Source: a cyanobiont of Ornithocercus magnificus (GTDB lineage Bacteria; Cyanobacteriota; Cyanobacteriia; PCC-6307; Cyanobiaceae). From it: a stretch of 64,000 nt of DNA. Shown one piece after another: positions 1 to 64,000 of the stretch (position 1 is its first letter; every line of letters begins with the position of its first letter). The DNA is taken from contig BIMP01000001.1 in assembly GCA_007996965.1 (NCBI GenBank), positions 434,001 to 498,000 on the forward strand, written 5' to 3'. The notes under the pieces are model-generated. The model had not been told where the DNA came from, did no database searches, and saw nothing but the letters and a program-made list of their open reading frames with translations. The translations under genes were made by a program, and so were the position numbers.

Positions 1-2791
1 CCTCACCGCTATTGCTCTTCGCACCTATTCTATTCATTGCTATAGCTAAGACCTCATGGGCCTCTCGTGAAAGAGCACCTAGGCTCATTCCACCCGTGCA
101 AAAGCGACTACAGATGCTTTCAACACTCTCTACTTTACTGAGTGGCAATGGTGCTAGTGCTAAGTTAAAATCTAGCAAGTCGCGCAGTGCCGTCACAGGT
201 CGATTTTCTAGTAGTGACTGGTAAGTAGCATAGTGGTTATATCCTGTCCCTTTGGCAACAGCTTTATGCAAAAGTTTAGCCATCTCCGGACCATTGAGGT
301 GGTACTCACCTTTGGAGCGATACTGCACGAAACCCATAAACTCAAGCTTGCTTTGTTTAAGTTCGGGAAAAGCTTTTGAATGAAATACAGCTGTCTCACG
401 GGCAAGATCATCTAGCGATAGGCCAGCAACACGACTGGTAGTACCTTCAAAAGCAACAGCAATAACATCAGCACCTAGCCCAATGGCCTCGAAAATTTGG
501 GCACCGTGATAACTAGTTAGTAAAGAGATGCCAATTTTTGAGAGGATCTTGCGCAAGCCGTTCTCTAGGGCTTGGCGTATGTTTGCCTGGACCTGAGCAG
601 ATTCAAGTGCAGCAAGTTTACCCTGTTCAATACGTTTCTTCACCTTAGATTGCATTATCCAGTGGCGTGCAGTTTCCCAAGCAAGCCAAGGACAAACAGC
701 ACTAGCACCATAACCGATTAGGCAAGCTAGATGATGTGTACTCCAGCACTGACCTGTATCAACCACTATAGAGCAGTGCAGACGTAAACCACAGCGAAGT
801 AAGTGGTGGTGTATAGCGCCAACTGCTAAAAGAGGTGGAATAGCCAATCTCGTGGCCGAAATGTGCGCAGGATGCCCATCAGCTTTGATGCGGTCGCTAA
901 GTACTAGAATTTGAACACCATGCATAATAGCCTTCTCAGCATCCTGGCAAAGACCTCTCAGATGGGCTGCCAGGCCTCCTACTTCTGTACATGTTATGGG
1001 GTTAATCTGAGTAGATAGATGGCGAGCGGAAAGTTTGCATTTTCCGAGTTCAGCTAACTCATTTTCATTTAAGATAGGAGACTCAAGGTGCAAGAGAGCA
1101 GCACCCTCTGGTTGTGGCCTTAGAGCAGGGCGACGCCTGCCTAGATGCACCTCGAGGCTCATGACAAGCTTCTCACGCAGCGGATCGATTGGCGGATTTG
1201 TAACTTGGGCAAAGCGTTGCTTGAAGTAGTCGTAGAGCAGGTGAGGTTTGTCAGAAAGAACTGCTAGGGGTATATCGTCCCCCATACAATAAGTCGGCTC
1301 TCTTCCCTGTACCGCCATGTTCTCAATTATAAGATCTAAGTCCTCAGCAGTAAAACCCATGGCAGTTTGTAGCTGCAGTAAGCTAAGTTCAGCGGTTTGA
1401 TGGCTTAACAGCCAAGGGCAAGGCTTTAGATTCCTGCGCTGCTCTTGAAGCCAAGCTGCATAGGGATACTGAGCAGCAGCGTCTTCTTTTACAGACCAGT
1501 TATCAAGCACAATACCTCGCTCGAGATCAACAGCGAGCATTTGGCCAGGCCCTAGTCTTCCCTTTGACAGAATAGTTTTACCAGAAAGATCAACAGCTCC
1601 AACCTCTGATCCCATTACTATAAAACCATCAGCAGTAATGCAATACCGACCAGGTCGTAGACCATTGCGATCTAACATTGCACCAACGCGCTTGCCATCG
1701 GCAAATACAAGCAAAGCTGGTCCATCCCAGGACTCCTGGATACCAGCATTATAAGTATACATTGCCTTGATATCTGGCCTTGTTTCAAGCTCTGCTTGGT
1801 GCTGGAAAGACTCTGGCACAAGAGTAATTAGACTTTCGGTAATGGAGCGGCCACTACGTACCATCAACTCAAGAACTGCATCAAGATTTGCTGAATCACT
1901 AAAAGCTGCATCAACTATAGGAGTAATATCAGCAGTAGCCTCACCCCAAATAGATACCAGACTAGCTTCTGCTGCCTTTGCCCAATTAAGATTTCCTAGC
2001 AGGGTGTTAATTTCACCATTGTGGCCAAGTAATCGCATAGGCTGAGCTAAAGACCAGCGCGGCAGTGTATTAGTGCTAAAGCGCCGATGGTAGACAGCAA
2101 AGCTAACTGAAAAGCGACTATCTTGTAGATCAGGGTAGTACAGGGCAAGTACGTCTGAGCGCACCATGGCCTTGTATACAACTGTGCGGGTACTTAATGA
2201 TGCAATGTAGAAATCTCTTGCATGTTTACCGGTACCCAAAGTGCTATTAGCACGCTTTGTAATGCGGCGACGTAGACGAAACAGTATACTCTCAAGTGCA
2301 CTCATGTCGGCCTGGCTCTGCAATAGCCACTGCTCAATCCGAGGGGCAGTCTCGCGAGCCATCGGTCCAAGTACTTTGGAATTCACCGGTACCTCACGCC
2401 AGTCAATATGAACTAGGCCTATGGCGTCAGCCTCCTCCTCGCAGATCCTGCGAGCCTCTGCAGCGTGTACTGGATCCTGAGGAATAAAGAGCATACCGAG
2501 ACCAACTGCTCCATTGTTAGATACAGCAGCAGCTGGCCACACCTCACATAAAAATGTCCAGGGAATTGCACAGAGAATGCCGGCGCCATCGCCAGAGTCA
2601 CCATCACCACCGCAGCCGCCACGATGCTCTACGCGGCCAAGGCCGCGTAGAGCTTGCTGAAGCAACCAGTGACTTTTCTGTCCCTCGCGCTGAGCCAGGA
2701 AACCAACACCGCAGGCATCTTTTTCACCCAATACCCCAATGGGCGCACTGCTATCACAATGAGGCCAGCAGTGATTGGCAACTAGTGTCAT
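1..2791 (-). CDS. gltB: Glutamate synthase large subunit, ferredoxin type (partial, C-terminus outside window)
   Basis: Makes two glutamates from glutamine and 2-oxoglutarate in the GS-GOGAT cycle. The frame is open from ATG at 2791 to the left edge, about 930 residues of an enzyme usually near 1,500. The N-terminal amidotransferase nucleophile is Cys27 in DACGVGF, so a 26-residue propeptide should be removed. Further on come EHRGGCGGDGDSGDGAG, then GHNGEINT and RNGLRPGRY, all typical of the glutaminase domain, and near the edge GGMSLGALSREAH opens the FMN-binding synthase domain. The domain order fits GltB; the ferredoxin-dependent assignment is by analogy with cyanobacteria (often called glsF). 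Transcribed leftward and divergent from the gene at 3228; a 17-base palindrome lies 61 bases upstream of its start. Confidence 0.95.
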   Translation of the reverse strand, partial: MTLVANHCWPHCDSSAPIGVLGEKDACGVGFLAQREGQKSHWLLQQALRGLGRVEHRGGCGGDGDSGDGAGILCAIPWTFLCEVWPAAAVSNNGAVGLGMLFIPQDPVHAAEARRICEEEADAIGLVHIDWREVPVNSKVLGPMARETAPRIEQWLLQSQADMSALESILFRLRRRITKRANSTLGTGKHARDFYIASLSTRTVVYKAMVRSDVLALYYPDLQDSRFSVSFAVYHRRFSTNTLPRWSLAQPMRLLGHNGEINTLLGNLNWAKAAEASLVSIWGEATADITPIVDAAFSDSANLDAVLELMVRSGRSITESLITLVPESFQHQAELETRPDIKAMYTYNAGIQESWDGPALLVFADGKRVGAMLDRNGLRPGRYCITADGFIVMGSEVGAVDLSGKTILSKGRLGPGQMLAVDLERGIVLDNWSVKEDAAAQYPYAAWLQEQRRNLKPCPWLLSHQTAELSLLQLQTAMGFTAEDLDLIIENMAVQGREPTYCMGDDIPLAVLSDKPHLLYDYFKQRFAQVTNPPIDPLREKLVMSLEVHLGRRRPALRPQPEGAALLHLESPILNENELAELGKCKLSARHLSTQINPITCTEVGGLAAHLRGLCQDAEKAIMHGVQILVLSDRIKADGHPAHISATRLAIPPLLAVGAIHHHLLRCGLRLHCSIVVDTGQCWSTHHLACLIGYGASAVCPWLAWETARHWIMQSKVKKRIEQGKLAALESAQVQANIRQALENGLRKILSKIGISLLTSYHGAQIFEAIGLGADVIAVAFEGTTSRVAGLSLDDLARETAVFHSKAFPELKQSKLEFMGFVQYRSKGEYHLNGPEMAKLLHKAVAKGTGYNHYATYQSLLENRPVTALRDLLDFNLALAPLPLSKVESVESICSRFCTGGMSLGALSREAHEVLAIAMNRIGAKSNSGE

Positions 2792-3227
2792 GACCTAACA
2801 AAACCGAACGGGAAACCTACTGGTGGTGCACTGCGCACTTTGGGGAGCTTGTTCCTAAACTTTAGGAAGGCAACCAACATCATCTGAAACCAAGCTGCCT
2901 GGAACAGCAGGACTAGCTTCCAGCATATGGATCTGCCTATTTTTCCTTCCACCTGTTAGCGAGATCAGGGCAAACCCCAAGACTATGGGTAATTGTTTCC
3001 AGATTAGTGGTATTGAGTTGAATAGTCCGTGCATTTGGACAGGCCCTGCACAACAGGCCTAGCCACTACTGGGAGTATTATATTCCCATCTTGATTATCA
3101 GCATAGTGAGGCTAGCCGGACAAGTTTCGCCTGGTTAGATCAGCCCCTGATACCGGGCGATTTGCCGCGATGGATAATTAATGGTTATGCCAACCTTGAT
3201 CTTATTCCTTAGCTTGGAGCAACTGAG
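2792..3227. other. Divergent intergenic region, gltB / phosphodiester glycosidase
   Basis: About 436 bases with no coding frame I can support. It must hold the promoters of both flanking genes. Visible structures are a perfect palindrome at 2852-2868 and a short TGGGA/TCCCA inverted repeat around 3070-3090. I looked for GTA-N8-TAC, the NtcA consensus expected at a nitrogen gene, and found none. Confidence 0.5.
2852..2868. promoter_or_regulatory. Perfect 17-base palindrome upstream of gltB
   Basis: TTCCTAAA, one central C, then TTTAGGAA: arms of eight bases matching perfectly. It lies 61 bases before the gltB start codon, a usual place for an operator or a leader hairpin. It does not match the NtcA consensus. 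No known regulator is assigned. Confidence 0.4.
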
Positions 3228-4580
3228 ATGTACCCAAGCTACCAAAACACTGTTCTCGGTTTGTATTTGTGCCATGCGATAGGTGGAATGCACGGACACT
3301 TATTTTTTGATCTAAACAGCCCTGCATTTACACAGCGACAAGGGTCAAACTTAGTATTAAATATGCACAACGACATTAAGCAGCAAGATAGACTACAACG
3401 ATCTAGACTTAAACTACACCAAGACTCTACTTGGTTAAGGCTAATTAGAGACGCTGAGAGACTACGCACATCCAGTTTGAGGGACTCTTGGCAATTTGCT
3501 CTCGACAGGACTAACCCCAGAAAACCACATCAGGGCAATCTCAAAGTTTCCCTGCGTGATCCTGTAACCCGGAAGCTGTTTAGGAGCGGTCTAAAACTTG
3601 ATCGCCGCAGGGTTGTTGTAGGCGTGAAGCCTTTGTCTGTGACTCGAGCCGGCGTCGACTTCTCTTCAGATGCTTTTGCCCTCTTACCTCTAGTGCAGAG
3701 AGGCAGTCAGCAGGGACTATATACCCTTGCCCAATTGGCAGCTTCATCCCAGGCAGTAGTTGTTGCCATCAATGGTGGTTTCTTCAACCGCACGCGCCAG
3801 CTACCACTGGGAGCTTTGAAGCGCGACGGTGTCTGGCTTTCTGGACCAATTCTTAACCGCGGGGCAATCGGCTGGAGCACTGAGGGGCCACTGCACTTCG
3901 GTCGCCTGAGACTTAAGCAAAAACTGCAGGTAAAAGGCGGCCAAAGCTGGGATTTGGGATATCTCAACAGTGCCTTCGTAAGATCAGGACTTAGTCGCTA
4001 TACCAGTGCCTGGGGTCCTCGCTACCAGGCACTTAGCGGAGAGGAGAAGGCTTTATTAATTCGCAATGGCAGTGTAGTAAGTCAATTCAAGCAATCTGAG
4101 CTAGATCTAGGCATACCAATTGCTGACGCTGAAAACCTCTTAGTGTCACGAGGCAGAGGACTGCTGCCAGCAGCTATAGGTGATCAGGTAGTATTTCATC
4201 TAAAGACGTCTGATCCTCTAGGCGATCTCCCAAATGTTCTTGGTGCAGGACCACTGCTACTACAAGGAAGCCGTATAGTTTTATCTGGCCAGGAAGAGGG
4301 GTTTAATCCAACTTTTTTAAGACAAGCTGCCCCACGCAGTGTCGTTGCCCAGGACGCTCGCTCGTTGTGGTTGGTAGCAATCACCGATGGTGGTAGCGGC
4401 AGTCCCACATTGCTCGAGACCGCTCTTGCTCTGCTGCAATTGAGACTGAGTGATGCGCTGAACCTCGATGGCGGCAGCTCAACATCCCTGCTTTTGGTGG
4501 ATCACCTACTGCTAACAGGCAGGGGTATAGCACCTAGATTGCAGAATGCTCTCGGACTAGTTGCACTCCCTCAAGAATGA
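3228..4580 (+). CDS. Phosphodiester glycosidase (NAGPA) family protein
   Basis: A 450-residue protein whose C-terminal two thirds match the phosphodiester glycosidase family (PF09992, named after the enzyme that uncovers mannose-6-phosphate and related to bacterial exopolysaccharide proteins). Supporting motifs are AINGGFFN at 180-187 and the closing LDGGSSTSL near 413-421, both hallmarks of the fold. The first 100 residues are poorly conserved in type, lack a clear signal peptide, and the ATG at 3228 is uncertain; a later start such as 3363 is possible. It precedes rpsL in the same direction. Substrate unknown; a role in cell-surface sugar processing is only inferred from the family. Confidence 0.75.
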
Positions 4581-4677
4581 ATCACGGTGGTATGAACTGT
4601 ACAAGGTGAGGTCGAGGCTAGTTTACAATGACGGGCTATCGAACTTAGTCGGTCGCCCGACCACATACCGACCGCTG

Positions 4678-5052
4678 ATGCCAACGATCCAACAACTGAT
4701 CCGCACCGAGCGCCAGCGTCTTACCCGCAAGACGAAATCCCCAGCGCTACGTGCTTGCCCCGAACGTCGCGGTGTTTGCACGCGTGTATACACTTCTACC
4801 CCTAAAAAGCCAAACTCAGCCCTGCGTAAGGTGGCACGTGTGCGGCTTACCTCTGGCTTCGAGGTAACTGCTTACATTCCAGGCACTGGTCACAACCTCC
4901 AGGAACACTCCGTAGTGCTAATTCGAGGTGGGCGTGTCAAGGATTTGCCTGGTGTCCGATACCACATCATTAGAGGCACACTAGATACAGCGGGTGTTAA
5001 GGATCGCCGTCAAGCCCGCTCCAAATATGGTGCCAAGGTACCTAAGGGTTGA
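4678..5052 (+). CDS. rpsL: 30S ribosomal protein S12 (uS12)
   Basis: A decoding-centre protein of the small subunit. The ATG at 4678 gives 124 residues beginning MPTIQQLIR and containing [11 protein letters not shown] and the [22 protein letters not shown] block, the classic uS12 core including the lysines where streptomycin resistance arises (wild type here). The reading frame is open 39 codons further upstream, but that extension is not ribosomal and is rejected. First gene of the rpsL-rpsG-fusA-tufA-rpsJ operon. Confidence 0.98.
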
Positions 5053-5115
5053 CTAAAGCCCGCCCTAGGACTGATCTCGACTTCAATTCCCACACTCTTA
5101 ATTAATCTGACGGCC

Positions 5116-5586
5116 ATGTCACGCCGCAACGCCGCTGAAAAGCGCCCGGTTCTTCCCGACCCACAGTTCAATAGCCGACTTGCCACAATGATGGTGGCGC
5201 GTCTGATGAGGCACGGAAAGAAGTCGACGGCTCAGCGCATTTTCTCAGGTGCTTTTAAACTAATCCAAGAGCGTACTGGTGGTGATCCGATAGAACTGTT
5301 CGAGACCGCTGTCAAAAACGCCACGCCACTTGTTGAAGTGAGAGCGCGCCGTGTCGGAGGTGCAACCTATCAGGTTCCAATGGAGGTACGACAGGAACGC
5401 GGCACAGCTATGGCACTACGCTGGTTGGTTAGTTTCTCGCGTGCTCGCAACGGTAGAAGTATGGCCCAGAAACTAGCCGGCGAGCTCATGGACGCTGCTA
5501 ACGAGGCGGGAAGCGCAGTCCGCAAGCGCGAGGAGACACACAAAATGGCCGAAGCCAATAAAGCATTTGCCCACTATCGCTACTGA
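5116..5586 (+). CDS. rpsG: 30S ribosomal protein S7 (uS7)
   Basis: Primary 16S rRNA binding protein that nucleates the 30S head. 156 residues from [16 protein letters not shown], the normal length for the bacterial protein. Shows the conserved [20 protein letters not shown] and [17 protein letters not shown] segments, and ends with the [14 protein letters not shown] tail. Lies 63 bases after rpsL and 86 bases before fusA in one operon. Confidence 0.98.
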
Positions 5587-5672
5587 ACTTAGACAGCTCA
5601 GCGACCTTCAGTTGCGAGGCCCGACCTGTAGAGTCGCAGCCGCCTTTCTATGCCCCACCCCGGAGATTTCCT

Positions 5673-7748
5673 GTGGCTCGCGCTTTTCCCCTGGAACGCG
5701 TCAGAAATATCGGTATCGCCGCTCACATTGATGCGGGCAAGACGACAACTACCGAACGTATCCTCTTTTATTCAGGGGTCGTTCACAAGATTGGCGAAGT
5801 CCATGACGGCGCCGCCGTAACTGACTGGATGGCTCAGGAGCGAGAACGAGGTATCACGATTACTGCTGCTGCTATCTCTACCAGCTGGCAAGAGCACAGG
5901 ATCAATATTATCGACACCCCTGGTCACGTGGACTTCACCATTGAGGTGGAGCGCTCCATGCGCGTACTTGACGGAGTGATTGCTGTGTTCTGTGCTGTGG
6001 GTGGTGTACAACCCCAATCTGAGACCGTATGGCGCCAGGCAGATCGCTATTCAGTACCGCGTATGGTGTTCGTCAACAAGATGGATCGAACAGGTGCAGA
6101 TTTTCTCAAGGTCTACGAGCAGATCAAAGACCGCCTTAAAGCAAACGCTATGCCAGTTCAGCTTCCAATAGGGGCCGAGGGCGACCTTTCGGGAATTATT
6201 GACCTTGTTAGCAACAAAGCATATATCTACAAAAATGATCTTGGTACTGACATCGAGGAAGCAGAGATCCCTGACAATATGGCTAAACAAGCTGCGGAAT
6301 GGCGTACTAAGCTAGTGGAGACTGTTGCTGAGACTGATGAGATACTGATTGAGAAGTTCATTGAGACAGGCGAGCTGTCTAGGGAAGAACTTAGGCGAGG
6401 AATCCGAGAAGGAGTCTTAAAGCATGGCCTTGTGCCGATGCTATGTGGCTCTGCTTTCAAGAACAAAGGTGTCCAGCTACTTCTTGATGCTGTTGTCGAC
6501 TATCTACCCGCCCCAGTTGATGTGCCGCCGATTCAGGGGCTTCTACCAGGAGGTACCGAAGCAGCTCGGCCATCCGATGATCATGCACCTTTTAGTGCCC
6601 TGGCCTTCAAGGTTATGGCTGACCCCTACGGAAAGCTAACCTTTGTGCGGATGTACTCTGGTGTACTTCAGAGAGGTAGTTATGTCCTTAACTCAACTAA
6701 AGATGTCAAAGAGCGCATCTCACGTCTAGTTGTATTAAAGGCTGATGATCGCGAGGAGGTTGATGAGCTGCGTGCTGGAGACCTAGGAGCAGTACTCGGC
6801 CTCAAGAACACTGCAACTGGCGACACACTCTGCACTGCTGATGAACCAATTGTCCTGGAAACACTGTTTATCCCAGAACCAGTTATCTCAGTTGCTGTAG
6901 AGCCTAAAACTAAGGGCGATATGGAAAAACTTTCAAGAGCTCTACAAGCTCTATCTGAGGAAGATCCTACTTTCCGAGTCAGCACCGATCAAGAAACCGG
7001 ACAAACAGTTATTGCTGGCATGGGCGAGTTGCATCTGGAGATTCTAGTAGACCGAATGCTACGTGAATTCAAGGTCGAAGCTAATATCGGTGCACCTCAA
7101 GTCTCTTACAGGGAAACTATCCGTGCAGCAGCAAAGGGTGAAGGTAAGTTTGCACGCCAGACTGGCGGCAAAGGTCAATATGGGCATGTTGTAATTGAAA
7201 TGGAGCCTGGCGAGCCTGGATCAGGTTTTGAGTTTGTTAATAAAATTGTTGGTGGGGCTGTTCCCAAGGAGTACATAGGCCCTGCTGAAGCTGGTATGAA
7301 AGAGACTTGCGAGTCGGGTGTAATTGCAGGTTATCCCTTGATTGACGTCAAAGTCACCATGGTAGATGGTTCTTACCATGATGTTGACTCATCTGAGATG
7401 GCTTTTAAGATAGCCGGCTCAATGGCTTTTAAGGACGGCGTGAAGAAGTGCAATCCCGTACTCCTTGAGCCAATGATGAAAGTCGAAGTTGAGATTCCTG
7501 AGAACTTTCTTGGTTCAGTCATTGGCGATTTATCTTCCCGCCGCGGACAGGTAGAAGGCCAGTCCATCAACAGTGGACAATCTAAGGTTCAGGCCAAAGT
7601 ACCACTTGCAAAGATGTTCGGCTATGCCACCGAGCTCCGATCTATGACTCAGGGTCGGGGTATCTTCTCGATGGAGTTCAGCCACTACGAGGAAGTTCCT
7701 CGCAACGTCGCTGAAGCCATCATCTCCAAGAATCAGGGCAATTCCTGA
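5673..7748 (+). CDS. fusA: Elongation factor G
   Basis: GTPase that drives tRNA-mRNA translocation and, with the recycling factor, splits ribosomes. 691 residues, the usual length. The N-terminal G domain shows [13 protein letters not shown] (P-loop), RGITITAA (switch I), DTPGHVDF and NKMDRTGAD; domain IV has [16 protein letters not shown] start at 5673, chosen because it gives [15 protein letters not shown], the standard EF-G beginning. Third gene of the translation operon, 31 bases before tufA. Confidence 0.98.
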
Positions 7749-7779
7749 TCTCTCAACCCACTCCATCTTTAAAAACAAA

Positions 7780-8979
7780 ATGGCTCGCGAGAAGTTCGAG
7801 AGGAACAAGCCTCACGTCAACATTGGTACGATCGGTCATGTCGACCACGGCAAGACTACGCTCACTGCCGCAATTACTAATGTACTTGCCAAAAAAGGGC
7901 AGGCCAAAGCCCAAGACTACAGCGACATCGATGGCGCACCTGAGGAGCGTGAACGTGGCATTACCATCAACACTGCTCATGTTGAGTATGAGACTGATGG
8001 CCGCCACTACGCACATGTGGACTGCCCTGGTCATGCAGATTATGTCAAGAACATGATTACTGGCGCAGCTCAGATGGATGGTGCAATTCTGGTTTGCGCT
8101 GCTACTGACGGTCCGATGGCTCAGACCAAAGAGCATATTCTTTTAGCAAAACAAGTTGGTGTTCCTGCTTTAGTTGTTGCACTGAACAAGTGTGATATGG
8201 TCGATGATGAAGAGATCATCGAGCTAGTCGAGATGGAGGTTCGAGAACTGCTCGACAGCTACGACTTTCCTGGTGATAAAATTCCTGTAGTCCAGGTATC
8301 TGGCCTGAAAGCTCTTGAGGGTAGCGCTGAGTGGGAAGCCAAGATTGAGGAGCTAATGGCTGCCGTAGACAAATCAATTCCTGAGCCTGAACGTGAGATA
8401 GATAAATCCTTCTTGATGGCTGTCGAAGATGTATTTTCCATTACTGGTCGTGGTACTGTGGCCACTGGTCGAATTGAACGCGGCAAGGTAAAGGTTGGCG
8501 AAGAAATTGAGATTGTCGGCATTAAAGAGACTCGCAAAACTACGGTTACTGGGGTCGAAATGTTCCGCAAACTTCTTGATGAAGGCATGGCAGGAGACAA
8601 TGTCGGTCTACTGTTACGCGGCATTCAGAAAGAAGATATAGAGCGTGGTATGGTACTTGTGAAGCCAGGTTCCATCACACCTCATACTAAGTTTGAGGGT
8701 GAAGTATACGTATTGAAGAAGGAAGAAGGCGGGCGACATACTCCATTCTTTGCTGGCTATCGCCCACAGTTTTACATTCGGACTACTGACGTCACTGGCC
8801 AAATCACAGCCTTTACAACAGACGATGGCTCTGCTGTAGAGATGGTGATGCCTGGCGATCGTATTAAGATGAACGGCGAGTTAATCTCTCCTGTTGCCAT
8901 TGAGAATGGCATGCGATTTGCTATTCGTGAAGGAGGCCGTACAATTGGTGCTGGCGTAGTAACTAAGATAGTCGAGTAA
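7780..8979 (+). CDS. tufA: Elongation factor Tu
   Basis: GTPase that delivers aminoacyl-tRNA to the ribosome. 399 residues with [13 protein letters not shown] (P-loop), [17 protein letters not shown] (switch I), [15 protein letters not shown] and [10 protein letters not shown], followed by the two beta-barrel domains. Typical length for cyanobacterial EF-Tu. Followed after 9 bases by a seven-base-pair stem, then rpsJ 165 bases on, so rpsJ may be partly uncoupled from the upstream genes. Confidence 0.98.
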
Positions 8980-8988
8980 CTTAACTCG

Positions 8989-9024
8989 GACGGCCCCCAA
9001 TCTTGCTAGTTACTGGAGGCCGTC
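8989..9024 (+). terminator. Hairpin after tufA
   Basis: Arms GACGGCC (8989-8995) and GGCCGTC (9018-9024) pair over a 22-base loop just after the tufA stop. There is no T-run, so it may be an attenuator or RNA-processing site between tufA and rpsJ, not a strong terminator. Confidence 0.4.
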
Positions 9025-9144
9025 TGTAGGCTCACCGAGCTAGATATCACTTGATAGTCTTGTTGTACAGCTCTTAGCCTTAGACCTGAGAAACCTAGTC
9101 GCATCTAAATCCTAGGTGTTTTTCCTAAGCTCTTCACTGAATTT

Positions 9145-9465
9145 ATGTCCACTACCATCGCTCAGCAGAAGATACGCATACGTCTGAAAGCATTTGATCG
9201 TCGCATGTTGGATCTCTCCTGTGACAAAATTATTGAAACCGCCGACACTACGGCTGCGACAGCAATTGGCCCCATTCCGCTGCCGACAAAGCGAAAGATC
9301 TATTGTGTCCTCCGCTCACCTCATGTTGACAAGGATTCCCGCGAGCACTTTGAGACTAGGACCCATCGTCGGATCATTGATATCTATAGCCCTTCGGCAA
9401 AGACGATTGATGCGCTAATGAAACTTGATCTGCCTAGCGGAGTCGATATCGAGGTCAAACTCTGA
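9145..9465 (+). CDS. rpsJ: 30S ribosomal protein S10 (uS10)
   Basis: Component of the 30S head and, in bacteria, a partner of NusB in transcription antitermination. 106 residues from [18 protein letters not shown], with the conserved [30 protein letters not shown] block shortened only by normal variation (in pieces: [30 protein letters not shown]). In cyanobacteria this gene closes the rpsL-rpsG-fusA-tufA string, as here. A second frame over 9194-9418 is a shadow. Confidence 0.98.
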
Positions 9466-9524
9466 CCAAAGTCGAGATCATTGATTCTGATGCCTAGGAT
9501 TAATTGCCAAACGGCACAAACCTC

Positions 9525-10187
9525 GTGAGCGACCTCTCCGTCAGGGAACTACCGCTGTTTCCGCTGCCGGATCTAGTCCTGTTCCCCCAAGAGGTCCTGC
9601 CTCTCCACATATTTGAGTCTCGTTATAGGATGATGCTAGAGACAGCTCTAGAAACTGACAGGCGTTTTGGAGTAGTACGTTGGGATCCCCGATCACAGTC
9701 CATGGCAGAGATTGGATGCTGTGCGGAAATTCTCCAACACCAGACTACTGAAGATGGTCGAAGCTATATAGTCACCTTAGGCCAGCAGCGTTTTCGCGTA
9801 CTGAACGTCATGCGCGAAGCTCCATTTCGAAGTGCTATGGTCAGCTGGGTCGAAGACGAACTCGTTTCAGATATCAACCCACTTCATCAGCTCAGTCAAG
9901 ATGTAACAGCGGCCTTAAGAGACGTGGTGCAACTTACAGCAAAGCTTACAGGCGCTGACACAACACTTCCAGAAGATGTTCCAGATTTACCACGAGAGCT
10001 GTCATTCTGGATCGGAGCCCATCTCGGTGGCCCAATTGCTGATGAGCAGCAGACCCTATTAGAACTTACTAATACTCAGGAGCGGTTGGAGCGAGAGTTT
10101 GCCATGCTCGACCATACCCGCCGCCAGTTAGCTGCTCGCACTGTACTGCGCGATACCCTAGCTAATGTCGATCCCTCTAGTAACTGA
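9525..10187 (+). CDS. Lon N-terminal (LON substrate-binding) domain protein
   Basis: A stand-alone LON substrate-binding domain (PF02190) without ATPase or protease parts. Key segments are LPLFPLPDLVLFPQEVLPLH and FESRYRMM near the N-terminus, followed by a helical C-terminal half. GTG at 9525 is chosen because VSDLSVRELPLFPL matches the usual start of homologues; TTG at 9504 in the same frame is the alternative. The stop codon abuts the ATG of the next gene, so the two are probably cotranslated. Exact role unknown; such proteins are thought to bind unfolded protein or act with proteases. Confidence 0.85.
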   Translation: MSDLSVRELPLFPLPDLVLFPQEVLPLHIFESRYRMMLETALETDRRFGVVRWDPRSQSMAEIGCCAEILQHQTTEDGRSYIVTLGQQRFRVLNVMREAPFRSAMVSWVEDELVSDINPLHQLSQDVTAALRDVVQLTAKLTGADTTLPEDVPDLPRELSFWIGAHLGGPIADEQQTLLELTNTQERLEREFAMLDHTRRQLAARTVLRDTLANVDPSSN

Positions 10188-11120
10188 ATGACAGTCTGGA
10201 TCATTCTTCTGGCAGTTATTGCAATATTGCTACTAACTCTATACTTATGGAGTAACCATAATCGCCGTTATGAGTCCAGTGCCAGTGTAGCCGCTGCTTA
10301 TGACGCTTGGACAGAGGATCAGTTGCTAGAAAGGCTTTGGGGAGAGCATGTACACTTAGGACATTACGGAAATCCACCGCGCAGGTGTGACTTTCGCCAG
10401 GCAAAAGAAGATTTTGTCCACGCTCTTGTTCGTTGGAGCGGTTTAGACGAATTGCCTGCCGGCTCTAAGCTTCTTGATGTAGGCTGCGGCATTGGTGGAA
10501 GTGCGCGCATTCTTGCTCGGGACTATGGTTTCGATGTTATTGGTATTAGTATCAGTCCTGCACAAGTCAGACGGGCTGCAGAACTTACACCCTCTGCCCT
10601 CAAATGTAGTTTTCAGGTGATGGACGCCTTAGATTTGCAGTTTAGTGAGGGTTCATTTGACGCAGTCTGGAGTGTCGAGGCAGGTCCTCATATGCCAGAT
10701 AAGCAACGCTACGCAGATGAATTACAGCGGGTAATGCGAAGAGGAGGCAAGCTGGCGGTAGCAGACTGGAATCGTCGCGACTCCGCAAATGGCAAGCTGT
10801 CCCGGTTAGAACAATGGGTAATGCGTCAGTTACTAGATCAATGGTCTCACCCAGACTTCTCTAGCATCACTGGGTTTAGCAAGAACTTAGAGGGTAGTTG
10901 CTTCAGCCAGGGTCCTATCATTAGCGAAGATTGGACACAGGCTACATTACCTTCGTGGGCTGATGCAATCCTAGAGGGTAGTCGCCGGCCTGGTGCAGTA
11001 TTAGGGCTCGGCCCTAGTGCTGTGCTGCAAGGGTTACGAGAGATACCAACCTTGTTACTCATGCGTTGGGCATTTGCTCATGGGCTGATGCAATTCGGAG
11101 TTTTTCGTTCCGGAGGCTAA
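10188..11120 (+). CDS. MPBQ/MSBQ methyltransferase (plastoquinone and tocopherol pathway)
   Basis: SAM-dependent methyltransferase of 310 residues closely resembling Synechocystis Sll0418, which methylates 2-methyl-6-phytyl- and solanesyl-benzoquinol on the way to tocopherol and plastoquinone. Order of parts: one N-terminal membrane segment (about residues 3-22), AYDAWTEDQLLERLWGEH, the SAM-binding LLDVGCGIGGSARILA, WSVEAGPHMPDK, and VMRQLLDQWSHPDFSS. The N-terminal anchor agrees with a thylakoid or envelope location. It starts directly at the stop of the Lon-domain gene. The family match is from memory of Sll0418; the exact quinol substrate was not tested. Confidence 0.85.
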   Translation: MTVWIILLAVIAILLLTLYLWSNHNRRYESSASVAAAYDAWTEDQLLERLWGEHVHLGHYGNPPRRCDFRQAKEDFVHALVRWSGLDELPAGSKLLDVGCGIGGSARILARDYGFDVIGISISPAQVRRAAELTPSALKCSFQVMDALDLQFSEGSFDAVWSVEAGPHMPDKQRYADELQRVMRRGGKLAVADWNRRDSANGKLSRLEQWVMRQLLDQWSHPDFSSITGFSKNLEGSCFSQGPIISEDWTQATLPSWADAILEGSRRPGAVLGLGPSAVLQGLREIPTLLLMRWAFAHGLMQFGVFRSGG

Positions 11121-11135
11121 GAGCCTGAGCCAGTA

Positions 11136-11984
11136 CTAAATCTCAGTACTCGGGTAAATTCCAAAGTTTAGTAGATGCTCACATAGTGGGTGTAGGCCTT
11201 CAAGCAGTTTATGCATTGCGTCACCATTGTCTGCAGTGAATTCGAGATCTATAAAAAAAATGTACTCACCAAACTCGCGTTTGGAAGGTCGGGATTCGAT
11301 CCGACGCATGTTTAGTCTTTGTGCAGCTATGCAGGATAGTGCCTGTAGTAGTGCCCCGGGAGCATTGCGGCGCAGCGAGAAAGCTAAGCTAGCAACATCT
11401 CCACCATTACGGCGTATTCCTCTCTGAAGTAGTAAAAAACGTGTGCAGTTACCAGCCACATCATTGACTGGGTAGGCAAGCTCAGCAAGACCATTCTTGC
11501 TGCCAGCTGCGCGCGAGGCAATTGCGGCACGGAAACGGCTACCTACTACAAGCCGAGCTGCTTCAGCAGTGGAGCTTGTAGGCAATTGAAGTGCTTGGGG
11601 TAGGTGGGCTGCTAGCCAGTTGCTGCATTGTGCCAGAGCCTGAGGGTGGGAGAGTACCTCACTAATTTCTAAGATCTCTCCGCTGCTGAGCAGAGCGTGA
11701 CGAATGGGTAGCAAGATAGAGTGTCGAATACCAAGACCTGGGTAAGCCCATAAAGCATCCAAGCTAGCAGCGACACCTCCTTCAACCGAATTCTCCACAG
11801 GTATAACTGCTGCATCACAATGGCCTGCAGCTAGTTGCTCTACTACTGTGCTGAGTCCCTGATGAGCTACAAGCTCAGCATCGTTAAGGTTCTCTAGACG
11901 TACAAGAGCATGCGCAGCACACTCCCCAAAAGTACCCTGCGGTCCGAGAAAAGCTACGCGGATCGGCATCGGTAGAGGATACAT
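11136..11984 (-). CDS. pheA: Prephenate dehydratase
   Basis: Converts prephenate to phenylpyruvate for phenylalanine synthesis. 282 residues: catalytic domain beginning VAFLGPQGTFGE, with VIPVENSVEGGV and the NCTRFLLL signature (the Thr-Arg-Phe catalytic region), then a C-terminal ACT domain with GALLQALSCIAAQRLNMRRIESRP cut by the usual ESRP phenylalanine-binding motif (quoted in parts: GALLQALS, RIESRP). The monofunctional form lacks chorismate mutase. Start could be ATG 11984 or the second ATG at 11969, which gives a more usual N-terminus. Convergent with the methyltransferase gene and divergent from the DUF1997 gene. Confidence 0.93.
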   Translation of the reverse strand: MYPLPMPIRVAFLGPQGTFGECAAHALVRLENLNDAELVAHQGLSTVVEQLAAGHCDAAVIPVENSVEGGVAASLDALWAYPGLGIRHSILLPIRHALLSSGEILEISEVLSHPQALAQCSNWLAAHLPQALQLPTSSTAEAARLVVGSRFRAAIASRAAGSKNGLAELAYPVNDVAGNCTRFLLLQRGIRRNGGDVASLAFSLRRNAPGALLQALSCIAAQRLNMRRIESRPSKREFGEYIFFIDLEFTADNGDAMHKLLEGLHPLCEHLLNFGIYPSTEI

Positions 11985-12019
11985 GAATAGGTAAGATCAT
12001 GTCGTGTCGGCCACTGTTC

Positions 12020-12568
12020 ATGACCCTGGCCTTCCACGCCAGTCAACATCTGGATCTTTCAATAGATCGAGAGACGGATCGGTTGCCCTCGTATCTGCAG
12101 AATCGCAAACAGGTTCTTAGTGCACTACTGGGGACCAGCCAATTAGAGTGCTTAGGCTATAACCGCTTTCGCTATGTAGTTGCTGCCCTGCAAGTCTTTC
12201 ATTTAAGCATCCGTCCAGTAGTAGTTCTAGATGTTGGAGGTGGAGAGGACAACCTGACAATTCATGCTGTTGATGTCAAGATTGAAGGCATGGGCTTAGT
12301 CGATGACTCTGACTTTCAACTAACCTTGAATGCTATTCTTAGAGCCAGAAAAGATGGACTGACAGGCCAGGCAGACTTAGGAGTTCAAGTTGGCCAACTA
12401 CCTCTGCTTCGATTTATACCGAAACACATATTGGAGAAGACGGGAGAATCAGTCCTTAATGGTCTCTTACTTACAATCAAAGGTCGAGTAGGACAGCAAG
12501 TCCTAAAAGATTTCCTAAGTTGGTGTGACAAATATCCAATCTCACTTCAAAACCTTCCGGAGAAATGA
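12020..12568 (+). CDS. DUF1997 family protein
   Basis: 182 residues from ATG 12020 ([13 protein letters not shown]); an in-frame ATG at 11999 would add seven residues. The body resembles the cyanobacterial and plant DUF1997 family (PF09366), with [10 protein letters not shown] and the later [18 protein letters not shown] helix. No catalytic motif is visible and no function is known. The last 27 bases overlap the 3' end of convergent rnhB, so the two transcripts must be complementary at their ends. Confidence 0.75.
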
Positions 12569-13126
12569 ACGACGATGTAATGTGGTTGGCCCTAAGAGCA
12601 ACAGCGCGTCGCGATGTTGTACCGTACCATATCCAGCATGACGCTCAAGCCCATATCCAGCAAAGCGCTTAGCTAAGCGCCGGAGTAGATCATCGCGGGT
12701 CTCTTTCGCTAGCACACTAGCTGCTGCAATAGCCATACAATGACTGTCACCATGCACTAAAGTACGCTGTGGGCTATTCCAATTACGCAGTGGTAGGCAG
12801 CCATCAACAAGTACTAGATCCGGGGTAGGACCTGGTAAACGCTGTAACGCGCGTAGTATTGCTTGCTCTGTAGCTAACCTGATGCCAACAATGTCGATCT
12901 CGCGAGCTGAGGCCTGACCTAATGACCAAGCACTAGCCATGTCCTTGATAAGCGGTACTAGGCGAGCACGACTTGAACGAGAAAGCGCTTTGCTATCTGT
13001 CAGTCCCACTTCGTTGAGTGTGTTAGATGCAGATTCAGAGAAAATTACAGCTCCTGCGAAGACAGGACCAAACCAGGAACCACTTCCAACCTCATCCACC
13101 CCAGCAATCCATGATGTCTGCTGCAT
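12542..13126 (-). CDS. rnhB: Ribonuclease HII
   Basis: Cuts RNA in RNA-DNA hybrids and starts removal of misinserted ribonucleotides. 194 residues. Catalytic acidic residues appear in [15 protein letters not shown] (Asp-Glu; the second glycine position reads S where G is usual) and LVDG, and the C-terminal part holds the conserved HAGYGT. Lies 8 bases after the rne stop on the same strand, so rne and rnhB are probably cotranscribed. Confidence 0.93.
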
Positions 13127-13134
13127 ATAGTTCT

Positions 13135-15045
13135 CTAGTTAGCAGAAGAGCGGCGGCGGCGGCGGCGTGGATCTTCTGACTCGTTGCTGTCTTTGAGGGT
13201 GCCAGCTTCAATACCAGCTGCTGTTGACTCTAGTGGTGTAATTTCTACCACCAGAATTGACGAATCAGATCTAGAGCCAGGTTCAGGTATCTCTGTTGCT
13301 GCTATAGATTCATTATGTAAGCGACCACCACTGCGACCACTGCGACCACCACGACGGCGACGTCTTCCTGAACTAGCTGTAAGTTGCCGACGCGTTTGCT
13401 CTACTAGTGACTCAGCATCATCACCAGGACGCACCACCCTTACAACTAAATTGTCGCTTTCAGGGGGTGGGTCGAGGAGAAGAGCAGGATTGAGTCCAAG
13501 CCAGCTATAAACATGTTCCTGTTCGGGTTGCATCGGTACAGCTACCACATCAGGATCCTGACGCCGTGGCATGCCCTCGCGATCCTGACTATCTATTGCA
13601 GTAGATAGATCGCTCTCAGATTCAGTTAAACTCTCTACGGTGGAAACAACTGTAGCTGAGTTTGACTCAGTATTAGGTATCCAGGCACGGCCACCCTTAC
13701 TATTGTTACCACGCCGCCGCCGGCCGTTATTGTTGCTAGTCTCTGATAATGCAGGCGCCTCAGGTTGTACTAGAGTTATCGGACGAACTAACCCTATTGT
13801 CCCATCAAGAGGCTGCAATAAATCTTTCCCTGGCAGCACAGCTACATGGCCAAGACCACCGCAACCAGGACAAGTACGTCCAAAAAGTTCATATATATTC
13901 TGGCCCTGACGTTTACGAGTAAGCTCAACTAGGCCAAGTTCTGTTAGCTGAGCAATTTGAGGCCGGGCTGAGTCGTCCCTGATGGCTGTAGTAAAATGTT
14001 CTAGTACCTGGAGCTGGTCACGACGTGAGTCCATATCAATGAAGTCGATGATAATTACACCACCGATGTTGCGCAATCGTAACTGACGGGCAATCTCAGT
14101 AGCAGCTTCACAATTTGTCCAGAGCACCGTCTCACGAGCATTTGCTGAGCGAGTAAATGATCCTGAATTAACATCAATAACAGTCAGAGCCTCAGTAGGT
14201 TCTATAACAATATAGCCACCAGAGGGTAAATCAACTCGAGGCTTAAGGGCCTCGTGAATCGTTGCATTTACTTTGTAATGCTCGAGTAACTCATCTTTAT
14301 CAGCATGAGCCTCAACCAAGATATTTGGTCCATCGTCACCGAGAAAACTAGAAGCTCGCATGGCTGCATCTGGATCATCAACTACCACTCGTGCGAGGTT
14401 GGATCCGATATGGTCACGCAGAACGCGTTGGACAAAATCTTCGTCACGGTTCAAAAGAACTGGTGGGCTAGCTGCTTCAGCTGCTTTCTGAATTTCCTCC
14501 CACTGACGCAACAGTACCTCTAAATCATCGATCAGTAAATCTTCTGAGATTTCTTCTGCCTCTGTACGGACTAACAATCCTGCACCAGGGGGCTTGATTA
14601 GCACCCCAAGAGCACGTAAGCGGTTGCGTTCTCCTTCCAAAGCAATACGCCGGGAAATGTTGACACCCTGACCATGAGGTTGTAGAACAAGGTAGCGTCC
14701 GGGGAATGTCAGGTTACCAGTGAGCCTAGGCCCTTTAGTGCCTGTTGGCTCCTTCATTACCTGCACAAGCACTTTCTGGTGAGGCTCTAATAGCTCGGTG
14801 ATACCAGCAGCTACCTTCTTCAATCGTAGTGGGCCAAGGTCAGTGATGTGAATGAAACCGTTCTTTTCGCTCTCACCGATGTTGACAAATGCGGCATCGA
14901 TACCTGGCAATACATTCTCGACTGTACCGAGGTAAACATCACCAATTTGGTAGCGCCCTTGAGCAACAATCAGCTCATCGACGCGTTCATCACTGAGTAC
15001 AGCTGCAATACGCAGCTGCTCGGCAATGACAAGTTGCTGGGGCAT
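13135..15045 (-). CDS. rne: Ribonuclease E/G family endoribonuclease
   Basis: Main single-strand endoribonuclease of mRNA decay and rRNA/tRNA processing. 636 residues: S1 RNA-binding domain (about 35-115, [20 protein letters not shown]), 5'-sensor and RNase H-like region, DNase I-like catalytic core with the Mg ligands Asp291 (DVNSG) and Asp334 (IIIDF), and the zinc-link CPGC at 392-395 that holds the dimer. The C-terminal tail is low-complexity and basic and ends with six arginines plus SSAN (627-636), like the cyanobacterial nonapeptide reported to bind PNPase. Preceded by a 775-base spacer that may include a long 5' untranslated region. Confidence 0.95.
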
Positions 15046-15820
15046 GGAAAGGGAATGAATGACGCCCGGAGGTCAGAGCGGCGCCTGGCAGTCGGACGAT
15101 GATGAGATGATGAAGTGGCTGGTAATCAGAGACTGGAGAAGAGGATGGTAGGAAGATCACGCCCGCGGAAAAGTCGTCCTGGGATCATGCATAGGAACAA
15201 ATATGGACAGTCCCCCTGTCATCATGATTGCCAGAAAAGGCCAGGCCAGACCGTTGGCAATGGAACCGATCAAGAAAGTCCTGCCTTGTGATGCGAACCT
15301 AGCACCGCAGCAGTTCAGAGGACCTCACAACCTGGCCTACTGAACCTTGGGGCAGAGGAGAGTCAACTTGACCAACCCAGAGCTGCATTCTGATACAGAC
15401 CTGAGACTATCCTTAAAGTCAATAGTCAAAATATGGCGGTTCAGCCAACATAGCGAAAGCCTGTCTAGATCTTGAGAAAATAGTTAGGAAGACAGCTAGG
15501 AAGACTCTGAAAGTAAAAACCTCAGCAACATATATCTAGCCTTGTGTTCTTGCCAGGCTCTAGAAGAAGCTGCCTGTTCAAACTTAGCGACTGCCTTCAG
15601 CCCACAAATAGTCGAAATTTAGACACAAAATTTACCATCAAAAATAATCTTGCTGACAGATCACTAGAAGGAACGTGGGATAGAGCCCACTAATTCTCTA
15701 TCTGTAGTGATACTTGTTTGATAAAAATTTATTAGATGGATTTTACCCTATACTGCTGCTAGAGCTAAAATGATGACCAAACCATGCCACAGTATATAGT
15801 GAGATTGATGCATCAACTCT
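15046..15820. other. Divergent spacer rne / dapL
   Basis: 775 bases with no supportable coding frame on either strand. It must hold the rne promoter (leftward) and the dapL promoter (rightward). Regulation of rne through a long leader cut by its own product is known in E. coli, and the length here leaves room for that, but I cannot show a conserved structure. Confidence 0.4.
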
Positions 15821-17047
15821 GTGGTTCAGGTTAACGATCACTATCTAAAGCTAAAGGCAAGCTATCTCTTCCCCGAGATCACGCGAAGGGTAAAAGACTT
15901 CAGCGAGGCAAATCCCGACGCAGATATAATCCGCCTTGGAATTGGGGATGTCACTGAACCCTTACCGTTGGCTTGCCGCGAGGCAATGAAGCAAGCTGTT
16001 GATGAAATGGGTACCATAGCTGGCTTCCGCGGCTATGGTCCTGAGCAAGGTTATGAATGGTTGCGCGAGGCAATTGCCAAGCATGATTTCCAGTCCCGGG
16101 GCTGTAGTATTAGCTATGAAGAAATTTTTATCTCTGATGGCTCTAAATGTGATACAAGTAATATACTTGATATATTAGGCTATGATAATCGCATAGCTGT
16201 CACAGACCCAGTGTATCCTGTGTATGTTGATAGCAATGTAATGTCTGGCCGAACTGGAGAAATTAGCAGCAGTGGCCGTTATAGCGGCCTTAACTATCTA
16301 CCAATAACTGCTGATAACGGTTTTATGGCACAGATTCCAGATGAGCCTTTAGATCTAATTTATCTTTGCTTTCCCAACAACCCGACTGGCGCGGTTATAA
16401 CGAAAGCTCAGCTACAGCAATGGGTAGACTACGCTTGTGCAAGCGGAGCTCTGATCTTATTTGACGCTGCCTATGAGGCTTTTATACAAGATCCTAGCCT
16501 GCCTCACTCAATTTACGAGGTCGAGGGCGCCTGCGACTGTGCCATTGAGTTCCGCTCCTTCTCAAAAAATGCTGGCTTTACAGGCACCCGTTGTGCTTTT
16601 AGCGTAGTACCAAAAAATCTTAAGGGCAGGTCTACTAATGGGGAAAAAATTGAGCTCTGGAAGCTGTGGAGTCGTCGTCAGAGCACTAAATTCAATGGTG
16701 TTAGCTACATCATCCAGCGTGGTGCTGAGGCAGTATATTCACCAGAAGGACAGCAAGAAGTTCGCAACCTGGTGAACTTTTACGTTGAAAATGCGACAAT
16801 TCTCTGTCGCGAACTCAGCGCTGCCGGATTTACTATTTATGGTGGCAAGCATGCTCCTTATGTCTGGATTAAGACACCGACAGGCATGGATTCCTGGAAA
16901 TTCTTTGATTATCTGCTATGCAATGCAAATTTAGTAGGTACTCCAGGCAGTGGCTTTGGCGCTGCTGGTGAGGGCTACCTTCGTCTTTCAGCATTTAATA
17001 GTCGTGCCAACATTGATGAGGCAACAACAAGACTCTCTTCTCTTTAA
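15821..17047 (+). CDS. dapL: LL-diaminopimelate aminotransferase
   Basis: PLP enzyme that makes LL-diaminopimelate directly from tetrahydrodipicolinate, the shortcut used by cyanobacteria and plants for lysine and peptidoglycan. 408 residues, the usual length. Features: [11 protein letters not shown] near the N-terminus, [28 protein letters not shown], and the PLP lysine in [18 protein letters not shown] at 15821 yields [19 protein letters not shown] (in parts: [15 protein letters not shown]), matching the family start. A near-perfect 24-base inverted repeat follows 118 bases after the stop. Confidence 0.95.
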
Positions 17048-17505
17048 GCCCCAGTCCAGTCAGGTCCTTAGAACAAAAAGGCAACTATTCCAGCACTACG
17101 GTACTGGTGTCACTAGCTGATAAAATAACGATAAAAACTCTTGAGACTTTAGTATAATTACTACTTAGGCCTTGTTAACAGGGCCTAATTTATAGATAAA
17201 GCTACTAGAACGGCATTCAGTAGTGGCAGGATAGATATCATGTTAGCTATTTATGAAAATTACTGTTTTGTCCTCAGTTATTAAGCAACCTGTGTATAAG
17301 TGCAACCACTTGCCCACTGTAAAGTCTTCTTAGAAGAAAGTGAGGTTTTATGGGCACTCGCTCCACAAATGTCAGATACTAAGTTGTTATAGACTCTGAT
17401 GTTTTCCAGCCTTGCAACCAATCTCTTGCTGACTGGTATGTGTGACTGAGCACGTGATCCCACACTACAGCCCTTACATTTAGGAGGTATCCGAGAACCA
17501 AGGTT
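17048..17505. other. Spacer dapL / clpS
   Basis: 458 bases, AT-rich in the middle. It holds the inverted repeat at 17165-17188 and an AGGAGGT at 17482-17488, 17 bases before clpS. An open frame on the minus strand across 17281-17562 overlaps the clpS start and has no recognisable content; I treat it as a shadow. Confidence 0.4.
17165..17188. repeat. Near-perfect 24-base palindrome downstream of dapL
   Basis: Arms TTAGGCCTTGTT and AACAGGGCCTAA are complementary apart from one T/G position, which would be a U-G wobble in RNA. The centre is GTTAAC. It may be a terminator for dapL (no clear T-run) or a dyad operator. Confidence 0.45.
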
Positions 17506-17820
17506 ATGGCGGTGGAGATACCGAGCCGCAGTCCCGGTGGCACAGCGGTGATTGAGAAGCAAGCTGAGAGAGTCCGAAAGCCAGCTCCTCGTTACAAGGT
17601 CTTACTACACAATGACCCAGTGAACACCATGGAGTATGTGGTGGTTACCTTGCGTCAGGTAGTCCCCCAATTAAGTGAGCAAGATGCTATGTCAGTCATG
17701 CTTGAGGCACACAACACCGGAGTAGGACTAGTCATCATTTGTGACATCGAGCCTGCCGAGTTTTACAGCGAGACTCTTAAGGCCAAGGGACTGACAAGTA
17801 CAATCGAGCCAGAAACCTAA
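17506..17820 (+). CDS. clpS: ATP-dependent Clp protease adaptor ClpS
   Basis: Adaptor that hands N-degron substrates to ClpAP/ClpCP. 104 residues: a variable N-terminal tail of about 28 residues, then the core starting YKVLLHNDPVNTMEYVV, with the Asp-Asn-Asp type pocket region (HNDPVNT) and the hydrophobic MLEAHNTGVGLV helix. ATG at 17506 gives MAVEIPSRSPGG. Followed 18 bases later by a CPBP-family protease gene in the same direction. Confidence 0.95.
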   Translation: MAVEIPSRSPGGTAVIEKQAERVRKPAPRYKVLLHNDPVNTMEYVVVTLRQVVPQLSEQDAMSVMLEAHNTGVGLVIICDIEPAEFYSETLKAKGLTSTIEPET

Positions 17821-17838
17821 AAGTACAGTTAGTTCCTA

Positions 17839-18702
17839 TTGCTATTCTGGAATCGCTGGTTAGGCCAAGAATGTCGCTGGCTCCCGACAGTCACACTAGT
17901 TCCTTTGCTGTACCTATTCGGCCAGGTTACTATCCAACTTATTGCTCCTATGCTAGCAATCCCGCTTGAGCTAAGGGGAACAGCGGGATTGCTGATTAGC
18001 TTTGTACTGCTGCTAGCTATATTACCCAGCTGGGTGTGCCAGCGCTGGCAAACACTACACCCGTGGAGAGCTCTTGGTCTTTGTGAACCACAGTCCTTTA
18101 TTTATGCTATAGGGAAACTCTTGCGGGGCCTAACCTGGGCTGCTTTGCTTCTACTCTGCGTAACTATCCCATTGTTGCTGGGGGGCTGGGCTTCTTGGCT
18201 AGGCGACCTTAACAGCACAGAAATTTTTAATGCGGTAGCATTGCTTCTTGTTGTTGGACTAGCGGAAGAACTATTATTCCGTGGCTGGCTTCTTGGAGAG
18301 CTAATAGTACTATTAGGTCCGCGGCAAGGAGGCCTTGCTCAAGCAGTAATCTTCAGTTTGGTCCACATTCGGCTTGAGGCTGGAGTAATTGAAACAGCAC
18401 CTATACTACTAGGGCTATTCATACTTGGTCTAGTTCTGTTATGCCGCAAGCAACTTGATCATGGATCTCTCTGGGGCTGTATTGGTCTCCACGGCGGCCT
18501 TGTTGGGGGTTGGTTTACTATAGAAATGGGCTTACTACAACTATCACCAAGCTCACCCTCCTGGCTAATTGGTCCAAGTGTTACAGATATAAACCCAATT
18601 GGTAGTCTAACTAGCTTGCTGTGTCTTACAATAGTTCTTAGGATTCAGCGTGTTGCTTTGGCTAAGGCCCCTCTACCTTCTAGTGGTGCTTGCAGTGCTT
18701 GA
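17839..18702 (+). CDS. CPBP family intramembrane metalloprotease
   Basis: 287-residue multi-pass membrane protein of the CPBP (Abi, PF02517) family, related to type II CAAX prenyl endopeptidases. The three signature motifs are present: EELLFR at 143-148, FSLVH at 172-176, and His218 in LHGGLVGGW. About eight hydrophobic segments. TTG start at 17839. Its 3' end overlaps the convergent radical SAM gene by 58 bases. Substrate unknown; roles from maturation to bacteriocin resistance are known in the family, none can be chosen here. Confidence 0.85.
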   Translation: MLFWNRWLGQECRWLPTVTLVPLLYLFGQVTIQLIAPMLAIPLELRGTAGLLISFVLLLAILPSWVCQRWQTLHPWRALGLCEPQSFIYAIGKLLRGLTWAALLLLCVTIPLLLGGWASWLGDLNSTEIFNAVALLLVVGLAEELLFRGWLLGELIVLLGPRQGGLAQAVIFSLVHIRLEAGVIETAPILLGLFILGLVLLCRKQLDHGSLWGCIGLHGGLVGGWFTIEMGLLQLSPSSPSWLIGPSVTDINPIGSLTSLLCLTIVLRIQRVALAKAPLPSSGACSA

Positions 18703-20237
18703 GCAAGTGGAGCTCTGCCATAATCACGTTCCAATAAATCGATTACGGTTCGGCCAAAGTTGTTTGGATTAAGGTCAAAGGCTTCAAGACAGATACGGCC
18801 AAAAGTGCTGCCCATAGGCTCAGGGTTCCATAAGAGCTTGCGTGCTGTCCATGGCATCATGCTCATTGGATTATAGCCAGGCTGGATAATGCCATGTTCG
18901 AAGCCATATTGCTCAAGATGGGTATGAGGTTGAAGCCCAATGAAGAAAATTGCAGGTTCAACTAAGTTAGCGCCAAAGATGCACTCAAGCTCGCGATGAT
19001 ATGCAACTGTCTGACGGATAGTATCAGGACGCTCATCAATGACATTGAAGGAGTAATTGACTGAGACATGGTCGCAAAAGCCTGCATCAGATAGCATACG
19101 GCAGTTCTCAAGAACGGTACGAAGGTTATAACCCATACGCATTTTGCGCACAAGTTCTTGAGAGCCAGAGGTGATGCCAATCTCAAAATAACTCATACCA
19201 GTTTTCACCATTAGTTCAGCGAGCTCAGCATCAAGATTATCTGCACGGATATAGGCAGCCCAATGAATATCTGTGAGCCCTTCGGCATGAATAGCTCTCA
19301 ATAAGTTCTTTGCATCCTCAATGTAACAGCGGGCAGGTATAAACTGAGCATCAGTGAACCAAAAACCGCGAACACCGCGATTGTAGAGTTGACGCATTTC
19401 AGCAACTACTTCCTTCACCGGATTGAGTCGTACTCTCTTTCCTTCAACAGCAGTGTAAACACAATAACAACAGTTGTGTGGGCAGCCGCGTTTAGTCTGT
19501 ACACCTACATAAAAATCGCCTCCCTCTAAGTACCAACTAAACTGAGGCCAAATCATGGCAATATAGTCGTAGTCGCAGGCTGTTTTTAGACAACTTTCTG
19601 GCTGTTCATGTATTAGGCCAGGGCGTGGTGGAGCCTCACCAGCGATGAAACAGCGCTCGCTGTCTATTGGACCCCCACATAATAATTTCTCGAGTAGCGG
19701 CTCGCCCTCGCCAACAGAGATAATAGTGCCTTTTGGTAATAAGCGGCCTAGCTGCTCGTAAAATACACTAACTGCACCACCTCCAAGCACTACGCGAGCC
19801 TGTGGATTGTGGCGCCGTGCACGGCGCAATCCACGCCTCAGAAGAGCCAAGTTACGGCGTAGCTCACTGTAATGACTGGTCATCAGCCGCAAGCCTCCTA
19901 TAGCGCCTCTTAGACGTTTCAAAGGGTTGTGTGCGTAGAAAACCTCAAAGGAGTTCTGTAGAGGGTTGCCACCACGACCATCAACCGGGGCATAAATTTG
20001 GATATCACGCCAGGAAAAAACCAGCAGACTGGGACGAAACTGATCAATGACGTTGAGTAATACCTTCTGAACATCGAGCAGTGGTAGTGCAGCAAGATCA
20101 ATAATCTTCTGTGCCATTCCTGGGAAGCACTTATGTAGATGATCAGCAAGGTATATTGGTCCAATCGGGAAGATTGGGTTGCATGGCAAGCGAACTAGTA
20201 GCACGCGTTCGCAGTCTGCAAAAGTCGTGTGAGTCAT
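18645..20237 (-). CDS. Cobalamin-binding-type radical SAM protein of unknown function
   Basis: 530 residues. The N-terminal 200 residues look like a B12-binding domain of the BchE/P-methylase type (RVLLVRLPCNPIFPIGPIYLA quoted in part: PIGPIYLA; VVLGGGAVSVF; GEGEPLLEKLL). The radical SAM core follows with CPHNCCYC: Cys252, Cys256 and Cys259 bind the 4Fe-4S cluster. Later EIGITSGSQELVRKMRMGY is typical of the barrel. No clear DxHxxG cobalamin motif. Divergent from psbA, an arrangement I recall from other picocyanobacteria, but no reaction is known to me. The 3' end overlaps the CPBP gene by 58 bases. Confidence 0.82.
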   Translation of the reverse strand: MTHTTFADCERVLLVRLPCNPIFPIGPIYLADHLHKCFPGMAQKIIDLAALPLLDVQKVLLNVIDQFRPSLLVFSWRDIQIYAPVDGRGGNPLQNSFEVFYAHNPLKRLRGAIGGLRLMTSHYSELRRNLALLRRGLRRARRHNPQARVVLGGGAVSVFYEQLGRLLPKGTIISVGEGEPLLEKLLCGGPIDSERCFIAGEAPPRPGLIHEQPESCLKTACDYDYIAMIWPQFSWYLEGGDFYVGVQTKRGCPHNCCYCVYTAVEGKRVRLNPVKEVVAEMRQLYNRGVRGFWFTDAQFIPARCYIEDAKNLLRAIHAEGLTDIHWAAYIRADNLDAELAELMVKTGMSYFEIGITSGSQELVRKMRMGYNLRTVLENCRMLSDAGFCDHVSVNYSFNVIDERPDTIRQTVAYHRELECIFGANLVEPAIFFIGLQPHTHLEQYGFEHGIIQPGYNPMSMMPWTARKLLWNPEPMGSTFGRICLEAFDLNPNNFGRTVIDLLERDYGRAPLAQALQAPLEGRGALAKATR

Positions 20238-20793
20238 TAGTGGAGAGAGTACGATGTGACTCAGGCTGGCCCTAGAGGCTAACGATTTCTACCCAGGCTT
20301 GAGGCAAGTCTGAATTTGGCTGCTAGGCTATAGAGTGACCTAAGCCAGCTTAGGAAGGCTGCAATCTTAGGTTCTGAAGATAGGGATTACTAGAGTTTGC
20401 GTTCACAATAACTAGAAATGTATAAGCGCAAGGGTAGTCTTGGCACCTACACCAGCCTCACTGTATTGGCAACTAATTACTTAATGTAACTCCTCTAAAA
20501 TTCCCCATGGTCTCTCCATCTCTACAGCCTTGGGAGTGCTGTGAGAACAGCGCGCAGAAACTCGCTATAGATAGCAGTCTAAATGTATTGTGATATCTTA
20601 TCACTTGCTCAGCCAAGTATGACTCTTCAGGATTGAGCCATATCTACCTTAATCTTAAAAACTAGAATATCTGCTACTTTAGACAAAATTTAGCTGCTAT
20701 GCTCTGGGTAGTTAGTCAGGTCCATAACCACTACACCTAAAGCATAAATTATCAAGTGCACAAAGCCAGACTTTGAACAATAGAGCCTGTTTC

Positions 20794-20811
20794 TAGCCGC
20801 TAGTGCGGCTA
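20794..20811 (+). promoter_or_regulatory. Inverted repeat in the psbA upstream region
   Basis: TAGCCGC, TAGT, GCGGCTA: seven-base arms with a four-base loop, about 125 bases before the psbA ATG. A possible minus-10 box, TTAATAA, follows near 20827-20833. Could be an operator or, if transcription starts upstream, a leader hairpin. Confidence 0.4.
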
Positions 20812-20876
20812 ATTCTTCACAAAGCCTTAATAAAGAGAGACGCGTGAGCCGCAATCTTCCGTTACAGTCCCGACCA

Positions 20877-20919
20877 GGCAGGGCACCCCTGCCCTTCCTT
20901 AACCGTCCCCAAGCGGGAC
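20877..20919 (+). promoter_or_regulatory. Tandem hairpins in psbA leader
   Basis: Two adjacent stems directly before psbA. First: GGCAGGG (20877-20883) with CCCTGCC (20887-20893), loop of three. Second: GTCCC (20905-20909) with GGGAC (20915-20919), loop of five. The second ends 16 bases before the ATG, so it could affect ribosome access or mRNA stability. Cyanobacterial psbA transcripts are controlled at mRNA stability, which makes a leader role plausible but unproven here. Confidence 0.5.
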
Positions 20920-20935
20920 CTTCTTCTACGTCTTC

Positions 20936-22015
20936 ATGACCACAACCATCCAACAGCGCTCCGGCGCTAATGGCTGGCAGCAATTCTGCGAGTGGGTCAC
21001 CTCCACCAACAACCGCCTCTACGTAGGCTGGTTCGGTGTGCTGATGATCCCCACCCTCCTGGCTGCCACCACCTGCTTCATCGTCGCCTTCATCGCCGCT
21101 CCACCGGTCGATATCGACGGTATCCGCGAGCCTGTCGCCGGCTCTTTGATCTACGGCAACAACATCATCTCCGGTGCTGTTGTGCCTTCATCCAACGCCA
21201 TCGGCCTGCACTTCTACCCCATCTGGGAAGCTGCCTCCCTCGATGAGTGGCTGTACAACGGCGGTCCCTACCAGCTCGTCGTCTTCCACTTCCTGATCGG
21301 CATCTTCTGCTACATGGGACGCGAGTGGGAGCTCTCCTACCGCCTCGGCATGCGCCCCTGGATCTGCGTTGCTTACAGCGCCCCTGTGGCTGCTGCCTCC
21401 GCCGTTTTCCTGGTGTATCCCTTCGGTCAGGGTTCCTTCTCAGATGGCATGCCTCTCGGCATCTCCGGCACCTTCAACTTCATGCTGGTATTCCAGGCTG
21501 AGCACAGCATCCTCATGCACCCCTTCCACATGATGGGTGTAGCCGGTGTATTTGGCGGCAGCCTGTTCTCTGCCATGCACGGTTCTCTGGTGACCTCCTC
21601 GCTGGTGCGTGAGACCACTGAGACCGAGTCTCAGAACTATGGCTATAAGTTCGGCCAGGAAGAAGAGACCTACAACATCGTGGCCGCCCACGGTTACTTC
21701 GGTCGTCTGATCTTCCAGTACGCCTCTTTCAACAACAGCCGCAGCCTGCACTTCTTCCTAGCTGCCTGGCCGGTTGTAGGCATCTGGTTCACCGCTCTCG
21801 GCGTGAGCACCATGGCTTTCAACCTGAACGGTTTCAACTTCAACCAGTCCATCCTCGATGGTCAGGGCCGCGTCCTGAACACCTGGGCTGACGTTCTGAA
21901 CCGCGCCAACCTGGGCATGGAAGTAATGCACGAGCGCAACGCTCACAACTTCCCTCTCGACCTGGCCGCAGCTGAATCCACACCCGTGGCTCTGCAAGCT
22001 CCTGCCATCGGCTGA
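20936..22015 (+). CDS. psbA: Photosystem II D1 protein
   Basis: Core reaction-centre subunit that binds P680 chlorophylls, pheophytin, QB and the Mn cluster, and is replaced after photodamage. 359 residues, five membrane helices. Residue 130 is Glu (in YMGREWEL), the high-light D1:2 form that hydrogen-bonds pheophytin; the D1:1 form has Gln. The C-terminus reads NFPLDLA then [15 protein letters not shown], so CtpA cleavage after Ala344 would remove a 15-residue tail. [16 protein letters not shown] is more like marine Synechococcus than Prochlorococcus as I recall them. Codons are strongly C-ending and the gene is about 60 percent GC, clearly above its neighbours. Flanked by leader hairpins and a strong terminator. 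Confidence 0.99.
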
Positions 22016-22090
22016 GTTCCTCTCAAAACAAAACCAAACAGCAAGGTTCGGTTTCAGCACACTTGGCTGAGCTGAACCAACCAAGCTGCC

Positions 22091-22125
22091 AAACAACCCC
22101 CTCATCAAGAGGGGGTTTTGTTTTG
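22091..22125 (+). terminator. Rho-independent terminator of psbA
   Basis: CCCCCTC (22097-22103), loop ATCAA, GAGGGGG (22109-22115), then TTTTGTTTTG. A strong GC stem with a T-rich tail 80 bases after the psbA stop, so psbA is a single-gene transcript separate from aroC. Confidence 0.92.
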
Positions 22126-22290
22126 CTGGCAAGCTTGCAGCTAGCTCCTAAACGCAACGCGCAAGAAACTCCACCCAAAACCCACCTGCAACGCAATGGC
22201 TTGCACTAAAATAGCCTTAGGACATAATTTCGCTCTATTGACGGATAATTCAGGGTAAGGTAACTATCTTACTCATGGGAATGTAAATCT

Positions 22291-23379
22291 ATGGGTAGTA
22301 GCTTTGGAGATCTATTCCGCATCAGTACCTTTGGAGAGTCTCATGGTGGTGGTATTGGCGTAGTTGTAGAAGGTTGCCCTCCTAGGCTCAAGCTTGACCT
22401 TGACTCAATCCAGAGTGAGTTGGATCGTCGTCGCCCTGGTCAAAGCCATATCACTACACAACGGCAGGAAAAAGACCAGATAGAAATCTTGAGTGGTATG
22501 GAAGGAGATTGTACACTTGGGACACCTATTGCTATGTTGGTCCGGAACAAAGACCAGAAACCTGAAGACTATTCTACACTCACATCTATTTTTCGACCAT
22601 CACATGCCGATGCTACTTACTATGCCAAGTATGGTATTAGTGCAAGTACTGGTGGTGGCAGAGCTTCAGCAAGAGAAACTATCGGTCGTGTAGCAGCAGG
22701 TGCAATCGCTAAGCAGCTATTGCAGCAGGTAGCCAACACAGAGGTGCTTGCTTGGGTACAACAGATTCACACTCTTGATGCTGTTGTTGATAGCAGCTGT
22801 GTCACAAGAGAGAATATTGAGGCAAGTATAGTGCGTTGTCCAGATACAACTATAGCAGAGGAAATGGTAAAGCGTATTGAGGATATTGGTCGCGAGGGTG
22901 ACTCCTGTGGCGGCGTAATTGAGTGTGTCGTACGCCGTCCACCCATTGGCTTAGGAATGCCAGTGTTTGACAAACTTGAGGCTGATCTGGCTAAAGGTGT
23001 GATGTCTCTACCCGCTACTAAGGGATTTGAGATTGGCTCAGGTTTTGGAGGTAGCCGCTTGCGGGGCAGCCAACACAATGATGCCTTTATTCCTAGCCCA
23101 GATGGACAGCTCCTTACGGTTACTAACCACTCGGGCGGTATCCAAGGGGGTATTAGTAATAGTCAGCCAATCACGCTGAGGGTAGCTTTCAAGCCTACAG
23201 CAACAATTAGCCAGAAACAGAAAACTATTAACTCAGAGGGCAAGGCAACAATATTAGCCGCAAAAGGTCGCCACGACCCTTGTGTTTTGCCCCGCGCTGT
23301 GCCAATGGTAGAGGCAATGGTAGCACTTGTACTAGCAGACCATTTGTTGCGTCACCAGGGACAATGTAGTCTTTGGTGA
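22291..23379 (+). CDS. aroC: Chorismate synthase
   Basis: Last step of the shikimate pathway, EPSP to chorismate, needing reduced FMN. 362 residues from [20 protein letters not shown]; the FGESHGG and the [19 protein letters not shown] region (signature, quoted in part), plus [13 protein letters not shown], are the three family signatures. Lies 275 bases beyond psbA, separated from it by a terminator. Supplies phenylalanine (see pheA), tyrosine, tryptophan, quinones and folate. Confidence 0.97.
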
Positions 23380-23410
23380 TTCATCTCCATACAAGGCTTT
23401 AAAAAGAACT

Positions 23411-24130
23411 CTAAGCGTGTTGCGAGATCCACTTGTAAAGTGATGGGTCTATCCCCCCATCAATAAGTAGTGATTGACCGAGTGCAACTGCATTATGGCC
23501 AGCACCAAGCCAGTTATCTAAGTCTGAGACTTTGAGACCACCCGCAGCAATCACAGCAGGTAGTGGTTTTAATGGTGCATGTAGATATCTCCAATAGCGT
23601 GGTCCAACTATAGATGCAGGAAATAGCTTTACCAGATTACAGCCTAGTTGGATAGCCTGGTGAATCTCTGTTGGAGAAAGAACCCCTGGCACAAGAAGTA
23701 AGCCAAGTTGGTAAGCTAGCTTCTGCAAAGAGTCATCAAGAAAGGGAGATGTGGCGTAAGTTAGACCAGCTTGAACTGCATCACGGACTGCGTCCGCGCA
23801 GCATACAGATGTGGCTCCAAGTGAAAAGTCAGGCCAGTGACTCTTCAGAATCTTAATAGAGTTGACCCAACCAGAATCCGGCCTCCAGGCTAGCTCAAGA
23901 TGTCGTATGCCAGTATTATTTAGGTCATCTAGAAGTTTGACCCAGCTTAGTGGAAATCCTGAAGCTGTAGCTCCAGCATGACAGCCTGGATAAAACACCT
24001 CAGCATCAGGTCGTAGAACCACCAGCAGAGGCTGTTTCTGAAGCGAAGTAATTAATGAGGCGGATCCTGGTTGATAGCATCTGCTAGGGTAAAAATGGTT
24101 ATCAGACGTATTCAGCAACCCGAACATCAC
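23411..24130 (-). CDS. eda: KDPG/KHG aldolase family protein
   Basis: 239 residues of the class I KDPG aldolase fold (PF01081). The Schiff-base lysine is present in LVKLFPAS and the catalytic-type Glu in HLELAWR, but other Entner-Doudoroff positions differ from E. coli Eda as I remember it: VTLR reads LAWR, GAGTV reads GATSV and SPGL reads SPFL. The true substrate (KDPG, 4-hydroxy-2-oxoglutarate or another keto acid) is therefore open. The first 28 bases overlap the end of ftsH on the same strand, and a later start is possible. This position beside ftsH recurs in picocyanobacteria to my knowledge. Confidence 0.8.
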   Translation of the reverse strand: MMFGLLNTSDNHFYPSRCYQPGSASLITSLQKQPLLVVLRPDAEVFYPGCHAGATASGFPLSWVKLLDDLNNTGIRHLELAWRPDSGWVNSIKILKSHWPDFSLGATSVCCADAVRDAVQAGLTYATSPFLDDSLQKLAYQLGLLLVPGVLSPTEIHQAIQLGCNLVKLFPASIVGPRYWRYLHAPLKPLPAVIAAGGLKVSDLDNWLGAGHNAVALGQSLLIDGGIDPSLYKWISQHA

Positions 24131-25946
24131 GGCGGATCAGGAGTTCCTGCAAGTCCTCAGCATCTACAGTTTCACGCTCTACGAGCATCTCGGCAAGCTC
24201 GTCGAGAACTGAGCGATTATCAGTAAGTGCACGAGTGGCACGTTGATAAGCAACCTCAACCAGGTTGGAAACTTCAGCGTCAATCATTGCTGCTGTGTCT
24301 TCAGAGAAATCACGTTCTGCTGCTATATCACGACCGAGAAACATGCCTCCTTGAGAACGGCCAAGAGCAATAGGGCCCAATCGGTCACTCATTCCGAAGC
24401 GGGTAACCATCTGGCGAGCAACTTGTGCTACCTGCTGTAAATCATTAGAGGCACCGGTAGTTACCTCATCAGCTCCATAGACAATTTCTTCGGCAACTCG
24501 TCCTCCAAGTGCAACAGCCATTTGGTTCTGTAGGTAAGTACGAGAATAGAGGCCCGATTCCATCCGCTCTTCACTAGGTGTGAAGAAAGTAAGGCCACCA
24601 GCTTGACCGCGCGGAATGATTGAAATTTTCTGGACAGGGTCATAGTCAGGCATAACTGCCCCGACAAGAGCGTGACCAGCTTCGTGGTAAGCCACTAGAC
24701 GCTTGCGGCGATCACTCATGACACGGTCTTTTTTCTCAGGACCTGCCATAATCCGCTCTATAGCATCACTGATTTCGTCGTTGCTAACCTCGTTCAGCTC
24801 GCGGCGGGCTGCTAATATTGCGGCCTCGTTTAGAAGGTTTGATAGATCAGCCCCAGTGTAACCAGGTGTACGGCGAGCAACCTTATCCAGGTCGACATCC
24901 TTAGACAAAGTCTTGCCACGAGCGTGAACTTTTAGTATTTGGAGTCTGCCAGCATAGTCAGGACGGTCGACGACAACTTGACGGTCGAAGCGGCCGGGAC
25001 GCATCAAAGCTGCATCGAGTACGTCTGGGCGGTTGGTAGCAGCGACAATAATTACACCACTATTTCCTTCAAAACCGTCCATCTCTGTGAGCAGCTGATT
25101 CAGGGTCTGTTCACGTTCATCATTACCACCACCTAGCCCAGCGCCGCGCTGACGCCCAACAGCATCAATCTCGTCGATGAAAACTATGCAGGGAGCATTT
25201 TTCTTAGCCTGCTCGAATAAGTCGCGTACACGACTAGCTCCAACACCGACAAACATCTCAACGAATTCAGAACCTGAAATCGAGAAGAATGGGACTCCTG
25301 CCTCACCAGCAACAGCTTTAGCAAGCAGTGTCTTGCCCGTGCCGGGGGGACCTACTAAAAGGACTCCTTTAGGAATCTTGGCACCAACAGCTGTAAAGCG
25401 GTCAGGATTTTTTAGAAAGTCGACAACCTCTGTAAGTTCAAGCTTTGCTCCTTCAATCCCTGCAACATCGCCAAAAGTGACTTGTGTAGAAGGTTCCATC
25501 TGAACCCGAGCCTTACTTTTGCCAAAATTCATTGCCATATTGCCACCACCACCTTGAGCCCTTCGGAATAGGAAGAAGAGACCACCGAGAAGAAGTAGTG
25601 GGAAAATAAGGCTGCCTGCCGCTTGCTGCCAAGCACCAGGACGCCGCGTAGGCTGCACTGCTATATCGACGTTGTGGTCAGTGAGAAGCTTAAGAAGATC
25701 ACGGTCTGGAGCTAGGTTTACTTCCGCTCTGCGACCGTCATTCTCGATGACCTGGGCTGTACCACGGTCTGGAGAAATTAATACTCGGCTAACCTGGTCT
25801 TCTTGTACAGCTTCGATGAAGTCGCTATAGCGAAGTGTCTGAGCTGTGACTGATGGATCAGGACGGTCTAGGAACGCGGTGCCAACGGCGATCACGGCCA
25901 CCACGAGAAGGACATAGAGTCCGACTTTTCGCCAGCGCTTGTTCAA
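24102..25946 (-). CDS. ftsH: ATP-dependent zinc metalloprotease FtsH
   Basis: Membrane AAA+ protease; cyanobacterial thylakoid FtsH complexes degrade damaged D1, the product of nearby psbA. 614 residues: N-terminal membrane helix (about 8-25), lumenal or periplasmic domain, second helix (about 112-128), AAA domain with GPPGTGKT at 199-206, [12 protein letters not shown] arginines in RPGRFDRQ (316-323), and the zinc site HEAGH at 421-425. Length and order match the photosynthetic FtsH group (FtsH2/Slr0228-like), though assigning the exact paralogue needs a tree. Confidence 0.96.
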
Positions 25947-25993
25947 GGGTTTACAGCCTCTGATGAAGGAATGTTAAACTAGTTTTAGAGGTT

Positions 25994-27181
25994 TCAGGTT
26001 GCTGCACGTAACACCTCAACCACGCTGCGGAAGGCAAACCATTCAGGGATGTCTTCGCCACTACGCAGCAGTTTACGGAATTGAGTACCGCTTAGTTTCT
26101 TTACGTGCAGCCCTCGGGCTTTGGCATGCTCAGCAGTCACATACCCCTCTTCATCTGTGTAGACGAGGTTTAAAGAGGGGATAGTCTTCATCATCAGCTC
26201 TGGTGCGCAGCTGCTGGCAAATTTCTGAGCATCATACGGACCATAAAAGTCCTCGCCGCTGAGAGAAGACTTGCAACCGGCCATATCGCGGCCAATTATG
26301 AAATGACTACATCCATAGTTGCGTCGGATGATCATGTGTTGTAAAGCTTCTCGCGGCCCAGCCATGTGCATCGAGTATGGCAGATATGCCCAGAGAATGC
26401 GTGGATTGCTCAACTCTGCTGCTAGTCGCTCATAAGTTTGATGGCGCACTGCGGCAGAGATATCATCCTGCTGGGTTGGTCCACAAGTTGGATGCACTAG
26501 GACCACAGCGTTACTACCCACATTGGGGGCTTGAAGAGCACGTGTAAGCAGTTCATAGTGGGCTCTATGGATCGGGTTACGGCACTGGAACGCGACCACA
26601 TCCGTGCTGGCGGGAAGCATGGCACGAGTCTGAGCTGGGGTTAAGCATGGAAAGATCCGGCGCGGAAGCTCAAGACCTTCTATGGCTCCGCCTATGTAAA
26701 AGCGACCACGCTCCATGGCAATCATACGCACAGCTGGGTGCTCAAGAGCAGTTGTTTTGTAGCAACTCTTGGCCTCTATGACTTTGTCAGGTTCCCAGAA
26801 ATCTTCAACGTGGAGGATTGCCAAATCTTGACCACGATATGTTAAAAGCAATCTATCACCAATAACAATATCTTCGCGATTGGTATCCATCACAATCGGT
26901 AAGCCGAATAGGCGTCCCGAGGCAGTACGGTAGCTGCTGACCACAGTCTCATAGTCGGCTTTGCACATGAAGCCGCGCTCAGGAGAGAATCCTCCAACTA
27001 TTAGGAGTTCAACATCACAGGCATTGCGGTCGGAGCACTCAATCGTTTTGCTGGCGGAAGAGCGCAGCTGCTGCTGCTGTTCAGCAGGTGCCATTAAGTC
27101 TACTAGAGCACCACCATAAGCTTCTATCATGCCAGTGTGCTGGGTAGAAACATTTCGGTCGGCAATCATGACTACGGCCAA
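25994..27181 (-). CDS. sat: Sulfate adenylyltransferase (ATP sulfurylase)
   Basis: Activates sulfate with ATP to give APS, the first step of assimilatory sulfate reduction. 395 residues, a plain homo-oligomeric Sat without a kinase domain. Nucleotide and sulfate binding motifs: FQCRNPIHRAHYELL, then HPTCGPTQQDD, and GRDMAGCKSS for the later ATP loop. ATG at 27181; the second ATG at residue 5 is also possible. Lies between ftsH (47 bases downstream) and psbO. Confidence 0.95.
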   Translation of the reverse strand: MAVVMIADRNVSTQHTGMIEAYGGALVDLMAPAEQQQQLRSSASKTIECSDRNACDVELLIVGGFSPERGFMCKADYETVVSSYRTASGRLFGLPIVMDTNREDIVIGDRLLLTYRGQDLAILHVEDFWEPDKVIEAKSCYKTTALEHPAVRMIAMERGRFYIGGAIEGLELPRRIFPCLTPAQTRAMLPASTDVVAFQCRNPIHRAHYELLTRALQAPNVGSNAVVLVHPTCGPTQQDDISAAVRHQTYERLAAELSNPRILWAYLPYSMHMAGPREALQHMIIRRNYGCSHFIIGRDMAGCKSSLSGEDFYGPYDAQKFASSCAPELMMKTIPSLNLVYTDEEGYVTAEHAKARGLHVKKLSGTQFRKLLRSGEDIPEWFAFRSVVEVLRAAT

Positions 27182-27302
27182 AGAGCTGAACTTCTTGAAA
27201 ATTCTCCTAAGAGTTGTGATGTCTCTTAGGAGAGTAACTATAACTTCTGCTATCGCAAAAGTGCACAGGGTACTTCAATCTGTGAGAGCAGAGAGCTACT
27301 TG

Positions 27303-28124
27303 TTAACCTTGCTCGAGGCGTCCGTACAAATCACCAATAATTTTCACGTCGACTGGTTCACGTCCACCCATATCTGAGTCAGATGGTTGGACAGCTGTAA
27401 AAACGCCGGCAAACTCGCCAGTCTCTGGGTCGACCCGCGTAATTGACAAGTTCATCAAGCCAGTACCATCGATGTAGCGCTTCACGTTTTCGGTAGCTAA
27501 CTCTGCATCATCACCACCTAAAGCAATGAGACCCTGTGCATAGTCAACTCCAGTCGTGAGTGCACGACCTTTGGGATCGATGAAATTACTTGTGCGATAG
27601 CTAGGTGTCCTATAAGTGCCTTCAAAATCGGTACTGGTGGTAATAGAGTCACCAGTGGCTGTAGCCCTAAGGTTCTTGCTCGAGAAAGTGAAAGGATATT
27701 CTTCGGCTCCAGGTGTTAGAACTGTGATTGGCTGGAAGTCAATACCTCCCTCTTCAGCAAAGCTAAGACCATCATCATTCACTGTCAAAGATCCGTAGAC
27801 CTGGTCTAAGCTAGATGTATAACGAGTCAGGATTTTACCCTCAACAAATTTGGCTTCTTGTCGTTTGCTTGCTGGCTCGCCTTTAATATAGACTTGTTCA
27901 GGATGAAGACACATCTCACGCAACTGATAACTGCCACCAGCAACAAGTTCGATTGAGCCTCGGGCAGACTCTGGTAAGGTTGGGCAATCATTTGCCTGAC
28001 CAGTGTTCCGGATGTCGTCATACGTGATGCTGGAACGGTCAATCGCCTGCACCTCGGTACTGCAGACGGTAATTGCAATGAGGCAGAACGCCAGCATTGA
28101 GGAGAGCAGGAGACGAATGCGCAT
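27303..28124 (-). CDS. psbO: Photosystem II manganese-stabilising protein PsbO
   Basis: Lumenal extrinsic 33-kDa subunit that stabilises the Mn4CaO5 cluster. From ATG 28124: 273 residues, with signal peptide MRIRLLLSSMLAFCLIAITV and a likely cut after VQA, then the mature start IDRSSITYDDIRNTG. The two conserved cysteines are in NDCPTL and REMCLHP and the beta-barrel shows GGIDFQPITV. The frame is open for 21 codons upstream but those residues do not resemble a leader and are rejected. Confidence 0.96.
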   Translation of the reverse strand: MRIRLLLSSMLAFCLIAITVCSTEVQAIDRSSITYDDIRNTGQANDCPTLPESARGSIELVAGGSYQLREMCLHPEQVYIKGEPASKRQEAKFVEGKILTRYTSSLDQVYGSLTVNDDGLSFAEEGGIDFQPITVLTPGAEEYPFTFSSKNLRATATGDSITTSTDFEGTYRTPSYRTSNFIDPKGRALTTGVDYAQGLIALGGDDAELATENVKRYIDGTGLMNLSITRVDPETGEFAGVFTAVQPSDSDMGGREPVDVKIIGDLYGRLEQG

Positions 28125-28400
28125 GTAAGAAACGCCGCAGAACGGATCGGCGGGATGATCCCGACTCATATTGATCTTACAGGTCACAAACGCATGTAGC
28201 GGCTAGACCTTTTGCACCTCTTCAAAATTGTGCAAGTTCTGGCATCAGGCTGTAAAGCCCCATTTGTGAGACAACAGCTAAGATGCCTGCTCGGTGATTT
28301 GCGCGCTCTCGCCAACGTCTGCAAGCAAGGAACCGCTGTGCTATTATAGATACAGTGACTGGCTTATGAATCTCCAGATTTTAGTCTTACGCTCGCTTAT

Positions 28401-29711
28401 TCAATTTGCTGGGTAAGATCTAGCAGATACGACTGTTTGAAGGGCAAAAAGCCGGTCGAGGAGCTGGTGTGCCAGCACAAGTTTATCTACAACTGGAATA
28501 GTCTCAATTTGGCCTGACGGGCCGAGCAACCAGCCACCATTGCTATCTTCTTCAAGGCCCTGCCCTGGTCGATCTACTGGATTGACCATAAGCAGGTCAC
28601 AACCTTTCTCTACTCTTTTCTCAACTCCCTGCTCAATCATCTCTGTATCCGATCCTGTGAGGGCAGCGAAACCGAGTACTACCTGCCCATTACACCGCCG
28701 GGCCATAACTGCAGCAAGTAGATCTGGGACTGGCTCCCAAAATACATCACCCCCTATCCTCATCCTCTCAAGTAATTTTTGCTTAGACAGTTTAGAGTTA
28801 GTAGGACCGCTTGCTGGGCGTAGATCTGCTACAGCGGCGGCAAGTGCGAGAGCATTAGCCGCGGGCTGAAGTGTCTGTAAAGCTACCCCCATTGCCACTG
28901 CTGTCTCGACTGCGTGTAGTGTAAGACCCTCAAGCCAGGCAGCGGGAACTCTTAAAGGACCGTGAATAAGATCTACCGAGGCTCCGCGGAAACGTGCTAC
29001 CTGGGCAAGCAACACACCCATACGCCCACTACTGCGGTTCCTGATCACACGAACTGGATCTAGGGACTCGCTTGTCGGTCCAGCTGTTACAAGCAAATGG
29101 TGCCCAGACCAGTCTTTCTTCAGGCTATCTTTGCCATTCCACTGATGTAGAGCACTAGCAACAGCTAGTAGCAATAGTTCAGGGTGCACCATACGTCCAT
29201 CACCTATGCGATCACACGCAAGCAGGCCTAAACCAGGTGGTATACCCAATACATGGGGTTCTTTGAGCAGAGTGCTCCAGTTGCTACGAACGGTCAAATT
29301 CTCCCACATGCTAGTGTTCATAGCAGGTGCAGCCACTATCGGTCGGTCGCAGGCAAGCAGGGTACTAGCGAGCAGTCCATCAGCTAGTCCATGGCACCAT
29401 CTGGCTAGACTGCTAGCGCTTAAGGGCGCAACCAATACAAGCTCAGCCCACTCCGATAGTGCTATGTGTAGTGGGCGAGGTTCACTAGGCAGCCACTGGT
29501 CATCGTCCTGGTAACAGCGGTGTCTACTAAGGCTGGCTAGAGCTAATGGGCTCACCAGGCGGGCGGCGCTATGTGTTACGAGACAGCGCACCTCTGCGCC
29601 AGCCTGAACAAGATCACTAACTAGAAGAGGTGCTTTAACTGCTGCAATACTACCGCAAATACCAACGAGAATGCGCCGTCTGCTTAACGTAGGAATTGTC
29701 TCAGTCCTCAT
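28401..29711 (-). CDS. coaBC: Bifunctional phosphopantothenoylcysteine decarboxylase/phosphopantothenate-cysteine ligase
   Basis: Two consecutive steps of coenzyme A synthesis. N-terminal flavin-dependent CoaC domain: VGICGSIAAVKAPLL, the catalytic-type His in LHIALSEWAEL, and APAMNTSMW. C-terminal CoaB domain: TAGPTSESLDPVRVIRNRSS (20 residues) and VLGFAALTG. ATG at 29711 gives 436 residues and overlaps the DUF2555 stop by 11 bases, which suggests translational coupling; ATG at 29729 in the same frame is possible. Confidence 0.95.
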   Translation of the reverse strand: MRTETIPTLSRRRILVGICGSIAAVKAPLLVSDLVQAGAEVRCLVTHSAARLVSPLALASLSRHRCYQDDDQWLPSEPRPLHIALSEWAELVLVAPLSASSLARWCHGLADGLLASTLLACDRPIVAAPAMNTSMWENLTVRSNWSTLLKEPHVLGIPPGLGLLACDRIGDGRMVHPELLLLAVASALHQWNGKDSLKKDWSGHHLLVTAGPTSESLDPVRVIRNRSSGRMGVLLAQVARFRGASVDLIHGPLRVPAAWLEGLTLHAVETAVAMGVALQTLQPAANALALAAAVADLRPASGPTNSKLSKQKLLERMRIGGDVFWEPVPDLLAAVMARRCNGQVVLGFAALTGSDTEMIEQGVEKRVEKGCDLLMVNPVDRPGQGLEEDSNGGWLLGPSGQIETIPVVDKLVLAHQLLDRLFALQTVVSARSYPAN

Positions 29712-29940
29712 CGAAGGCCTCCTGATCAATGAGATGGAGATAGGGAATAGTTAACTCGGGACGGTGAATCGCCAACGCACGCAACAGGTGCCAGTCATCC
29801 AAGCCTGCAAATGGCGTTAGGTAGTCATCCTCCTCCAATCTCTTAGCCAATAGAGCAATGGAAGTTTCGTCAAAGGAAGCCAACCTCTCAGGGGTGATAA
29901 TACCAACATTGTCCTGTGTCTTAAATTCTGCAAAATCCAT
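29701..29940 (-). CDS. DUF2555 family protein
   Basis: 79-residue acidic protein of the cyanobacterial DUF2555 family, recognised by its RLEEDDYLTPFAGLDDWHLL centre and RPEL segment. No function known to me. Sits just upstream of coaBC with an 11-base overlap of reading frames, so the pair is one unit. Lies 60 bases before tRNA-Ala on the opposite strand. Confidence 0.8.
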   Translation of the reverse strand: MDFAEFKTQDNVGIITPERLASFDETSIALLAKRLEEDDYLTPFAGLDDWHLLRALAIHRPELTIPYLHLIDQEAFDED

Positions 29941-30000
29941 GGCACCAATAGTGTCAACCTTTATTCCAATTGTGCAACGGAGGCTTAAGTTGCGCTGATC

Positions 30001-30073
30001 GGGGAATTAGCTCAGCCGGTAGAGCGCTGCGATCGCACCGCAGAGGTCAGGGGTTCGATTCCCCTATTCTCCA
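30001..30073 (+). tRNA. tRNA-Ala (anticodon CGC)
   Basis: Full cloverleaf of 73 bases. Acceptor GGGGAAT pairs with ATTCTCC and includes the G3-U70 wobble pair that marks alanine tRNAs. The anticodon stem CTGCG/CGCAG carries loop ATCGCAC, anticodon CGC at 30034-30036, reading GCG. T arm AGGGG-TTCGATT-CCCCT. CCA is not encoded beyond the discriminator A. The octamer GCGATCGC (the HIP1 sequence) lies at 30029-30036. Confidence 0.95.
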
Positions 30074-30761
30074 CTAGTCTAAGTTTGATAAATTCACGGA
30101 ATCGCTGCAGTTTCCTCGTAGAGCCTGAATAGGCAGCGCCTCAAAGGCTCTTGCTCTTGAGATCAATGACCTCTACTTGGCTGAAAGTGACTAGATGAAG
30201 AAGCGGTTATTATTTTTGACCTCTCAACAAAGCTGGGAGAGGCTATTAAGAAGCAGAATGGAAAAACTTAACTTTGCACAGGATATGCTATCAAGTGTTA
30301 AGGAGATGAAGAGTCTTGACCCACCAGGTACAAAAATGTTAAGTTAATTATGATACCAAGATCACTAGTGATAGACACAATGACCCCAAGGCCTAAGCTG
30401 GCGGTCGTGCAGGAACACTAGCTCTTAACTGAACGTGAACTCGAAGTGCTTGCTGACCTGCTCAGGTTTAGTGCTCGACTCTCCTGCACTCATTGCATAA
30501 GCAATCAACCCTGTGACGATCAGTACGTGTTCATTGTCAGACGGTTCCACTATAGTGCATCTCCCACTCTGGTTGTGCGCTTGTCAGCCCTGATTGGATT
30601 AGGAGTGCTTATTGTCTTGAGTATAAGGGTACGTCCAGCTTCCCTGCTAACATATGTGCTGATCACACTATCGACTGGATTCAGAGGGCGTCGTTAACTG
30701 CTGATCCCACTTTCAACGGCATGCGGTAGAAGGGAAAGCTGTATAGTTTGCATACTTTACA
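30074..30761. other. Decayed stretch between tRNA-Ala and the 68-residue gene
   Basis: 688 bases without an intact convincing gene. An open frame of 50 codons at 30195-30347 starts MKKRLLFLTSQQSWERLL, while the neighbouring frame reads EAVIIFDLSTKLGEAIKKQ before a stop, as if a frameshift had hit a former gene. The second half holds the possible pseudogene at 30380-30700. None of it resembles a family I know. Confidence 0.35.
30380..30700 (+). pseudogene. Possible degraded small gene
   Basis: Frame starting ATG 30380 reads MTPRPKLAVVQEH, a TAG stop at 30419-30421, then LLTERELEVLADLLRFSA and on to 30697 with a hydrophobic segment ALIGLGVLIVLSI near its end. The text on both sides of the stop looks protein-like, so one nonsense change in a roughly 105-codon gene would explain it. 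Alternatively a shorter 83-codon protein from GTG 30446 is real. Weak evidence. Confidence 0.25.
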
Positions 30762-30968
30762 ATGTCTCAATCCAAGCGTGAGCAAGTAGTTAGCCACCTG
30801 CGTTACATTCGCCAGGAACTGCGTGAGATGCATCAAGGTGTGATGGAGGATGGTCTGCTTCCTGAGGCAGGTGAAGTGCGTGGTGTAATGGCTCAGATGG
30901 AAGCGCTGCTGGACCTTCTCGAGGGTAAATCAGGCCGCAAGGCTAAAGTGGAAACTGACGGAGACTGA
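30762..30968 (+). CDS. Conserved small hypothetical protein
   Basis: 68 residues, ATG at 30762. Highly charged and helical (KREQVVSHLRYIRQELREMH, then EALLDLLEGKSGRKAK), no membrane segment, no cysteine. I recognise the pattern as a small protein conserved across marine Synechococcus and Prochlorococcus, without known function. Stands alone between a decayed stretch and ycf20. Confidence 0.7.
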   Translation: MSQSKREQVVSHLRYIRQELREMHQGVMEDGLLPEAGEVRGVMAQMEALLDLLEGKSGRKAKVETDGD

Positions 30969-31223
30969 GTTGAATGGTTTCTTGAGGCAATCTATTCAAG
31001 GCCTGAAGAGTTCTATTCATACTAAGTGTCCATCTCCACTATCTAGATCTGGGCATAATTGCTCAGATTTATGCTGGCATTTTCACGTGCTTTAAGTCCT
31101 AGTTTTATCTTAAGGAGGTAAGTCACCAAGATAGTAGTATAGGCAAAGCATAAGCTAAGGTCTTTTCAGAGCTGCATAATAGTGGCTGGGAAAGTCTAGA
31201 TGCTGACCCTACCCTACCCCGCC

Positions 31224-31562
31224 ATGTCGTACATTCAGCCCACTCGCCTCGAGATATCGCTTGGTCGTCTGTCTGAACGTTTAGAGCGTTGGGCAATAAA
31301 CCCATGGCGGCGCGTATCTCTCCTCCTGATCGCTTTGCTCTTTGCTTTTCTATTGGGTAGTTCAATTGCAGCAGTCAGTGGTGTCCTAGCCTTAATGGAC
31401 CCAATTGCAGCGCTTTTAACCATCTCTATTTGGGAAGTTATGGTACGGATACGACGTTCTTGGCCTCGCTCAACTCCCATAACTATCCCTCGCCAACTAC
31501 TCGACATGGTACGCATTGGTTTGCTATATGGCCTCTTGCTAGAGGGCTTTAAGCAATTTTGA
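31224..31562 (+). CDS. ycf20: Ycf20 / DUF565 family membrane protein
   Basis: 112 residues from ATG 31224 (MSYIQPTRLEISLGRL). Family marks: NPWRRVSLLLIALLFAFLLG, a glycine-serine stretch with two membrane segments (about residues 31-50 and 55-75 of this start), and LLDMVRIGLLYGLLLEGF at the C-terminus. Ycf20 occurs in algal plastids and cyanobacteria and in plants has been linked to thermal dissipation. An in-frame ATG at 31200 would add eight residues. Confidence 0.82.
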   Translation: MSYIQPTRLEISLGRLSERLERWAINPWRRVSLLLIALLFAFLLGSSIAAVSGVLALMDPIAALLTISIWEVMVRIRRSWPRSTPITIPRQLLDMVRIGLLYGLLLEGFKQF

Positions 31563-31691
31563 ATCATCTTACTAGTCTTTATCCGCAACTTGCAGAACAT
31601 ACTCAGACTAGACTATATAAACTTAAGAGCTGCTGTTTATATGAAGTCAACAAAAGCCTGTTAGTCATTGTAGGATTAACAGTTAGCTAGC

Positions 31692-32723
31692 CTAAACCAG
31701 TGTAGATGAGTCTATGGCTGCCATCAGATAAAGCAAGGCCATGCGAATTAGTACGCCGTTTCGCACCTGCTCTCTGACCAGGCAAATGGAGAAGTCTTCC
31801 AGTAACTCCCCAGTCATTTCTACCCCGCGGTTCACTGGTCCGGGGTGAAGCACAGGTATGCTGCCATTGCGGCAAAAGCGCAGCCGTTCGTGACTAAGAC
31901 CATAATCCCGGCAGTAACGCTCGGCAGTACTAAAGCAATGCCGCGCCATGCGTTCATGTTGCAGACGTAGCGTCATCACAGCATCGACTTCAGGAAGACA
32001 GGTATCTAGGTTGCGGCAGATATATACATGACCGCGTTTGGGGATAGGATCATATGGTTGGCCTGGAGGTGGTGCCTCCACAAAATCAGTGAAAGCATCT
32101 GGCAGGAGACTTGGTGGTCCGCATAACACAACGTCAGCACCACATGCAGTGAGTGCCCAGAGATTGGAGCGTGCTACTCTAGAATGGAGTATATCTCCAA
32201 CAATCAGGATACGGCGTCCGCGTAAAACCTCAGGTGACGGACATCTTGGATTGAAGTAATGAGCGAGTGTATAGAGATCTAATAGCCCTTGACTGGGGTG
32301 ACTGTGAAAACCATCACCAGCATTGAGTACAGCCGCAGGTTTACCTACTCGTTCTAATGACTCGGCAAGCTGCTGTGGTACACCAGGAGATTGATGCCGA
32401 ACTACAAATACATCAGTACCCATAGCTGCATAAGTGTAGGCCGTATCTAAGATTGTTTCTCCTTTGCTGAGAGAGCTATTACTAGCAGTGAAACTCTGTA
32501 CTCCTGCTGAGAGGCGCCGTGCTGCTAGCTCAAAGCTACTTCTTGTGCGGGTGCTGGCTTCAAAGAAGAGTGTGGTTACCAAACGTCCCTGCAGGGCGGG
32601 CAGCCTACGGGCTCCGCTAATAGGGAGTGCACGGAAACGGTGTGCTAATTCTAGGACAGAAGCGTAATCTTCCCTAGAAAAAGTTGCTAAATCAAAAACA
32701 TGTCGATGTGACCAGCCACTCAT
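31692..32723 (-). CDS. pyrB: Aspartate carbamoyltransferase catalytic subunit
   Basis: Joins carbamoyl phosphate and aspartate in pyrimidine synthesis. 343 residues, slightly longer than E. coli PyrB. The carbamoyl-phosphate loop is [15 protein letters not shown], followed by [12 protein letters not shown], the RHQSPGVP segment and [10 protein letters not shown], and [10 protein letters not shown] of the aspartate domain. The start overlaps the stop of mpg by four bases (ATGA-type), so mpg and pyrB are cotranslated. Confidence 0.96.
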
Positions 32724-33337
32724 AAAGACGTAGTAGTTACCGGTGCCCAGGCCACAAAGCTTTTAGGCATACTGTCTCCTCGAGCACGGCGACTGACACT
32801 GCGACTAGATTGCAGATACCAGCGCCACGGCAGATCCTGACCACGGCTTATGCCAATACGAGTTGTTGTCACGAGCATAGGGTTACGAGACGTAATCGGC
32901 TGGTATGCTAGCCATAAATTATTTTCCCCCATAACAGACTTACCATCATAAGAACGATCGACACAAAACCTACGAGCGAGGAGACCTGGGCCAGACGCAA
33001 CTCGCTCTGGTTCTCCAGGAAGAGCTACAGATCGCAGCAGCACGCCACTTGCTTGACCAATCTGGCCAGTTACAATATTAATGCAGTGGTGGATGCCATA
33101 ACTCACATAGACATAGAAATAACCAGGCGGGCCAAACAAAGTGGCGTTTCGCGTTGAGCGTCGCCTGTAGCCATGGCAAGCCGGCTCAGATTGCGAGTAA
33201 GCCTCTGTCTCTACAATGACGCCCCAGAGAAGGTGATTGCTTGGCAACCGCTTAACAAGCAAACAACCTATGAGTTCTGGTGCCACTACTTCTGCTGGGC
33301 GACAAAAGAAGCCTGGAAAGAAACTCTGCGTTGGCAT
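32720..33337 (-). CDS. mpg: DNA-3-methyladenine glycosylase (AAG/MPG family)
   Basis: Base-excision enzyme that removes alkylated purines. 205 residues of the PF02245 fold: [13 protein letters not shown], the catalytic Glu region [35 protein letters not shown] and the GPGLLARRF segment. Overlaps pyrB by four bases. The start codon region overlaps, in the opposite strand, the open upstream part of the transporter gene that begins at 33445. Confidence 0.93.
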
Positions 33338-33444
33338 GGTTGTTTAGTCAGATTGACAGCACCTTGTTGCCAGGATCAGTTGGTTTACGAACAACCAGTC
33401 TGCCTAGCTTACCTGTGTTAGGTATCTTAGTCCGTTGCTGTGCC

Positions 33445-34170
33445 ATGGTTTTTATTTCTCCTACACCAGTACATCTCGAGGAAAGGCGAAACCTAACGTT
33501 CCTTGTGCTTACTGGATTGTTCTTAGGAACACTCAGTATGCTGAATGTTCTTGGTCTAACACGCTTCCTGAAGCTAGGAGAAATCTTCAGCTGGCCAATT
33601 GTGGTAGCTGTGGGTGCTCTTCCCTACCCAGTCACTTTTCTTTGTACTGACCTTATTAGCGAACTATGGGGCGAGAGACGAGCCTCCCAGGTTGTTTGGG
33701 TTGGCCTTTTACTTAATGGCTGGATAACTCTCATTCTATGGCTAGGAGGTATCTTGCCAGCTATGCCTGGACGGTCAAGTCAGACTTTTTATGAGATTCA
33801 GCAGCTAGCATTTGGCTCGGTAGGCGCGTCAATGGCAGCATATCTCACTGCCCAGTTCATCGACGTCAGACTATTCCATTTCTGGAAACGTCTCACTAAG
33901 GGCAAAGCCTTGTGGTTACGTAACAATGGCTCAACTCTCATTAGTCAACTTATCGACACTACTGCAGTTGTACTGATCAGTCACTTCGCTACCCATGTAC
34001 TGCCGATATATGCTGAAAAACCCGTGCTTACGCAGCTACTGTCCTTCATCGCTGGTGGCTATTTATTTAAAGTCCTGGCTGCTCTGGTAGATACTTTGCC
34101 TTTCTACATTTTAACAGCTTGGCTGCGACACTGGCTACAAATACCCGTAGAAGGCACTGAGGCCAGTTAA
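33445..34170 (+). CDS. Queuosine precursor transporter (YhhQ/VUT family)
   Basis: Integral membrane protein of 241 residues from ATG 33445 (MVFISPTPVHLEERRNLTF). Six hydrophobic segments and the VUT signatures YPVTFLCTDLISELWGERRA and STLISQLIDTTAVVLI identify the COG1738/PF02592 family, whose E. coli member imports queuosine precursors. The frame stays open to 33280 but those 55 codons lie antisense to mpg and look non-biological. Confidence 0.85.
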   Translation: MVFISPTPVHLEERRNLTFLVLTGLFLGTLSMLNVLGLTRFLKLGEIFSWPIVVAVGALPYPVTFLCTDLISELWGERRASQVVWVGLLLNGWITLILWLGGILPAMPGRSSQTFYEIQQLAFGSVGASMAAYLTAQFIDVRLFHFWKRLTKGKALWLRNNGSTLISQLIDTTAVVLISHFATHVLPIYAEKPVLTQLLSFIAGGYLFKVLAALVDTLPFYILTAWLRHWLQIPVEGTEAS

Positions 34171-34251
34171 TGGCCTAGTAATTAATGTCAGCGAACCACA
34201 ACAACGGAATATACCAGCTCGTGGCAGAATGGGGAAAACGAAATGTTGTGA

Positions 34252-34395
34252 ATGGATGCTGCTCTTACAGGTTTCAACCTTGGCACAGTGTTGCTATTCA
34301 GCTCAAGCTTATTTGTGCTAGCCACTCTTCATTTTGGCACCCGTGGTGGCTATTACGACACTGACCACTACAATGGAAATGGTACTGCGCACTAA
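34252..34395 (+). CDS. 47-residue single-span membrane peptide
   Basis: ATG 34252 to TAA 34395. Sequence runs MDAALTGFNLGTVLLFSSSL, then FVLATLHFGTRGG and a polar end YYDTDHYNGNGTAH. One clear membrane helix (about 10-27) and a glycine-rich hydrophilic tail, the shape of small thylakoid subunits. No family name can be given. It fills the gap between the transporter and the creatininase gene, same strand, 27 bases before the latter's start. Confidence 0.6.
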   Translation: MDAALTGFNLGTVLLFSSSLFVLATLHFGTRGGYYDTDHYNGNGTAH

Positions 34396-34422
34396 GCTTG
34401 ATCCTTAAAAAACATCGTAGAA

Positions 34423-35220
34423 GTGTCTGTGGTAGCTGAACTAGATCTAGCAGAAGCTGAGAGTGTCAAAGAGATACAACTCGCGTTTCGCAGCTGGCCC
34501 GAGGTAGAAAATTACCTAACTCGCTCTAAAGGTATCATACTGCCCATCGGCTCAACTGAGCAACACGGACCTACTGGTGCAATAGGCACAGATGCCCTTA
34601 CGGCAGAAACGGTTGCTTTGGAGGTTGGACGGCGTACAGGAGTTCTGGTAACTCCTGTACAGTGCTTTGGTATGGCTGAGCACCATCTTGGGTTTGCAGG
34701 CACGATGAGCTTACAGCCTGCTACCCTAATGTTGGTTTTGCACGACTTAGTAATTTCTCTAGCTAGCCATGGCTTTGAACGCATCTACGTGGTTAATGGC
34801 CATGGCGGCAATATTGCCACAGCTAAAGCTGCCTTTGCACAAGCCTATGGTACAGCACGTACTCGTAAGCTCACTGTGGCCCCGCAGCTACGATGTAAGT
34901 TGAGCAACTGGTTCATGGTGACTCCAGTGATGCGTCGGACTTGGGAGCTCTACGGCAATCGTGAAGGCAGCCATGCCACTCCTAGTGAAATTGCCATGAC
35001 ATTGCACATCGAGCCTAGCCTACTCAAACTACAGCGTTCCTTACCAGAACCATCTCCAGCAGGACCAATTCACGGCCCTGAAGACTTCCGTGCTCGCTAT
35101 CCAGATGGACGCATGGGTTCTCATCCCTCGCTAGCCCGGCCAGAGCATGGTGCAGAGTTAATTGGTACTGCTGCTACTGCTCTGAGTGAGGATCTACGCA
35201 AATTTCTTACTGCCCCATAG
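34423..35220 (+). CDS. Creatininase family amidohydrolase
   Basis: 265 residues, GTG start at 34423. Metal ligands of the creatininase fold (PF02633) appear in [19 protein letters not shown] (Glu, His, Asp) and [12 protein letters not shown] (His), and the later Glu in [12 protein letters not shown]. The family also includes enzymes of formamidopyrimidine and mycofactocin type, so the name does not mean creatinine is the substrate. Five bases before gatC, probably one transcript. Confidence 0.85.
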
Positions 35221-35225
35221 ACCTG

Positions 35226-35516
35226 ATGATCAGTAACGACGATGTCCGCAAGGTAGCACAACTAGCTAACCTGGACCTACCAGAGAATCAGATTACTACT
35301 TACACAACACAGCTAGAACGTATTCTTGACTATGTAGACCAACTCCAGCGTATAGACACTCAAGGCGTACCGCCTACAACTAGGGCAGTCGAAGTAACTA
35401 ATATAACCCGTGATGACAGTATTGTATCTACAACATCTCGTGAGGAACTTCTCAACCAAGCTCCCCAGCGAGAAGGTGATTTCTACCGTGTGCCTCGCAT
35501 TATCATTGGTTATTAA
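35226..35516 (+). CDS. gatC: Glutamyl-tRNA(Gln) amidotransferase subunit C
   Basis: 96-residue GatC, the small belt subunit of the GatCAB complex that turns Glu-tRNA(Gln) into Gln-tRNA(Gln), needed because cyanobacteria lack glutaminyl-tRNA synthetase. Typical text: [33 protein letters not shown] and FYRVPRII at the end. Overlaps the 3' end of convergent crtR by four bases. Confidence 0.94.
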
Positions 35517-36541
35517 GTTAGATCGTGATGAATCCGATCGCTACGGCGTGCTGGTGTCACTGCTGTCTGCTGAAGAAGTTGTAACCAGCCACGACGCCAG
35601 CATCGAAATGGCATTATCTTAGCCAATAAGCGCATCCTGCTTTGATGTAGATTGTGGCTTCGGAGGCCTAGAAAGATATCGTAAAGAAAATTGAGCCCGT
35701 CAGAACGTGTCTCGAAAATACCAAGCCTTTGAGGTGAACCTTGAGCATCAAGCAGGTGTTTAGTAGCTTCGTACGCAGGTTTATATTCAAACCAGGGAAT
35801 TGATGGCCAAAGATGGTGAATCAAATGATAATTTTGCCCCATAATTAAGCAGTTCATTGTACGTCCGGGATAAACACGTGAGTTGTGCCATCTGTGACGG
35901 GTGTTAAATGGACGGTGTGGTAAGTAGTCAAAAAATATGCCGAGAGTAACACCAACCATCAATGCTGATGCAAACCAACAGTTGAAGATAAAGGGGAGAA
36001 AATCATACTGAAGTGCGGCAATTATAATCAAAACAAAGATAGTTCGCTCTAGTCCCCACTGCATCAGTTCCCAACGACGCCAGAGGCGTCGTTGGAAGAA
36101 GAACCACTCGTGGTAGAAAAAGCGTGGGGCAATCAGCCAAAGTGGCCCAAAAGTGCTGACAATATGATCAGGGTCACGATGGGGGTCATTAACGTAGGCA
36201 TGATGCTGTAGGTGTACCCGTTTGAAAACTGGGAAGCTAAACCCAAGTAGCAAAGCTGATCCATGCCCCATAAGCTGGTTTACCCATGCAGTGGGATGAG
36301 CAGCCCCATGGCAAGCATCGTGTATCACGGTGCCTTCGAGGTGTAGCGAAAGGAATCCCAGGACCAACAGAAGTGGTAAAGGCCAGCAACCGAAAAACCA
36401 ACCCCAAGCTGCAAGGCCTGCAAGCAAGTAACCAACAAGGAATAGGCCAACCGTCAGGTTGAGTGGACGAGGAGGGTCCAAGAACTCTCTTGGAACCGAA
36501 GTTGACTGGCTGATGGACGTAGCAGTGGATGGAGTTGTCAC
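35513..36541 (-). CDS. crtR: Beta-carotene hydroxylase CrtR
   Basis: Di-iron membrane hydroxylase that makes zeaxanthin, the main photoprotective carotenoid of these cells. 342 residues of the fatty-acid-desaturase superfamily with the His motifs HDACH (74-78), HLQHH (110-114) and HLIHH (239-243) in the expected order, and about four membrane spans. Ends four bases into gatC on the other strand. Start at ATG 36541. Confidence 0.92.
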
Positions 36542-36593
36542 CTGTACCTAAATGGCTTCCCAAGGAAGTTCCATGAAGCTAGGCCGTTAGAAA

Positions 36594-36675
36594 TGCCCAT
36601 CGGGGGACTTGAACCCCCACGACCGAAGCCACCGGTACCTAAAACCGGCGCGTCTACCAATTCCGCCAGATGGGC
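36594..36675 (-). tRNA. tRNA-Leu (anticodon UAG)
   Basis: 82 bases, class II tRNA with a long variable arm. On the minus strand: acceptor GCCCATC pairs with GATGGGC, discriminator A at 36594; anticodon stem CCGGT/ACCGG with loop TTTAGGT, anticodon TAG, reading CUA and CUG-type leucine codons. T arm with GGTTCAAGT. CCA not encoded. Reading frames over this site are shadows. Confidence 0.95.
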
Positions 36676-36703
36676 TCTACTCAACTCTAAGCATCGTCGC
36701 AGA

Positions 36704-37204
36704 ATGAACTTACGTCGCATGAATACCATGCTGGCTACGCTCACTGGCGAAGTTTGCCTACTAGTTGGGCTAGCAACCTTGATTTTGCCACTAGTAATCA
36801 CAGAGTTGAGCCGCCCACGCGATAGCCTCTGGGGAGCTTTAGTTCTGGCACTAGGACTTGTGTTGATCACCAGCAGTGACCGCTTAAGAGGAGCGCCGAT
36901 GCTGGGAGTAGTCTGTACAGATCTGCTGATTGGACGTCTAGCTGTCGAAGTAGGTCAGGGCCGTTGGCAACAGCTTAGCTCCAAGGAACGACAGCGGCTA
37001 CGTTCGCGTGAACGTTGGATAACGGTAGTCGTTCAGCTGAGGGTTGCTTTATCCGCTCTGGCTAGAGCTACAGTTGTCGCTAGCGCTGCAGTGCAATCAA
37101 TGATACATAACTCTAGCAGCGGCAAGCTATGGGTGCGTCCAGAACAGGAAGCCACAAAATCAGACATAACAGAGGCAGTTTCCACGGAATCCAGCAAGGA
37201 CTGA
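36704..37204 (+). CDS. Conserved hypothetical membrane protein upstream of ileS
   Basis: 166 residues from ATG 36704; ATG at 36719 or 36728 are alternatives. Two hydrophobic segments early (LLVGLATLILPLVI and LWGALVLALGLVLI), then a soluble, arginine-rich helical part LSSKERQRLRSRERW and a weak third hydrophobic stretch. I recognise it only as a protein carried next to ileS in picocyanobacteria; no function. The frame is open further upstream across tRNA-Leu, which is not coding. Confidence 0.65.
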   Translation: MNLRRMNTMLATLTGEVCLLVGLATLILPLVITELSRPRDSLWGALVLALGLVLITSSDRLRGAPMLGVVCTDLLIGRLAVEVGQGRWQQLSSKERQRLRSRERWITVVVQLRVALSALARATVVASAAVQSMIHNSSSGKLWVRPEQEATKSDITEAVSTESSKD

Positions 37205-37232
37205 TAATTTCTGCTGCTGCTGTGCTGCCAGC

Positions 37233-40139
37233 GTGAGTCCAATGTCGCAACAGAATTACGGAGACCAAACCTCTTACAAGGAGACACTTAATCTGCCGCA
37301 GACAAGTTTCAGTATGCGCGCAAATGCCGCCCAGCGCGAGCTCAAACTTCAAGAGCTTTGGCGCGAGAGGAACATCGATTTACAACTAGGCCTAGAAAAT
37401 AGCGGTCCTACATTTACACTTCATGATGGCCCTCCCTATGCAAATGGCCCGCTTCATATGGGCCATGTCCTTAACAAAGTACTTAAGGATATCATCAATA
37501 AATATCAGATTCTTAGGGGGCGACAGGTACGCTTTATACCCGGCTGGGATTGCCACGGTTTGCCAATCGAATTGAAGGTTATACAAGATTTAGAGCAGAA
37601 GCAACGTCAGGGGCTAACCTCACTAGAACTGCGTCACAAGGCTGCTAGTTATGCCCATAAACAGGCCGACAGCCAAATGGCTAGTTTCCGCCGTTTAGGG
37701 GTCTGGGGTGATTGGGGACAGCGCTATCTTACACTCCAAAAAACTTACGAGGCAGCACAGATCGGTGTCTTCGGCACCATGGTAATGAAGGGCCACATCT
37801 ACCGGGGGCTTAGGCCAGTGCATTGGAGTCCTAGCTCACGCACTGCGCTTGCTGAAGCAGAATTAGAATACCCTGATGGTCACACTAGTCCTAGTGTGTA
37901 TGTCACCTTCCCGGTGGTTAAGCTAACTAATCAGCTCCGGCAGATACTCGTGGGAAAGAGTTTACACTTACCAGAAGATGGAAATGCACTCGCAAAAATC
38001 CTGAAAATTGTTATCTGGACCACAACTCCATGGACCCTGCCAGCTAACCTGGCAATATCAGTGAATGCACATCTCGATTATTCTCTATCTGAAACTGGTG
38101 ATGGTCAGCTGCTAATTGTGGCTACCAAACTTCTAGAGGTACTGCGTAAAACGCTCAAACTTTCGCTAGTAGCAAGAGCTCTCGTACGTGGCGAGCAGCT
38201 TGTTGGACTAAAATATGGGCATCCTTTGTTGGAACGTATTAGCCCTGTAATAGTTGGTGGCGACTACATTAACACTGAGTCAGGTACGGGCTTAGTGCAC
38301 ACAGCTCCTGGACACGGAATCGATGACTTCAACACTGGGCGTCGTTACGGGTTGCCGGTACTTTGCCCCGTTGATGATGCAGGGATACTGACTGCTGAAG
38401 CTGGGCCCTTCGCAGGCCTAAATGTTTTAACAGATGCTAATCCTGTCATTATTGAGGCTCTCAATACTGCCGGAGCTCTGCTGCACCAGGAGGCTTACAG
38501 ACATCGCTATCCTTATGACTGGCGTACAAACAGGCCAACAATTTTTCGTGCTACTGAACAGTGGTTTGCCTCTGTAGATAGCTTCCGTGATCAGGCAATC
38601 GAGGCTATAAGCAAAGTAGACTGGCTACCAAATTCGGGTCGGAAACGTATCGAGACAATGGTACGTGAGCGAGGTGACTGGTGTATCTCCCGGCAACGTG
38701 CTTGGGGGCTGCCAATTCCCGTATTTTATGAGCGGACCACTGGCGAGATATTACTCAACGCCGAGACTATTAATCACATCCAGGCATTAATTGCTAAACA
38801 CGGCACTGATATTTGGTGGGAGCAAGATGAATCCAATCTGCTGCCGCCAGCCTATATTGCTGAAGCTGCACGCTGGCTTAAGGGCACTGATACAATGGAT
38901 GTCTGGTTTGACTCGGGCTCAAGTTGGGCAGCTGTGGTACAGCGGCAGGACAACCTAGTATGGCCAGCTGATTTATATCTTGAAGGTTCTGATCAGCACC
39001 GAGGTTGGTTTCAGTCTTCTTTACTAACCTCAGTTGCAGTGCATGGACAAGCTCCCTATCGCAGAGTTCTTACCCATGGGTTTGTTCTTGATGAAAAGGG
39101 ACGTAAAATGAGTAAATCGCTTGGGAATATCATTAATCCAGAGGTGATCATCAATGGTGGTCGTAATCAAAAGCAAGATCCACCTTATGGTGCTGATGTA
39201 TTGCGTCTCTGGGTGAGCTCTGTTGATTACTCCACAGATGTTCAAATCGGACCAGGTATCCTCCAACAGATGGCCGATGTTTATAGAAAAGTACGTAACA
39301 CAGCCCGCTACTTGCTAGGCAACCTGTATGACTTTGACCCATCTCAGCATGCAGTTGCCATAAGTGAGCTGCCACTGCTGGATCGCTGGATGCTACAACA
39401 AGCAGCTGAGATTACCGATGGGATTTCTATTGCATTCGACAGGTTCCAGTTCTGCCGTTTCTTTCAGCTGTTACAGGGATTCTGTGTTGTTGATCTCTCA
39501 AGTTTCTACCTCGATATTGCTAAAGACAGGCTCTACATTAGTGGGGCAAATGATTACCGTCGTCGTAGTTGCCAGACTGTGATATCGCTAATCGCTGAGC
39601 ACTTAGCTGGTCTAATCGCGCCTGTACTGTGTCATATGGCTGAAGACATATGGCAGAATATACCTTACCCCATTCGTGAGACTTCGGTGTTTCGTCGTGG
39701 GTGGCCCTTAGTACCTGATAGCTGGCGTGATGACAGTTTGACTCAGCCAGTACGTCAACTTCGCACGTTAAGAGCAGAGGTCAACCGTGCTCTTGAAGAC
39801 TGTCGCAGCCGACAAGAGTTAGGTGCTTCACTTGAGGCAGCTGTGCGGGTCGAGGTGCACGATGTTTTTCTACAACAAGGGCTTGACTGGCTAATCCAAG
39901 AAGGCAATCCTGAGGTGGATAGTCTAAAAGATTGGTTGCTAGTCTCCCAACTGCAACTCGGTGGAGAACCTTGGGCAGAGCTGCTTGCCAACCAGAGTAG
40001 TGAACTGGCAACAATCGAGATAGCAACAGCACGTGGCAGAAGATGTGATCGTTGCTGGCATTACGAGCATAGTGTCGGCTCTCACTCAGACTACTTAGCC
40101 TTGTGCAGACGCTGTGTTGATATTCTCAAACTTTACTGA
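37233..40139 (+). CDS. ileS: Isoleucyl-tRNA synthetase
   Basis: Class I synthetase, 968 residues. ATP-binding HMGH in the HIGH position (PYANGPLHMGHVLNK), editing domain with WTTTPWTLPANLA, KMSKS (DEKGRKMSKSLGN) and the C-terminal zinc site CDRCW plus CRRC that marks the bacterial type sensitive to mupirocin. GTG start at 37233 or ATG at 37242. Stop lies 17 bases from the convergent small gene at 40157. Confidence 0.97.
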   Translation: MSPMSQQNYGDQTSYKETLNLPQTSFSMRANAAQRELKLQELWRERNIDLQLGLENSGPTFTLHDGPPYANGPLHMGHVLNKVLKDIINKYQILRGRQVRFIPGWDCHGLPIELKVIQDLEQKQRQGLTSLELRHKAASYAHKQADSQMASFRRLGVWGDWGQRYLTLQKTYEAAQIGVFGTMVMKGHIYRGLRPVHWSPSSRTALAEAELEYPDGHTSPSVYVTFPVVKLTNQLRQILVGKSLHLPEDGNALAKILKIVIWTTTPWTLPANLAISVNAHLDYSLSETGDGQLLIVATKLLEVLRKTLKLSLVARALVRGEQLVGLKYGHPLLERISPVIVGGDYINTESGTGLVHTAPGHGIDDFNTGRRYGLPVLCPVDDAGILTAEAGPFAGLNVLTDANPVIIEALNTAGALLHQEAYRHRYPYDWRTNRPTIFRATEQWFASVDSFRDQAIEAISKVDWLPNSGRKRIETMVRERGDWCISRQRAWGLPIPVFYERTTGEILLNAETINHIQALIAKHGTDIWWEQDESNLLPPAYIAEAARWLKGTDTMDVWFDSGSSWAAVVQRQDNLVWPADLYLEGSDQHRGWFQSSLLTSVAVHGQAPYRRVLTHGFVLDEKGRKMSKSLGNIINPEVIINGGRNQKQDPPYGADVLRLWVSSVDYSTDVQIGPGILQQMADVYRKVRNTARYLLGNLYDFDPSQHAVAISELPLLDRWMLQQAAEITDGISIAFDRFQFCRFFQLLQGFCVVDLSSFYLDIAKDRLYISGANDYRRRSCQTVISLIAEHLAGLIAPVLCHMAEDIWQNIPYPIRETSVFRRGWPLVPDSWRDDSLTQPVRQLRTLRAEVNRALEDCRSRQELGASLEAAVRVEVHDVFLQQGLDWLIQEGNPEVDSLKDWLLVSQLQLGGEPWAELLANQSSELATIEIATARGRRCDRCWHYEHSVGSHSDYLALCRRCVDILKLY

Positions 40140-40156
40140 CTTTCTTTAAAGCTTTG

Positions 40157-40486
40157 TTAAGGGCTAGGTTGCCCTGACCAGATTTCTGGTCTTAGTAGTT
40201 GCTCTGGCGTTATCCCTTGTAGAAGAACTTCTTCATCTTTGGCTAGTAGCGGTCCCTTTAGAAGATCACCGTGGTTGATCTGCGCACCCTCAGGCAGTAC
40301 GGAGCAGTCTGGGTCCGTCGTAGTAGGGTGTGTTGTACTACTACTAAAGCCACGGAAAATTAAAATCTCGAGAGGTGTATCGCCAACACTCCCACGTAGA
40401 CGTAGAACTCGGTCAGGGTAGTCCTTACTGAGCTCTTCAAGGAGACTCAGTAGTTTGTCTGGCATCATAGAGCTTCTCACTTCCAC
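40157..40486 (-). CDS. Conserved hypothetical protein (possibly DUF7734)
   Basis: 109 residues; ATG at 40465 (MPDKLLSLLEELSK) is a plausible later start, giving 102. Soluble, with LEILIFRGFSSSTTHPT, VLPEGAQI and LLKGPL segments. I believe this is the cyanobacterial and plant family DUF7734, but I am not certain. Starts three bases after the stop of the DUF3177 gene on the same strand, so the two form a pair. Confidence 0.6.
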   Translation of the reverse strand: MEVRSSMMPDKLLSLLEELSKDYPDRVLRLRGSVGDTPLEILIFRGFSSSTTHPTTTDPDCSVLPEGAQINHGDLLKGPLLAKDEEVLLQGITPEQLLRPEIWSGQPSP

Positions 40487-40489
40487 AAC

Positions 40490-41101
40490 TTAAAATTCTC
40501 CGGCAACACGACCTTGACGAGGTAAGCGGATTAACAACCAATGCACCAGTGTAGCTGTATATATGATTAAAGATACATAGCCCATAAAAGCAGCAATGGC
40601 GCGGGTCCACTCGCCGCCAAAGACGAGGCTGAATGTTTGCTCAGCAACTTGATGTAGCCACTGAGGTACCTGCAGCCAGACTCGGCACTTATTGCTATTA
40701 ACATCATTAAGACAAGGCAAAGCAAAAACTGCCATCGCAGCAGAGAGCATGCAGAATCCACTGAGCATCCAGCGCCAAAAACGTACTGTGAAGGGCAATG
40801 GGCGCCAAGGAGGCAAGTCTGCAAGCTCTTCGTTGATGTCAACCCAGAACCAGACTGAGGATACCATTAGGCATGGTGCCATGAAAGCTGTGAGGAACCC
40901 AAGTGGACGAGCATTAGTTAGCAGGAGCATGCTGATGGCCATCAAGCTCGCAACCTTCCAGTAGATGGTAAGCAGTCGTACAAGGGAGCCTTCCCGCCGG
41001 ATAACTGCCCAAATAAGGAGTATGAGGGGTAAGCCTAAGGCAACGGTCGCTGCCATCCGATAAGCAAGCCACACTAGCGTGGTATAGGAAAACAAGAGCA
41101 C
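40490..41101 (-). CDS. DUF3177 family membrane protein
   Basis: 203 residues with about five hydrophobic helices (for example VALGLPLILLIWAVI, VASLMAISMLLLT, MLSGFCMLSAAMAVFALP and YVSLIIYTATLVHWLLI). Looks like the cyanobacterial DUF3177 family, identified by RPLGFLTAFMAPCL and the central WVDINEELADLP. Function unknown. Upstream partner of the small gene at 40157, divergent from the FIST gene at 41159. Confidence 0.7.
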   Translation of the reverse strand: MLLFSYTTLVWLAYRMAATVALGLPLILLIWAVIRREGSLVRLLTIYWKVASLMAISMLLLTNARPLGFLTAFMAPCLMVSSVWFWVDINEELADLPPWRPLPFTVRFWRWMLSGFCMLSAAMAVFALPCLNDVNSNKCRVWLQVPQWLHQVAEQTFSLVFGGEWTRAIAAFMGYVSLIIYTATLVHWLLIRLPRQGRVAGEF

Positions 41102-41158
41102 CGCAGTATCTGTAACTAACCCAACGCCTAGTCATCAGGGATTGGTAGGGTCCGAATT

Positions 41159-42424
41159 ATGGCACCCCTCTCACCACTGGATTGGTTCAGGGGAAGCACC
41201 CGATCGACCTGCCGGTCGGCACTTTCTGTGAAAGCTTCCCTAGAGACTGCAGTCCGGGAAATCGCTGTCCAGCTGCGCGGCGGAGGTCACGCCGATCTAG
41301 CACTTGTGTTCGTTTCGAACAACTTTGCTAGTGACCTACCCCGCCTATTGCCACTCTTGCAGGAACAGCTGAAATCCCAGCATTGGCTTGGCTGTTCTGG
41401 AGGTGGCGTTATTGGCACTACAGCAACTGGAGAAGCTCACGAGCTTGAGCAGAAAACTGCTCTCTCAGTAACTCTGTTTTCCTTGCCAGGAGTCCGGCTA
41501 CAGCCTTTTGCTGTTGATACTAGTGACCTCCCTGATCTTGATGGCCCAGCTCAACAGTGGCAGCAGTGGATGGGTATTGATCCCAACGACTGCCGAAGCT
41601 TGCTCATTCTTATCGATCCGACATCCCGATCGGTTAGCGACCTGATCAGTGGCTTGGACTATGCATTCCCAGGTGCAACTACCCTTGGGGGCATCGCTGC
41701 GCCCCATAATGCTCCGCATGGCTCACTTCTAGTCAACGATCGTGTCGCGAGCGGTGCTGCAGGTATAGCAATTGGCGGTGACTGGGCCATGGAAGCAGTA
41801 GTAGCCCAAGGATGTCGACCAATTGGGCCAGTATTTGCTATTGAGCAGGCCAGCAAGAACATTCTCCTTGAGCTGAGTCACGGCGATCGTCGGGACAATC
41901 CTGTAGCTTGCTTGCAAAGAGTTCTCTCTAGTCTTAGTGACGAGGAGCGCGAGCTCGTGCGTCATTCACTGTTCCTTGGGATTGAGCGGCGACAGATCGT
42001 TCTACCCGGTACAGGTGAGGAATGTCCACCTGCAGCATTTCTTGTGCGCAACCTTATCGGTGTTGATCCTGGCAGTGGCGCAGTGGCGGTTGCGGACCGA
42101 ATCCGCACCGGCCAGAATGTACAGTTCCAGTTGCGGGAGGCAGAAGCTTCTCGTCGGGAAGCAACCCAGTTGCTTAAAATAGCCCTCAGGCGAGATGATA
42201 GCCCCCCACCTGTCTTTGCACTGCTACTAGCCTGCCTAGGACGCGGTAGCGGACTGTACGGTGGCCCAGATGGTGATGTCTCAATTGCAAGAGCCCTACA
42301 AGAAGATTTGATGATTTCAGGTGTATTCTGCAACGGTGAAATTGGTCCTATCGCTGGCGCAACACATCTGCATGGCTACACTGCATGCTGGGGGCTGCTG
42401 CGCTACCTCCCAATTTCCCACTAG
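41159..42424 (+). CDS. FIST domain protein
   Basis: 421 residues with an N-terminal FIST domain (GCSGGGVIGT, then FAVDTSDLPD) and a C-terminal FIST_C domain ending GVFCNGEIGPIAGATHLHGY, a typical closing motif. FIST proteins are predicted sensors of small ligands, perhaps amino acids, in signal transduction. No kinase or receiver domain is attached. Followed 23 bases later by trmB. Confidence 0.85.
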   Translation: MAPLSPLDWFRGSTRSTCRSALSVKASLETAVREIAVQLRGGGHADLALVFVSNNFASDLPRLLPLLQEQLKSQHWLGCSGGGVIGTTATGEAHELEQKTALSVTLFSLPGVRLQPFAVDTSDLPDLDGPAQQWQQWMGIDPNDCRSLLILIDPTSRSVSDLISGLDYAFPGATTLGGIAAPHNAPHGSLLVNDRVASGAAGIAIGGDWAMEAVVAQGCRPIGPVFAIEQASKNILLELSHGDRRDNPVACLQRVLSSLSDEERELVRHSLFLGIERRQIVLPGTGEECPPAAFLVRNLIGVDPGSGAVAVADRIRTGQNVQFQLREAEASRREATQLLKIALRRDDSPPPVFALLLACLGRGSGLYGGPDGDVSIARALQEDLMISGVFCNGEIGPIAGATHLHGYTACWGLLRYLPISH

Positions 42425-42447
42425 TGCTGACCACAGGTACCTAAAAG

Positions 42448-43164
42448 TTGCGTCAACACGTTAATCCCCTCAGTCGCTGTTTTCAGCTTCCTATCGAACT
42501 CCCCAAACCATCAGATTTATTCAAGCAGCCGGATCAGCCAATCCATCTAGATATTGGTTCGGCACGCGGACAATTCTTATTAGATCTAGCTCCTATACAG
42601 CCATGCTGGAATCACCTCGGTGTTGAAATACGCCGCCAACTAGTTTGGAGAGCAGAAGCAGAGTGTCAACGAAGAGGGGACAAAAATGTCAGATTTCTAT
42701 TTTGCAATGCTAATGTTAGTCTTGGAAGCTGGTTAGCTGCACTTCCTCAGGACCAGCTGCAACTAGTAACAATACACTTTCCTGATCCTTGGTTTAAGCA
42801 AAGGCATCACAAACGGCGTGTACTGCAGCCTAAGTTGCTGCTAGCTCTTGCAGCAACTCTGTGTCCAGGTCGAGAACTTTTCTTGCAGAGTGATGTATTA
42901 CCCTTAATTAGGGCAATGGTGAAGATGATAGAGGTGAGCGGCTGCTTTAAATGTCCGCCGGGAAATAACAGGCCATGGTGTAATGATAATCCTTTGCCAG
43001 TAAGGACAGAACGTGAGCAATATGTTCTTAGCCAAGGCTTGCCAATATACCGTGCTCTCTTCCGGCGTTGTGACAAGCCACTGCCAGCGCTTGAGGCCTT
43101 GGAGAGTGCACAGCAACAAGTTGATATGAACGATAACGGTAGTGAAAAATCTATAGGTATGTGA
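42448..43164 (+). CDS. trmB: tRNA (guanine-N7)-methyltransferase
   Basis: Makes m7G46 in tRNA. 238 residues, TTG start at 42448 giving [15 protein letters not shown] as in homologues. SAM motif [15 protein letters not shown], then [18 protein letters not shown], the signature that binds tRNA, and [16 protein letters not shown] near the end. One base separates its stop from the ATG of the O-antigen-ligase-like gene. Confidence 0.93.
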
Positions 43165-43165
43165 C

Positions 43166-44461
43166 ATGCCACCAAAAAGCCCCTGGCTTTTGCGCTGGCA
43201 GGGCACCGTAAATTACACCTCGATATCGCTGTCATTTTGGTCAGGGGGAATTCTTGTAACTCTGCTGGCAACCTTACCATTCCTCAACCGTAGTGGACTT
43301 GGCATCATGATTCTGGCAGCAGGCGCTTTCTGGGTACTTTGGAGCATGGTTACCCCACTAGACAGAATTGATGGTGTTAGTAGCTGGGTTCTTATTTTAC
43401 TTGGTGTTAGTGTTCTAACTACTAGCTTCTCACCAGTTCCTCTAGCTGCAGCTAAAGGCCTACTCAAACTGGTAGGCTATCTTGGAGTTTACGCACTAAT
43501 ACGTCAGCTAATTGCGGTTAATATCTGCTGGTGGGACCGCCTAACAGCTGCTTTAGTTGGCGGTAGTATTTTTGCTTCTACGCTAGCTCTACGTCAGCTA
43601 TATACTCCCGCTAAAGAGCTAGCACATTGGGCAGATCCAAGCTCAATTGCTGCTGGAACAGTGCGCATTTACGGGCCACTTAACAACCCAAATTTACTTG
43701 CAGGTTACTTAGTGCCTATCATACCGTTGGCGGTAGTGTCTACGCTACGTTGGCGTGGCTGGGGTAGCCGACTTTTTATCTTAGTGAGTTTAGGATTTGC
43801 TAGTACTGCAACTTTGTTCAGCTACAGCCGCAGTGGGTGGTTAGGCTTACTGACTGTACTTAGTCTATCGGCACTATTTCTAATCTTGAGGGGAACACAA
43901 GGTTGGCCTTGTTTTCAGCGTTGGCTATTAATACTAGGGTTAACGCTAGTGGCTACCACAATATTGGCAATAACTATAAATCATGTAGATTTAATTCGGA
44001 TTCGCCTAGAGAGTATTCTTGCTGGTCGCGAGGACAGCTCTAACAACTTCAGAATTACAGTCTGGCTAACAGCAATTCAGATGATTAGTGATCGACCATG
44101 GCTTGGCATTGGTCCTGGCAGTGAAGCTTTCAACATCATCTATCCACTATACCAGAAGACCCGCTTCAATGCACTCAGTGCCTATTCAGTGCCATTAGAG
44201 ATCCTCATAGAGACAGGTATTCTTGGGCTAATAGCCACAGCTGGCTTAGGAGTTGTTGCTATACAACATGGCTTGCTCAACATAACTAATAAAGGGCCAC
44301 TAGAGCTACCAGCAGCAGCTAGCCTAGTAGCCCTAGGTGGCTTAGCCGTACAAGGTCTTACTGATACCATCCTATATAGGCCAGAAGTACAGTTAACTGC
44401 TTGGTTCTGTTTGGCCACGTTGGCACAGCCACCACCTAAGGGGGGCTCTCCAGGAAGATAA
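43166..44461 (+). CDS. ictB: IctB-type O-antigen ligase family membrane protein
   Basis: 431 residues, ten or more hydrophobic helices, with the Wzy_C/O-antigen ligase loop RITVWLTAIQMISDRPWLGIG. This matches cyanobacterial IctB, first described as a bicarbonate accumulation protein but in sequence an O-antigen ligase or polymerase-type transferase; the inorganic-carbon role is disputed. YGPLNNPNLLAGYL and SYSRSGWLGL are typical. Immediately follows trmB. Confidence 0.88.
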   Translation: MPPKSPWLLRWQGTVNYTSISLSFWSGGILVTLLATLPFLNRSGLGIMILAAGAFWVLWSMVTPLDRIDGVSSWVLILLGVSVLTTSFSPVPLAAAKGLLKLVGYLGVYALIRQLIAVNICWWDRLTAALVGGSIFASTLALRQLYTPAKELAHWADPSSIAAGTVRIYGPLNNPNLLAGYLVPIIPLAVVSTLRWRGWGSRLFILVSLGFASTATLFSYSRSGWLGLLTVLSLSALFLILRGTQGWPCFQRWLLILGLTLVATTILAITINHVDLIRIRLESILAGREDSSNNFRITVWLTAIQMISDRPWLGIGPGSEAFNIIYPLYQKTRFNALSAYSVPLEILIETGILGLIATAGLGVVAIQHGLLNITNKGPLELPAAASLVALGGLAVQGLTDTILYRPEVQLTAWFCLATLAQPPPKGGSPGR

Positions 44462-45044
44462 GATGCCTAGCATAACTGTCTTACCAGCTCTAGAACATCC
44501 GTAGTTCAGAGTTTCAACTGGCTCCACTTTGGACAGCAAAGATAGCAACAAAATAACTTACTTTAATAGAGTAAGCTAAAACTGTCTACGTATCTTGTAC
44601 CAGAATAAGTGAACTGAGGCCAAGCACTTACTCCAGTCTCTGCGCGATGTTCTCCACCTTTGCTACCTACATGTGAGTAAAACCTGTATATGTCAGACTT
44701 TACCTTACCGGTGGTAGTAACCTCTAAGATAGAGATCTGAGAAAATAGCAGCCTTGTCGAGCTACTGTTATACTAAGGTCGTTGATCATATTATTACCTG
44801 AGTAGAATAATTGCTGCACTACAGACGCTTAGACCAAGCTATGGTCATCTAGTAAGGACCTGCGAGCTAAAGAGGATTACGACTTACTATAAGTTCTGGT
44901 TATGCTGATAGACTTTGCCTAGTGACTGAGCTATAATATTAATATCGATTGTAGGACTAAAGCTGACAGTGTCCACGGTGCTGCTACTTAGCTGTCTTTA
45001 CACCGCTGAAGAGTCACAAGTTTCAACAGTCTGGATTCTAGATT
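44462..45044. other. Empty spacer ictB / lytic transglycosylase
   Basis: 583 bases, about 35 percent GC in a 60-base hand count. No supportable coding frame, RNA gene or strong hairpin found. It must carry the promoter of the next gene. Could be the residue of a lost gene but I see no protein-like reading. Confidence 0.4.
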
Positions 45045-47093
45045 ATGGTCGTGAGTAGCTTGATACCTGGGGTTATTTGCCTAATAGCAACTAGTCTATT
45101 GAGTCTAACAACTGCGGTTACTGGTCAGGTACTACTGAGACGTAGCGCCACACCCCTTAATCCTAGTGTACTAGCCGAGCAGCTCTGGCATAACTACCGC
45201 TGGTCTGTAGATCCAGTAAGGCGTCGTGAGGCTGCTTTACTACTTGCTGCTTCAGAACATTCTGCTCACCGAAGACAACGCCTCCTGGCTGGACAAGGAT
45301 GGGGCCATTCACCAGAGGCAGCAATTGCCCTGCTTCAACAGGTCTGGACTGCTACTGACCTTGGTCTTGCACAGGAAGCTCAGCGAGGGCGTCTTGCTCT
45401 GCTAGAACGCTTCCCAAATTCAGTAATTGCCGTTCCAGCTCTTACAACGCTGATTACGCAGGTGCCGGGCCTGCGCGGAAAGCTACGACAGCACTTCCCG
45501 ACTCATCCAGATATTTTACGTGAGGCATGGAAGGGTGACGACCCTGGAGCTGCTGCTCACCTAGGAAAATGGCAGCCCGGAGCGCCTGCAGCAGTACCTA
45601 TATTGCTGCGCCGTTGCAAGCAGAGTGGCTATGGGGGTCCTTCTAAAGCCGAGCGTCAGGAGTTGAGTCGGGCTCTAGCAGGAAATGGTCAGGTAAATGA
45701 TGCGTTAAGCTGCCTCCGCGGCAAGAGTCCCGAGGCAGCGACAGCACTAGCGATTGGGCGAGAGCTTCTCAGCGGTGACTATGAAGAAAGGCGTCAAGGT
45801 GAGAAGTTGCTTATCGCAGTGGCTCAGAGTGATTCCCAGAGCCAGGAGTCGCTAGAGGCTGCCAATTTACTGAGTGAGCCGCTAAAGCCACAACCTGCAG
45901 TTCTCAACTCCTTACCCCGGAAGTTAGCGGAATACTCAGCAAGTTTTGCAGGTGGCTTAGTTCGGCTTGATAAAGGACGAGGAGTGCTCCGCGTGCTGCG
46001 ACGCTGGCCAGATGATCCAGCTAGCTGGCAATTACAGTGGGATGTTGCCAGGCAAGCTTTACTAGAAGGAGAATGGCAAAGGGCGATAAGGGTGCTCCGG
46101 GCAATTCCAGTGCACCAACTACCTGAGCCCTTAGCAACACGCTGCCAGTTTTGGCTGGGATTCGCTATGCAGCGTATTGGAAAGGAGAAAGAGGCTCGGA
46201 GCTTATGGCAGGAACTTGTTAGCAACTACTCTCCCAGTTACTATACATGGCGTGCTGATGTGCGTCTTGGTAGTGGTGGCTTGCCACCACTACGCACTGT
46301 CGAGAGTTCACGCCCTGATACACTACTAACTGCTACTAAGAAGCCATGGCAGCCTTTAAATAGTGGTGACCTGGCTGTAGATATATTGTGGCGCCTTGGC
46401 TACGGCGATGAGGCTCTAGCAGCTTGGCTGGGGACACCTGACTTTGACCGACAACGACACTCGCCAAGGGGTCGTGTAGTAGAAGGGCGTCTGAGGCTGA
46501 ATCAAGGTGATCACTGGCGAGGCCTGAGCCGTCTATGGCTGGCAAGTTTGCGTCTGGTGAATGGGGACTGTGAAGAACGCCAGCTTCTGCATCGTAGCCA
46601 GCACCCACTTCTGTTCTTACCCCAAATTAGAGAGGTCGCTTTGAGACAAGGTATCCGGACGGAGCTAATGCTTGCAGTTGCACGCCAAGAGTCACACTTT
46701 ACACCAGAAGTTATCTCAATAGCAGGGGCTATTGGCTTGATGCAGCTAATGCCAGCTACAGCAGCAGATTTAGAAGGACGGCTAATGAGCACAGATGAAC
46801 TCCGCGATCCGGCTATTAACGCTAGCCTTGGAGGGCGATACCTCATGAAGTTACTACATCGTTGGGATGATAACCCCTGGTTGACAGTAGCTAGCTACAA
46901 TGCAGGTCCCAACGCAGTAGCCCAGTGGCGAAGCCCCGAGCTAGCCGAGGATCCAGAGCTCTGGGTTGAGAGAATTCCCTATGCCGAGACACGTTTATAT
47001 ACTAAAAAGGTATTAGGCAATCTATGGGGTTACCTACATCGAGAGACCAAGTGGTGCAGAGAACCAGTAGCGACAGGTACGGCAATTCCTTGA
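45045..47093 (+). CDS. Lytic transglycosylase (Slt70-like)
   Basis: 682 residues with an N-terminal hydrophobic stretch (about 6-26), a long helical repeat region like the Slt70 ring, and a C-terminal SLT domain. The catalytic Glu is in VARQESHFTPEV, followed by GAIGLMQLMPATA, GGRYLMKLL and VASYNAGPNAVAQW. Cleaves peptidoglycan glycan strands, forming anhydro-muropeptides. The start (ATG 45045) follows a 583-base spacer. Confidence 0.9.
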   Translation: MVVSSLIPGVICLIATSLLSLTTAVTGQVLLRRSATPLNPSVLAEQLWHNYRWSVDPVRRREAALLLAASEHSAHRRQRLLAGQGWGHSPEAAIALLQQVWTATDLGLAQEAQRGRLALLERFPNSVIAVPALTTLITQVPGLRGKLRQHFPTHPDILREAWKGDDPGAAAHLGKWQPGAPAAVPILLRRCKQSGYGGPSKAERQELSRALAGNGQVNDALSCLRGKSPEAATALAIGRELLSGDYEERRQGEKLLIAVAQSDSQSQESLEAANLLSEPLKPQPAVLNSLPRKLAEYSASFAGGLVRLDKGRGVLRVLRRWPDDPASWQLQWDVARQALLEGEWQRAIRVLRAIPVHQLPEPLATRCQFWLGFAMQRIGKEKEARSLWQELVSNYSPSYYTWRADVRLGSGGLPPLRTVESSRPDTLLTATKKPWQPLNSGDLAVDILWRLGYGDEALAAWLGTPDFDRQRHSPRGRVVEGRLRLNQGDHWRGLSRLWLASLRLVNGDCEERQLLHRSQHPLLFLPQIREVALRQGIRTELMLAVARQESHFTPEVISIAGAIGLMQLMPATAADLEGRLMSTDELRDPAINASLGGRYLMKLLHRWDDNPWLTVASYNAGPNAVAQWRSPELAEDPELWVERIPYAETRLYTKKVLGNLWGYLHRETKWCREPVATGTAIP

Positions 47094-47521
47094 TGACCCA
47101 GATCTTACTAACAATTAGCATATCCGAGGAGGTTCAGACTTCCCTCGATTTCAGTTCAAATAGAAGTTTAGTAAAAGCCTAGAAAAAGAGTCACTACTAA
47201 AAGTTAAGAGCACAATCGTAGACTATAAATAGTAACCTGGCAAAAAAACAGATCAGAAATAACATAATCTAGCTGCTAATAATTGTTTATCTCGACAGAC
47301 TAAGGTAAATGGGTGCTAGCTCTGCTAAGACAACTAATCTTGGCTATAAAAGACAAATCTAAATAACTACCCATCCTTAAGACTGTGACAAAAGTATCAA
47401 CAGTAGCAATATATGAACCAATGTGTATGCCTCTGCTTCCTGGAGGTGACTGCATTCTCCAGGGAGGTTAGAAATCGGAATACTACTGAGGCCGACCTGT
47501 CAAAGTGCAGAAATTGAACGA
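47094..47521. other. Empty spacer before thioredoxin-like gene
   Basis: 428 AT-rich bases with no supportable gene, RNA or hairpin. A GGAGG lies near 47440-47444 but no frame starts from it. Confidence 0.35.
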
Positions 47522-48067
47522 TTGTCTATGATCCCTATGATTCAAACACCTCCCGGCGGGCCACTGAGTACTTATCAGCGTGCTGCGCTGTTACTAGCTG
47601 CACTAGCGCTCACCGTAGTGCTATTCTTGCTAAGCGGTGGTGCCCACCAGAATTCGCCTCTTGATCAATTGGCTAACCGGTCAGCTGACCCTGACTCAGC
47701 CTTAGTCAATGAGCGGCCGACTATGCTCGAGTTTTACGCTGATTGGTGCGAGATCTGCCGTGAAATGGCTCCAGCTGTTCTGACTATAGAACAGCAGTAT
47801 GGTGACGAATTGGACGTAGTACTGGTAAATGTTGACAATCCACTTTGGCTAGACTTGATTGATCGCTATAGTGTTAACGGAATTCCCCATATCGAGCTTT
47901 TTGATAGCAATGGCAAAACTCGCGGTCGCTCTCTCGGTCTGCGTTCGCCAGAGCAGCTTGAGAGATTAGCACAAGCTCTAATCGAGAACACTCCCTTGCC
48001 CGAGCTTGTTGGTGTCGGCACTACTAGCATTTTTACCAGTCCAGAGCAGAGTATAATGAGCTCATAA
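47522..48067 (+). CDS. Membrane-anchored thioredoxin-like protein (TxlA/HCF164 type)
   Basis: 181 residues (TTG 47522; ATG 47528 gives a similar product). N-terminal membrane anchor AALLLAALALTVVLFLLSG followed by a thioredoxin domain with active site WCEIC in FYADWCEICREMAP and the cis-proline in NGIPHIELF. HCF164/TxlA proteins face the thylakoid lumen and help cytochrome b6f assembly; this fits the motif and topology but is inferred. Confidence 0.85.
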   Translation: MSMIPMIQTPPGGPLSTYQRAALLLAALALTVVLFLLSGGAHQNSPLDQLANRSADPDSALVNERPTMLEFYADWCEICREMAPAVLTIEQQYGDELDVVLVNVDNPLWLDLIDRYSVNGIPHIELFDSNGKTRGRSLGLRSPEQLERLAQALIENTPLPELVGVGTTSIFTSPEQSIMSS

Positions 48068-48160
48068 AGGGTAACTGTTAAGATGCTGCGCTACTCTCCT
48101 TTGAAGCGTGTAGGCCAATCGTGCTTGATTCAAGAGCAGCAGACTTAACCTAATTAAGCT

Positions 48161-48883
48161 ATGGATCGTTTTTGGGTAGGCCTCATCTCAGCTACACCTA
48201 ATCCCCAGCAATGCGTCTATGCAGCAATGCATCAGGATTACTGTGAGGGTCTTGTGTTGGCAGAGCGTGATAGCTGGCCAAGTGAGGAGAAAGCTGGTGA
48301 GATCTGCGTCAAGAGACTGTTAGCTGGTGGACGAGGTCACTATGGCCCACTAGAACACGCCCAAATTGTTTTGAATGTTGGCTGGTTTCCACACTCAGTA
48401 ATGCAGCAAGCACGCACACACCGGGTGGGAGTGAGTTTCGACGTACAGTCTATGCGCTACACTGGTGAGCGAATATGTAAGGCTGCTGATGGGAACCTAG
48501 ATCTTGAAGAAGCCTTTTACCTAAGACCTGTGGGCGAGTACCGTGACCGGAGAGGCAAGAACTACATCTATGATGAGATGCAGCGTAATCTAGATCTTGA
48601 CTACTGTCGTCAAGCTGCTAAGCGCTACCGAGATCTTCTACAAGAAGGTGCTTCCGAAGAACATGCGCGTGGAGTCCTACCATTTGATTACCGTCAGCAT
48701 TTTGTAGTTAGTTTTAACCTTCGTGCTCTCTTTCACTTCATAGATGTGCGTGCAAAGCAGGATGCTCAGCTAGAAATTAGGACCCTATGCAATCATCTCT
48801 GGCCACACTTGCAGTGGTGGGCACCTCAGCTAGCAGCATGGTATGAGAACACACGCATGTGCAAAGCTCGCCTTGCCCCATGA
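48161..48883 (+). CDS. thyX: Flavin-dependent thymidylate synthase
   Basis: Makes dTMP from dUMP with methylene-tetrahydrofolate and FAD. 240 residues. The ThyX motif reads RTHRVGVSFDVQSMRY (85-100), one residue longer between His-Arg and the final Ser than the textbook RHRx7S, a variant I associate with picocyanobacteria and their cyanophages. Active-site flanks GPLEHAQI and LFHFIDVR are present. Convergent with dcd, so thymidylate and dCTP/dUTP metabolism lie together. Confidence 0.93.
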   Translation: MDRFWVGLISATPNPQQCVYAAMHQDYCEGLVLAERDSWPSEEKAGEICVKRLLAGGRGHYGPLEHAQIVLNVGWFPHSVMQQARTHRVGVSFDVQSMRYTGERICKAADGNLDLEEAFYLRPVGEYRDRRGKNYIYDEMQRNLDLDYCRQAAKRYRDLLQEGASEEHARGVLPFDYRQHFVVSFNLRALFHFIDVRAKQDAQLEIRTLCNHLWPHLQWWAPQLAAWYENTRMCKARLAP

Positions 48884-48892
48884 GAACCTGAT

Positions 48893-49486
48893 TTATATGC
48901 GTGCCGGCGTAACTCGCTCAGGCTGATATTGGTATTTGCCTTGACGTTCGCTATATGTGACATCGCAGGGGTCACCCTCTAAAAAGAGGAGCTGACAGAT
49001 ACCTTCGCCAGCATAAACACGGCAATCAGCACCTGAACTATTGCTAAACTCAAGGGTTAAATGACCTTGCCAGCTAGCTTCAACTGGAGTAGTATTAACT
49101 ATGATTCCCAAGCGAGCGTAAGTACTTTTTCCGAGGCAAAGTACTGTTATTGTTGGTGGGATCTGTAACCTTTCTAGGGCTACACCAAGACCGTAGGAGT
49201 GGGCTGGTAAGATAAAGAAGTTCCCATCTTCATCACTGTGGAGGGGTGTGGGCTCGAGATTGGCCGGATTGAAGCGCTTGGGATTCACTACTGTTCCCGG
49301 AATATGGCGGAAGATCAGGAATTCACGGGGCGACAGCCGCAAATCATACCCATAGGAAGAGCAGCCAAAGCTAAGAACTGGGTGCTGGCGCTGCTCAGGA
49401 TTGAGATGACGTATTAGACAGTCCTGGAAAGGCTCGATCATTCCCACAGCTCCTTGCTCTCGGATCCAGTGGTCGTTCTTCAACAT
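48893..49486 (-). CDS. dcd: dCTP deaminase
   Basis: Deaminates dCTP to dUTP, supplying dUMP for ThyX next door. 197 residues with the dUTPase-like trimer fold: SSYGYDLRLS, VVNTTPVEASWQGHLTLEF with catalytic Glu-type residue, and GEGICQLLF. Start codon overlaps the stop of the upstream cobO-like gene in a TGATG junction, implying coupled translation. Confidence 0.94.
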   Translation of the reverse strand: MLKNDHWIREQGAVGMIEPFQDCLIRHLNPEQRQHPVLSFGCSSYGYDLRLSPREFLIFRHIPGTVVNPKRFNPANLEPTPLHSDEDGNFFILPAHSYGLGVALERLQIPPTITVLCLGKSTYARLGIIVNTTPVEASWQGHLTLEFSNSSGADCRVYAGEGICQLLFLEGDPCDVTYSERQGKYQYQPERVTPARI

Positions 49487-50088
49487 CAGAATCCCCGCTG
49501 CAGCTCAGTGACTTGGTCAGCGAGATCCATTAAGACTGGAGGTATCGAAGGCCCTGTAAGGATGACATCAACTGTGGCAGGACGACGTTTGAGAGCTTTC
49601 AATACCTCCATCTCATCAAGATAGCCCAGAGCTACAGCAAGGCCTACCTCATCAAAGACCAGCTGATCCATATCAGCTGCAAGTAAGTGCTGACAGCAGA
49701 TTTGCCAAACATTACATATGGCTTCGCTATGGGCTGGATCTTGTTCCACATCACTAAGGCAGCCTGGGACACTGGGGCGTAGCCACTGCAAGCGTCCGCA
49801 TAGATGGAGCGCATGGTCAGGTCCCTGCTGGACACCTCCCTTAAGGAACTGGGCTATAAGCACGCGGCTGCCAAGTCCAGCGGCCCGTAAGGCCTGGCTT
49901 AGGACATGAGTGTAACTGCCGCGGTGAGATGCAGTGTGCACGTGTAGAAGGCCTTCTGGTTCAATGGGTTGCGGTGGTGAGATGGGGGCTGTCACTGGCC
50001 GATGTCCCAGGTCAAGGATCTCGGATGAGTAACACTTTGGACTCCAGGAATCACTAAGGCAATGGCTGGGACTAAGGCTAACGATCAT
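49486..50088 (-). CDS. CobO/BtuR-family P-loop-like protein lacking Walker A
   Basis: 200 residues resembling corrinoid adenosyltransferase CobO/BtuR: LSQALRAAGLGSRVLIAQFLKGG, then DQLVFDEVGLAVALGYL (Walker B-like DE) and VDVILTGPSIPP. The expected GxGKGKT ATP loop near residues 50-58 reads HTASHRGSYT, so ordinary ATP binding is doubtful. A role in cobalamin metabolism is thus not secure; as I recall, picocyanobacterial homologues look similar, which argues for a changed function, not recent decay. Start overlaps nothing; stop shares TGATG with dcd. Confidence 0.72.
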   Translation of the reverse strand: MIVSLSPSHCLSDSWSPKCYSSEILDLGHRPVTAPISPPQPIEPEGLLHVHTASHRGSYTHVLSQALRAAGLGSRVLIAQFLKGGVQQGPDHALHLCGRLQWLRPSVPGCLSDVEQDPAHSEAICNVWQICCQHLLAADMDQLVFDEVGLAVALGYLDEMEVLKALKRRPATVDVILTGPSIPPVLMDLADQVTELQRGF

Positions 50089-50098
50089 TGATTGGTCT

Positions 50099-50123
50099 TT
50101 CTGCCAGCGCTACGCCGGCAGAA
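50099..50123 (-). promoter_or_regulatory. Hairpin upstream of cobO-like gene
   Basis: Eleven-base arms with one A/C mismatch over a three-base loop, ending 11 bases before the ATG of the gene at 50088 on the minus strand. No B12-box was found nearby, so it is not a cobalamin riboswitch. Role unknown. Confidence 0.35.
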
Positions 50124-50536
50124 TCTAAATCTAGCGTTGTGCATCTCTGACATAAGGCGCAGGCACCACTGTTTAGCGTCGTTTGGCTGTTTGACAAGCT
50201 ACTACTGCTAGCATTGCAGATAGGTTAGTAAAGGGACCTCCAAACCCAAACTAGTGTAGGTCAGGCTGACGAAACACAAATATTTTGAGGTAGGATGAAG
50301 TTTGACAGATTCTGCTCTTAGCCAGATGCCCTATACATGCTATGCTCATTGTACTACTCTACATAATTAGTAACACCGTAGCGATGGTCTGGCCAGTTCT
50401 GTTGCAGAAAGCTGGCTCGCTGAGGCAGGATTACTTCTCATCACCAGCTACCTAAGTCGCAGCAAGGAGTTGAAGGGCTCTCTAGGCAAAGCTAGCCAAC
50501 ATTACTCATCTAGGATTTAGGAACTATACTGTGATC

Positions 50537-50550
50537 GTATTTAGAGGTAC
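50537..50550. promoter_or_regulatory. Perfect NtcA consensus, distal
   Basis: GTATTTAGAGGTAC matches GTA-N8-TAC. It lies 336 bases before the ntcA ATG and no TAN3T box is found about 22 bases beyond. A match to six fixed bases is expected about 16 times in 64 kb by chance, so functional status is open. Confidence 0.35.
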
Positions 50551-50790
50551 TTATGAAGATTGAAGGCCTCAATTTTTGACAGTTTTTTGATTGCTTACTC
50601 TCCCTAATACTGCTTCTACGAAGAATAATGTGGGACAACTACTAAGATCGTAGGGTGTGGCAGAAGATGTTTCTCAGGTTGTTGCTAGGTTGAGTTGATG
50701 GGCCCTTATGTCTTTTTAGGTCAAATGTACCGCAAGCAGCTGCCACACTTCCTTCTCAGCGGGACGCACTGTGGGAAAAGACGAAAAAAT

Positions 50791-50831
50791 GTGAGTATTG
50801 CTACGTGGGGGTCTAGAAGCCTGCATAGCGT
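50791..50831 (+). promoter_or_regulatory. Probable NtcA-type promoter of ntcA
   Basis: GTGAGTATTGCTAC (50791-50804) is one base off GTA-N8-TAC and is followed, 21 bases later, by TAGCGT (50826-50831), a TAN3T minus-10 box. The spacing suits class II NtcA promoters, where the site replaces the minus-35 box. A start near 50838 would leave a leader of about 48 bases before ATG 50886. Confidence 0.5.
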
Positions 50832-50885
50832 CTCTTAAGATTGTGCGGCGGTCTGGCCGCGACTCTCCATGGATTTAGCCGTTAC

Positions 50886-51587
50886 ATGTCCAGGGAAAGC
50901 AACCCTGCGAAGATAAGCCTAGCCAATGCACCGATGCAGGTAAGTCATACACTGCTCGAAATCATCCGTAACTTGGATGGCGCTTGTCCTGAGCTTGTAG
51001 AGCGGAACAAGACGATCTTCTTCCCTGGGGATCCTGCTGAGCGTGTCTACCTAATCAGCCGCGGTGCTGTAAGGCTCTCAAGAGTTTACGAATCTGGTGA
51101 GGAAATCTCCGTTGCCTTACTGCGGGAAAATAGTTTGTTTGGCGTTTTGTCATTACTGACTGGACATAGATCTGATCGCTTCTATCATGCAGTTGCCTTC
51201 ACACGAGTTGAGATGGTTGCAGCTCCGGCTACATCAGTCCGGCAAGCCATCGAAAATGATACGCAGGTAGGACTCTTATTGCTTCAGGGGCTGTCGAGCC
51301 GGATTCTTCAGACTGAGACAATGATTGAGACGCTGACCCACCGAGATATGTCCTCACGCTTGGTCAGTTTTCTTCTAGTGCTTTGTCGTGATTTTGGTGT
51401 TCCTGATGGTGCAAGTATAACCATCGACCTGCGGCTTTCCCACCAGTCCATTGCTGAGGCTATCGGATCTACACGAGTTACTATCACCCGGCTATTGGGG
51501 GATTTACGTAAAGCTGGCATGGTAGAGATTGATCACAAGAGAATCACCGTGCTTGATCCAATCAGCCTTGCCAAGCGGTTTAGTTAA
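50886..51587 (+). CDS. ntcA: Global nitrogen regulator NtcA
   Basis: CRP-family transcription factor that binds 2-oxoglutarate and controls nitrogen assimilation genes. From ATG 50886: 233 residues. Cyclic-nucleotide-like domain has [13 protein letters not shown] and [17 protein letters not shown]; the C-terminal helix-turn-helix is [21 protein letters not shown], quoted in part: [15 protein letters not shown]. The end is SLAKRFS. A TTG at 50841 opens the same frame but lies in the putative promoter, so 50886 is preferred. Confidence 0.95.
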
Positions 51588-52230
51588 CTCTAGCACTAGT
51601 CAGGTTCCACGAGAGCTACTGTCTATTTACTGCACAGATGAGCTATTGTCTTGTTGATGACATTGAGTTTCATCTGGCTAGCTTCTAATTCTAATCGGGA
51701 AATCGTGTCGGCAAAGCGCACCTTTGCTTATTCAGACCGAGACCTTACCAAACTCTAGCGATGATAGCTATCCTAACTAGCGGCTTAATTAGTATCCTCT
51801 CCGTTAGTCTACTACTGCTAGTAAATTTTCAATTTCATGCGGGTCTATTCAATCTGAACTCCCTACAAATCTGGCTATAGTAGGGTCATAAAGCTTAAAA
51901 ACAGTAAATAAGGTTGAGCAAGTTTAAGCAACCACGCGTGATAATTTTGGAAAAAGCATAACAGGAATGGATCATTGCTCAAGTAAGTGCCGCTGACTTA
52001 TGACAGGAGTTAGCAAACTTTCAGGGACAATGTAGTTTCCCCTAGGAAGAACGAGCTCGACCACTAGGTCACGACATTACCATTGTATGGGATGCAGGTC
52101 TCAATAGTACAGGACTAGGCTCCTAGTGTGCAGGATCTTAGCAACTTTGGGCCCTAATAACCCTAAAAAATTGGCCAAACAATCAATAGAGCTAGGTAAT
52201 AACTGTGCACTCGCCATCCAACTCATTGAT
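51588..52230. other. Spacer with gene remnants, ntcA / pth
   Basis: 643 bases. Contains two protein-like fragments broken by stops and frameshifts (see pseudogene entry) and one 39-codon frame at 51761-51880 with a hydrophobic centre (MIAILTSGLISILSVSLLLL). That small frame lacks a Shine-Dalgarno sequence and I do not call it a gene. Confidence 0.45.
51648..52124 (+). pseudogene. Remnants of one or more decayed genes after ntcA
   Basis: Around 51665-51755 one frame reads SNREIVSAKRTFAYSDRDLT, protein-like, ending TAG. From 51941 to 52123 another reads VIILEKA-stop-QEWIIAQVSAADL-stop-QELANFQGQCSFP-stop-EERARPLGHDITIVWDAG and on to NSTGLGS-stop. Each stop (TAA, TGA, TAG) is one base from a sense codon and the text keeps its frame and character across them. 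Other picocyanobacteria, as I recall, carry one or two small genes between ntcA and pth; these could be their wreckage. Confidence 0.5.
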
Positions 52231-52845
52231 CTATATAGAGGCTTGAGCGCTATAGGCATTGAGCATATTGCCAGCACGCTCAAGGCCCTGCTCCTGAATC
52301 AAGATAACGCCGTCGGTAACCGTTTTCAAGACAGCATTAACGAGAGGATGTTCAATAGCCCGGAATTTACCCAACACGTGGGAAACAGCTAAGGAGCGGC
52401 GCTCTATAGGGTCCCGCCCTGGCGCTCCAATGCCAATCCGCAGGCGAGCAAAGTCTTGGCCTCCAAGGTGCTGAATCGCACTGCGCATGCCATTGTGACC
52501 GCCTGCTCCCCCTCGGGCACGCAGGCGCAGACGGCCAAGAGGCAAATCCATATCATCTACCAGGATGAGAAGCTGGTAGGGAGTGAGATCAAACCAGTCA
52601 AGGACAGCGCGGATTGAACGACCACTCTCATTCATGAAAGTGTCGGGCATGAGAAGTTTCAGTCTTCTAGTACCGAGGGTGACTTCAGCAAAATACCCCT
52701 GCAGCTTGGATTGTCTTTGAAAACCTACTCCTTCACGAGATGCAAGACAGTCAAGGGCCATGAAGCCGATGTTATGTCTGCTGCCAGCATACTTGCTGCC
52801 GGGATTACCAAGGCCTACAACTAGCTTCAGCTGTCCTGAATCCAT
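52231..52845 (-). CDS. pth: Peptidyl-tRNA hydrolase
   Basis: Recycles tRNA by cutting peptidyl-tRNA. 204 residues: VVGLGNPGSKYAGSRHNIGF with the catalytic-type His in RHN, PDTFMNESGRS, and LVDDMDLPLGRLRLRARGG with GGHNGMRSAI. Starts five bases after the tatA stop; psbH, tatA and pth therefore form one leftward operon. Confidence 0.95.
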   Translation of the reverse strand: MDSGQLKLVVGLGNPGSKYAGSRHNIGFMALDCLASREGVGFQRQSKLQGYFAEVTLGTRRLKLLMPDTFMNESGRSIRAVLDWFDLTPYQLLILVDDMDLPLGRLRLRARGGAGGHNGMRSAIQHLGGQDFARLRIGIGAPGRDPIERRSLAVSHVLGKFRAIEHPLVNAVLKTVTDGVILIQEQGLERAGNMLNAYSAQASI

Positions 52846-52850
52846 AGAGC

Positions 52851-53129
52851 CTAGTAGAGTGGAGGTGGCTTAGGTGGATTTTGTACTGGCTGAACGACTC
52901 TAGCCTCAGTAGAAGTTGTGGCTTTAGGAGCTTGTGCCTCCAGGGGTAGTTCCGACTCAGCCATAGCTTTGTTGATCTCCCGCTCAAACTCCTTGCTAGC
53001 AGTTTGGAATCCCTTCATGGTCTTGCCTAGAGTACGTCCAAGCTCAGGAAGACGCTTAGGACCGAAGACAACCAGAGCTACCGCACCGATAACCAGCATT
53101 TCGGGAAAACCGATGCCAAAAACGTTCAT
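52851..53129 (-). CDS. tatA: Sec-independent (Tat) translocase subunit TatA
   Basis: 92 residues. N-terminal membrane helix after MNVFGIGFPEMLVIGAVALVV, hinge FGPKRLPELGRTLGK and an amphipathic helix, then a proline-rich tail. The FGPKRLPELG motif is diagnostic. Only one TatA/B-type protein is seen, as in other cyanobacteria. Middle gene of psbH-tatA-pth. Confidence 0.93.
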   Translation of the reverse strand: MNVFGIGFPEMLVIGAVALVVFGPKRLPELGRTLGKTMKGFQTASKEFEREINKAMAESELPLEAQAPKATTSTEARVVQPVQNPPKPPPLY

Positions 53130-53143
53130 GCAGTCTTAAGGCC

Positions 53144-53344
53144 TCAAGCCACTCCGTTCCAGTTGACGTTAATGCCCTCAAGGATAAGAGATTTGTTGTA
53201 AAGCTGCAGAATCACTAGCAAGAATACTAGAAATAGAGCCATGAAAACTCCCATCACTGGCGTGGTACCCCAGCCGGGGACTACCTTGCCATACTCAGAA
53301 TTTAAGGGTCGGAGAAGATTTCCTAGCCGGGTGCGTTGAGCCAT
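53144..53344 (-). CDS. psbH: Photosystem II protein PsbH
   Basis: 66-residue small PSII subunit near the QB side. N-terminal basic, stroma-facing part ending [20 protein letters not shown], then one membrane span [19 protein letters not shown]. Length agrees with the cyanobacterial form. Head of the leftward operon and divergent from psbN across 85 bases, the usual cyanobacterial arrangement. Confidence 0.96.
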
Positions 53345-53429
53345 GGTTTTTTAAAAATGTCTGCTTACCAACCAAGCCTAGGTACTCTGGAGGCCGAGAT
53401 TCGGCAGGACTTGCCTGTCGTCAAAATTG

Positions 53430-53567
53430 ATGGAAACTTCGCCGGCACTCTCCGTAGGCATCACTGTACTTGCCGCGCTTCTTGGTTTAACAGGCTTTGG
53501 TCTCTATACCGCTTTTGGTCCCCCTTCTCGAAATCTAGACGACCCATTTGATGATCATGACGACTGA
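53430..53567 (+). CDS. psbN: PSII assembly factor PsbN
   Basis: 45 residues, ATG 53430: METSPALSVGITVLAALLGL, then TGFGLYTAFGPPSRNLDD and an acidic tail. One membrane span and the YTAFGPPS motif identify PsbN, required for assembly of the reaction centre and not a stable subunit. A longer frame over 53336-53551 lies in a different register and is rejected. Confidence 0.96.
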   Translation: METSPALSVGITVLAALLGLTGFGLYTAFGPPSRNLDDPFDDHDD

Positions 53568-54072
53568 AGAAGTCTAGCTTGAGTATATGCAAGAGTAAGC
53601 ACATTAGTGATAGCTGCTGGGATTGCGCTTGTTTAGCTATCCCAGTCAAATTTATGACTGTGGCTATTGCACATAGTTGGATTATAGGATCCTAAATCTT
53701 GATAGACAAGCACGTCTATCTATTGTAGTTATTTAGGCATTTCACAAGTGCTTATCTATAACGCACTACTAGCTACACAATAAGGTAAATCTTATCTGTG
53801 AATATCAGGCAAGTTTCATCCTGTAAATTAGCTAAGCGAGCCGTACACAGTACTGTCTTAAGCTTCATAAGCTACTACCAAAATAATAAACAGGATGGGA
53901 AAAATTTTCTAAGTCGCTAACCTCAATGCTAAGCTGTCTTTAATATGGCGGCAAAAAATTTCATAGGATTTCCCAACCCAATCGCCAGGACGGAGGCTGC
54001 TCATACATCGCAGTCTGACAAGGTACTGGAGCTAGAATAAGACGGCACATACAGATGAAGCTCGCGGTCTCC
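53568..54072. other. Spacer psbN / psbI
   Basis: About 505 bases, about 38 percent GC in a 60-base count. No supportable gene; no strong hairpin. It must hold the psbI promoter. Confidence 0.35.
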
Positions 54073-54192
54073 ATGCTCACTCTCAAGATTTCCGTTTACT
54101 CGGTCGTCTTCTTCTTCATCGGCATCTTTGTCTTTGGATTCCTGGCAAGCGACCCGAGTCGCGCTCCAAGTCGCAAAGATCTCGAAGACTGA
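54073..54192 (+). CDS. psbI: Photosystem II reaction centre protein PsbI
   Basis: 39 residues from ATG 54073: [20 protein letters not shown], then [19 protein letters not shown]. The MLTLKISVY start and the SDP-R-P-RKDLE end are diagnostic. An in-frame ATG at 54055 would add six residues (MKLAVS) but the shorter start matches the family. Sits beside D1 in PSII and stabilises it. Confidence 0.97.
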
Positions 54193-54283
54193 AACTCAGA
54201 TGCTGCACTGGTTGTAGCATGACCAAAAAATGTGAGCCACTAGCATGGCAGGGCTACTGACTTGTGCAGCATCTTGAGCCTGG

Positions 54284-57208
54284 ATGGGGAGAAACTCGAT
54301 AGCTAAACTCATTGCATTTCTCAGTGCCGCAATTCAGGTTCTGAGCCCAGCTGTGCTACAGGCCCAGGAAATTTCAGATAGGGCGGGCATTGGCATAATG
54401 CCAGGCAAGCAGAATCCTAATTTAGGCATACCTCTAGTCCTTCAGCTTAGATCTGACCGGCAAAGTTATTCCGCTCGCCAGCGGCGATTTGTAGCTGAAG
54501 GCTCAGTCTCTGTCAATATCAGTGGTGGCCTACTGGAGGCCGATCGCATCGAATTTGATACTGACTCTAATACTTTCCTTGCAAAAGGTAATGTTCGCTT
54601 CCGCCGCGGTACTCAATACTTTCAAGCTAGCTCCTTGCTCTATAATTTTGTGCAGAAGTCTGGCGAGCTAAAAGATGTCTATGGTGTTCTTAATCTTGAA
54701 CTCACTTCTCTAGACTCGCAGCTGGGGCCAGGTAGTGCTGGTACCGCCTGGAAAGAGGATAACAAATTGGTCAATACTTGGGTAGTTCCTATCAATAGCA
54801 CACCTGCTAAAAAAGCCATAGCGTGCCCGCCAATATTGCCACCAACCCCTAAATGGCGCCCTCATCCTTGGGCTGCGACAGTTTGGGGTGGTCAGATGAT
54901 CGATGCCAACTTCGGCGATGTCTTCTTGCTCAATGGCCGTATGCGCCCAGAATACCTGCTTGGCGTCAGCCTACAGAGACGAATCTGGAGTCTCGGGCTT
55001 CTCAGTTTTGAAGTAGAGGTCAACTTGTTTGGCCACCGTGCCAACAAGCAGGCTGGCGGTCCCTTCAACCAAGAAGTTCCAAATGCAGACACTCCAACAC
55101 AAAATTTTGCTGAGAGCATTATAGGTATCGGCGGTAGATTGTGGTTACAGCCGTGGCTTAGTCTCGGATTTGTTGAGGGTATTAGTTACTACTCAATTCA
55201 TAGTAACTACGAGCGGACTTACCGCAAGCAATATGCCCGGCTTCTAAACTACCTAGGCATAGAACTAGAGGCAGCCATCTCTCGAAGGCTCTCTGTAGTA
55301 GGGCGTATCCACCACCGATCTGGTGTTTTCAGACTTTACAGCGGTGTAAAGGAAGGCAGCAATGCTTATCTAATAGGTGCCCGTTACCGCTGGGGTCAGG
55401 ACAAACCCCAGCGGTACCAGCCCCTCCTTTTCACTCTACCTATTGATTGCTACGACCTTAATCAAGGAAATCGCAAGCAACAGGTAGAACTAGGTCAAGC
55501 ACCTGAGTTAATTATACTAGATCATTCTCTTCCTAGAAAAACACTAACCCCACAACGTGATTTATCTCAGACTAACCAGTCCGATTTATCACCAGCACAA
55601 CAAGAGAGCTTGCGTGAGCTGATTATTAGCAGAATTAGTCAACATGTTGATAATATTCAGCCACGGCAGTGGCTAAATATAGAACAGCAGTTTGGAGTTC
55701 CTAGCAATGTAAAATATAATAGCTTAGAAATGCAGAATATTTATCGTGGGATCAAACTACAACAGTTTAATATTTCCAGTCGCGATCAGTCTATCGCTGG
55801 CAAAGCCAGCCGCTGGCGTATACAAGCAGCTAGGGTAAGAATCATGCCTAGATCCTGGTATTCTGACCGAATAGTATTTACTAATGATCCTTATACACCA
55901 GCGCAGACTTACATTGATGCTGAAAATGTAACAGTTAGCAGAGATAAAAAGGGCAATACTATTATCCACAGTGAAGGCAGCCGTCTAGTTATCGAAGAAC
56001 TATCTATTCCTGGACCTAGTCGTATACGGCGTCGACAAAAAGATGATGTGGGTAGCCGGTGGGTTATCGGTATTGACAATAAGGACCGCGGTGGATTTTA
56101 TATAGGTCGTAATCTAAGACCACTTGAATTCGGAGACGGTTACATTCTAAGGCTGCAGCCCCAATTTCTAGTACAGCGCAGTTTTGCTAGTACAGTACAA
56201 CCAAATCCTATGGCCAGCTTATTTGGTTTTGAAGCTAGGCTAACTGGCAAGGTTTTAGACTGGAATATAGAGACTAATGCTAATGTTAGCACGCTTAATT
56301 CTAGTGACTTCTTTAATGGAAGCCGCTTTTGGGGGGAATTACGCAAGGGTGCTACTTTGCCTTGGATTGGAGATATAAAGACGAGACTGTTCGGTACTTA
56401 TCGCTACAATGCCTGGAATGGGTCTCTCGGTAAAGCTAAAATCTACTCCTCTTATGGCATCTTTCTAGAACAAAGCGGTGAATGGGAATGGAAAAAGCTG
56501 AGCAACAACTATACTTGGCGCGCAGGTATTGGTAACTATAGAGCCGAGAGCTCTGCGAGTAACAGAATTGGCCTAAGTAGTTCTTGGCGCGCTAATATTT
56601 TGGGGTCTATAAGTAGCAGCTTCCCAGTCTGGCAGGGTCAGTTAGCATCCCTAACTCCACTAGGGGCTTACCGATACTCACCAGTAGCAATTGCTCCAAG
56701 CCTAATAATCCGTACAAACATCAATATGCAGCTGGCAACTTATAAGGCCAACAGATGGCAAAATACAATCAAGTTCAGTGCTGGACCAGTCCTTACTCTT
56801 GGTAATTTCAGCCACCGCTTTCTCGATTACACACAGCTGTCAGTGATTAGCAGCAGCACTCTAAAACAAGGAACCAGCCCGTTTAAGTTTGATCAAACTA
56901 CAGATCTTAGAACAGTAGATATTAACTTAACGCAGCAAATTGCTGGACCTCTACTGGCTAGCGCTAACGCTGCTATGAATATTGATTCTACCTCAGTAGT
57001 CTATGGCAATATAATCGACTCCAATGTCGAGCTAATCTGGCAGCGCCGTTCCTATAATGTTGGTCTTTACTATAACTTTTACAAGGGTATAGGTGGATTC
57101 CGCTTCCAGCTCAGGGATTTCAACTTTACAGGCACTGGTATACCATTCATTCCATACATTCCCACTGATTGGAGAGAGATCTTTTTTGAAAATATGCCAG
57201 TTGACTAG
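54284..57208 (+). CDS. DUF3769 outer-membrane protein, probable LptD-type LPS assembly
   Basis: 974 residues. A signal peptide (about 1-28, ending LQAQE), then an OstA/LptA-like domain around residues 60-140 (VAEGSVSVNISGGLLEADRI and FLAKGNVRFRRGTQYFQA), followed by a long stretch rich in alternating hydrophobic residues and Tyr/Trp, as in outer-membrane beta-barrels, ending near residue 974 with FENMPVD. This architecture is that of cyanobacterial LptD homologues (DUF3769). Function in inserting lipopolysaccharide is inferred from family. Confidence 0.8.
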   Translation: MGRNSIAKLIAFLSAAIQVLSPAVLQAQEISDRAGIGIMPGKQNPNLGIPLVLQLRSDRQSYSARQRRFVAEGSVSVNISGGLLEADRIEFDTDSNTFLAKGNVRFRRGTQYFQASSLLYNFVQKSGELKDVYGVLNLELTSLDSQLGPGSAGTAWKEDNKLVNTWVVPINSTPAKKAIACPPILPPTPKWRPHPWAATVWGGQMIDANFGDVFLLNGRMRPEYLLGVSLQRRIWSLGLLSFEVEVNLFGHRANKQAGGPFNQEVPNADTPTQNFAESIIGIGGRLWLQPWLSLGFVEGISYYSIHSNYERTYRKQYARLLNYLGIELEAAISRRLSVVGRIHHRSGVFRLYSGVKEGSNAYLIGARYRWGQDKPQRYQPLLFTLPIDCYDLNQGNRKQQVELGQAPELIILDHSLPRKTLTPQRDLSQTNQSDLSPAQQESLRELIISRISQHVDNIQPRQWLNIEQQFGVPSNVKYNSLEMQNIYRGIKLQQFNISSRDQSIAGKASRWRIQAARVRIMPRSWYSDRIVFTNDPYTPAQTYIDAENVTVSRDKKGNTIIHSEGSRLVIEELSIPGPSRIRRRQKDDVGSRWVIGIDNKDRGGFYIGRNLRPLEFGDGYILRLQPQFLVQRSFASTVQPNPMASLFGFEARLTGKVLDWNIETNANVSTLNSSDFFNGSRFWGELRKGATLPWIGDIKTRLFGTYRYNAWNGSLGKAKIYSSYGIFLEQSGEWEWKKLSNNYTWRAGIGNYRAESSASNRIGLSSSWRANILGSISSSFPVWQGQLASLTPLGAYRYSPVAIAPSLIIRTNINMQLATYKANRWQNTIKFSAGPVLTLGNFSHRFLDYTQLSVISSSTLKQGTSPFKFDQTTDLRTVDINLTQQIAGPLLASANAAMNIDSTSVVYGNIIDSNVELIWQRRSYNVGLYYNFYKGIGGFRFQLRDFNFTGTGIPFIPYIPTDWREIFFENMPVD

Positions 57209-57535
57209 AGCCTGTATAAGTTGAAAATTGCCCGAAACCAGCTGACTTACAGTCAGCTGGTTAAAGTGTTGATAAACTGCACACTATTCTAAATCTACCT
57301 CGTGCCTTCAGGAGGCAGGTATAACTACTAGATATTTACTCTTACAAGCGAGTTTTGCCTAGGAGCTGGTTGGTTAAGTTGACTGGTAAGGAGGTGATTT
57401 GGAGCGTAGTAGATCCTAGGTGATGGTGAGAAAACTCAGCCGTATCAGGTCTCACCAGGTCAGGTTGAGCTTCTTGGTGAGCTTTTACTGTAGCTAGTTA
57501 GGAATACTCGAGTAAAGTAGATTAATTAAACGGAC
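57209..57535. other. Spacer lptD-type gene / leuD
   Basis: 327 bases between convergent genes. Carries the perfect hairpin at 57236-57262; otherwise nothing I can support. Confidence 0.4.
57236..57262. terminator. Perfect hairpin between convergent genes
   Basis: AACCAGCTGAC (36 onward), loop TTACA, GTCAGCTGGTT: eleven pairs and a five-base loop, 28 bases after the DUF3769 stop. The T-run is weak, but the position between two convergent genes suits a terminator serving the rightward gene. Confidence 0.65.
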
Positions 57536-58162
57536 TCATTGGTTTATAGAGAATCCTTGCAAATATGGTAGGCTGGACATAGTTGTTACAAAACTCCCGC
57601 TATTAGCAAGTAACTGGGAAATCATATCCCAATTCCCAGTCATTAGCATCTCGCGAGACCCTTCAGGTATATGAACATGATAGCTAGACTGGGGTGAGTT
57701 GAGTCGCTGTCTCAGCACATCAAGTCTCCAGTGAGGTGTTGGATCTGCAAGTGCCAGCACTTGCAGACGTCTGATTTTTTCTTCTGCTGCAGTGGCGCAG
57801 GGAAGGCCAACTGCTAGACAATTATTGTAGAAAATCTCAGCAAAGCTTTGGCCAATTAGTGCTCTGATTCCCCACCGCATAAGTGCCTGTGGTGCATGCT
57901 CGCGACTTGACCCACAACCAAAGTTTTCGTTAACGATGAGCAGTGAGGCATTACGGTGTCCTTCTGCATCAAAGGGATGATGTCCCGCCATCTCTAGTCG
58001 ATCATCAGCAAATACATAACTGCCTAGTGTGTCAAAACTAACGCATTTGAGAAAGCGGGCAGGAATGATACGGTCGGTATCAATATCGTCACCGCTTATT
58101 GCAATGACTTGACCAGAAACCTCCCGGATTGGTCCACTTGGCAATGGAGAAAAATGGGCCAT
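57536..58162 (-). CDS. leuD: 3-isopropylmalate dehydratase small subunit
   Basis: Leucine synthesis, isomerises 2- to 3-isopropylmalate with LeuC. 208 residues: GDDIDTDRIIPARFLK and ENFGCGSSREHAPQALM are the family motifs. Thirteen bases after the leuC stop, same strand, so leuC-leuD is one operon as expected. Confidence 0.95.
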   Translation of the reverse strand: MAHFSPLPSGPIREVSGQVIAISGDDIDTDRIIPARFLKCVSFDTLGSYVFADDRLEMAGHHPFDAEGHRNASLLIVNENFGCGSSREHAPQALMRWGIRALIGQSFAEIFYNNCLAVGLPCATAAEEKIRRLQVLALADPTPHWRLDVLRQRLNSPQSSYHVHIPEGSREMLMTGNWDMISQLLANSGSFVTTMSSLPYLQGFSINQ

Positions 58163-58175
58163 ATTTTTAAAGAAA

Positions 58176-59588
58176 TTAACCAGAGGAAATTAGAAGACGT
58201 ACATCAACTACATGGCCATTGATAGCAGCTGCAGCCACCATTGCAGGACTCATCAATAAAGTTCTACCACTAGAGGATCCTTGACGACCTTTAAAGTTGC
58301 GGTTGCTAGAGCTGGCACTAATTTGCCGACCATGCAGGCGATCTGGGTTCATGGCCAAACACATTGAGCAACCAGGTTTGCGCCATTCGAAGCCAGCTGT
58401 GAGAAATACTCGATCGAGACCTTCTTCCTCAGCAGCCTGCGCTACCTGTTCGGAGCCAGGAACCACAAAAGCCTTAATGCCCTTAGCTACACAGCGATCT
58501 CGTACAATAGAAGCAGCCTCACGGAGATCGCTAAGCCGTCCGTTAGTGCAGCTACCTATAAAACAGACATCAACAGCCAGACCAATGATGGCAGACCCTG
58601 GCTGTAGATCCATATAATGATAGGCCTCCTCCGCAACCGCACGTTCTGCGGGCATGAGAAGTTCAGGTTTGGGTAATTGCTCGTCAACTGCTATGCTTTG
58701 ACCTGGGTTAATTCCCCAGGTCACTGTTGGTGCGATAGCCGCAGCGTCGAACTGAGTTTCTTTATCGAAAACAGCTTGAGGATCACTGGCTAGCGACAGC
58801 CACCATCTAACAGCACGAACCCAGTTATTTTTACTGGGTGCATAAGGCCGGCCCTTGAGGTAAGCGAAGGTGACAGCATCAGGGTTGATATAGGCACAGC
58901 GGGCGCCACCCTCAACTGCCATATTGCAGACAGTCATCCGCTCTTCCATTGAAAGGGAAACTACTGCTGGACCAGCAAACTCATACGCGTAGCCCACCCC
59001 AGCTTTGACTCCAAGCTCACGAATTACATGCAGGATTAGGTCCTTAGCGTAGACACCGGGTGATAGGCATCCTTCTATCCAGATCCGGTGGACATTCAGC
59101 TTGTTCATGACCAGGGTCTGACTGGCTAATACATCCCGTACTTGGGTAGTGCCTATTCCGACTGCAATAGCCCCAAAAGCTCCATGGGTACAGGTATGAG
59201 AATCACCGCAAGCTATTGTCATACCTGGTTGGGTCAAACCCAGCTCGGGAGCAATCACATGTACAATGCCCTGACGACCACTACCAACACCATTTAATGT
59301 AATTCCGTGACTGCGGCAGTTATTCTCTAGAGTCTTCAACATCTCCTCGGCAAGAGGATCTGCTAAGGGGCGTATTCGATCCGTCGTTGGAACAATGTGG
59401 TCAACAGTCGCAAACGTTAACTCGGGGCAGCGAACAGGCAAATTTCTCTCTTGTAGTGCCGCAAAGGCTTGGGGACTAGTTACCTCGTGAATTAGATGCA
59501 GGCCAATAAATAGCTGAGTGGACCTTCCGGGAAAATCTGCTACCCGATGCAGATCCCATACTTTGTCATACAGGGTGCCAGTACTCAA
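58176..59588 (-). CDS. leuC: 3-isopropylmalate dehydratase large subunit
   Basis: Carries the 4Fe-4S cluster of the isomerase. 470 residues of the aconitase family; cluster cysteines are in FIGSCTNGR and in [10 protein letters not shown], with [17 protein letters not shown] and [10 protein letters not shown] of the substrate site. Start ATG 59588 gives [16 protein letters not shown]. Followed by leuD. Confidence 0.96.
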
Positions 59589-59623
59589 AGCTCAATACAC
59601 ATGAGTGGGAAACCTAGCTCTTG

Positions 59624-60886
59624 TCAAGAAAGTGCCAACCGCAAACGGTCGAGAGCGTAAGTGATGCTAAGAGTCTGAATGCCCAAACGACCATGTGCCC
59701 CGCTAAAGTACTTCTGCCAACTAGAGGTGATACCTGGACCTTCTAAAGCTAGGCATACTAGCCCTACAGGATTAGTAGGTGTGCCTCCTCCAGGACCTGC
59801 AACACCACTGATAGCTAGAGACCAGTTGCTAGCTAACCTGCTCCTGCAACCGGCTGCCATTGCTTCGACGACAGGCTTAGAAACAGCGCCATATTTGTCG
59901 ATCAACTCAGCTGGTACTCCCAACAGACTGCGTTTCACAGCATTACTGTAGGCGATGACACCTCCTAAAAAGACATTTGAGCACTTGGGGATAGCAGCAA
60001 GAGCGGCTGCAAGTCCTCCACCAGTGCATGACTCTGCTACAGCCAAAGTGTGATTGTGGCGCTGAAGTAGGTCAAGTACGACTGAAGCTAGGCTGTCGCC
60101 TTCGCGGCCATAGCAGTACCGACCTGTTCGGAGCAAAATCTCCCTTTCGAGAGAATCCAACATGTTCGCGGCCTGTGCAACATCTGAAGCCTGAACAGTA
60201 AGGCGCAGCTTGGTGGAACCTAAGCTAGTGTAAGGTGACAGAGTTGGATTTTTAGAGCCTAGCAAATCTGCTACACACTCAACTAGAGCAGGCTCACCAA
60301 CATCACTGAAGTGGAGCAGGCGGTTGATCAGGACGCCGCTATTGTAATTGCTATACTGCCTTAACCAAGGTACAGCAACGCGGCGCCACATTTCCCTCAT
60401 CTCCGAGGGTATTCCAGGAAAACTGAGGATAGTGAAGCCAGGTTTTGGTGTCCAGATCATTCCCATTGCTGTCCCTAAAGGATTAGGGAGAGCTTGGGCT
60501 CCTTGCGGCAGGTAAGTCTGTAGCCCCTGACTAGGGTCGGAATTTCCTGAGGCAGGAACCTTTGCCTCAGGCTCATCCCAAAGTTCTAAACGTTCCTCCA
60601 AGGGAGCATCAAAAGCAGCTGCCAAAGTCTTAATGGTGAGGTTATTTGAGGTTGAGCCGAGGCCACCAGTGGTTAATAAAACGCTGCAACGACTAGCAGC
60701 TTCTCGCACACATGATGCTAAGCTGCTAGAGTTATCACCAACGACAGTTTGGCGATAGTGCGGCTGACCCAAAGCTGCTAACTCCTCGGCTAGCCAGCGT
60801 GCATTGTCGTTGAGGATGTTGCCAAGTAGTAACTCGGTACCGATGCAGAGGATCTCGACACCCCGCTGTTCTTTTGCTTCAGTCAT
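59624..60886 (-). CDS. cinA: CinA-like competence/damage-inducible protein
   Basis: 420 residues: N-terminal molybdopterin-binding-like (COG1058) domain with EILCIGTELLLGNILNDNA and LLTTGGLGST, where TTGGLG replaces the usual GG(L/I)GPT; C-terminal nicotinamide mononucleotide deamidase (PncC) domain with AVAESCTGGGLAAALA and SNWSLAISGVAGPGGGT. A pyrophosphatase/NMN deamidase role in NAD recycling is established for family members; competence is not implied. Confidence 0.92.
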   Translation of the reverse strand: MTEAKEQRGVEILCIGTELLLGNILNDNARWLAEELAALGQPHYRQTVVGDNSSSLASCVREAASRCSVLLTTGGLGSTSNNLTIKTLAAAFDAPLEERLELWDEPEAKVPASGNSDPSQGLQTYLPQGAQALPNPLGTAMGMIWTPKPGFTILSFPGIPSEMREMWRRVAVPWLRQYSNYNSGVLINRLLHFSDVGEPALVECVADLLGSKNPTLSPYTSLGSTKLRLTVQASDVAQAANMLDSLEREILLRTGRYCYGREGDSLASVVLDLLQRHNHTLAVAESCTGGGLAAALAAIPKCSNVFLGGVIAYSNAVKRSLLGVPAELIDKYGAVSKPVVEAMAAGCRSRLASNWSLAISGVAGPGGGTPTNPVGLVCLALEGPGITSSWQKYFSGAHGRLGIQTLSITYALDRLRLALS

Positions 60887-60979
60887 GGCAATTACCGTAG
60901 TGTTGATGCTATCTATTTAGTCCTTTAGGAAATTGGTGCTAGTCATTTATTGAGCAAAGATTGACCCCATTCTGTCTAG

Positions 60980-62035
60980 CTAACGTCGGCTAACGACAAT
61001 TACCGCTCCAAGTATAGCTGTGGCTATTGCCAACCAGAAGAATCGCATCTCGGCATTAGCCACAACCAAAGCCAAAGCAGCAAGCCATTGGGTAAAGACA
61101 TAGATCAATAAGACCGTGCGACGGTGAGAGAAGCCTGCACGCAGAAGTCGATGATGTAAATGTCGACGGTCTGGATGAAAAGGTGAGTGCCCTTCTCTAA
61201 GGCGGCCCATAATTACAGCTGACATATCAGCAAGAGGTAGTAAAAGGATCAGTAAAGGAAGCAATAAACTAACTGTAGCCAATCCTCTTGCAGGGCCAAC
61301 AATACTGATGGCGGCGAGGGTAAATCCAAGGAAGTAAGAACCACCATCACCCATAAAAATTCGGGCAGGATTGAAGTTATGGCGAAGAAAACCGAAGCTA
61401 GCACCAGCGAGTGCAGCAGCTAAAAATCCAGCAGCGACTTGATGAAGAGAGAAGCTTACTGAGACTAGACTAGTAGCAGCGATACCTGCAACACCAGCAG
61501 CCAACCCATCAAGACCATCTAGCCAATTAATTGCATTAGTGATGCCTACTAACCAGATAACTGTCGTCAACAGACTAACGGAATCGGGCAGTACGAGTGG
61601 GCTGTTGCTGTTGCTCCAGGGAAGATTAATTGCGTCTATACGAACACTCTGCTGCCAAATAATTATAGCTACACCCACTTGAGCAACTAGACGCGGCCAG
61701 GGAGAGAGAGCAAAGAGATCATCAGCAAGACCGATGACGAAGAAGCAAAGTGCTCCAGACAGAGCAGTCCAAATTAACTGAGCATAGCCTGGAACCAGCA
61801 AGCCAAAACCACCAAGCCACCAAGTAAAAAGGAGAGCTATACAAAACCCGAGAACTATTGCTACACCTCCAAGACGGACTGTTGGTAAGGTGTGCTGCTT
61901 ACGAGAGTTTGGTCGGTCAGTTAGACCAAGATAAAGACCTACAGCGCGAACTATTGGCACAATGACCATGGTGAAAGTGCCTGCTATGGCGAAGCTCACG
62001 AGAGCGACAGCGGGTGGGCTGCTCGCGAGAGTCAC
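60980..62035 (-). CDS. Glycosyltransferase family 4 (WecA/TagO/MraY-like)
   Basis: 351 residues, about ten membrane helices. Motifs of polyprenyl-phosphate sugar-1-phosphate transferases: DRPNSRKQHTLPTVRLGG, ADDLFALSP, NAINWLDGLDGLAAG, FMGDGGSYFLGF and HLHHRLLRAGFSHRR. The HxHH and NAINWLDG form points to the WecA/TagO branch, starting a surface polysaccharide or O-antigen, not to MraY. Lies between cinA and glyA. Confidence 0.88.
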   Translation of the reverse strand: MTLASSPPAVALVSFAIAGTFTMVIVPIVRAVGLYLGLTDRPNSRKQHTLPTVRLGGVAIVLGFCIALLFTWWLGGFGLLVPGYAQLIWTALSGALCFFVIGLADDLFALSPWPRLVAQVGVAIIIWQQSVRIDAINLPWSNSNSPLVLPDSVSLLTTVIWLVGITNAINWLDGLDGLAAGVAGIAATSLVSVSFSLHQVAAGFLAAALAGASFGFLRHNFNPARIFMGDGGSYFLGFTLAAISIVGPARGLATVSLLLPLLILLLPLADMSAVIMGRLREGHSPFHPDRRHLHHRLLRAGFSHRRTVLLIYVFTQWLAALALVVANAEMRFFWLAIATAILGAVIVVSRR

Positions 62036-62119
62036 AAAAATCCTTTGGGAAGGTTGGCCTGGGCTTGCGTTTGCTGATTCTAGGCTACTAGGGAAATCCA
62101 GAGAGTATCTTGATACTAG

Positions 62120-63415
62120 TTAGACAAGCTCTGGATGGGGCGCTTTTCTATAGAGTGGGTAGCGGCGGCAAAGCATGCTGACTCTGTTGCAACAGCGTGC
62201 CTTAATAGCTATATCATCTTGCTGAAGTAGTCGATCTGCAAGGATGTCAGCTATTTCGCGAAAAGCATTTCTGTCAAAACCGCGGGTGGTCAGAGCTGCA
62301 GTACCAAGGCGAAGGCCACTAGTAACGAATGGTGATTCAGGGTCAAAGGGAACAGTGTTTTTGTTAGCGGTGATGTTTACATCACTCACTAGCAGATCGG
62401 CAACCTTACCAGTTAGACCTATTGTCCGCAGATCTATCAGTACTATGTGATTGTCAGTACCACCGCTAACTACATCGATTCCTCTTTCCTGAAGACGAGT
62501 AGCAAGAACACTAGCATTTTCTAGTATGTGACGACAGTAATCACGGAAGGAGGGATGGAGTGCTTCGGCAAAGGCTACAGCTTTAGCGGCGACTACGTGC
62601 TCTAAAGGACCTCCCTGGCTACCTGGAAATACTGCCCTATCAAACTGCCGGGCGAATTCTGCGTCACGGCAAAGAATTAGGCCTCCTCTAGGGCCACGAA
62701 GTGTCTTGTGTGTTGTTGTGGTAACGACATCGCAGTGAGGAATCGGATTGGGATGAAATCCCGCAGCTACAAGACCGGCAATGTGCGCCATGTCTGCTAG
62801 AAGGTAAGCCCCAACTTCATCAGCAATAGTGCGGAAGGCTGCAAAATCAATCACACGTGGGTAGGCTGAGCAACCACAGATGATTAAGCGTGGTCTGTGT
62901 TCCAGTGCTAGTCGGCGAATAGCCTCCATGTCGAGACGCTGGGTTTCACGTTCAACGCCGTAATGACAGGTGTTGAACCATTTACCACTCACATTTACAG
63001 GAGAGCCATGCGTGAGATGACCACCGTGGGAAAGATCCATCCCCATGATCGTATCGCCAGGCTTTAGCAGTGCAAGAAAGACAGCAAAGTTGGCCTGCGC
63101 TCCACTGTGAGGTTGTACATTAGCCCAAGCAGCGCCGAAGAGGGTGCACGCTCGGGAAATGGCCAACTCCTCAATTGCATCGATATGCTCACAACCGCCA
63201 TAGTAGCGCTTGTTAGGCAAACCTTCTGCATACTTGTTCGTGAGCACAGAGCCTTGGGCCTGCATAACAGCCTGGGAGGCAAAATTCTCGCTAGCGATGA
63301 GTTCTAGGTGATTTTCCTGACGCTCCCGCTCCTGACCAATGAGCGCCGCTATGTCAGGATCAGTGTCCAATATCGTAGCAGTGATAGAGGGCCAGGAGGT
63401 ATTTGTCACTAGCAA
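62120..63415 (-). CDS. glyA: Serine hydroxymethyltransferase
   Basis: PLP enzyme interconverting serine and glycine and charging tetrahydrofolate. 431 residues: [61 protein letters not shown] and the PLP lysine in [17 protein letters not shown]1 units made here feed ThyX at 48161. Lies 46 bases downstream of the terminator of tRNA-Arg. Confidence 0.97.
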
Positions 63416-63460
63416 AAACCAGTTGTCATGCTAAGGCTAGAAAGTAGATCCTCGCACAAT

Positions 63461-63488
63461 AAAAAGCACTGCCCTGTTAGGGCAGTGA
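63461..63488 (-). terminator. Rho-independent terminator of tRNA-Arg
   Basis: On the minus strand CACTGCCCT, loop AAC, AGGGCAGTG, then CTTTTT: a nine-base stem with a T-run, 14 bases after tRNA-Arg. It separates the tRNA from glyA, transcribed the same way. Confidence 0.9.
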
Positions 63489-63501
63489 GAGGTCCTTCAA
63501 A

Positions 63502-63575
63502 CGCGCCTGGAGAGATTCGAACTCCCGACCCTCTGATCCGTAGTCAGATGCTCTAATCCGCTGAGCTACAAGCGC
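63502..63575 (-). tRNA. tRNA-Arg (anticodon ACG)
   Basis: 74 bases. Acceptor GCGCTTG pairs with CAGGCGC (one T-G wobble), discriminator G at 63502. Anticodon stem TCTGA/TCAGA with loop CTACGGA, anticodon ACG (A34 becomes inosine, reading CGU/CGC/CGA). T arm GGGAG-TTCGAAT-CTCTC. CCA not encoded. Confidence 0.96.
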
Positions 63576-63666
63576 CTGAACAGATCCATATCACTGCATC
63601 AAGGGGTGAATCGTCAACCAAGGTGCGGACCCAGCGCCAGAATTTACCCAAAGACAAACGGACTCA

Positions 63667-63921
63667 ATGCCAATACGTTGGTACGGCCCCGCCGATCCTT
63701 TAGACCCCACCTATCAACACTTCAGTCGTGTAGTAAATCTAACGCTCCATGCAATGGGCTTTGCGGCAGTGAATAGTGGGCTATGGTTCATTCAGGAAAT
63801 TCGTCATCCCTGGACGCACTTGATCTGGTTCAGTGGTCTCTGGCTAATGGCCCTGATACTGCACCTTGTCATAGTTCTTCGGCAGCGTCCAGCTCCTGAA
63901 ACGACAAACCCTATTACATAA
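63667..63921 (+). CDS. Small two-span membrane protein
   Basis: 84 residues: soluble start MPIRWYGPADPLDPTYQHFS, hydrophobic segment FAAVNSGLWFI, then HLIWFSGLWLMALILHLVIVL. Two membrane helices are likely and WFSGLWLMALI resembles a 2TM domain. ATG at 63667. I recall a comparable small gene after glyA and tRNA-Arg in marine Synechococcus; function unknown. Divergent from tRNA-Arg. Confidence 0.6.
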   Translation: MPIRWYGPADPLDPTYQHFSRVVNLTLHAMGFAAVNSGLWFIQEIRHPWTHLIWFSGLWLMALILHLVIVLRQRPAPETTNPIT

Positions 63922-63937
63922 ATTTATCGACCCTGCC

Positions 63938-64000
63938 ATGAATCTAAATGCCGCTGATCTTCGCGATCTACAACTGGCTATCGCTGACCGTTTGTTTTTG
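63938..64000 (+). CDS. Start of an unidentified gene (partial, runs off right edge)
   Basis: ATG 63938 opens a frame to the window end, 21 codons: MNLNAADLRDLQLAIADRLF then L. It lies 16 bases after the stop of the previous gene. The text is reminiscent of DUF3181 proteins but too short to claim it. Confidence 0.4.
   Translation, partial: MNLNAADLRDLQLAIADRLFL

Follow-up and report, generated by a model that had tools for sequence, protein, structure and literature searches.

Results

Gene content and integrity of the locus

The window, by which we mean the whole stretch of 64,000 nucleotides that was analysed, carries on its reverse strand an open reading frame at 18645-20237 that begins with ATG, encodes 530 residues and contains zero internal stops. 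Its product has the CX3CX2C motif and the barrel by which the radical SAM superfamily is recognised, and the gene stands head to head with a copy of psbA. The features of the locus are listed below.

17506..17820, forward strand: clpS
17839..18702, forward strand: gene for a CPBP/Rce1-like membrane protease, convergent with the radical SAM gene
18645..20237, reverse strand: rSAM_slr0320 family gene, 530 amino acids (NF045585, 960.8 bits, cut-off 775)
18918..19514, reverse strand: radical SAM core, about residues 242-440, from Pfam and the predicted fold (edges approximate)
19461..19484, reverse strand: CX3CX2C motif CPHNCCYC, codons C252 to C259, with cysteines C252, C256 and C259
19680..20210, reverse strand: B12-binding-like Rossmann domain, about residues 10-186 (edges inferred from the predicted model)
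20238..20935: divergent spacer between the radical SAM gene and psbA, 698 bp
20876..20919, forward strand: PhotoRC-I RNA (RF01716), psbA leader, 52 bits (gathering threshold 45)
20936..22015, forward strand: psbA (D1), the next gene, head to head, with Glu at residue 130
C1:454936, C13:2802, C1:127493 and C12:5829: psbA copies and psbA-like piece in the window's own genome (G000)

The core matches Pfam Radical_SAM at 64.9 bits against a cut-off of 29.5, and C252, C256 and C259 are the expected ligands of a [4Fe-4S] cluster. The Pfam B12-binding profile reaches only 22 bits against its cut-off of 32.1, over profile positions 61-120 of 121, and the Rossmann domain holds four segments (LPCNP, SWRD, GGG and GEGE) that are invariant in 149 sequences. 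The B12-binding-like domain of the original prediction is weak by sequence but is supported by the predicted fold. That prediction had also called the gene full length and intact and had pointed to the CPHNCCYC cluster motif; the unbroken 530-residue frame, the low dN given below and the motif at 19461-19484 bear out both points.

The 3' ends of the radical SAM gene and the convergent CPBP gene overlap by 58 bp (18645-18702). The other neighbours in the window are an LL-diaminopimelate aminotransferase gene, aroC, an eda-like gene, and genes for FtsH and ATP sulfurylase. The eda-like aldolase (23411-24130, reverse strand) is strongly diverged, scoring 95.3 bits against the TIGR01182 cut-off of 156.05 and sharing 39-45% identity with its relatives. 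Decay of nearby spacers had been suggested as well, but the psbA spacer, to which our comparison is confined, is not unusual, since its 698 bp fall within the 153-1539 bp found in the 13 other psbA-bearing loci of the window's taxonomic family.

The D1 copy beside the radical SAM gene has Glu at position 130, which we take to mark the high-light D1 form; several Prochlorococcus loci, and loci L011 and L136, have Gln there. In this genome psbA occurs as three complete or nearly complete copies, two of them identical and the third at 99%, plus a fourth, partial psbA-like piece. No HLR1 (RpaB) site stood out in the 300 bp before the window gene, where the best match to the consensus has 4 mismatches and shuffled versions of that stretch average 4.65; for the window and loci L021-L090, 20 mononucleotide shuffles of 300 bp were made at each locus. 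Loci L048 and L079 do contain the HLR1 core printed for slr0320 (PMC6331805).

Family identity and relatives

The product belongs, with near certainty, to the Slr0320 family. The match to NF045585 (rSAM_slr0320), an NCBI equivalog model described as 'photosystem II high light acclimation radical SAM protein', covers residues 10-519 of the protein and positions 2-511 of the 511 in the model. Family model, alignment and predicted fold together show the product to be an orthologue of Synechocystis Slr0320 with a predicted cobalamin-type (class B) architecture, in agreement with the cobalamin-type radical SAM protein first proposed. Slr0320 of Synechocystis PCC 6803 has the same two domains as published (PMC8065906); it differs from the window gene in that psbA adjoins the latter, and the role of Slr0320 in high light is, as far as known, reported from Synechocystis only. 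The gene is thus the picocyanobacterial copy of an already known, partly characterised cyanobacterial family. The label 'uncharacterised' has to be dropped, given the published mutant of the Synechocystis orthologue (PMC8065906) and the equivalog model. What was first said of the reaction stands: the authors of PMC8065906 assign none, and among the titles, abstract openings and passages that our literature search covered we recognised no other paper that reports one.

The second-best NCBIfam match is TIGR04072, a 'lipid biosynthesis B12-binding/radical SAM protein' of ladderane loci, at 115.5 bits against a cut-off of 360. The remaining matches all lie far under their own cut-offs: BzaD at 91.8 bits, PhpK at 66.4, AprD4 at 63.9, the MgmA-type TIGR04014 at 59.2 (cut-off 360) and BchE TIGR02026 at 45.3 (cut-off 481.35). 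BchE, the anaerobic Mg-protoporphyrin cyclase, has the same domain order, and its weak match spans residues 134-413.

Predicted fold

An AlphaFold model built with 46 sequences (mean pLDDT 78.8, pTM 0.82; low confidence in the cluster loop, residues 244-268) has its best structural match in TsrM, with Z 22.6 over 415 aligned residues at an rmsd of 3.1. Further matches over most of the chain are OxsB (Z 20.6), AprD4 (20.5), MgmA (19.1) and CysS (18.9); TokK (16.4) and RimO and MiaB (about 15) follow lower down. The predicted fold has the architecture of cobalamin-type radical SAM enzymes. It does not separate a methylase from a dehydratase or other chemistry, nor does it prove a bound cobamide. 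TsrM (6wte/6wtf), a cobalamin radical SAM tryptophan methylase, has the fold in common with the window protein, but identity is only 19% and its substrate is, as far as known, unrelated. MgmA (9ccb), the methyl-coenzyme M reductase glutamine methylase, resembles the window protein in fold and has a core sequence match, but it acts on a methanogen protein and the window protein falls under the TIGR04014 cut-off. AprD4 (6fd2), a radical SAM diol dehydratase, is the best PDB sequence match; the window protein lies below the NF033070 cut-off for it.

Conservation and distribution

Sixty related genomes yielded 51 full-length matches and one partial match (G027); the other eight gave either no match or a merely distant one. 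Of 386 genomes drawn from across the phylum, 176 exceeded the NF045585 cut-off. They make up 176 of the 186 genomes of the class, against 0 of the 200 outside it, and include all 58 genomes of the window's family and 118 of the 128 others in the class. The gene appears to be single copy, no genome occurring twice among the matches listed. Across 149 distinct sequences, 162 of the 530 positions are invariant, among them cysteines C19, C221, C252, C256, C259 and C483, and within residues 10-519 the window protein has no residue of its own in any column that is more than 90% common. Comparison with five relatives gives a dN of 0.120-0.141, and in all five dS is saturated and not computable; for the neighbouring CPBP and eda genes dN is about 0.5-0.7 where computable. 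A tree of 46 rows places 20 picocyanobacterial rows on one side of a single branch (support 100/99), as expected for vertical descent.

CP43/CP47-type genes occur in each of the 10 class genomes that fall below the cut-off, so that the gene is not strictly required by photosystem II; in these genomes the enzyme step is dispensable or replaceable. Absence of the gene is firmer for G110, G160, G169, G199 and G047. It is doubtful for G238 and G366, which look gappy (psbA is not matched at E 1e-100 in the former, nor psbL in the latter), and for G360, which has a weaker match only (best E 2.1e-102). Seven DUF1830 loci of gene-lacking genomes were searched for a remnant of the gene, and the sole match covers 38 residues at E 0.51. 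Ten sampled genomes outside the class gave no match to PF00421 (CP43/CP47).

We also looked for mobile copies. The single phage match has 25.1% identity over half of the query; 40 plasmid records match, all below 60% identity, and the 10 of them that were listed are all annotated as bchE or hpnJ; no viral contig carries the gene by exact back-translated patterns. Two gene copies (L156 and L159) sit on contigs of a metagenome-assembled genome titled Bifidobacterium breve, which is surely cyanobacterial contamination or a wrong title.

Co-occurrence over 80 genomes gave no support for B12 dependence, absence of the gene not tracking B12 loss. The 10 gene-lacking genomes all have MetH, and nine have CobQ over the cut-off (G253 does not); gene-bearing G195 has only a decayed cobQ, and in G112 and G136, gene-bearing too, CobQ matches fall under the cut-off. 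G105 (locus L088; a single contig of 3.76 Mb) has CobQ and the radical SAM gene and no MetH match, so its cobamide presumably serves other enzymes.

Gene neighbourhood across cyanobacteria

The original prediction described the position next to psbA as lasting in picocyanobacteria. Within the window's family this largely holds: psbA is the nearest tracked upstream gene in 14 of 20 loci, window included, while 18 of these loci have clpS and 17 the CPBP gene. One of the six loci without psbA, L069, has a contig end about 260 bp from the gene. Outside the family psbA holds that place in 0 of 20 loci; at L077 it starts 8.4 kb away, at the edge of the locus. Of the 80 named loci, 79 have a full reading frame, and in 50 of these a contig ends less than 1.5 kb upstream of the gene. 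Several of these ends carry a piece of psbA, as expected because a multi-copy gene breaks assemblies. Upstream sequence of 4 kb or more is available at 21 named loci: 12 have psbA within about 1.2 kb, a 13th (L159) has a psbA piece 4.6 kb away, and eight, seven of Prochlorococcus and one of Synechococcus lacustris, have none.

Elsewhere in the class the usual partner is a DUF1830 gene. Of 20 such loci, 15 have it immediately upstream (opposite strand in 14), and it lies within 2 kb in 48 of 64 genomes outside the family. DUF1830 was found in 79 of 80 genomes; the exception is the window's own genome (95.6% complete), where absence is not firm because the search matched 0 of 14 control genomes even though a DUF1830 gene has been named in S. 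elongatus (PMC7344720). The domain occurs in the carbon/nitrogen regulator PirC/CfrA and in PirN (PMC13205821) as well as in Sll0944 (PMC6603209). Outside picocyanobacteria, genes for a DICT-domain sensor and pentapeptide repeats often follow the gene (L072, L081, L085-L088 and L090). Adjacency to psbA is thus an arrangement local to the picocyanobacterial lineage and says little about function.

Retention in genomes with decayed photosystem II genes

Three single-contig genomes of one genus, G195 (2,794,318 bp), G227 (3,020,309 bp) and G310 (3,072,807 bp), have only decayed CP43/CP47 genes and a psbA decayed with many stops. The Slr0320 orthologues of these genomes are free of internal stops and reach 1048.6-1049.7 bits. 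Two methods put pairwise dN/dS at 0.085-0.158 among the three copies and at 0.033-0.061 against G191, a relative in that genus whose CP43/CP47 genes are intact; all 45 of the invariant residues chosen for comparison are kept. In G195 the reading frame stops a few residues short, within the variable C-terminal tail. The gene is thus intact and under purifying selection in three genomes in which psbA and CP43/CP47 have decayed. In the adjacent DUF1830 stretch there is an in-frame stop in G195 and G310 and none in G227, and G195, the smallest of the three genomes, has a decayed cobQ.

We infer that G227 and G195 are the spheroid bodies of Rhopalodia gibberula and Epithemia turgida, respectively, which are diatom endosymbionts. 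The R. gibberula spheroid body genome is about 3.02 Mbp, that of E. turgida is more than 200 kbp smaller, the genomes have 33-34% G+C, and they are described as having no or few functional photosystem genes (PMC5638926). The 11-kb stretches that we took from the three genomes have a G+C of 0.307-0.318. Diazoplasts have lost the photosystems and kept thylakoids and a complete respiratory chain (PMC11070190). Among core proteins absent from Rhopalodian endosymbionts, Table 1 of PMC12903740 counts 24 of photosystem II, 11 of photosystem I, seven of phylloquinone and three of tocopherol synthesis; the E. turgida spheroid body is described there as unable to make pseudocobalamin, with MetH and QueG kept. 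A prenyltransferase model, NF009513, of the wrong family for plastoquinone, reached its cut-off in 0 of 12 genomes, and the match inspected, in L277, looks by eye like a protein of the chlorophyll-synthase type.

Discussion

In Synechocystis, a slr0320 transposon mutant shows a growth defect in high light but none in normal light, and complementation rescues its growth (PMC8065906), which upholds the link to photosynthesis hinted at in the original prediction. The amount and assembly of photosystem II are normal, its activity slightly exceeds that of the wild type when DCBQ is supplied as an artificial acceptor, and photosystem I traces are normal. Reoxidation of QA-, in contrast, has a smaller fast phase and slower fast and middle phases, and QA-to-QB transfer is slow (PMC8065906). 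Among 1785 shared proteins, 26 are down and 18 up in normal light, and 54 down and 28 up in high light; psbH and psbI transcripts and the PsbL protein are changed (PMC8065906). We read this phenotype as a fault of the native quinone and not of a photosystem II protein, since normal photosystem II activity with DCBQ, taken together with the mutant kinetics, fits a plastoquinone defect best. Quinone methylation was raised as a possibility by the authors of that study (PMC8065906).

Retention of the gene without intact photosystem II genes disfavours a role in photosystem II only and suggests that the real target of the enzyme is something other than photosystem II. If the enzyme served only photosystem II, photosystem I, phylloquinone or tocopherol, decay of its gene would be predicted in G195, G227 and G310, and each of these roles is disfavoured on that ground. 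What these genomes and photosynthetic cyanobacteria still have in common is a thylakoid respiratory chain, which would use plastoquinone, along with membrane lipids and general metabolism. For Synechocystis, the route to plastoquinone was still described in 2020 as not fully determined (PMC7133116). The mutant kinetics, retention without photosystem II and an incompletely determined plastoquinone pathway together lead us to rank first, tentatively and as an unproven reading, an enzyme that maintains or modifies the plastoquinone pool.

Several other targets were weighed against this and ranked behind it. Modification of a photosystem II protein residue near the quinone sites, in D1, D2 or a small subunit, in the manner of MgmA, would agree with the QA/QB phenotype (PMC8065906), with the place of MgmA among the best structural matches (Z 19.1, albeit with 59.2 bits against the TIGR04014 cut-off of 360) and with the psbA gene adjoining most family loci; we nevertheless consider it quite improbable, for selection maintains the gene in three genomes where neither psbA nor CP43/CP47 is intact. 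Nor does any column of D1, D2, CP43, CP47, PsbF or PsbJ separate five gene-lacking from 10 gene-bearing genomes. This is a weak test, since a target residue could persist without being modified, each genome is represented by its best D1 copy, some D2 sequences are truncated at contig ends, and the comparison was confined to these subunits together with PsbE and PsbL. Single columns of PsbE and PsbL do separate the two sets, but mostly without aligned letters. Synthesis or modification of a thylakoid lipid or other membrane compound, which would affect electron transfer indirectly, would agree with diazoplasts that keep thylakoids without photosystems (PMC11070190), and the second-best NCBIfam match, TIGR04072, points the same way; that match is a distant one (115.5 bits, far under the cut-off of 360), however, and photosystem I kinetics and thylakoid protein amounts in the mutant are near normal (PMC8065906), so we regard a lipid product as rather unlikely.

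We hold a low opinion, too, of the chances of a broader target, such as a protein of NDH-1, cytochrome b6f or an oxidase, an RNA or a metabolite, with the photosystem II phenotype being secondary. Retention without photosystem II would suit it, as would the fold match at Z of about 15 to RimO and MiaB, whose substrates are a ribosomal protein and tRNA, and the usual DUF1830 neighbour outside picocyanobacteria (48 of 64), a domain of PirC/CfrA and PirN (PMC13205821). Against it, the mutant grows normally in normal light, and its proteome shifts are limited to 26 proteins down and 18 up of 1785 in normal light and 54 down and 28 up in high light (PMC8065906). A separate doubt, compatible with any of these targets, concerns the cofactor: the B12-like domain might be merely structural, with no cobamide used. 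AprD4, the best PDB sequence match (Z 20.5), is not known to use a cobamide, Pfam B12-binding stays under its cut-off, and the presence of the gene does not follow B12 biosynthesis in 80 genomes. Cobalamin-bound TsrM and OxsB, together with MgmA and CysS, match about equally well, however, and the LPCNP, SWRD, GGG and GEGE segments are invariant in 149 sequences, which makes a purely structural domain doubtful in our view.

For an enzyme of the plastoquinone pool, we propose the following sequence of events. The N-terminal Rossmann domain would hold a cobamide (pseudocobalamin in cyanobacteria), and the barrel would carry a [4Fe-4S] cluster on C252, C256 and C259, at which SAM would be cleaved. 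A methyl group or a radical would then be passed to a small hydrophobic substrate. The likeliest outcome would be a modification that the thylakoid pool needs, for instance C-methylation of either plastoquinone or one of its precursors, or else a closely linked accessory step. On loss of the enzyme, photosystem II would still be assembled but would be poorly served by plastoquinone, giving slow QA-to-QB transfer in strong light. Respiration draws on the same plastoquinone pool, and this would explain the presence of the enzyme in lineages without photosystem II. Counting against the proposal are the 10 of 186 class genomes below the cut-off despite their CP43/CP47-type genes, the weak sequence support for B12 binding, the fold matches to AprD4, a dehydratase, and to RimO and MiaB, which are methylthiotransferases, and the altered psbH and psbI transcripts and PsbL protein of the mutant (PMC8065906).

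The family is near-universal in the sampled oxygenic cyanobacteria and extremely conserved. The new element is that selection retains it where photosystem II genes are no longer intact. This turns the search for a substrate in another direction: the question shifts from how the enzyme acts on photosystem II to what the thylakoid electron chain needs from it. If the enzyme is cobamide-dependent, it would be a further candidate cobamide user in the endosymbionts, for which the relevant passages of PMC12903740 name only MetH and QueG, and it would tie B12 supply to photosynthetic performance.
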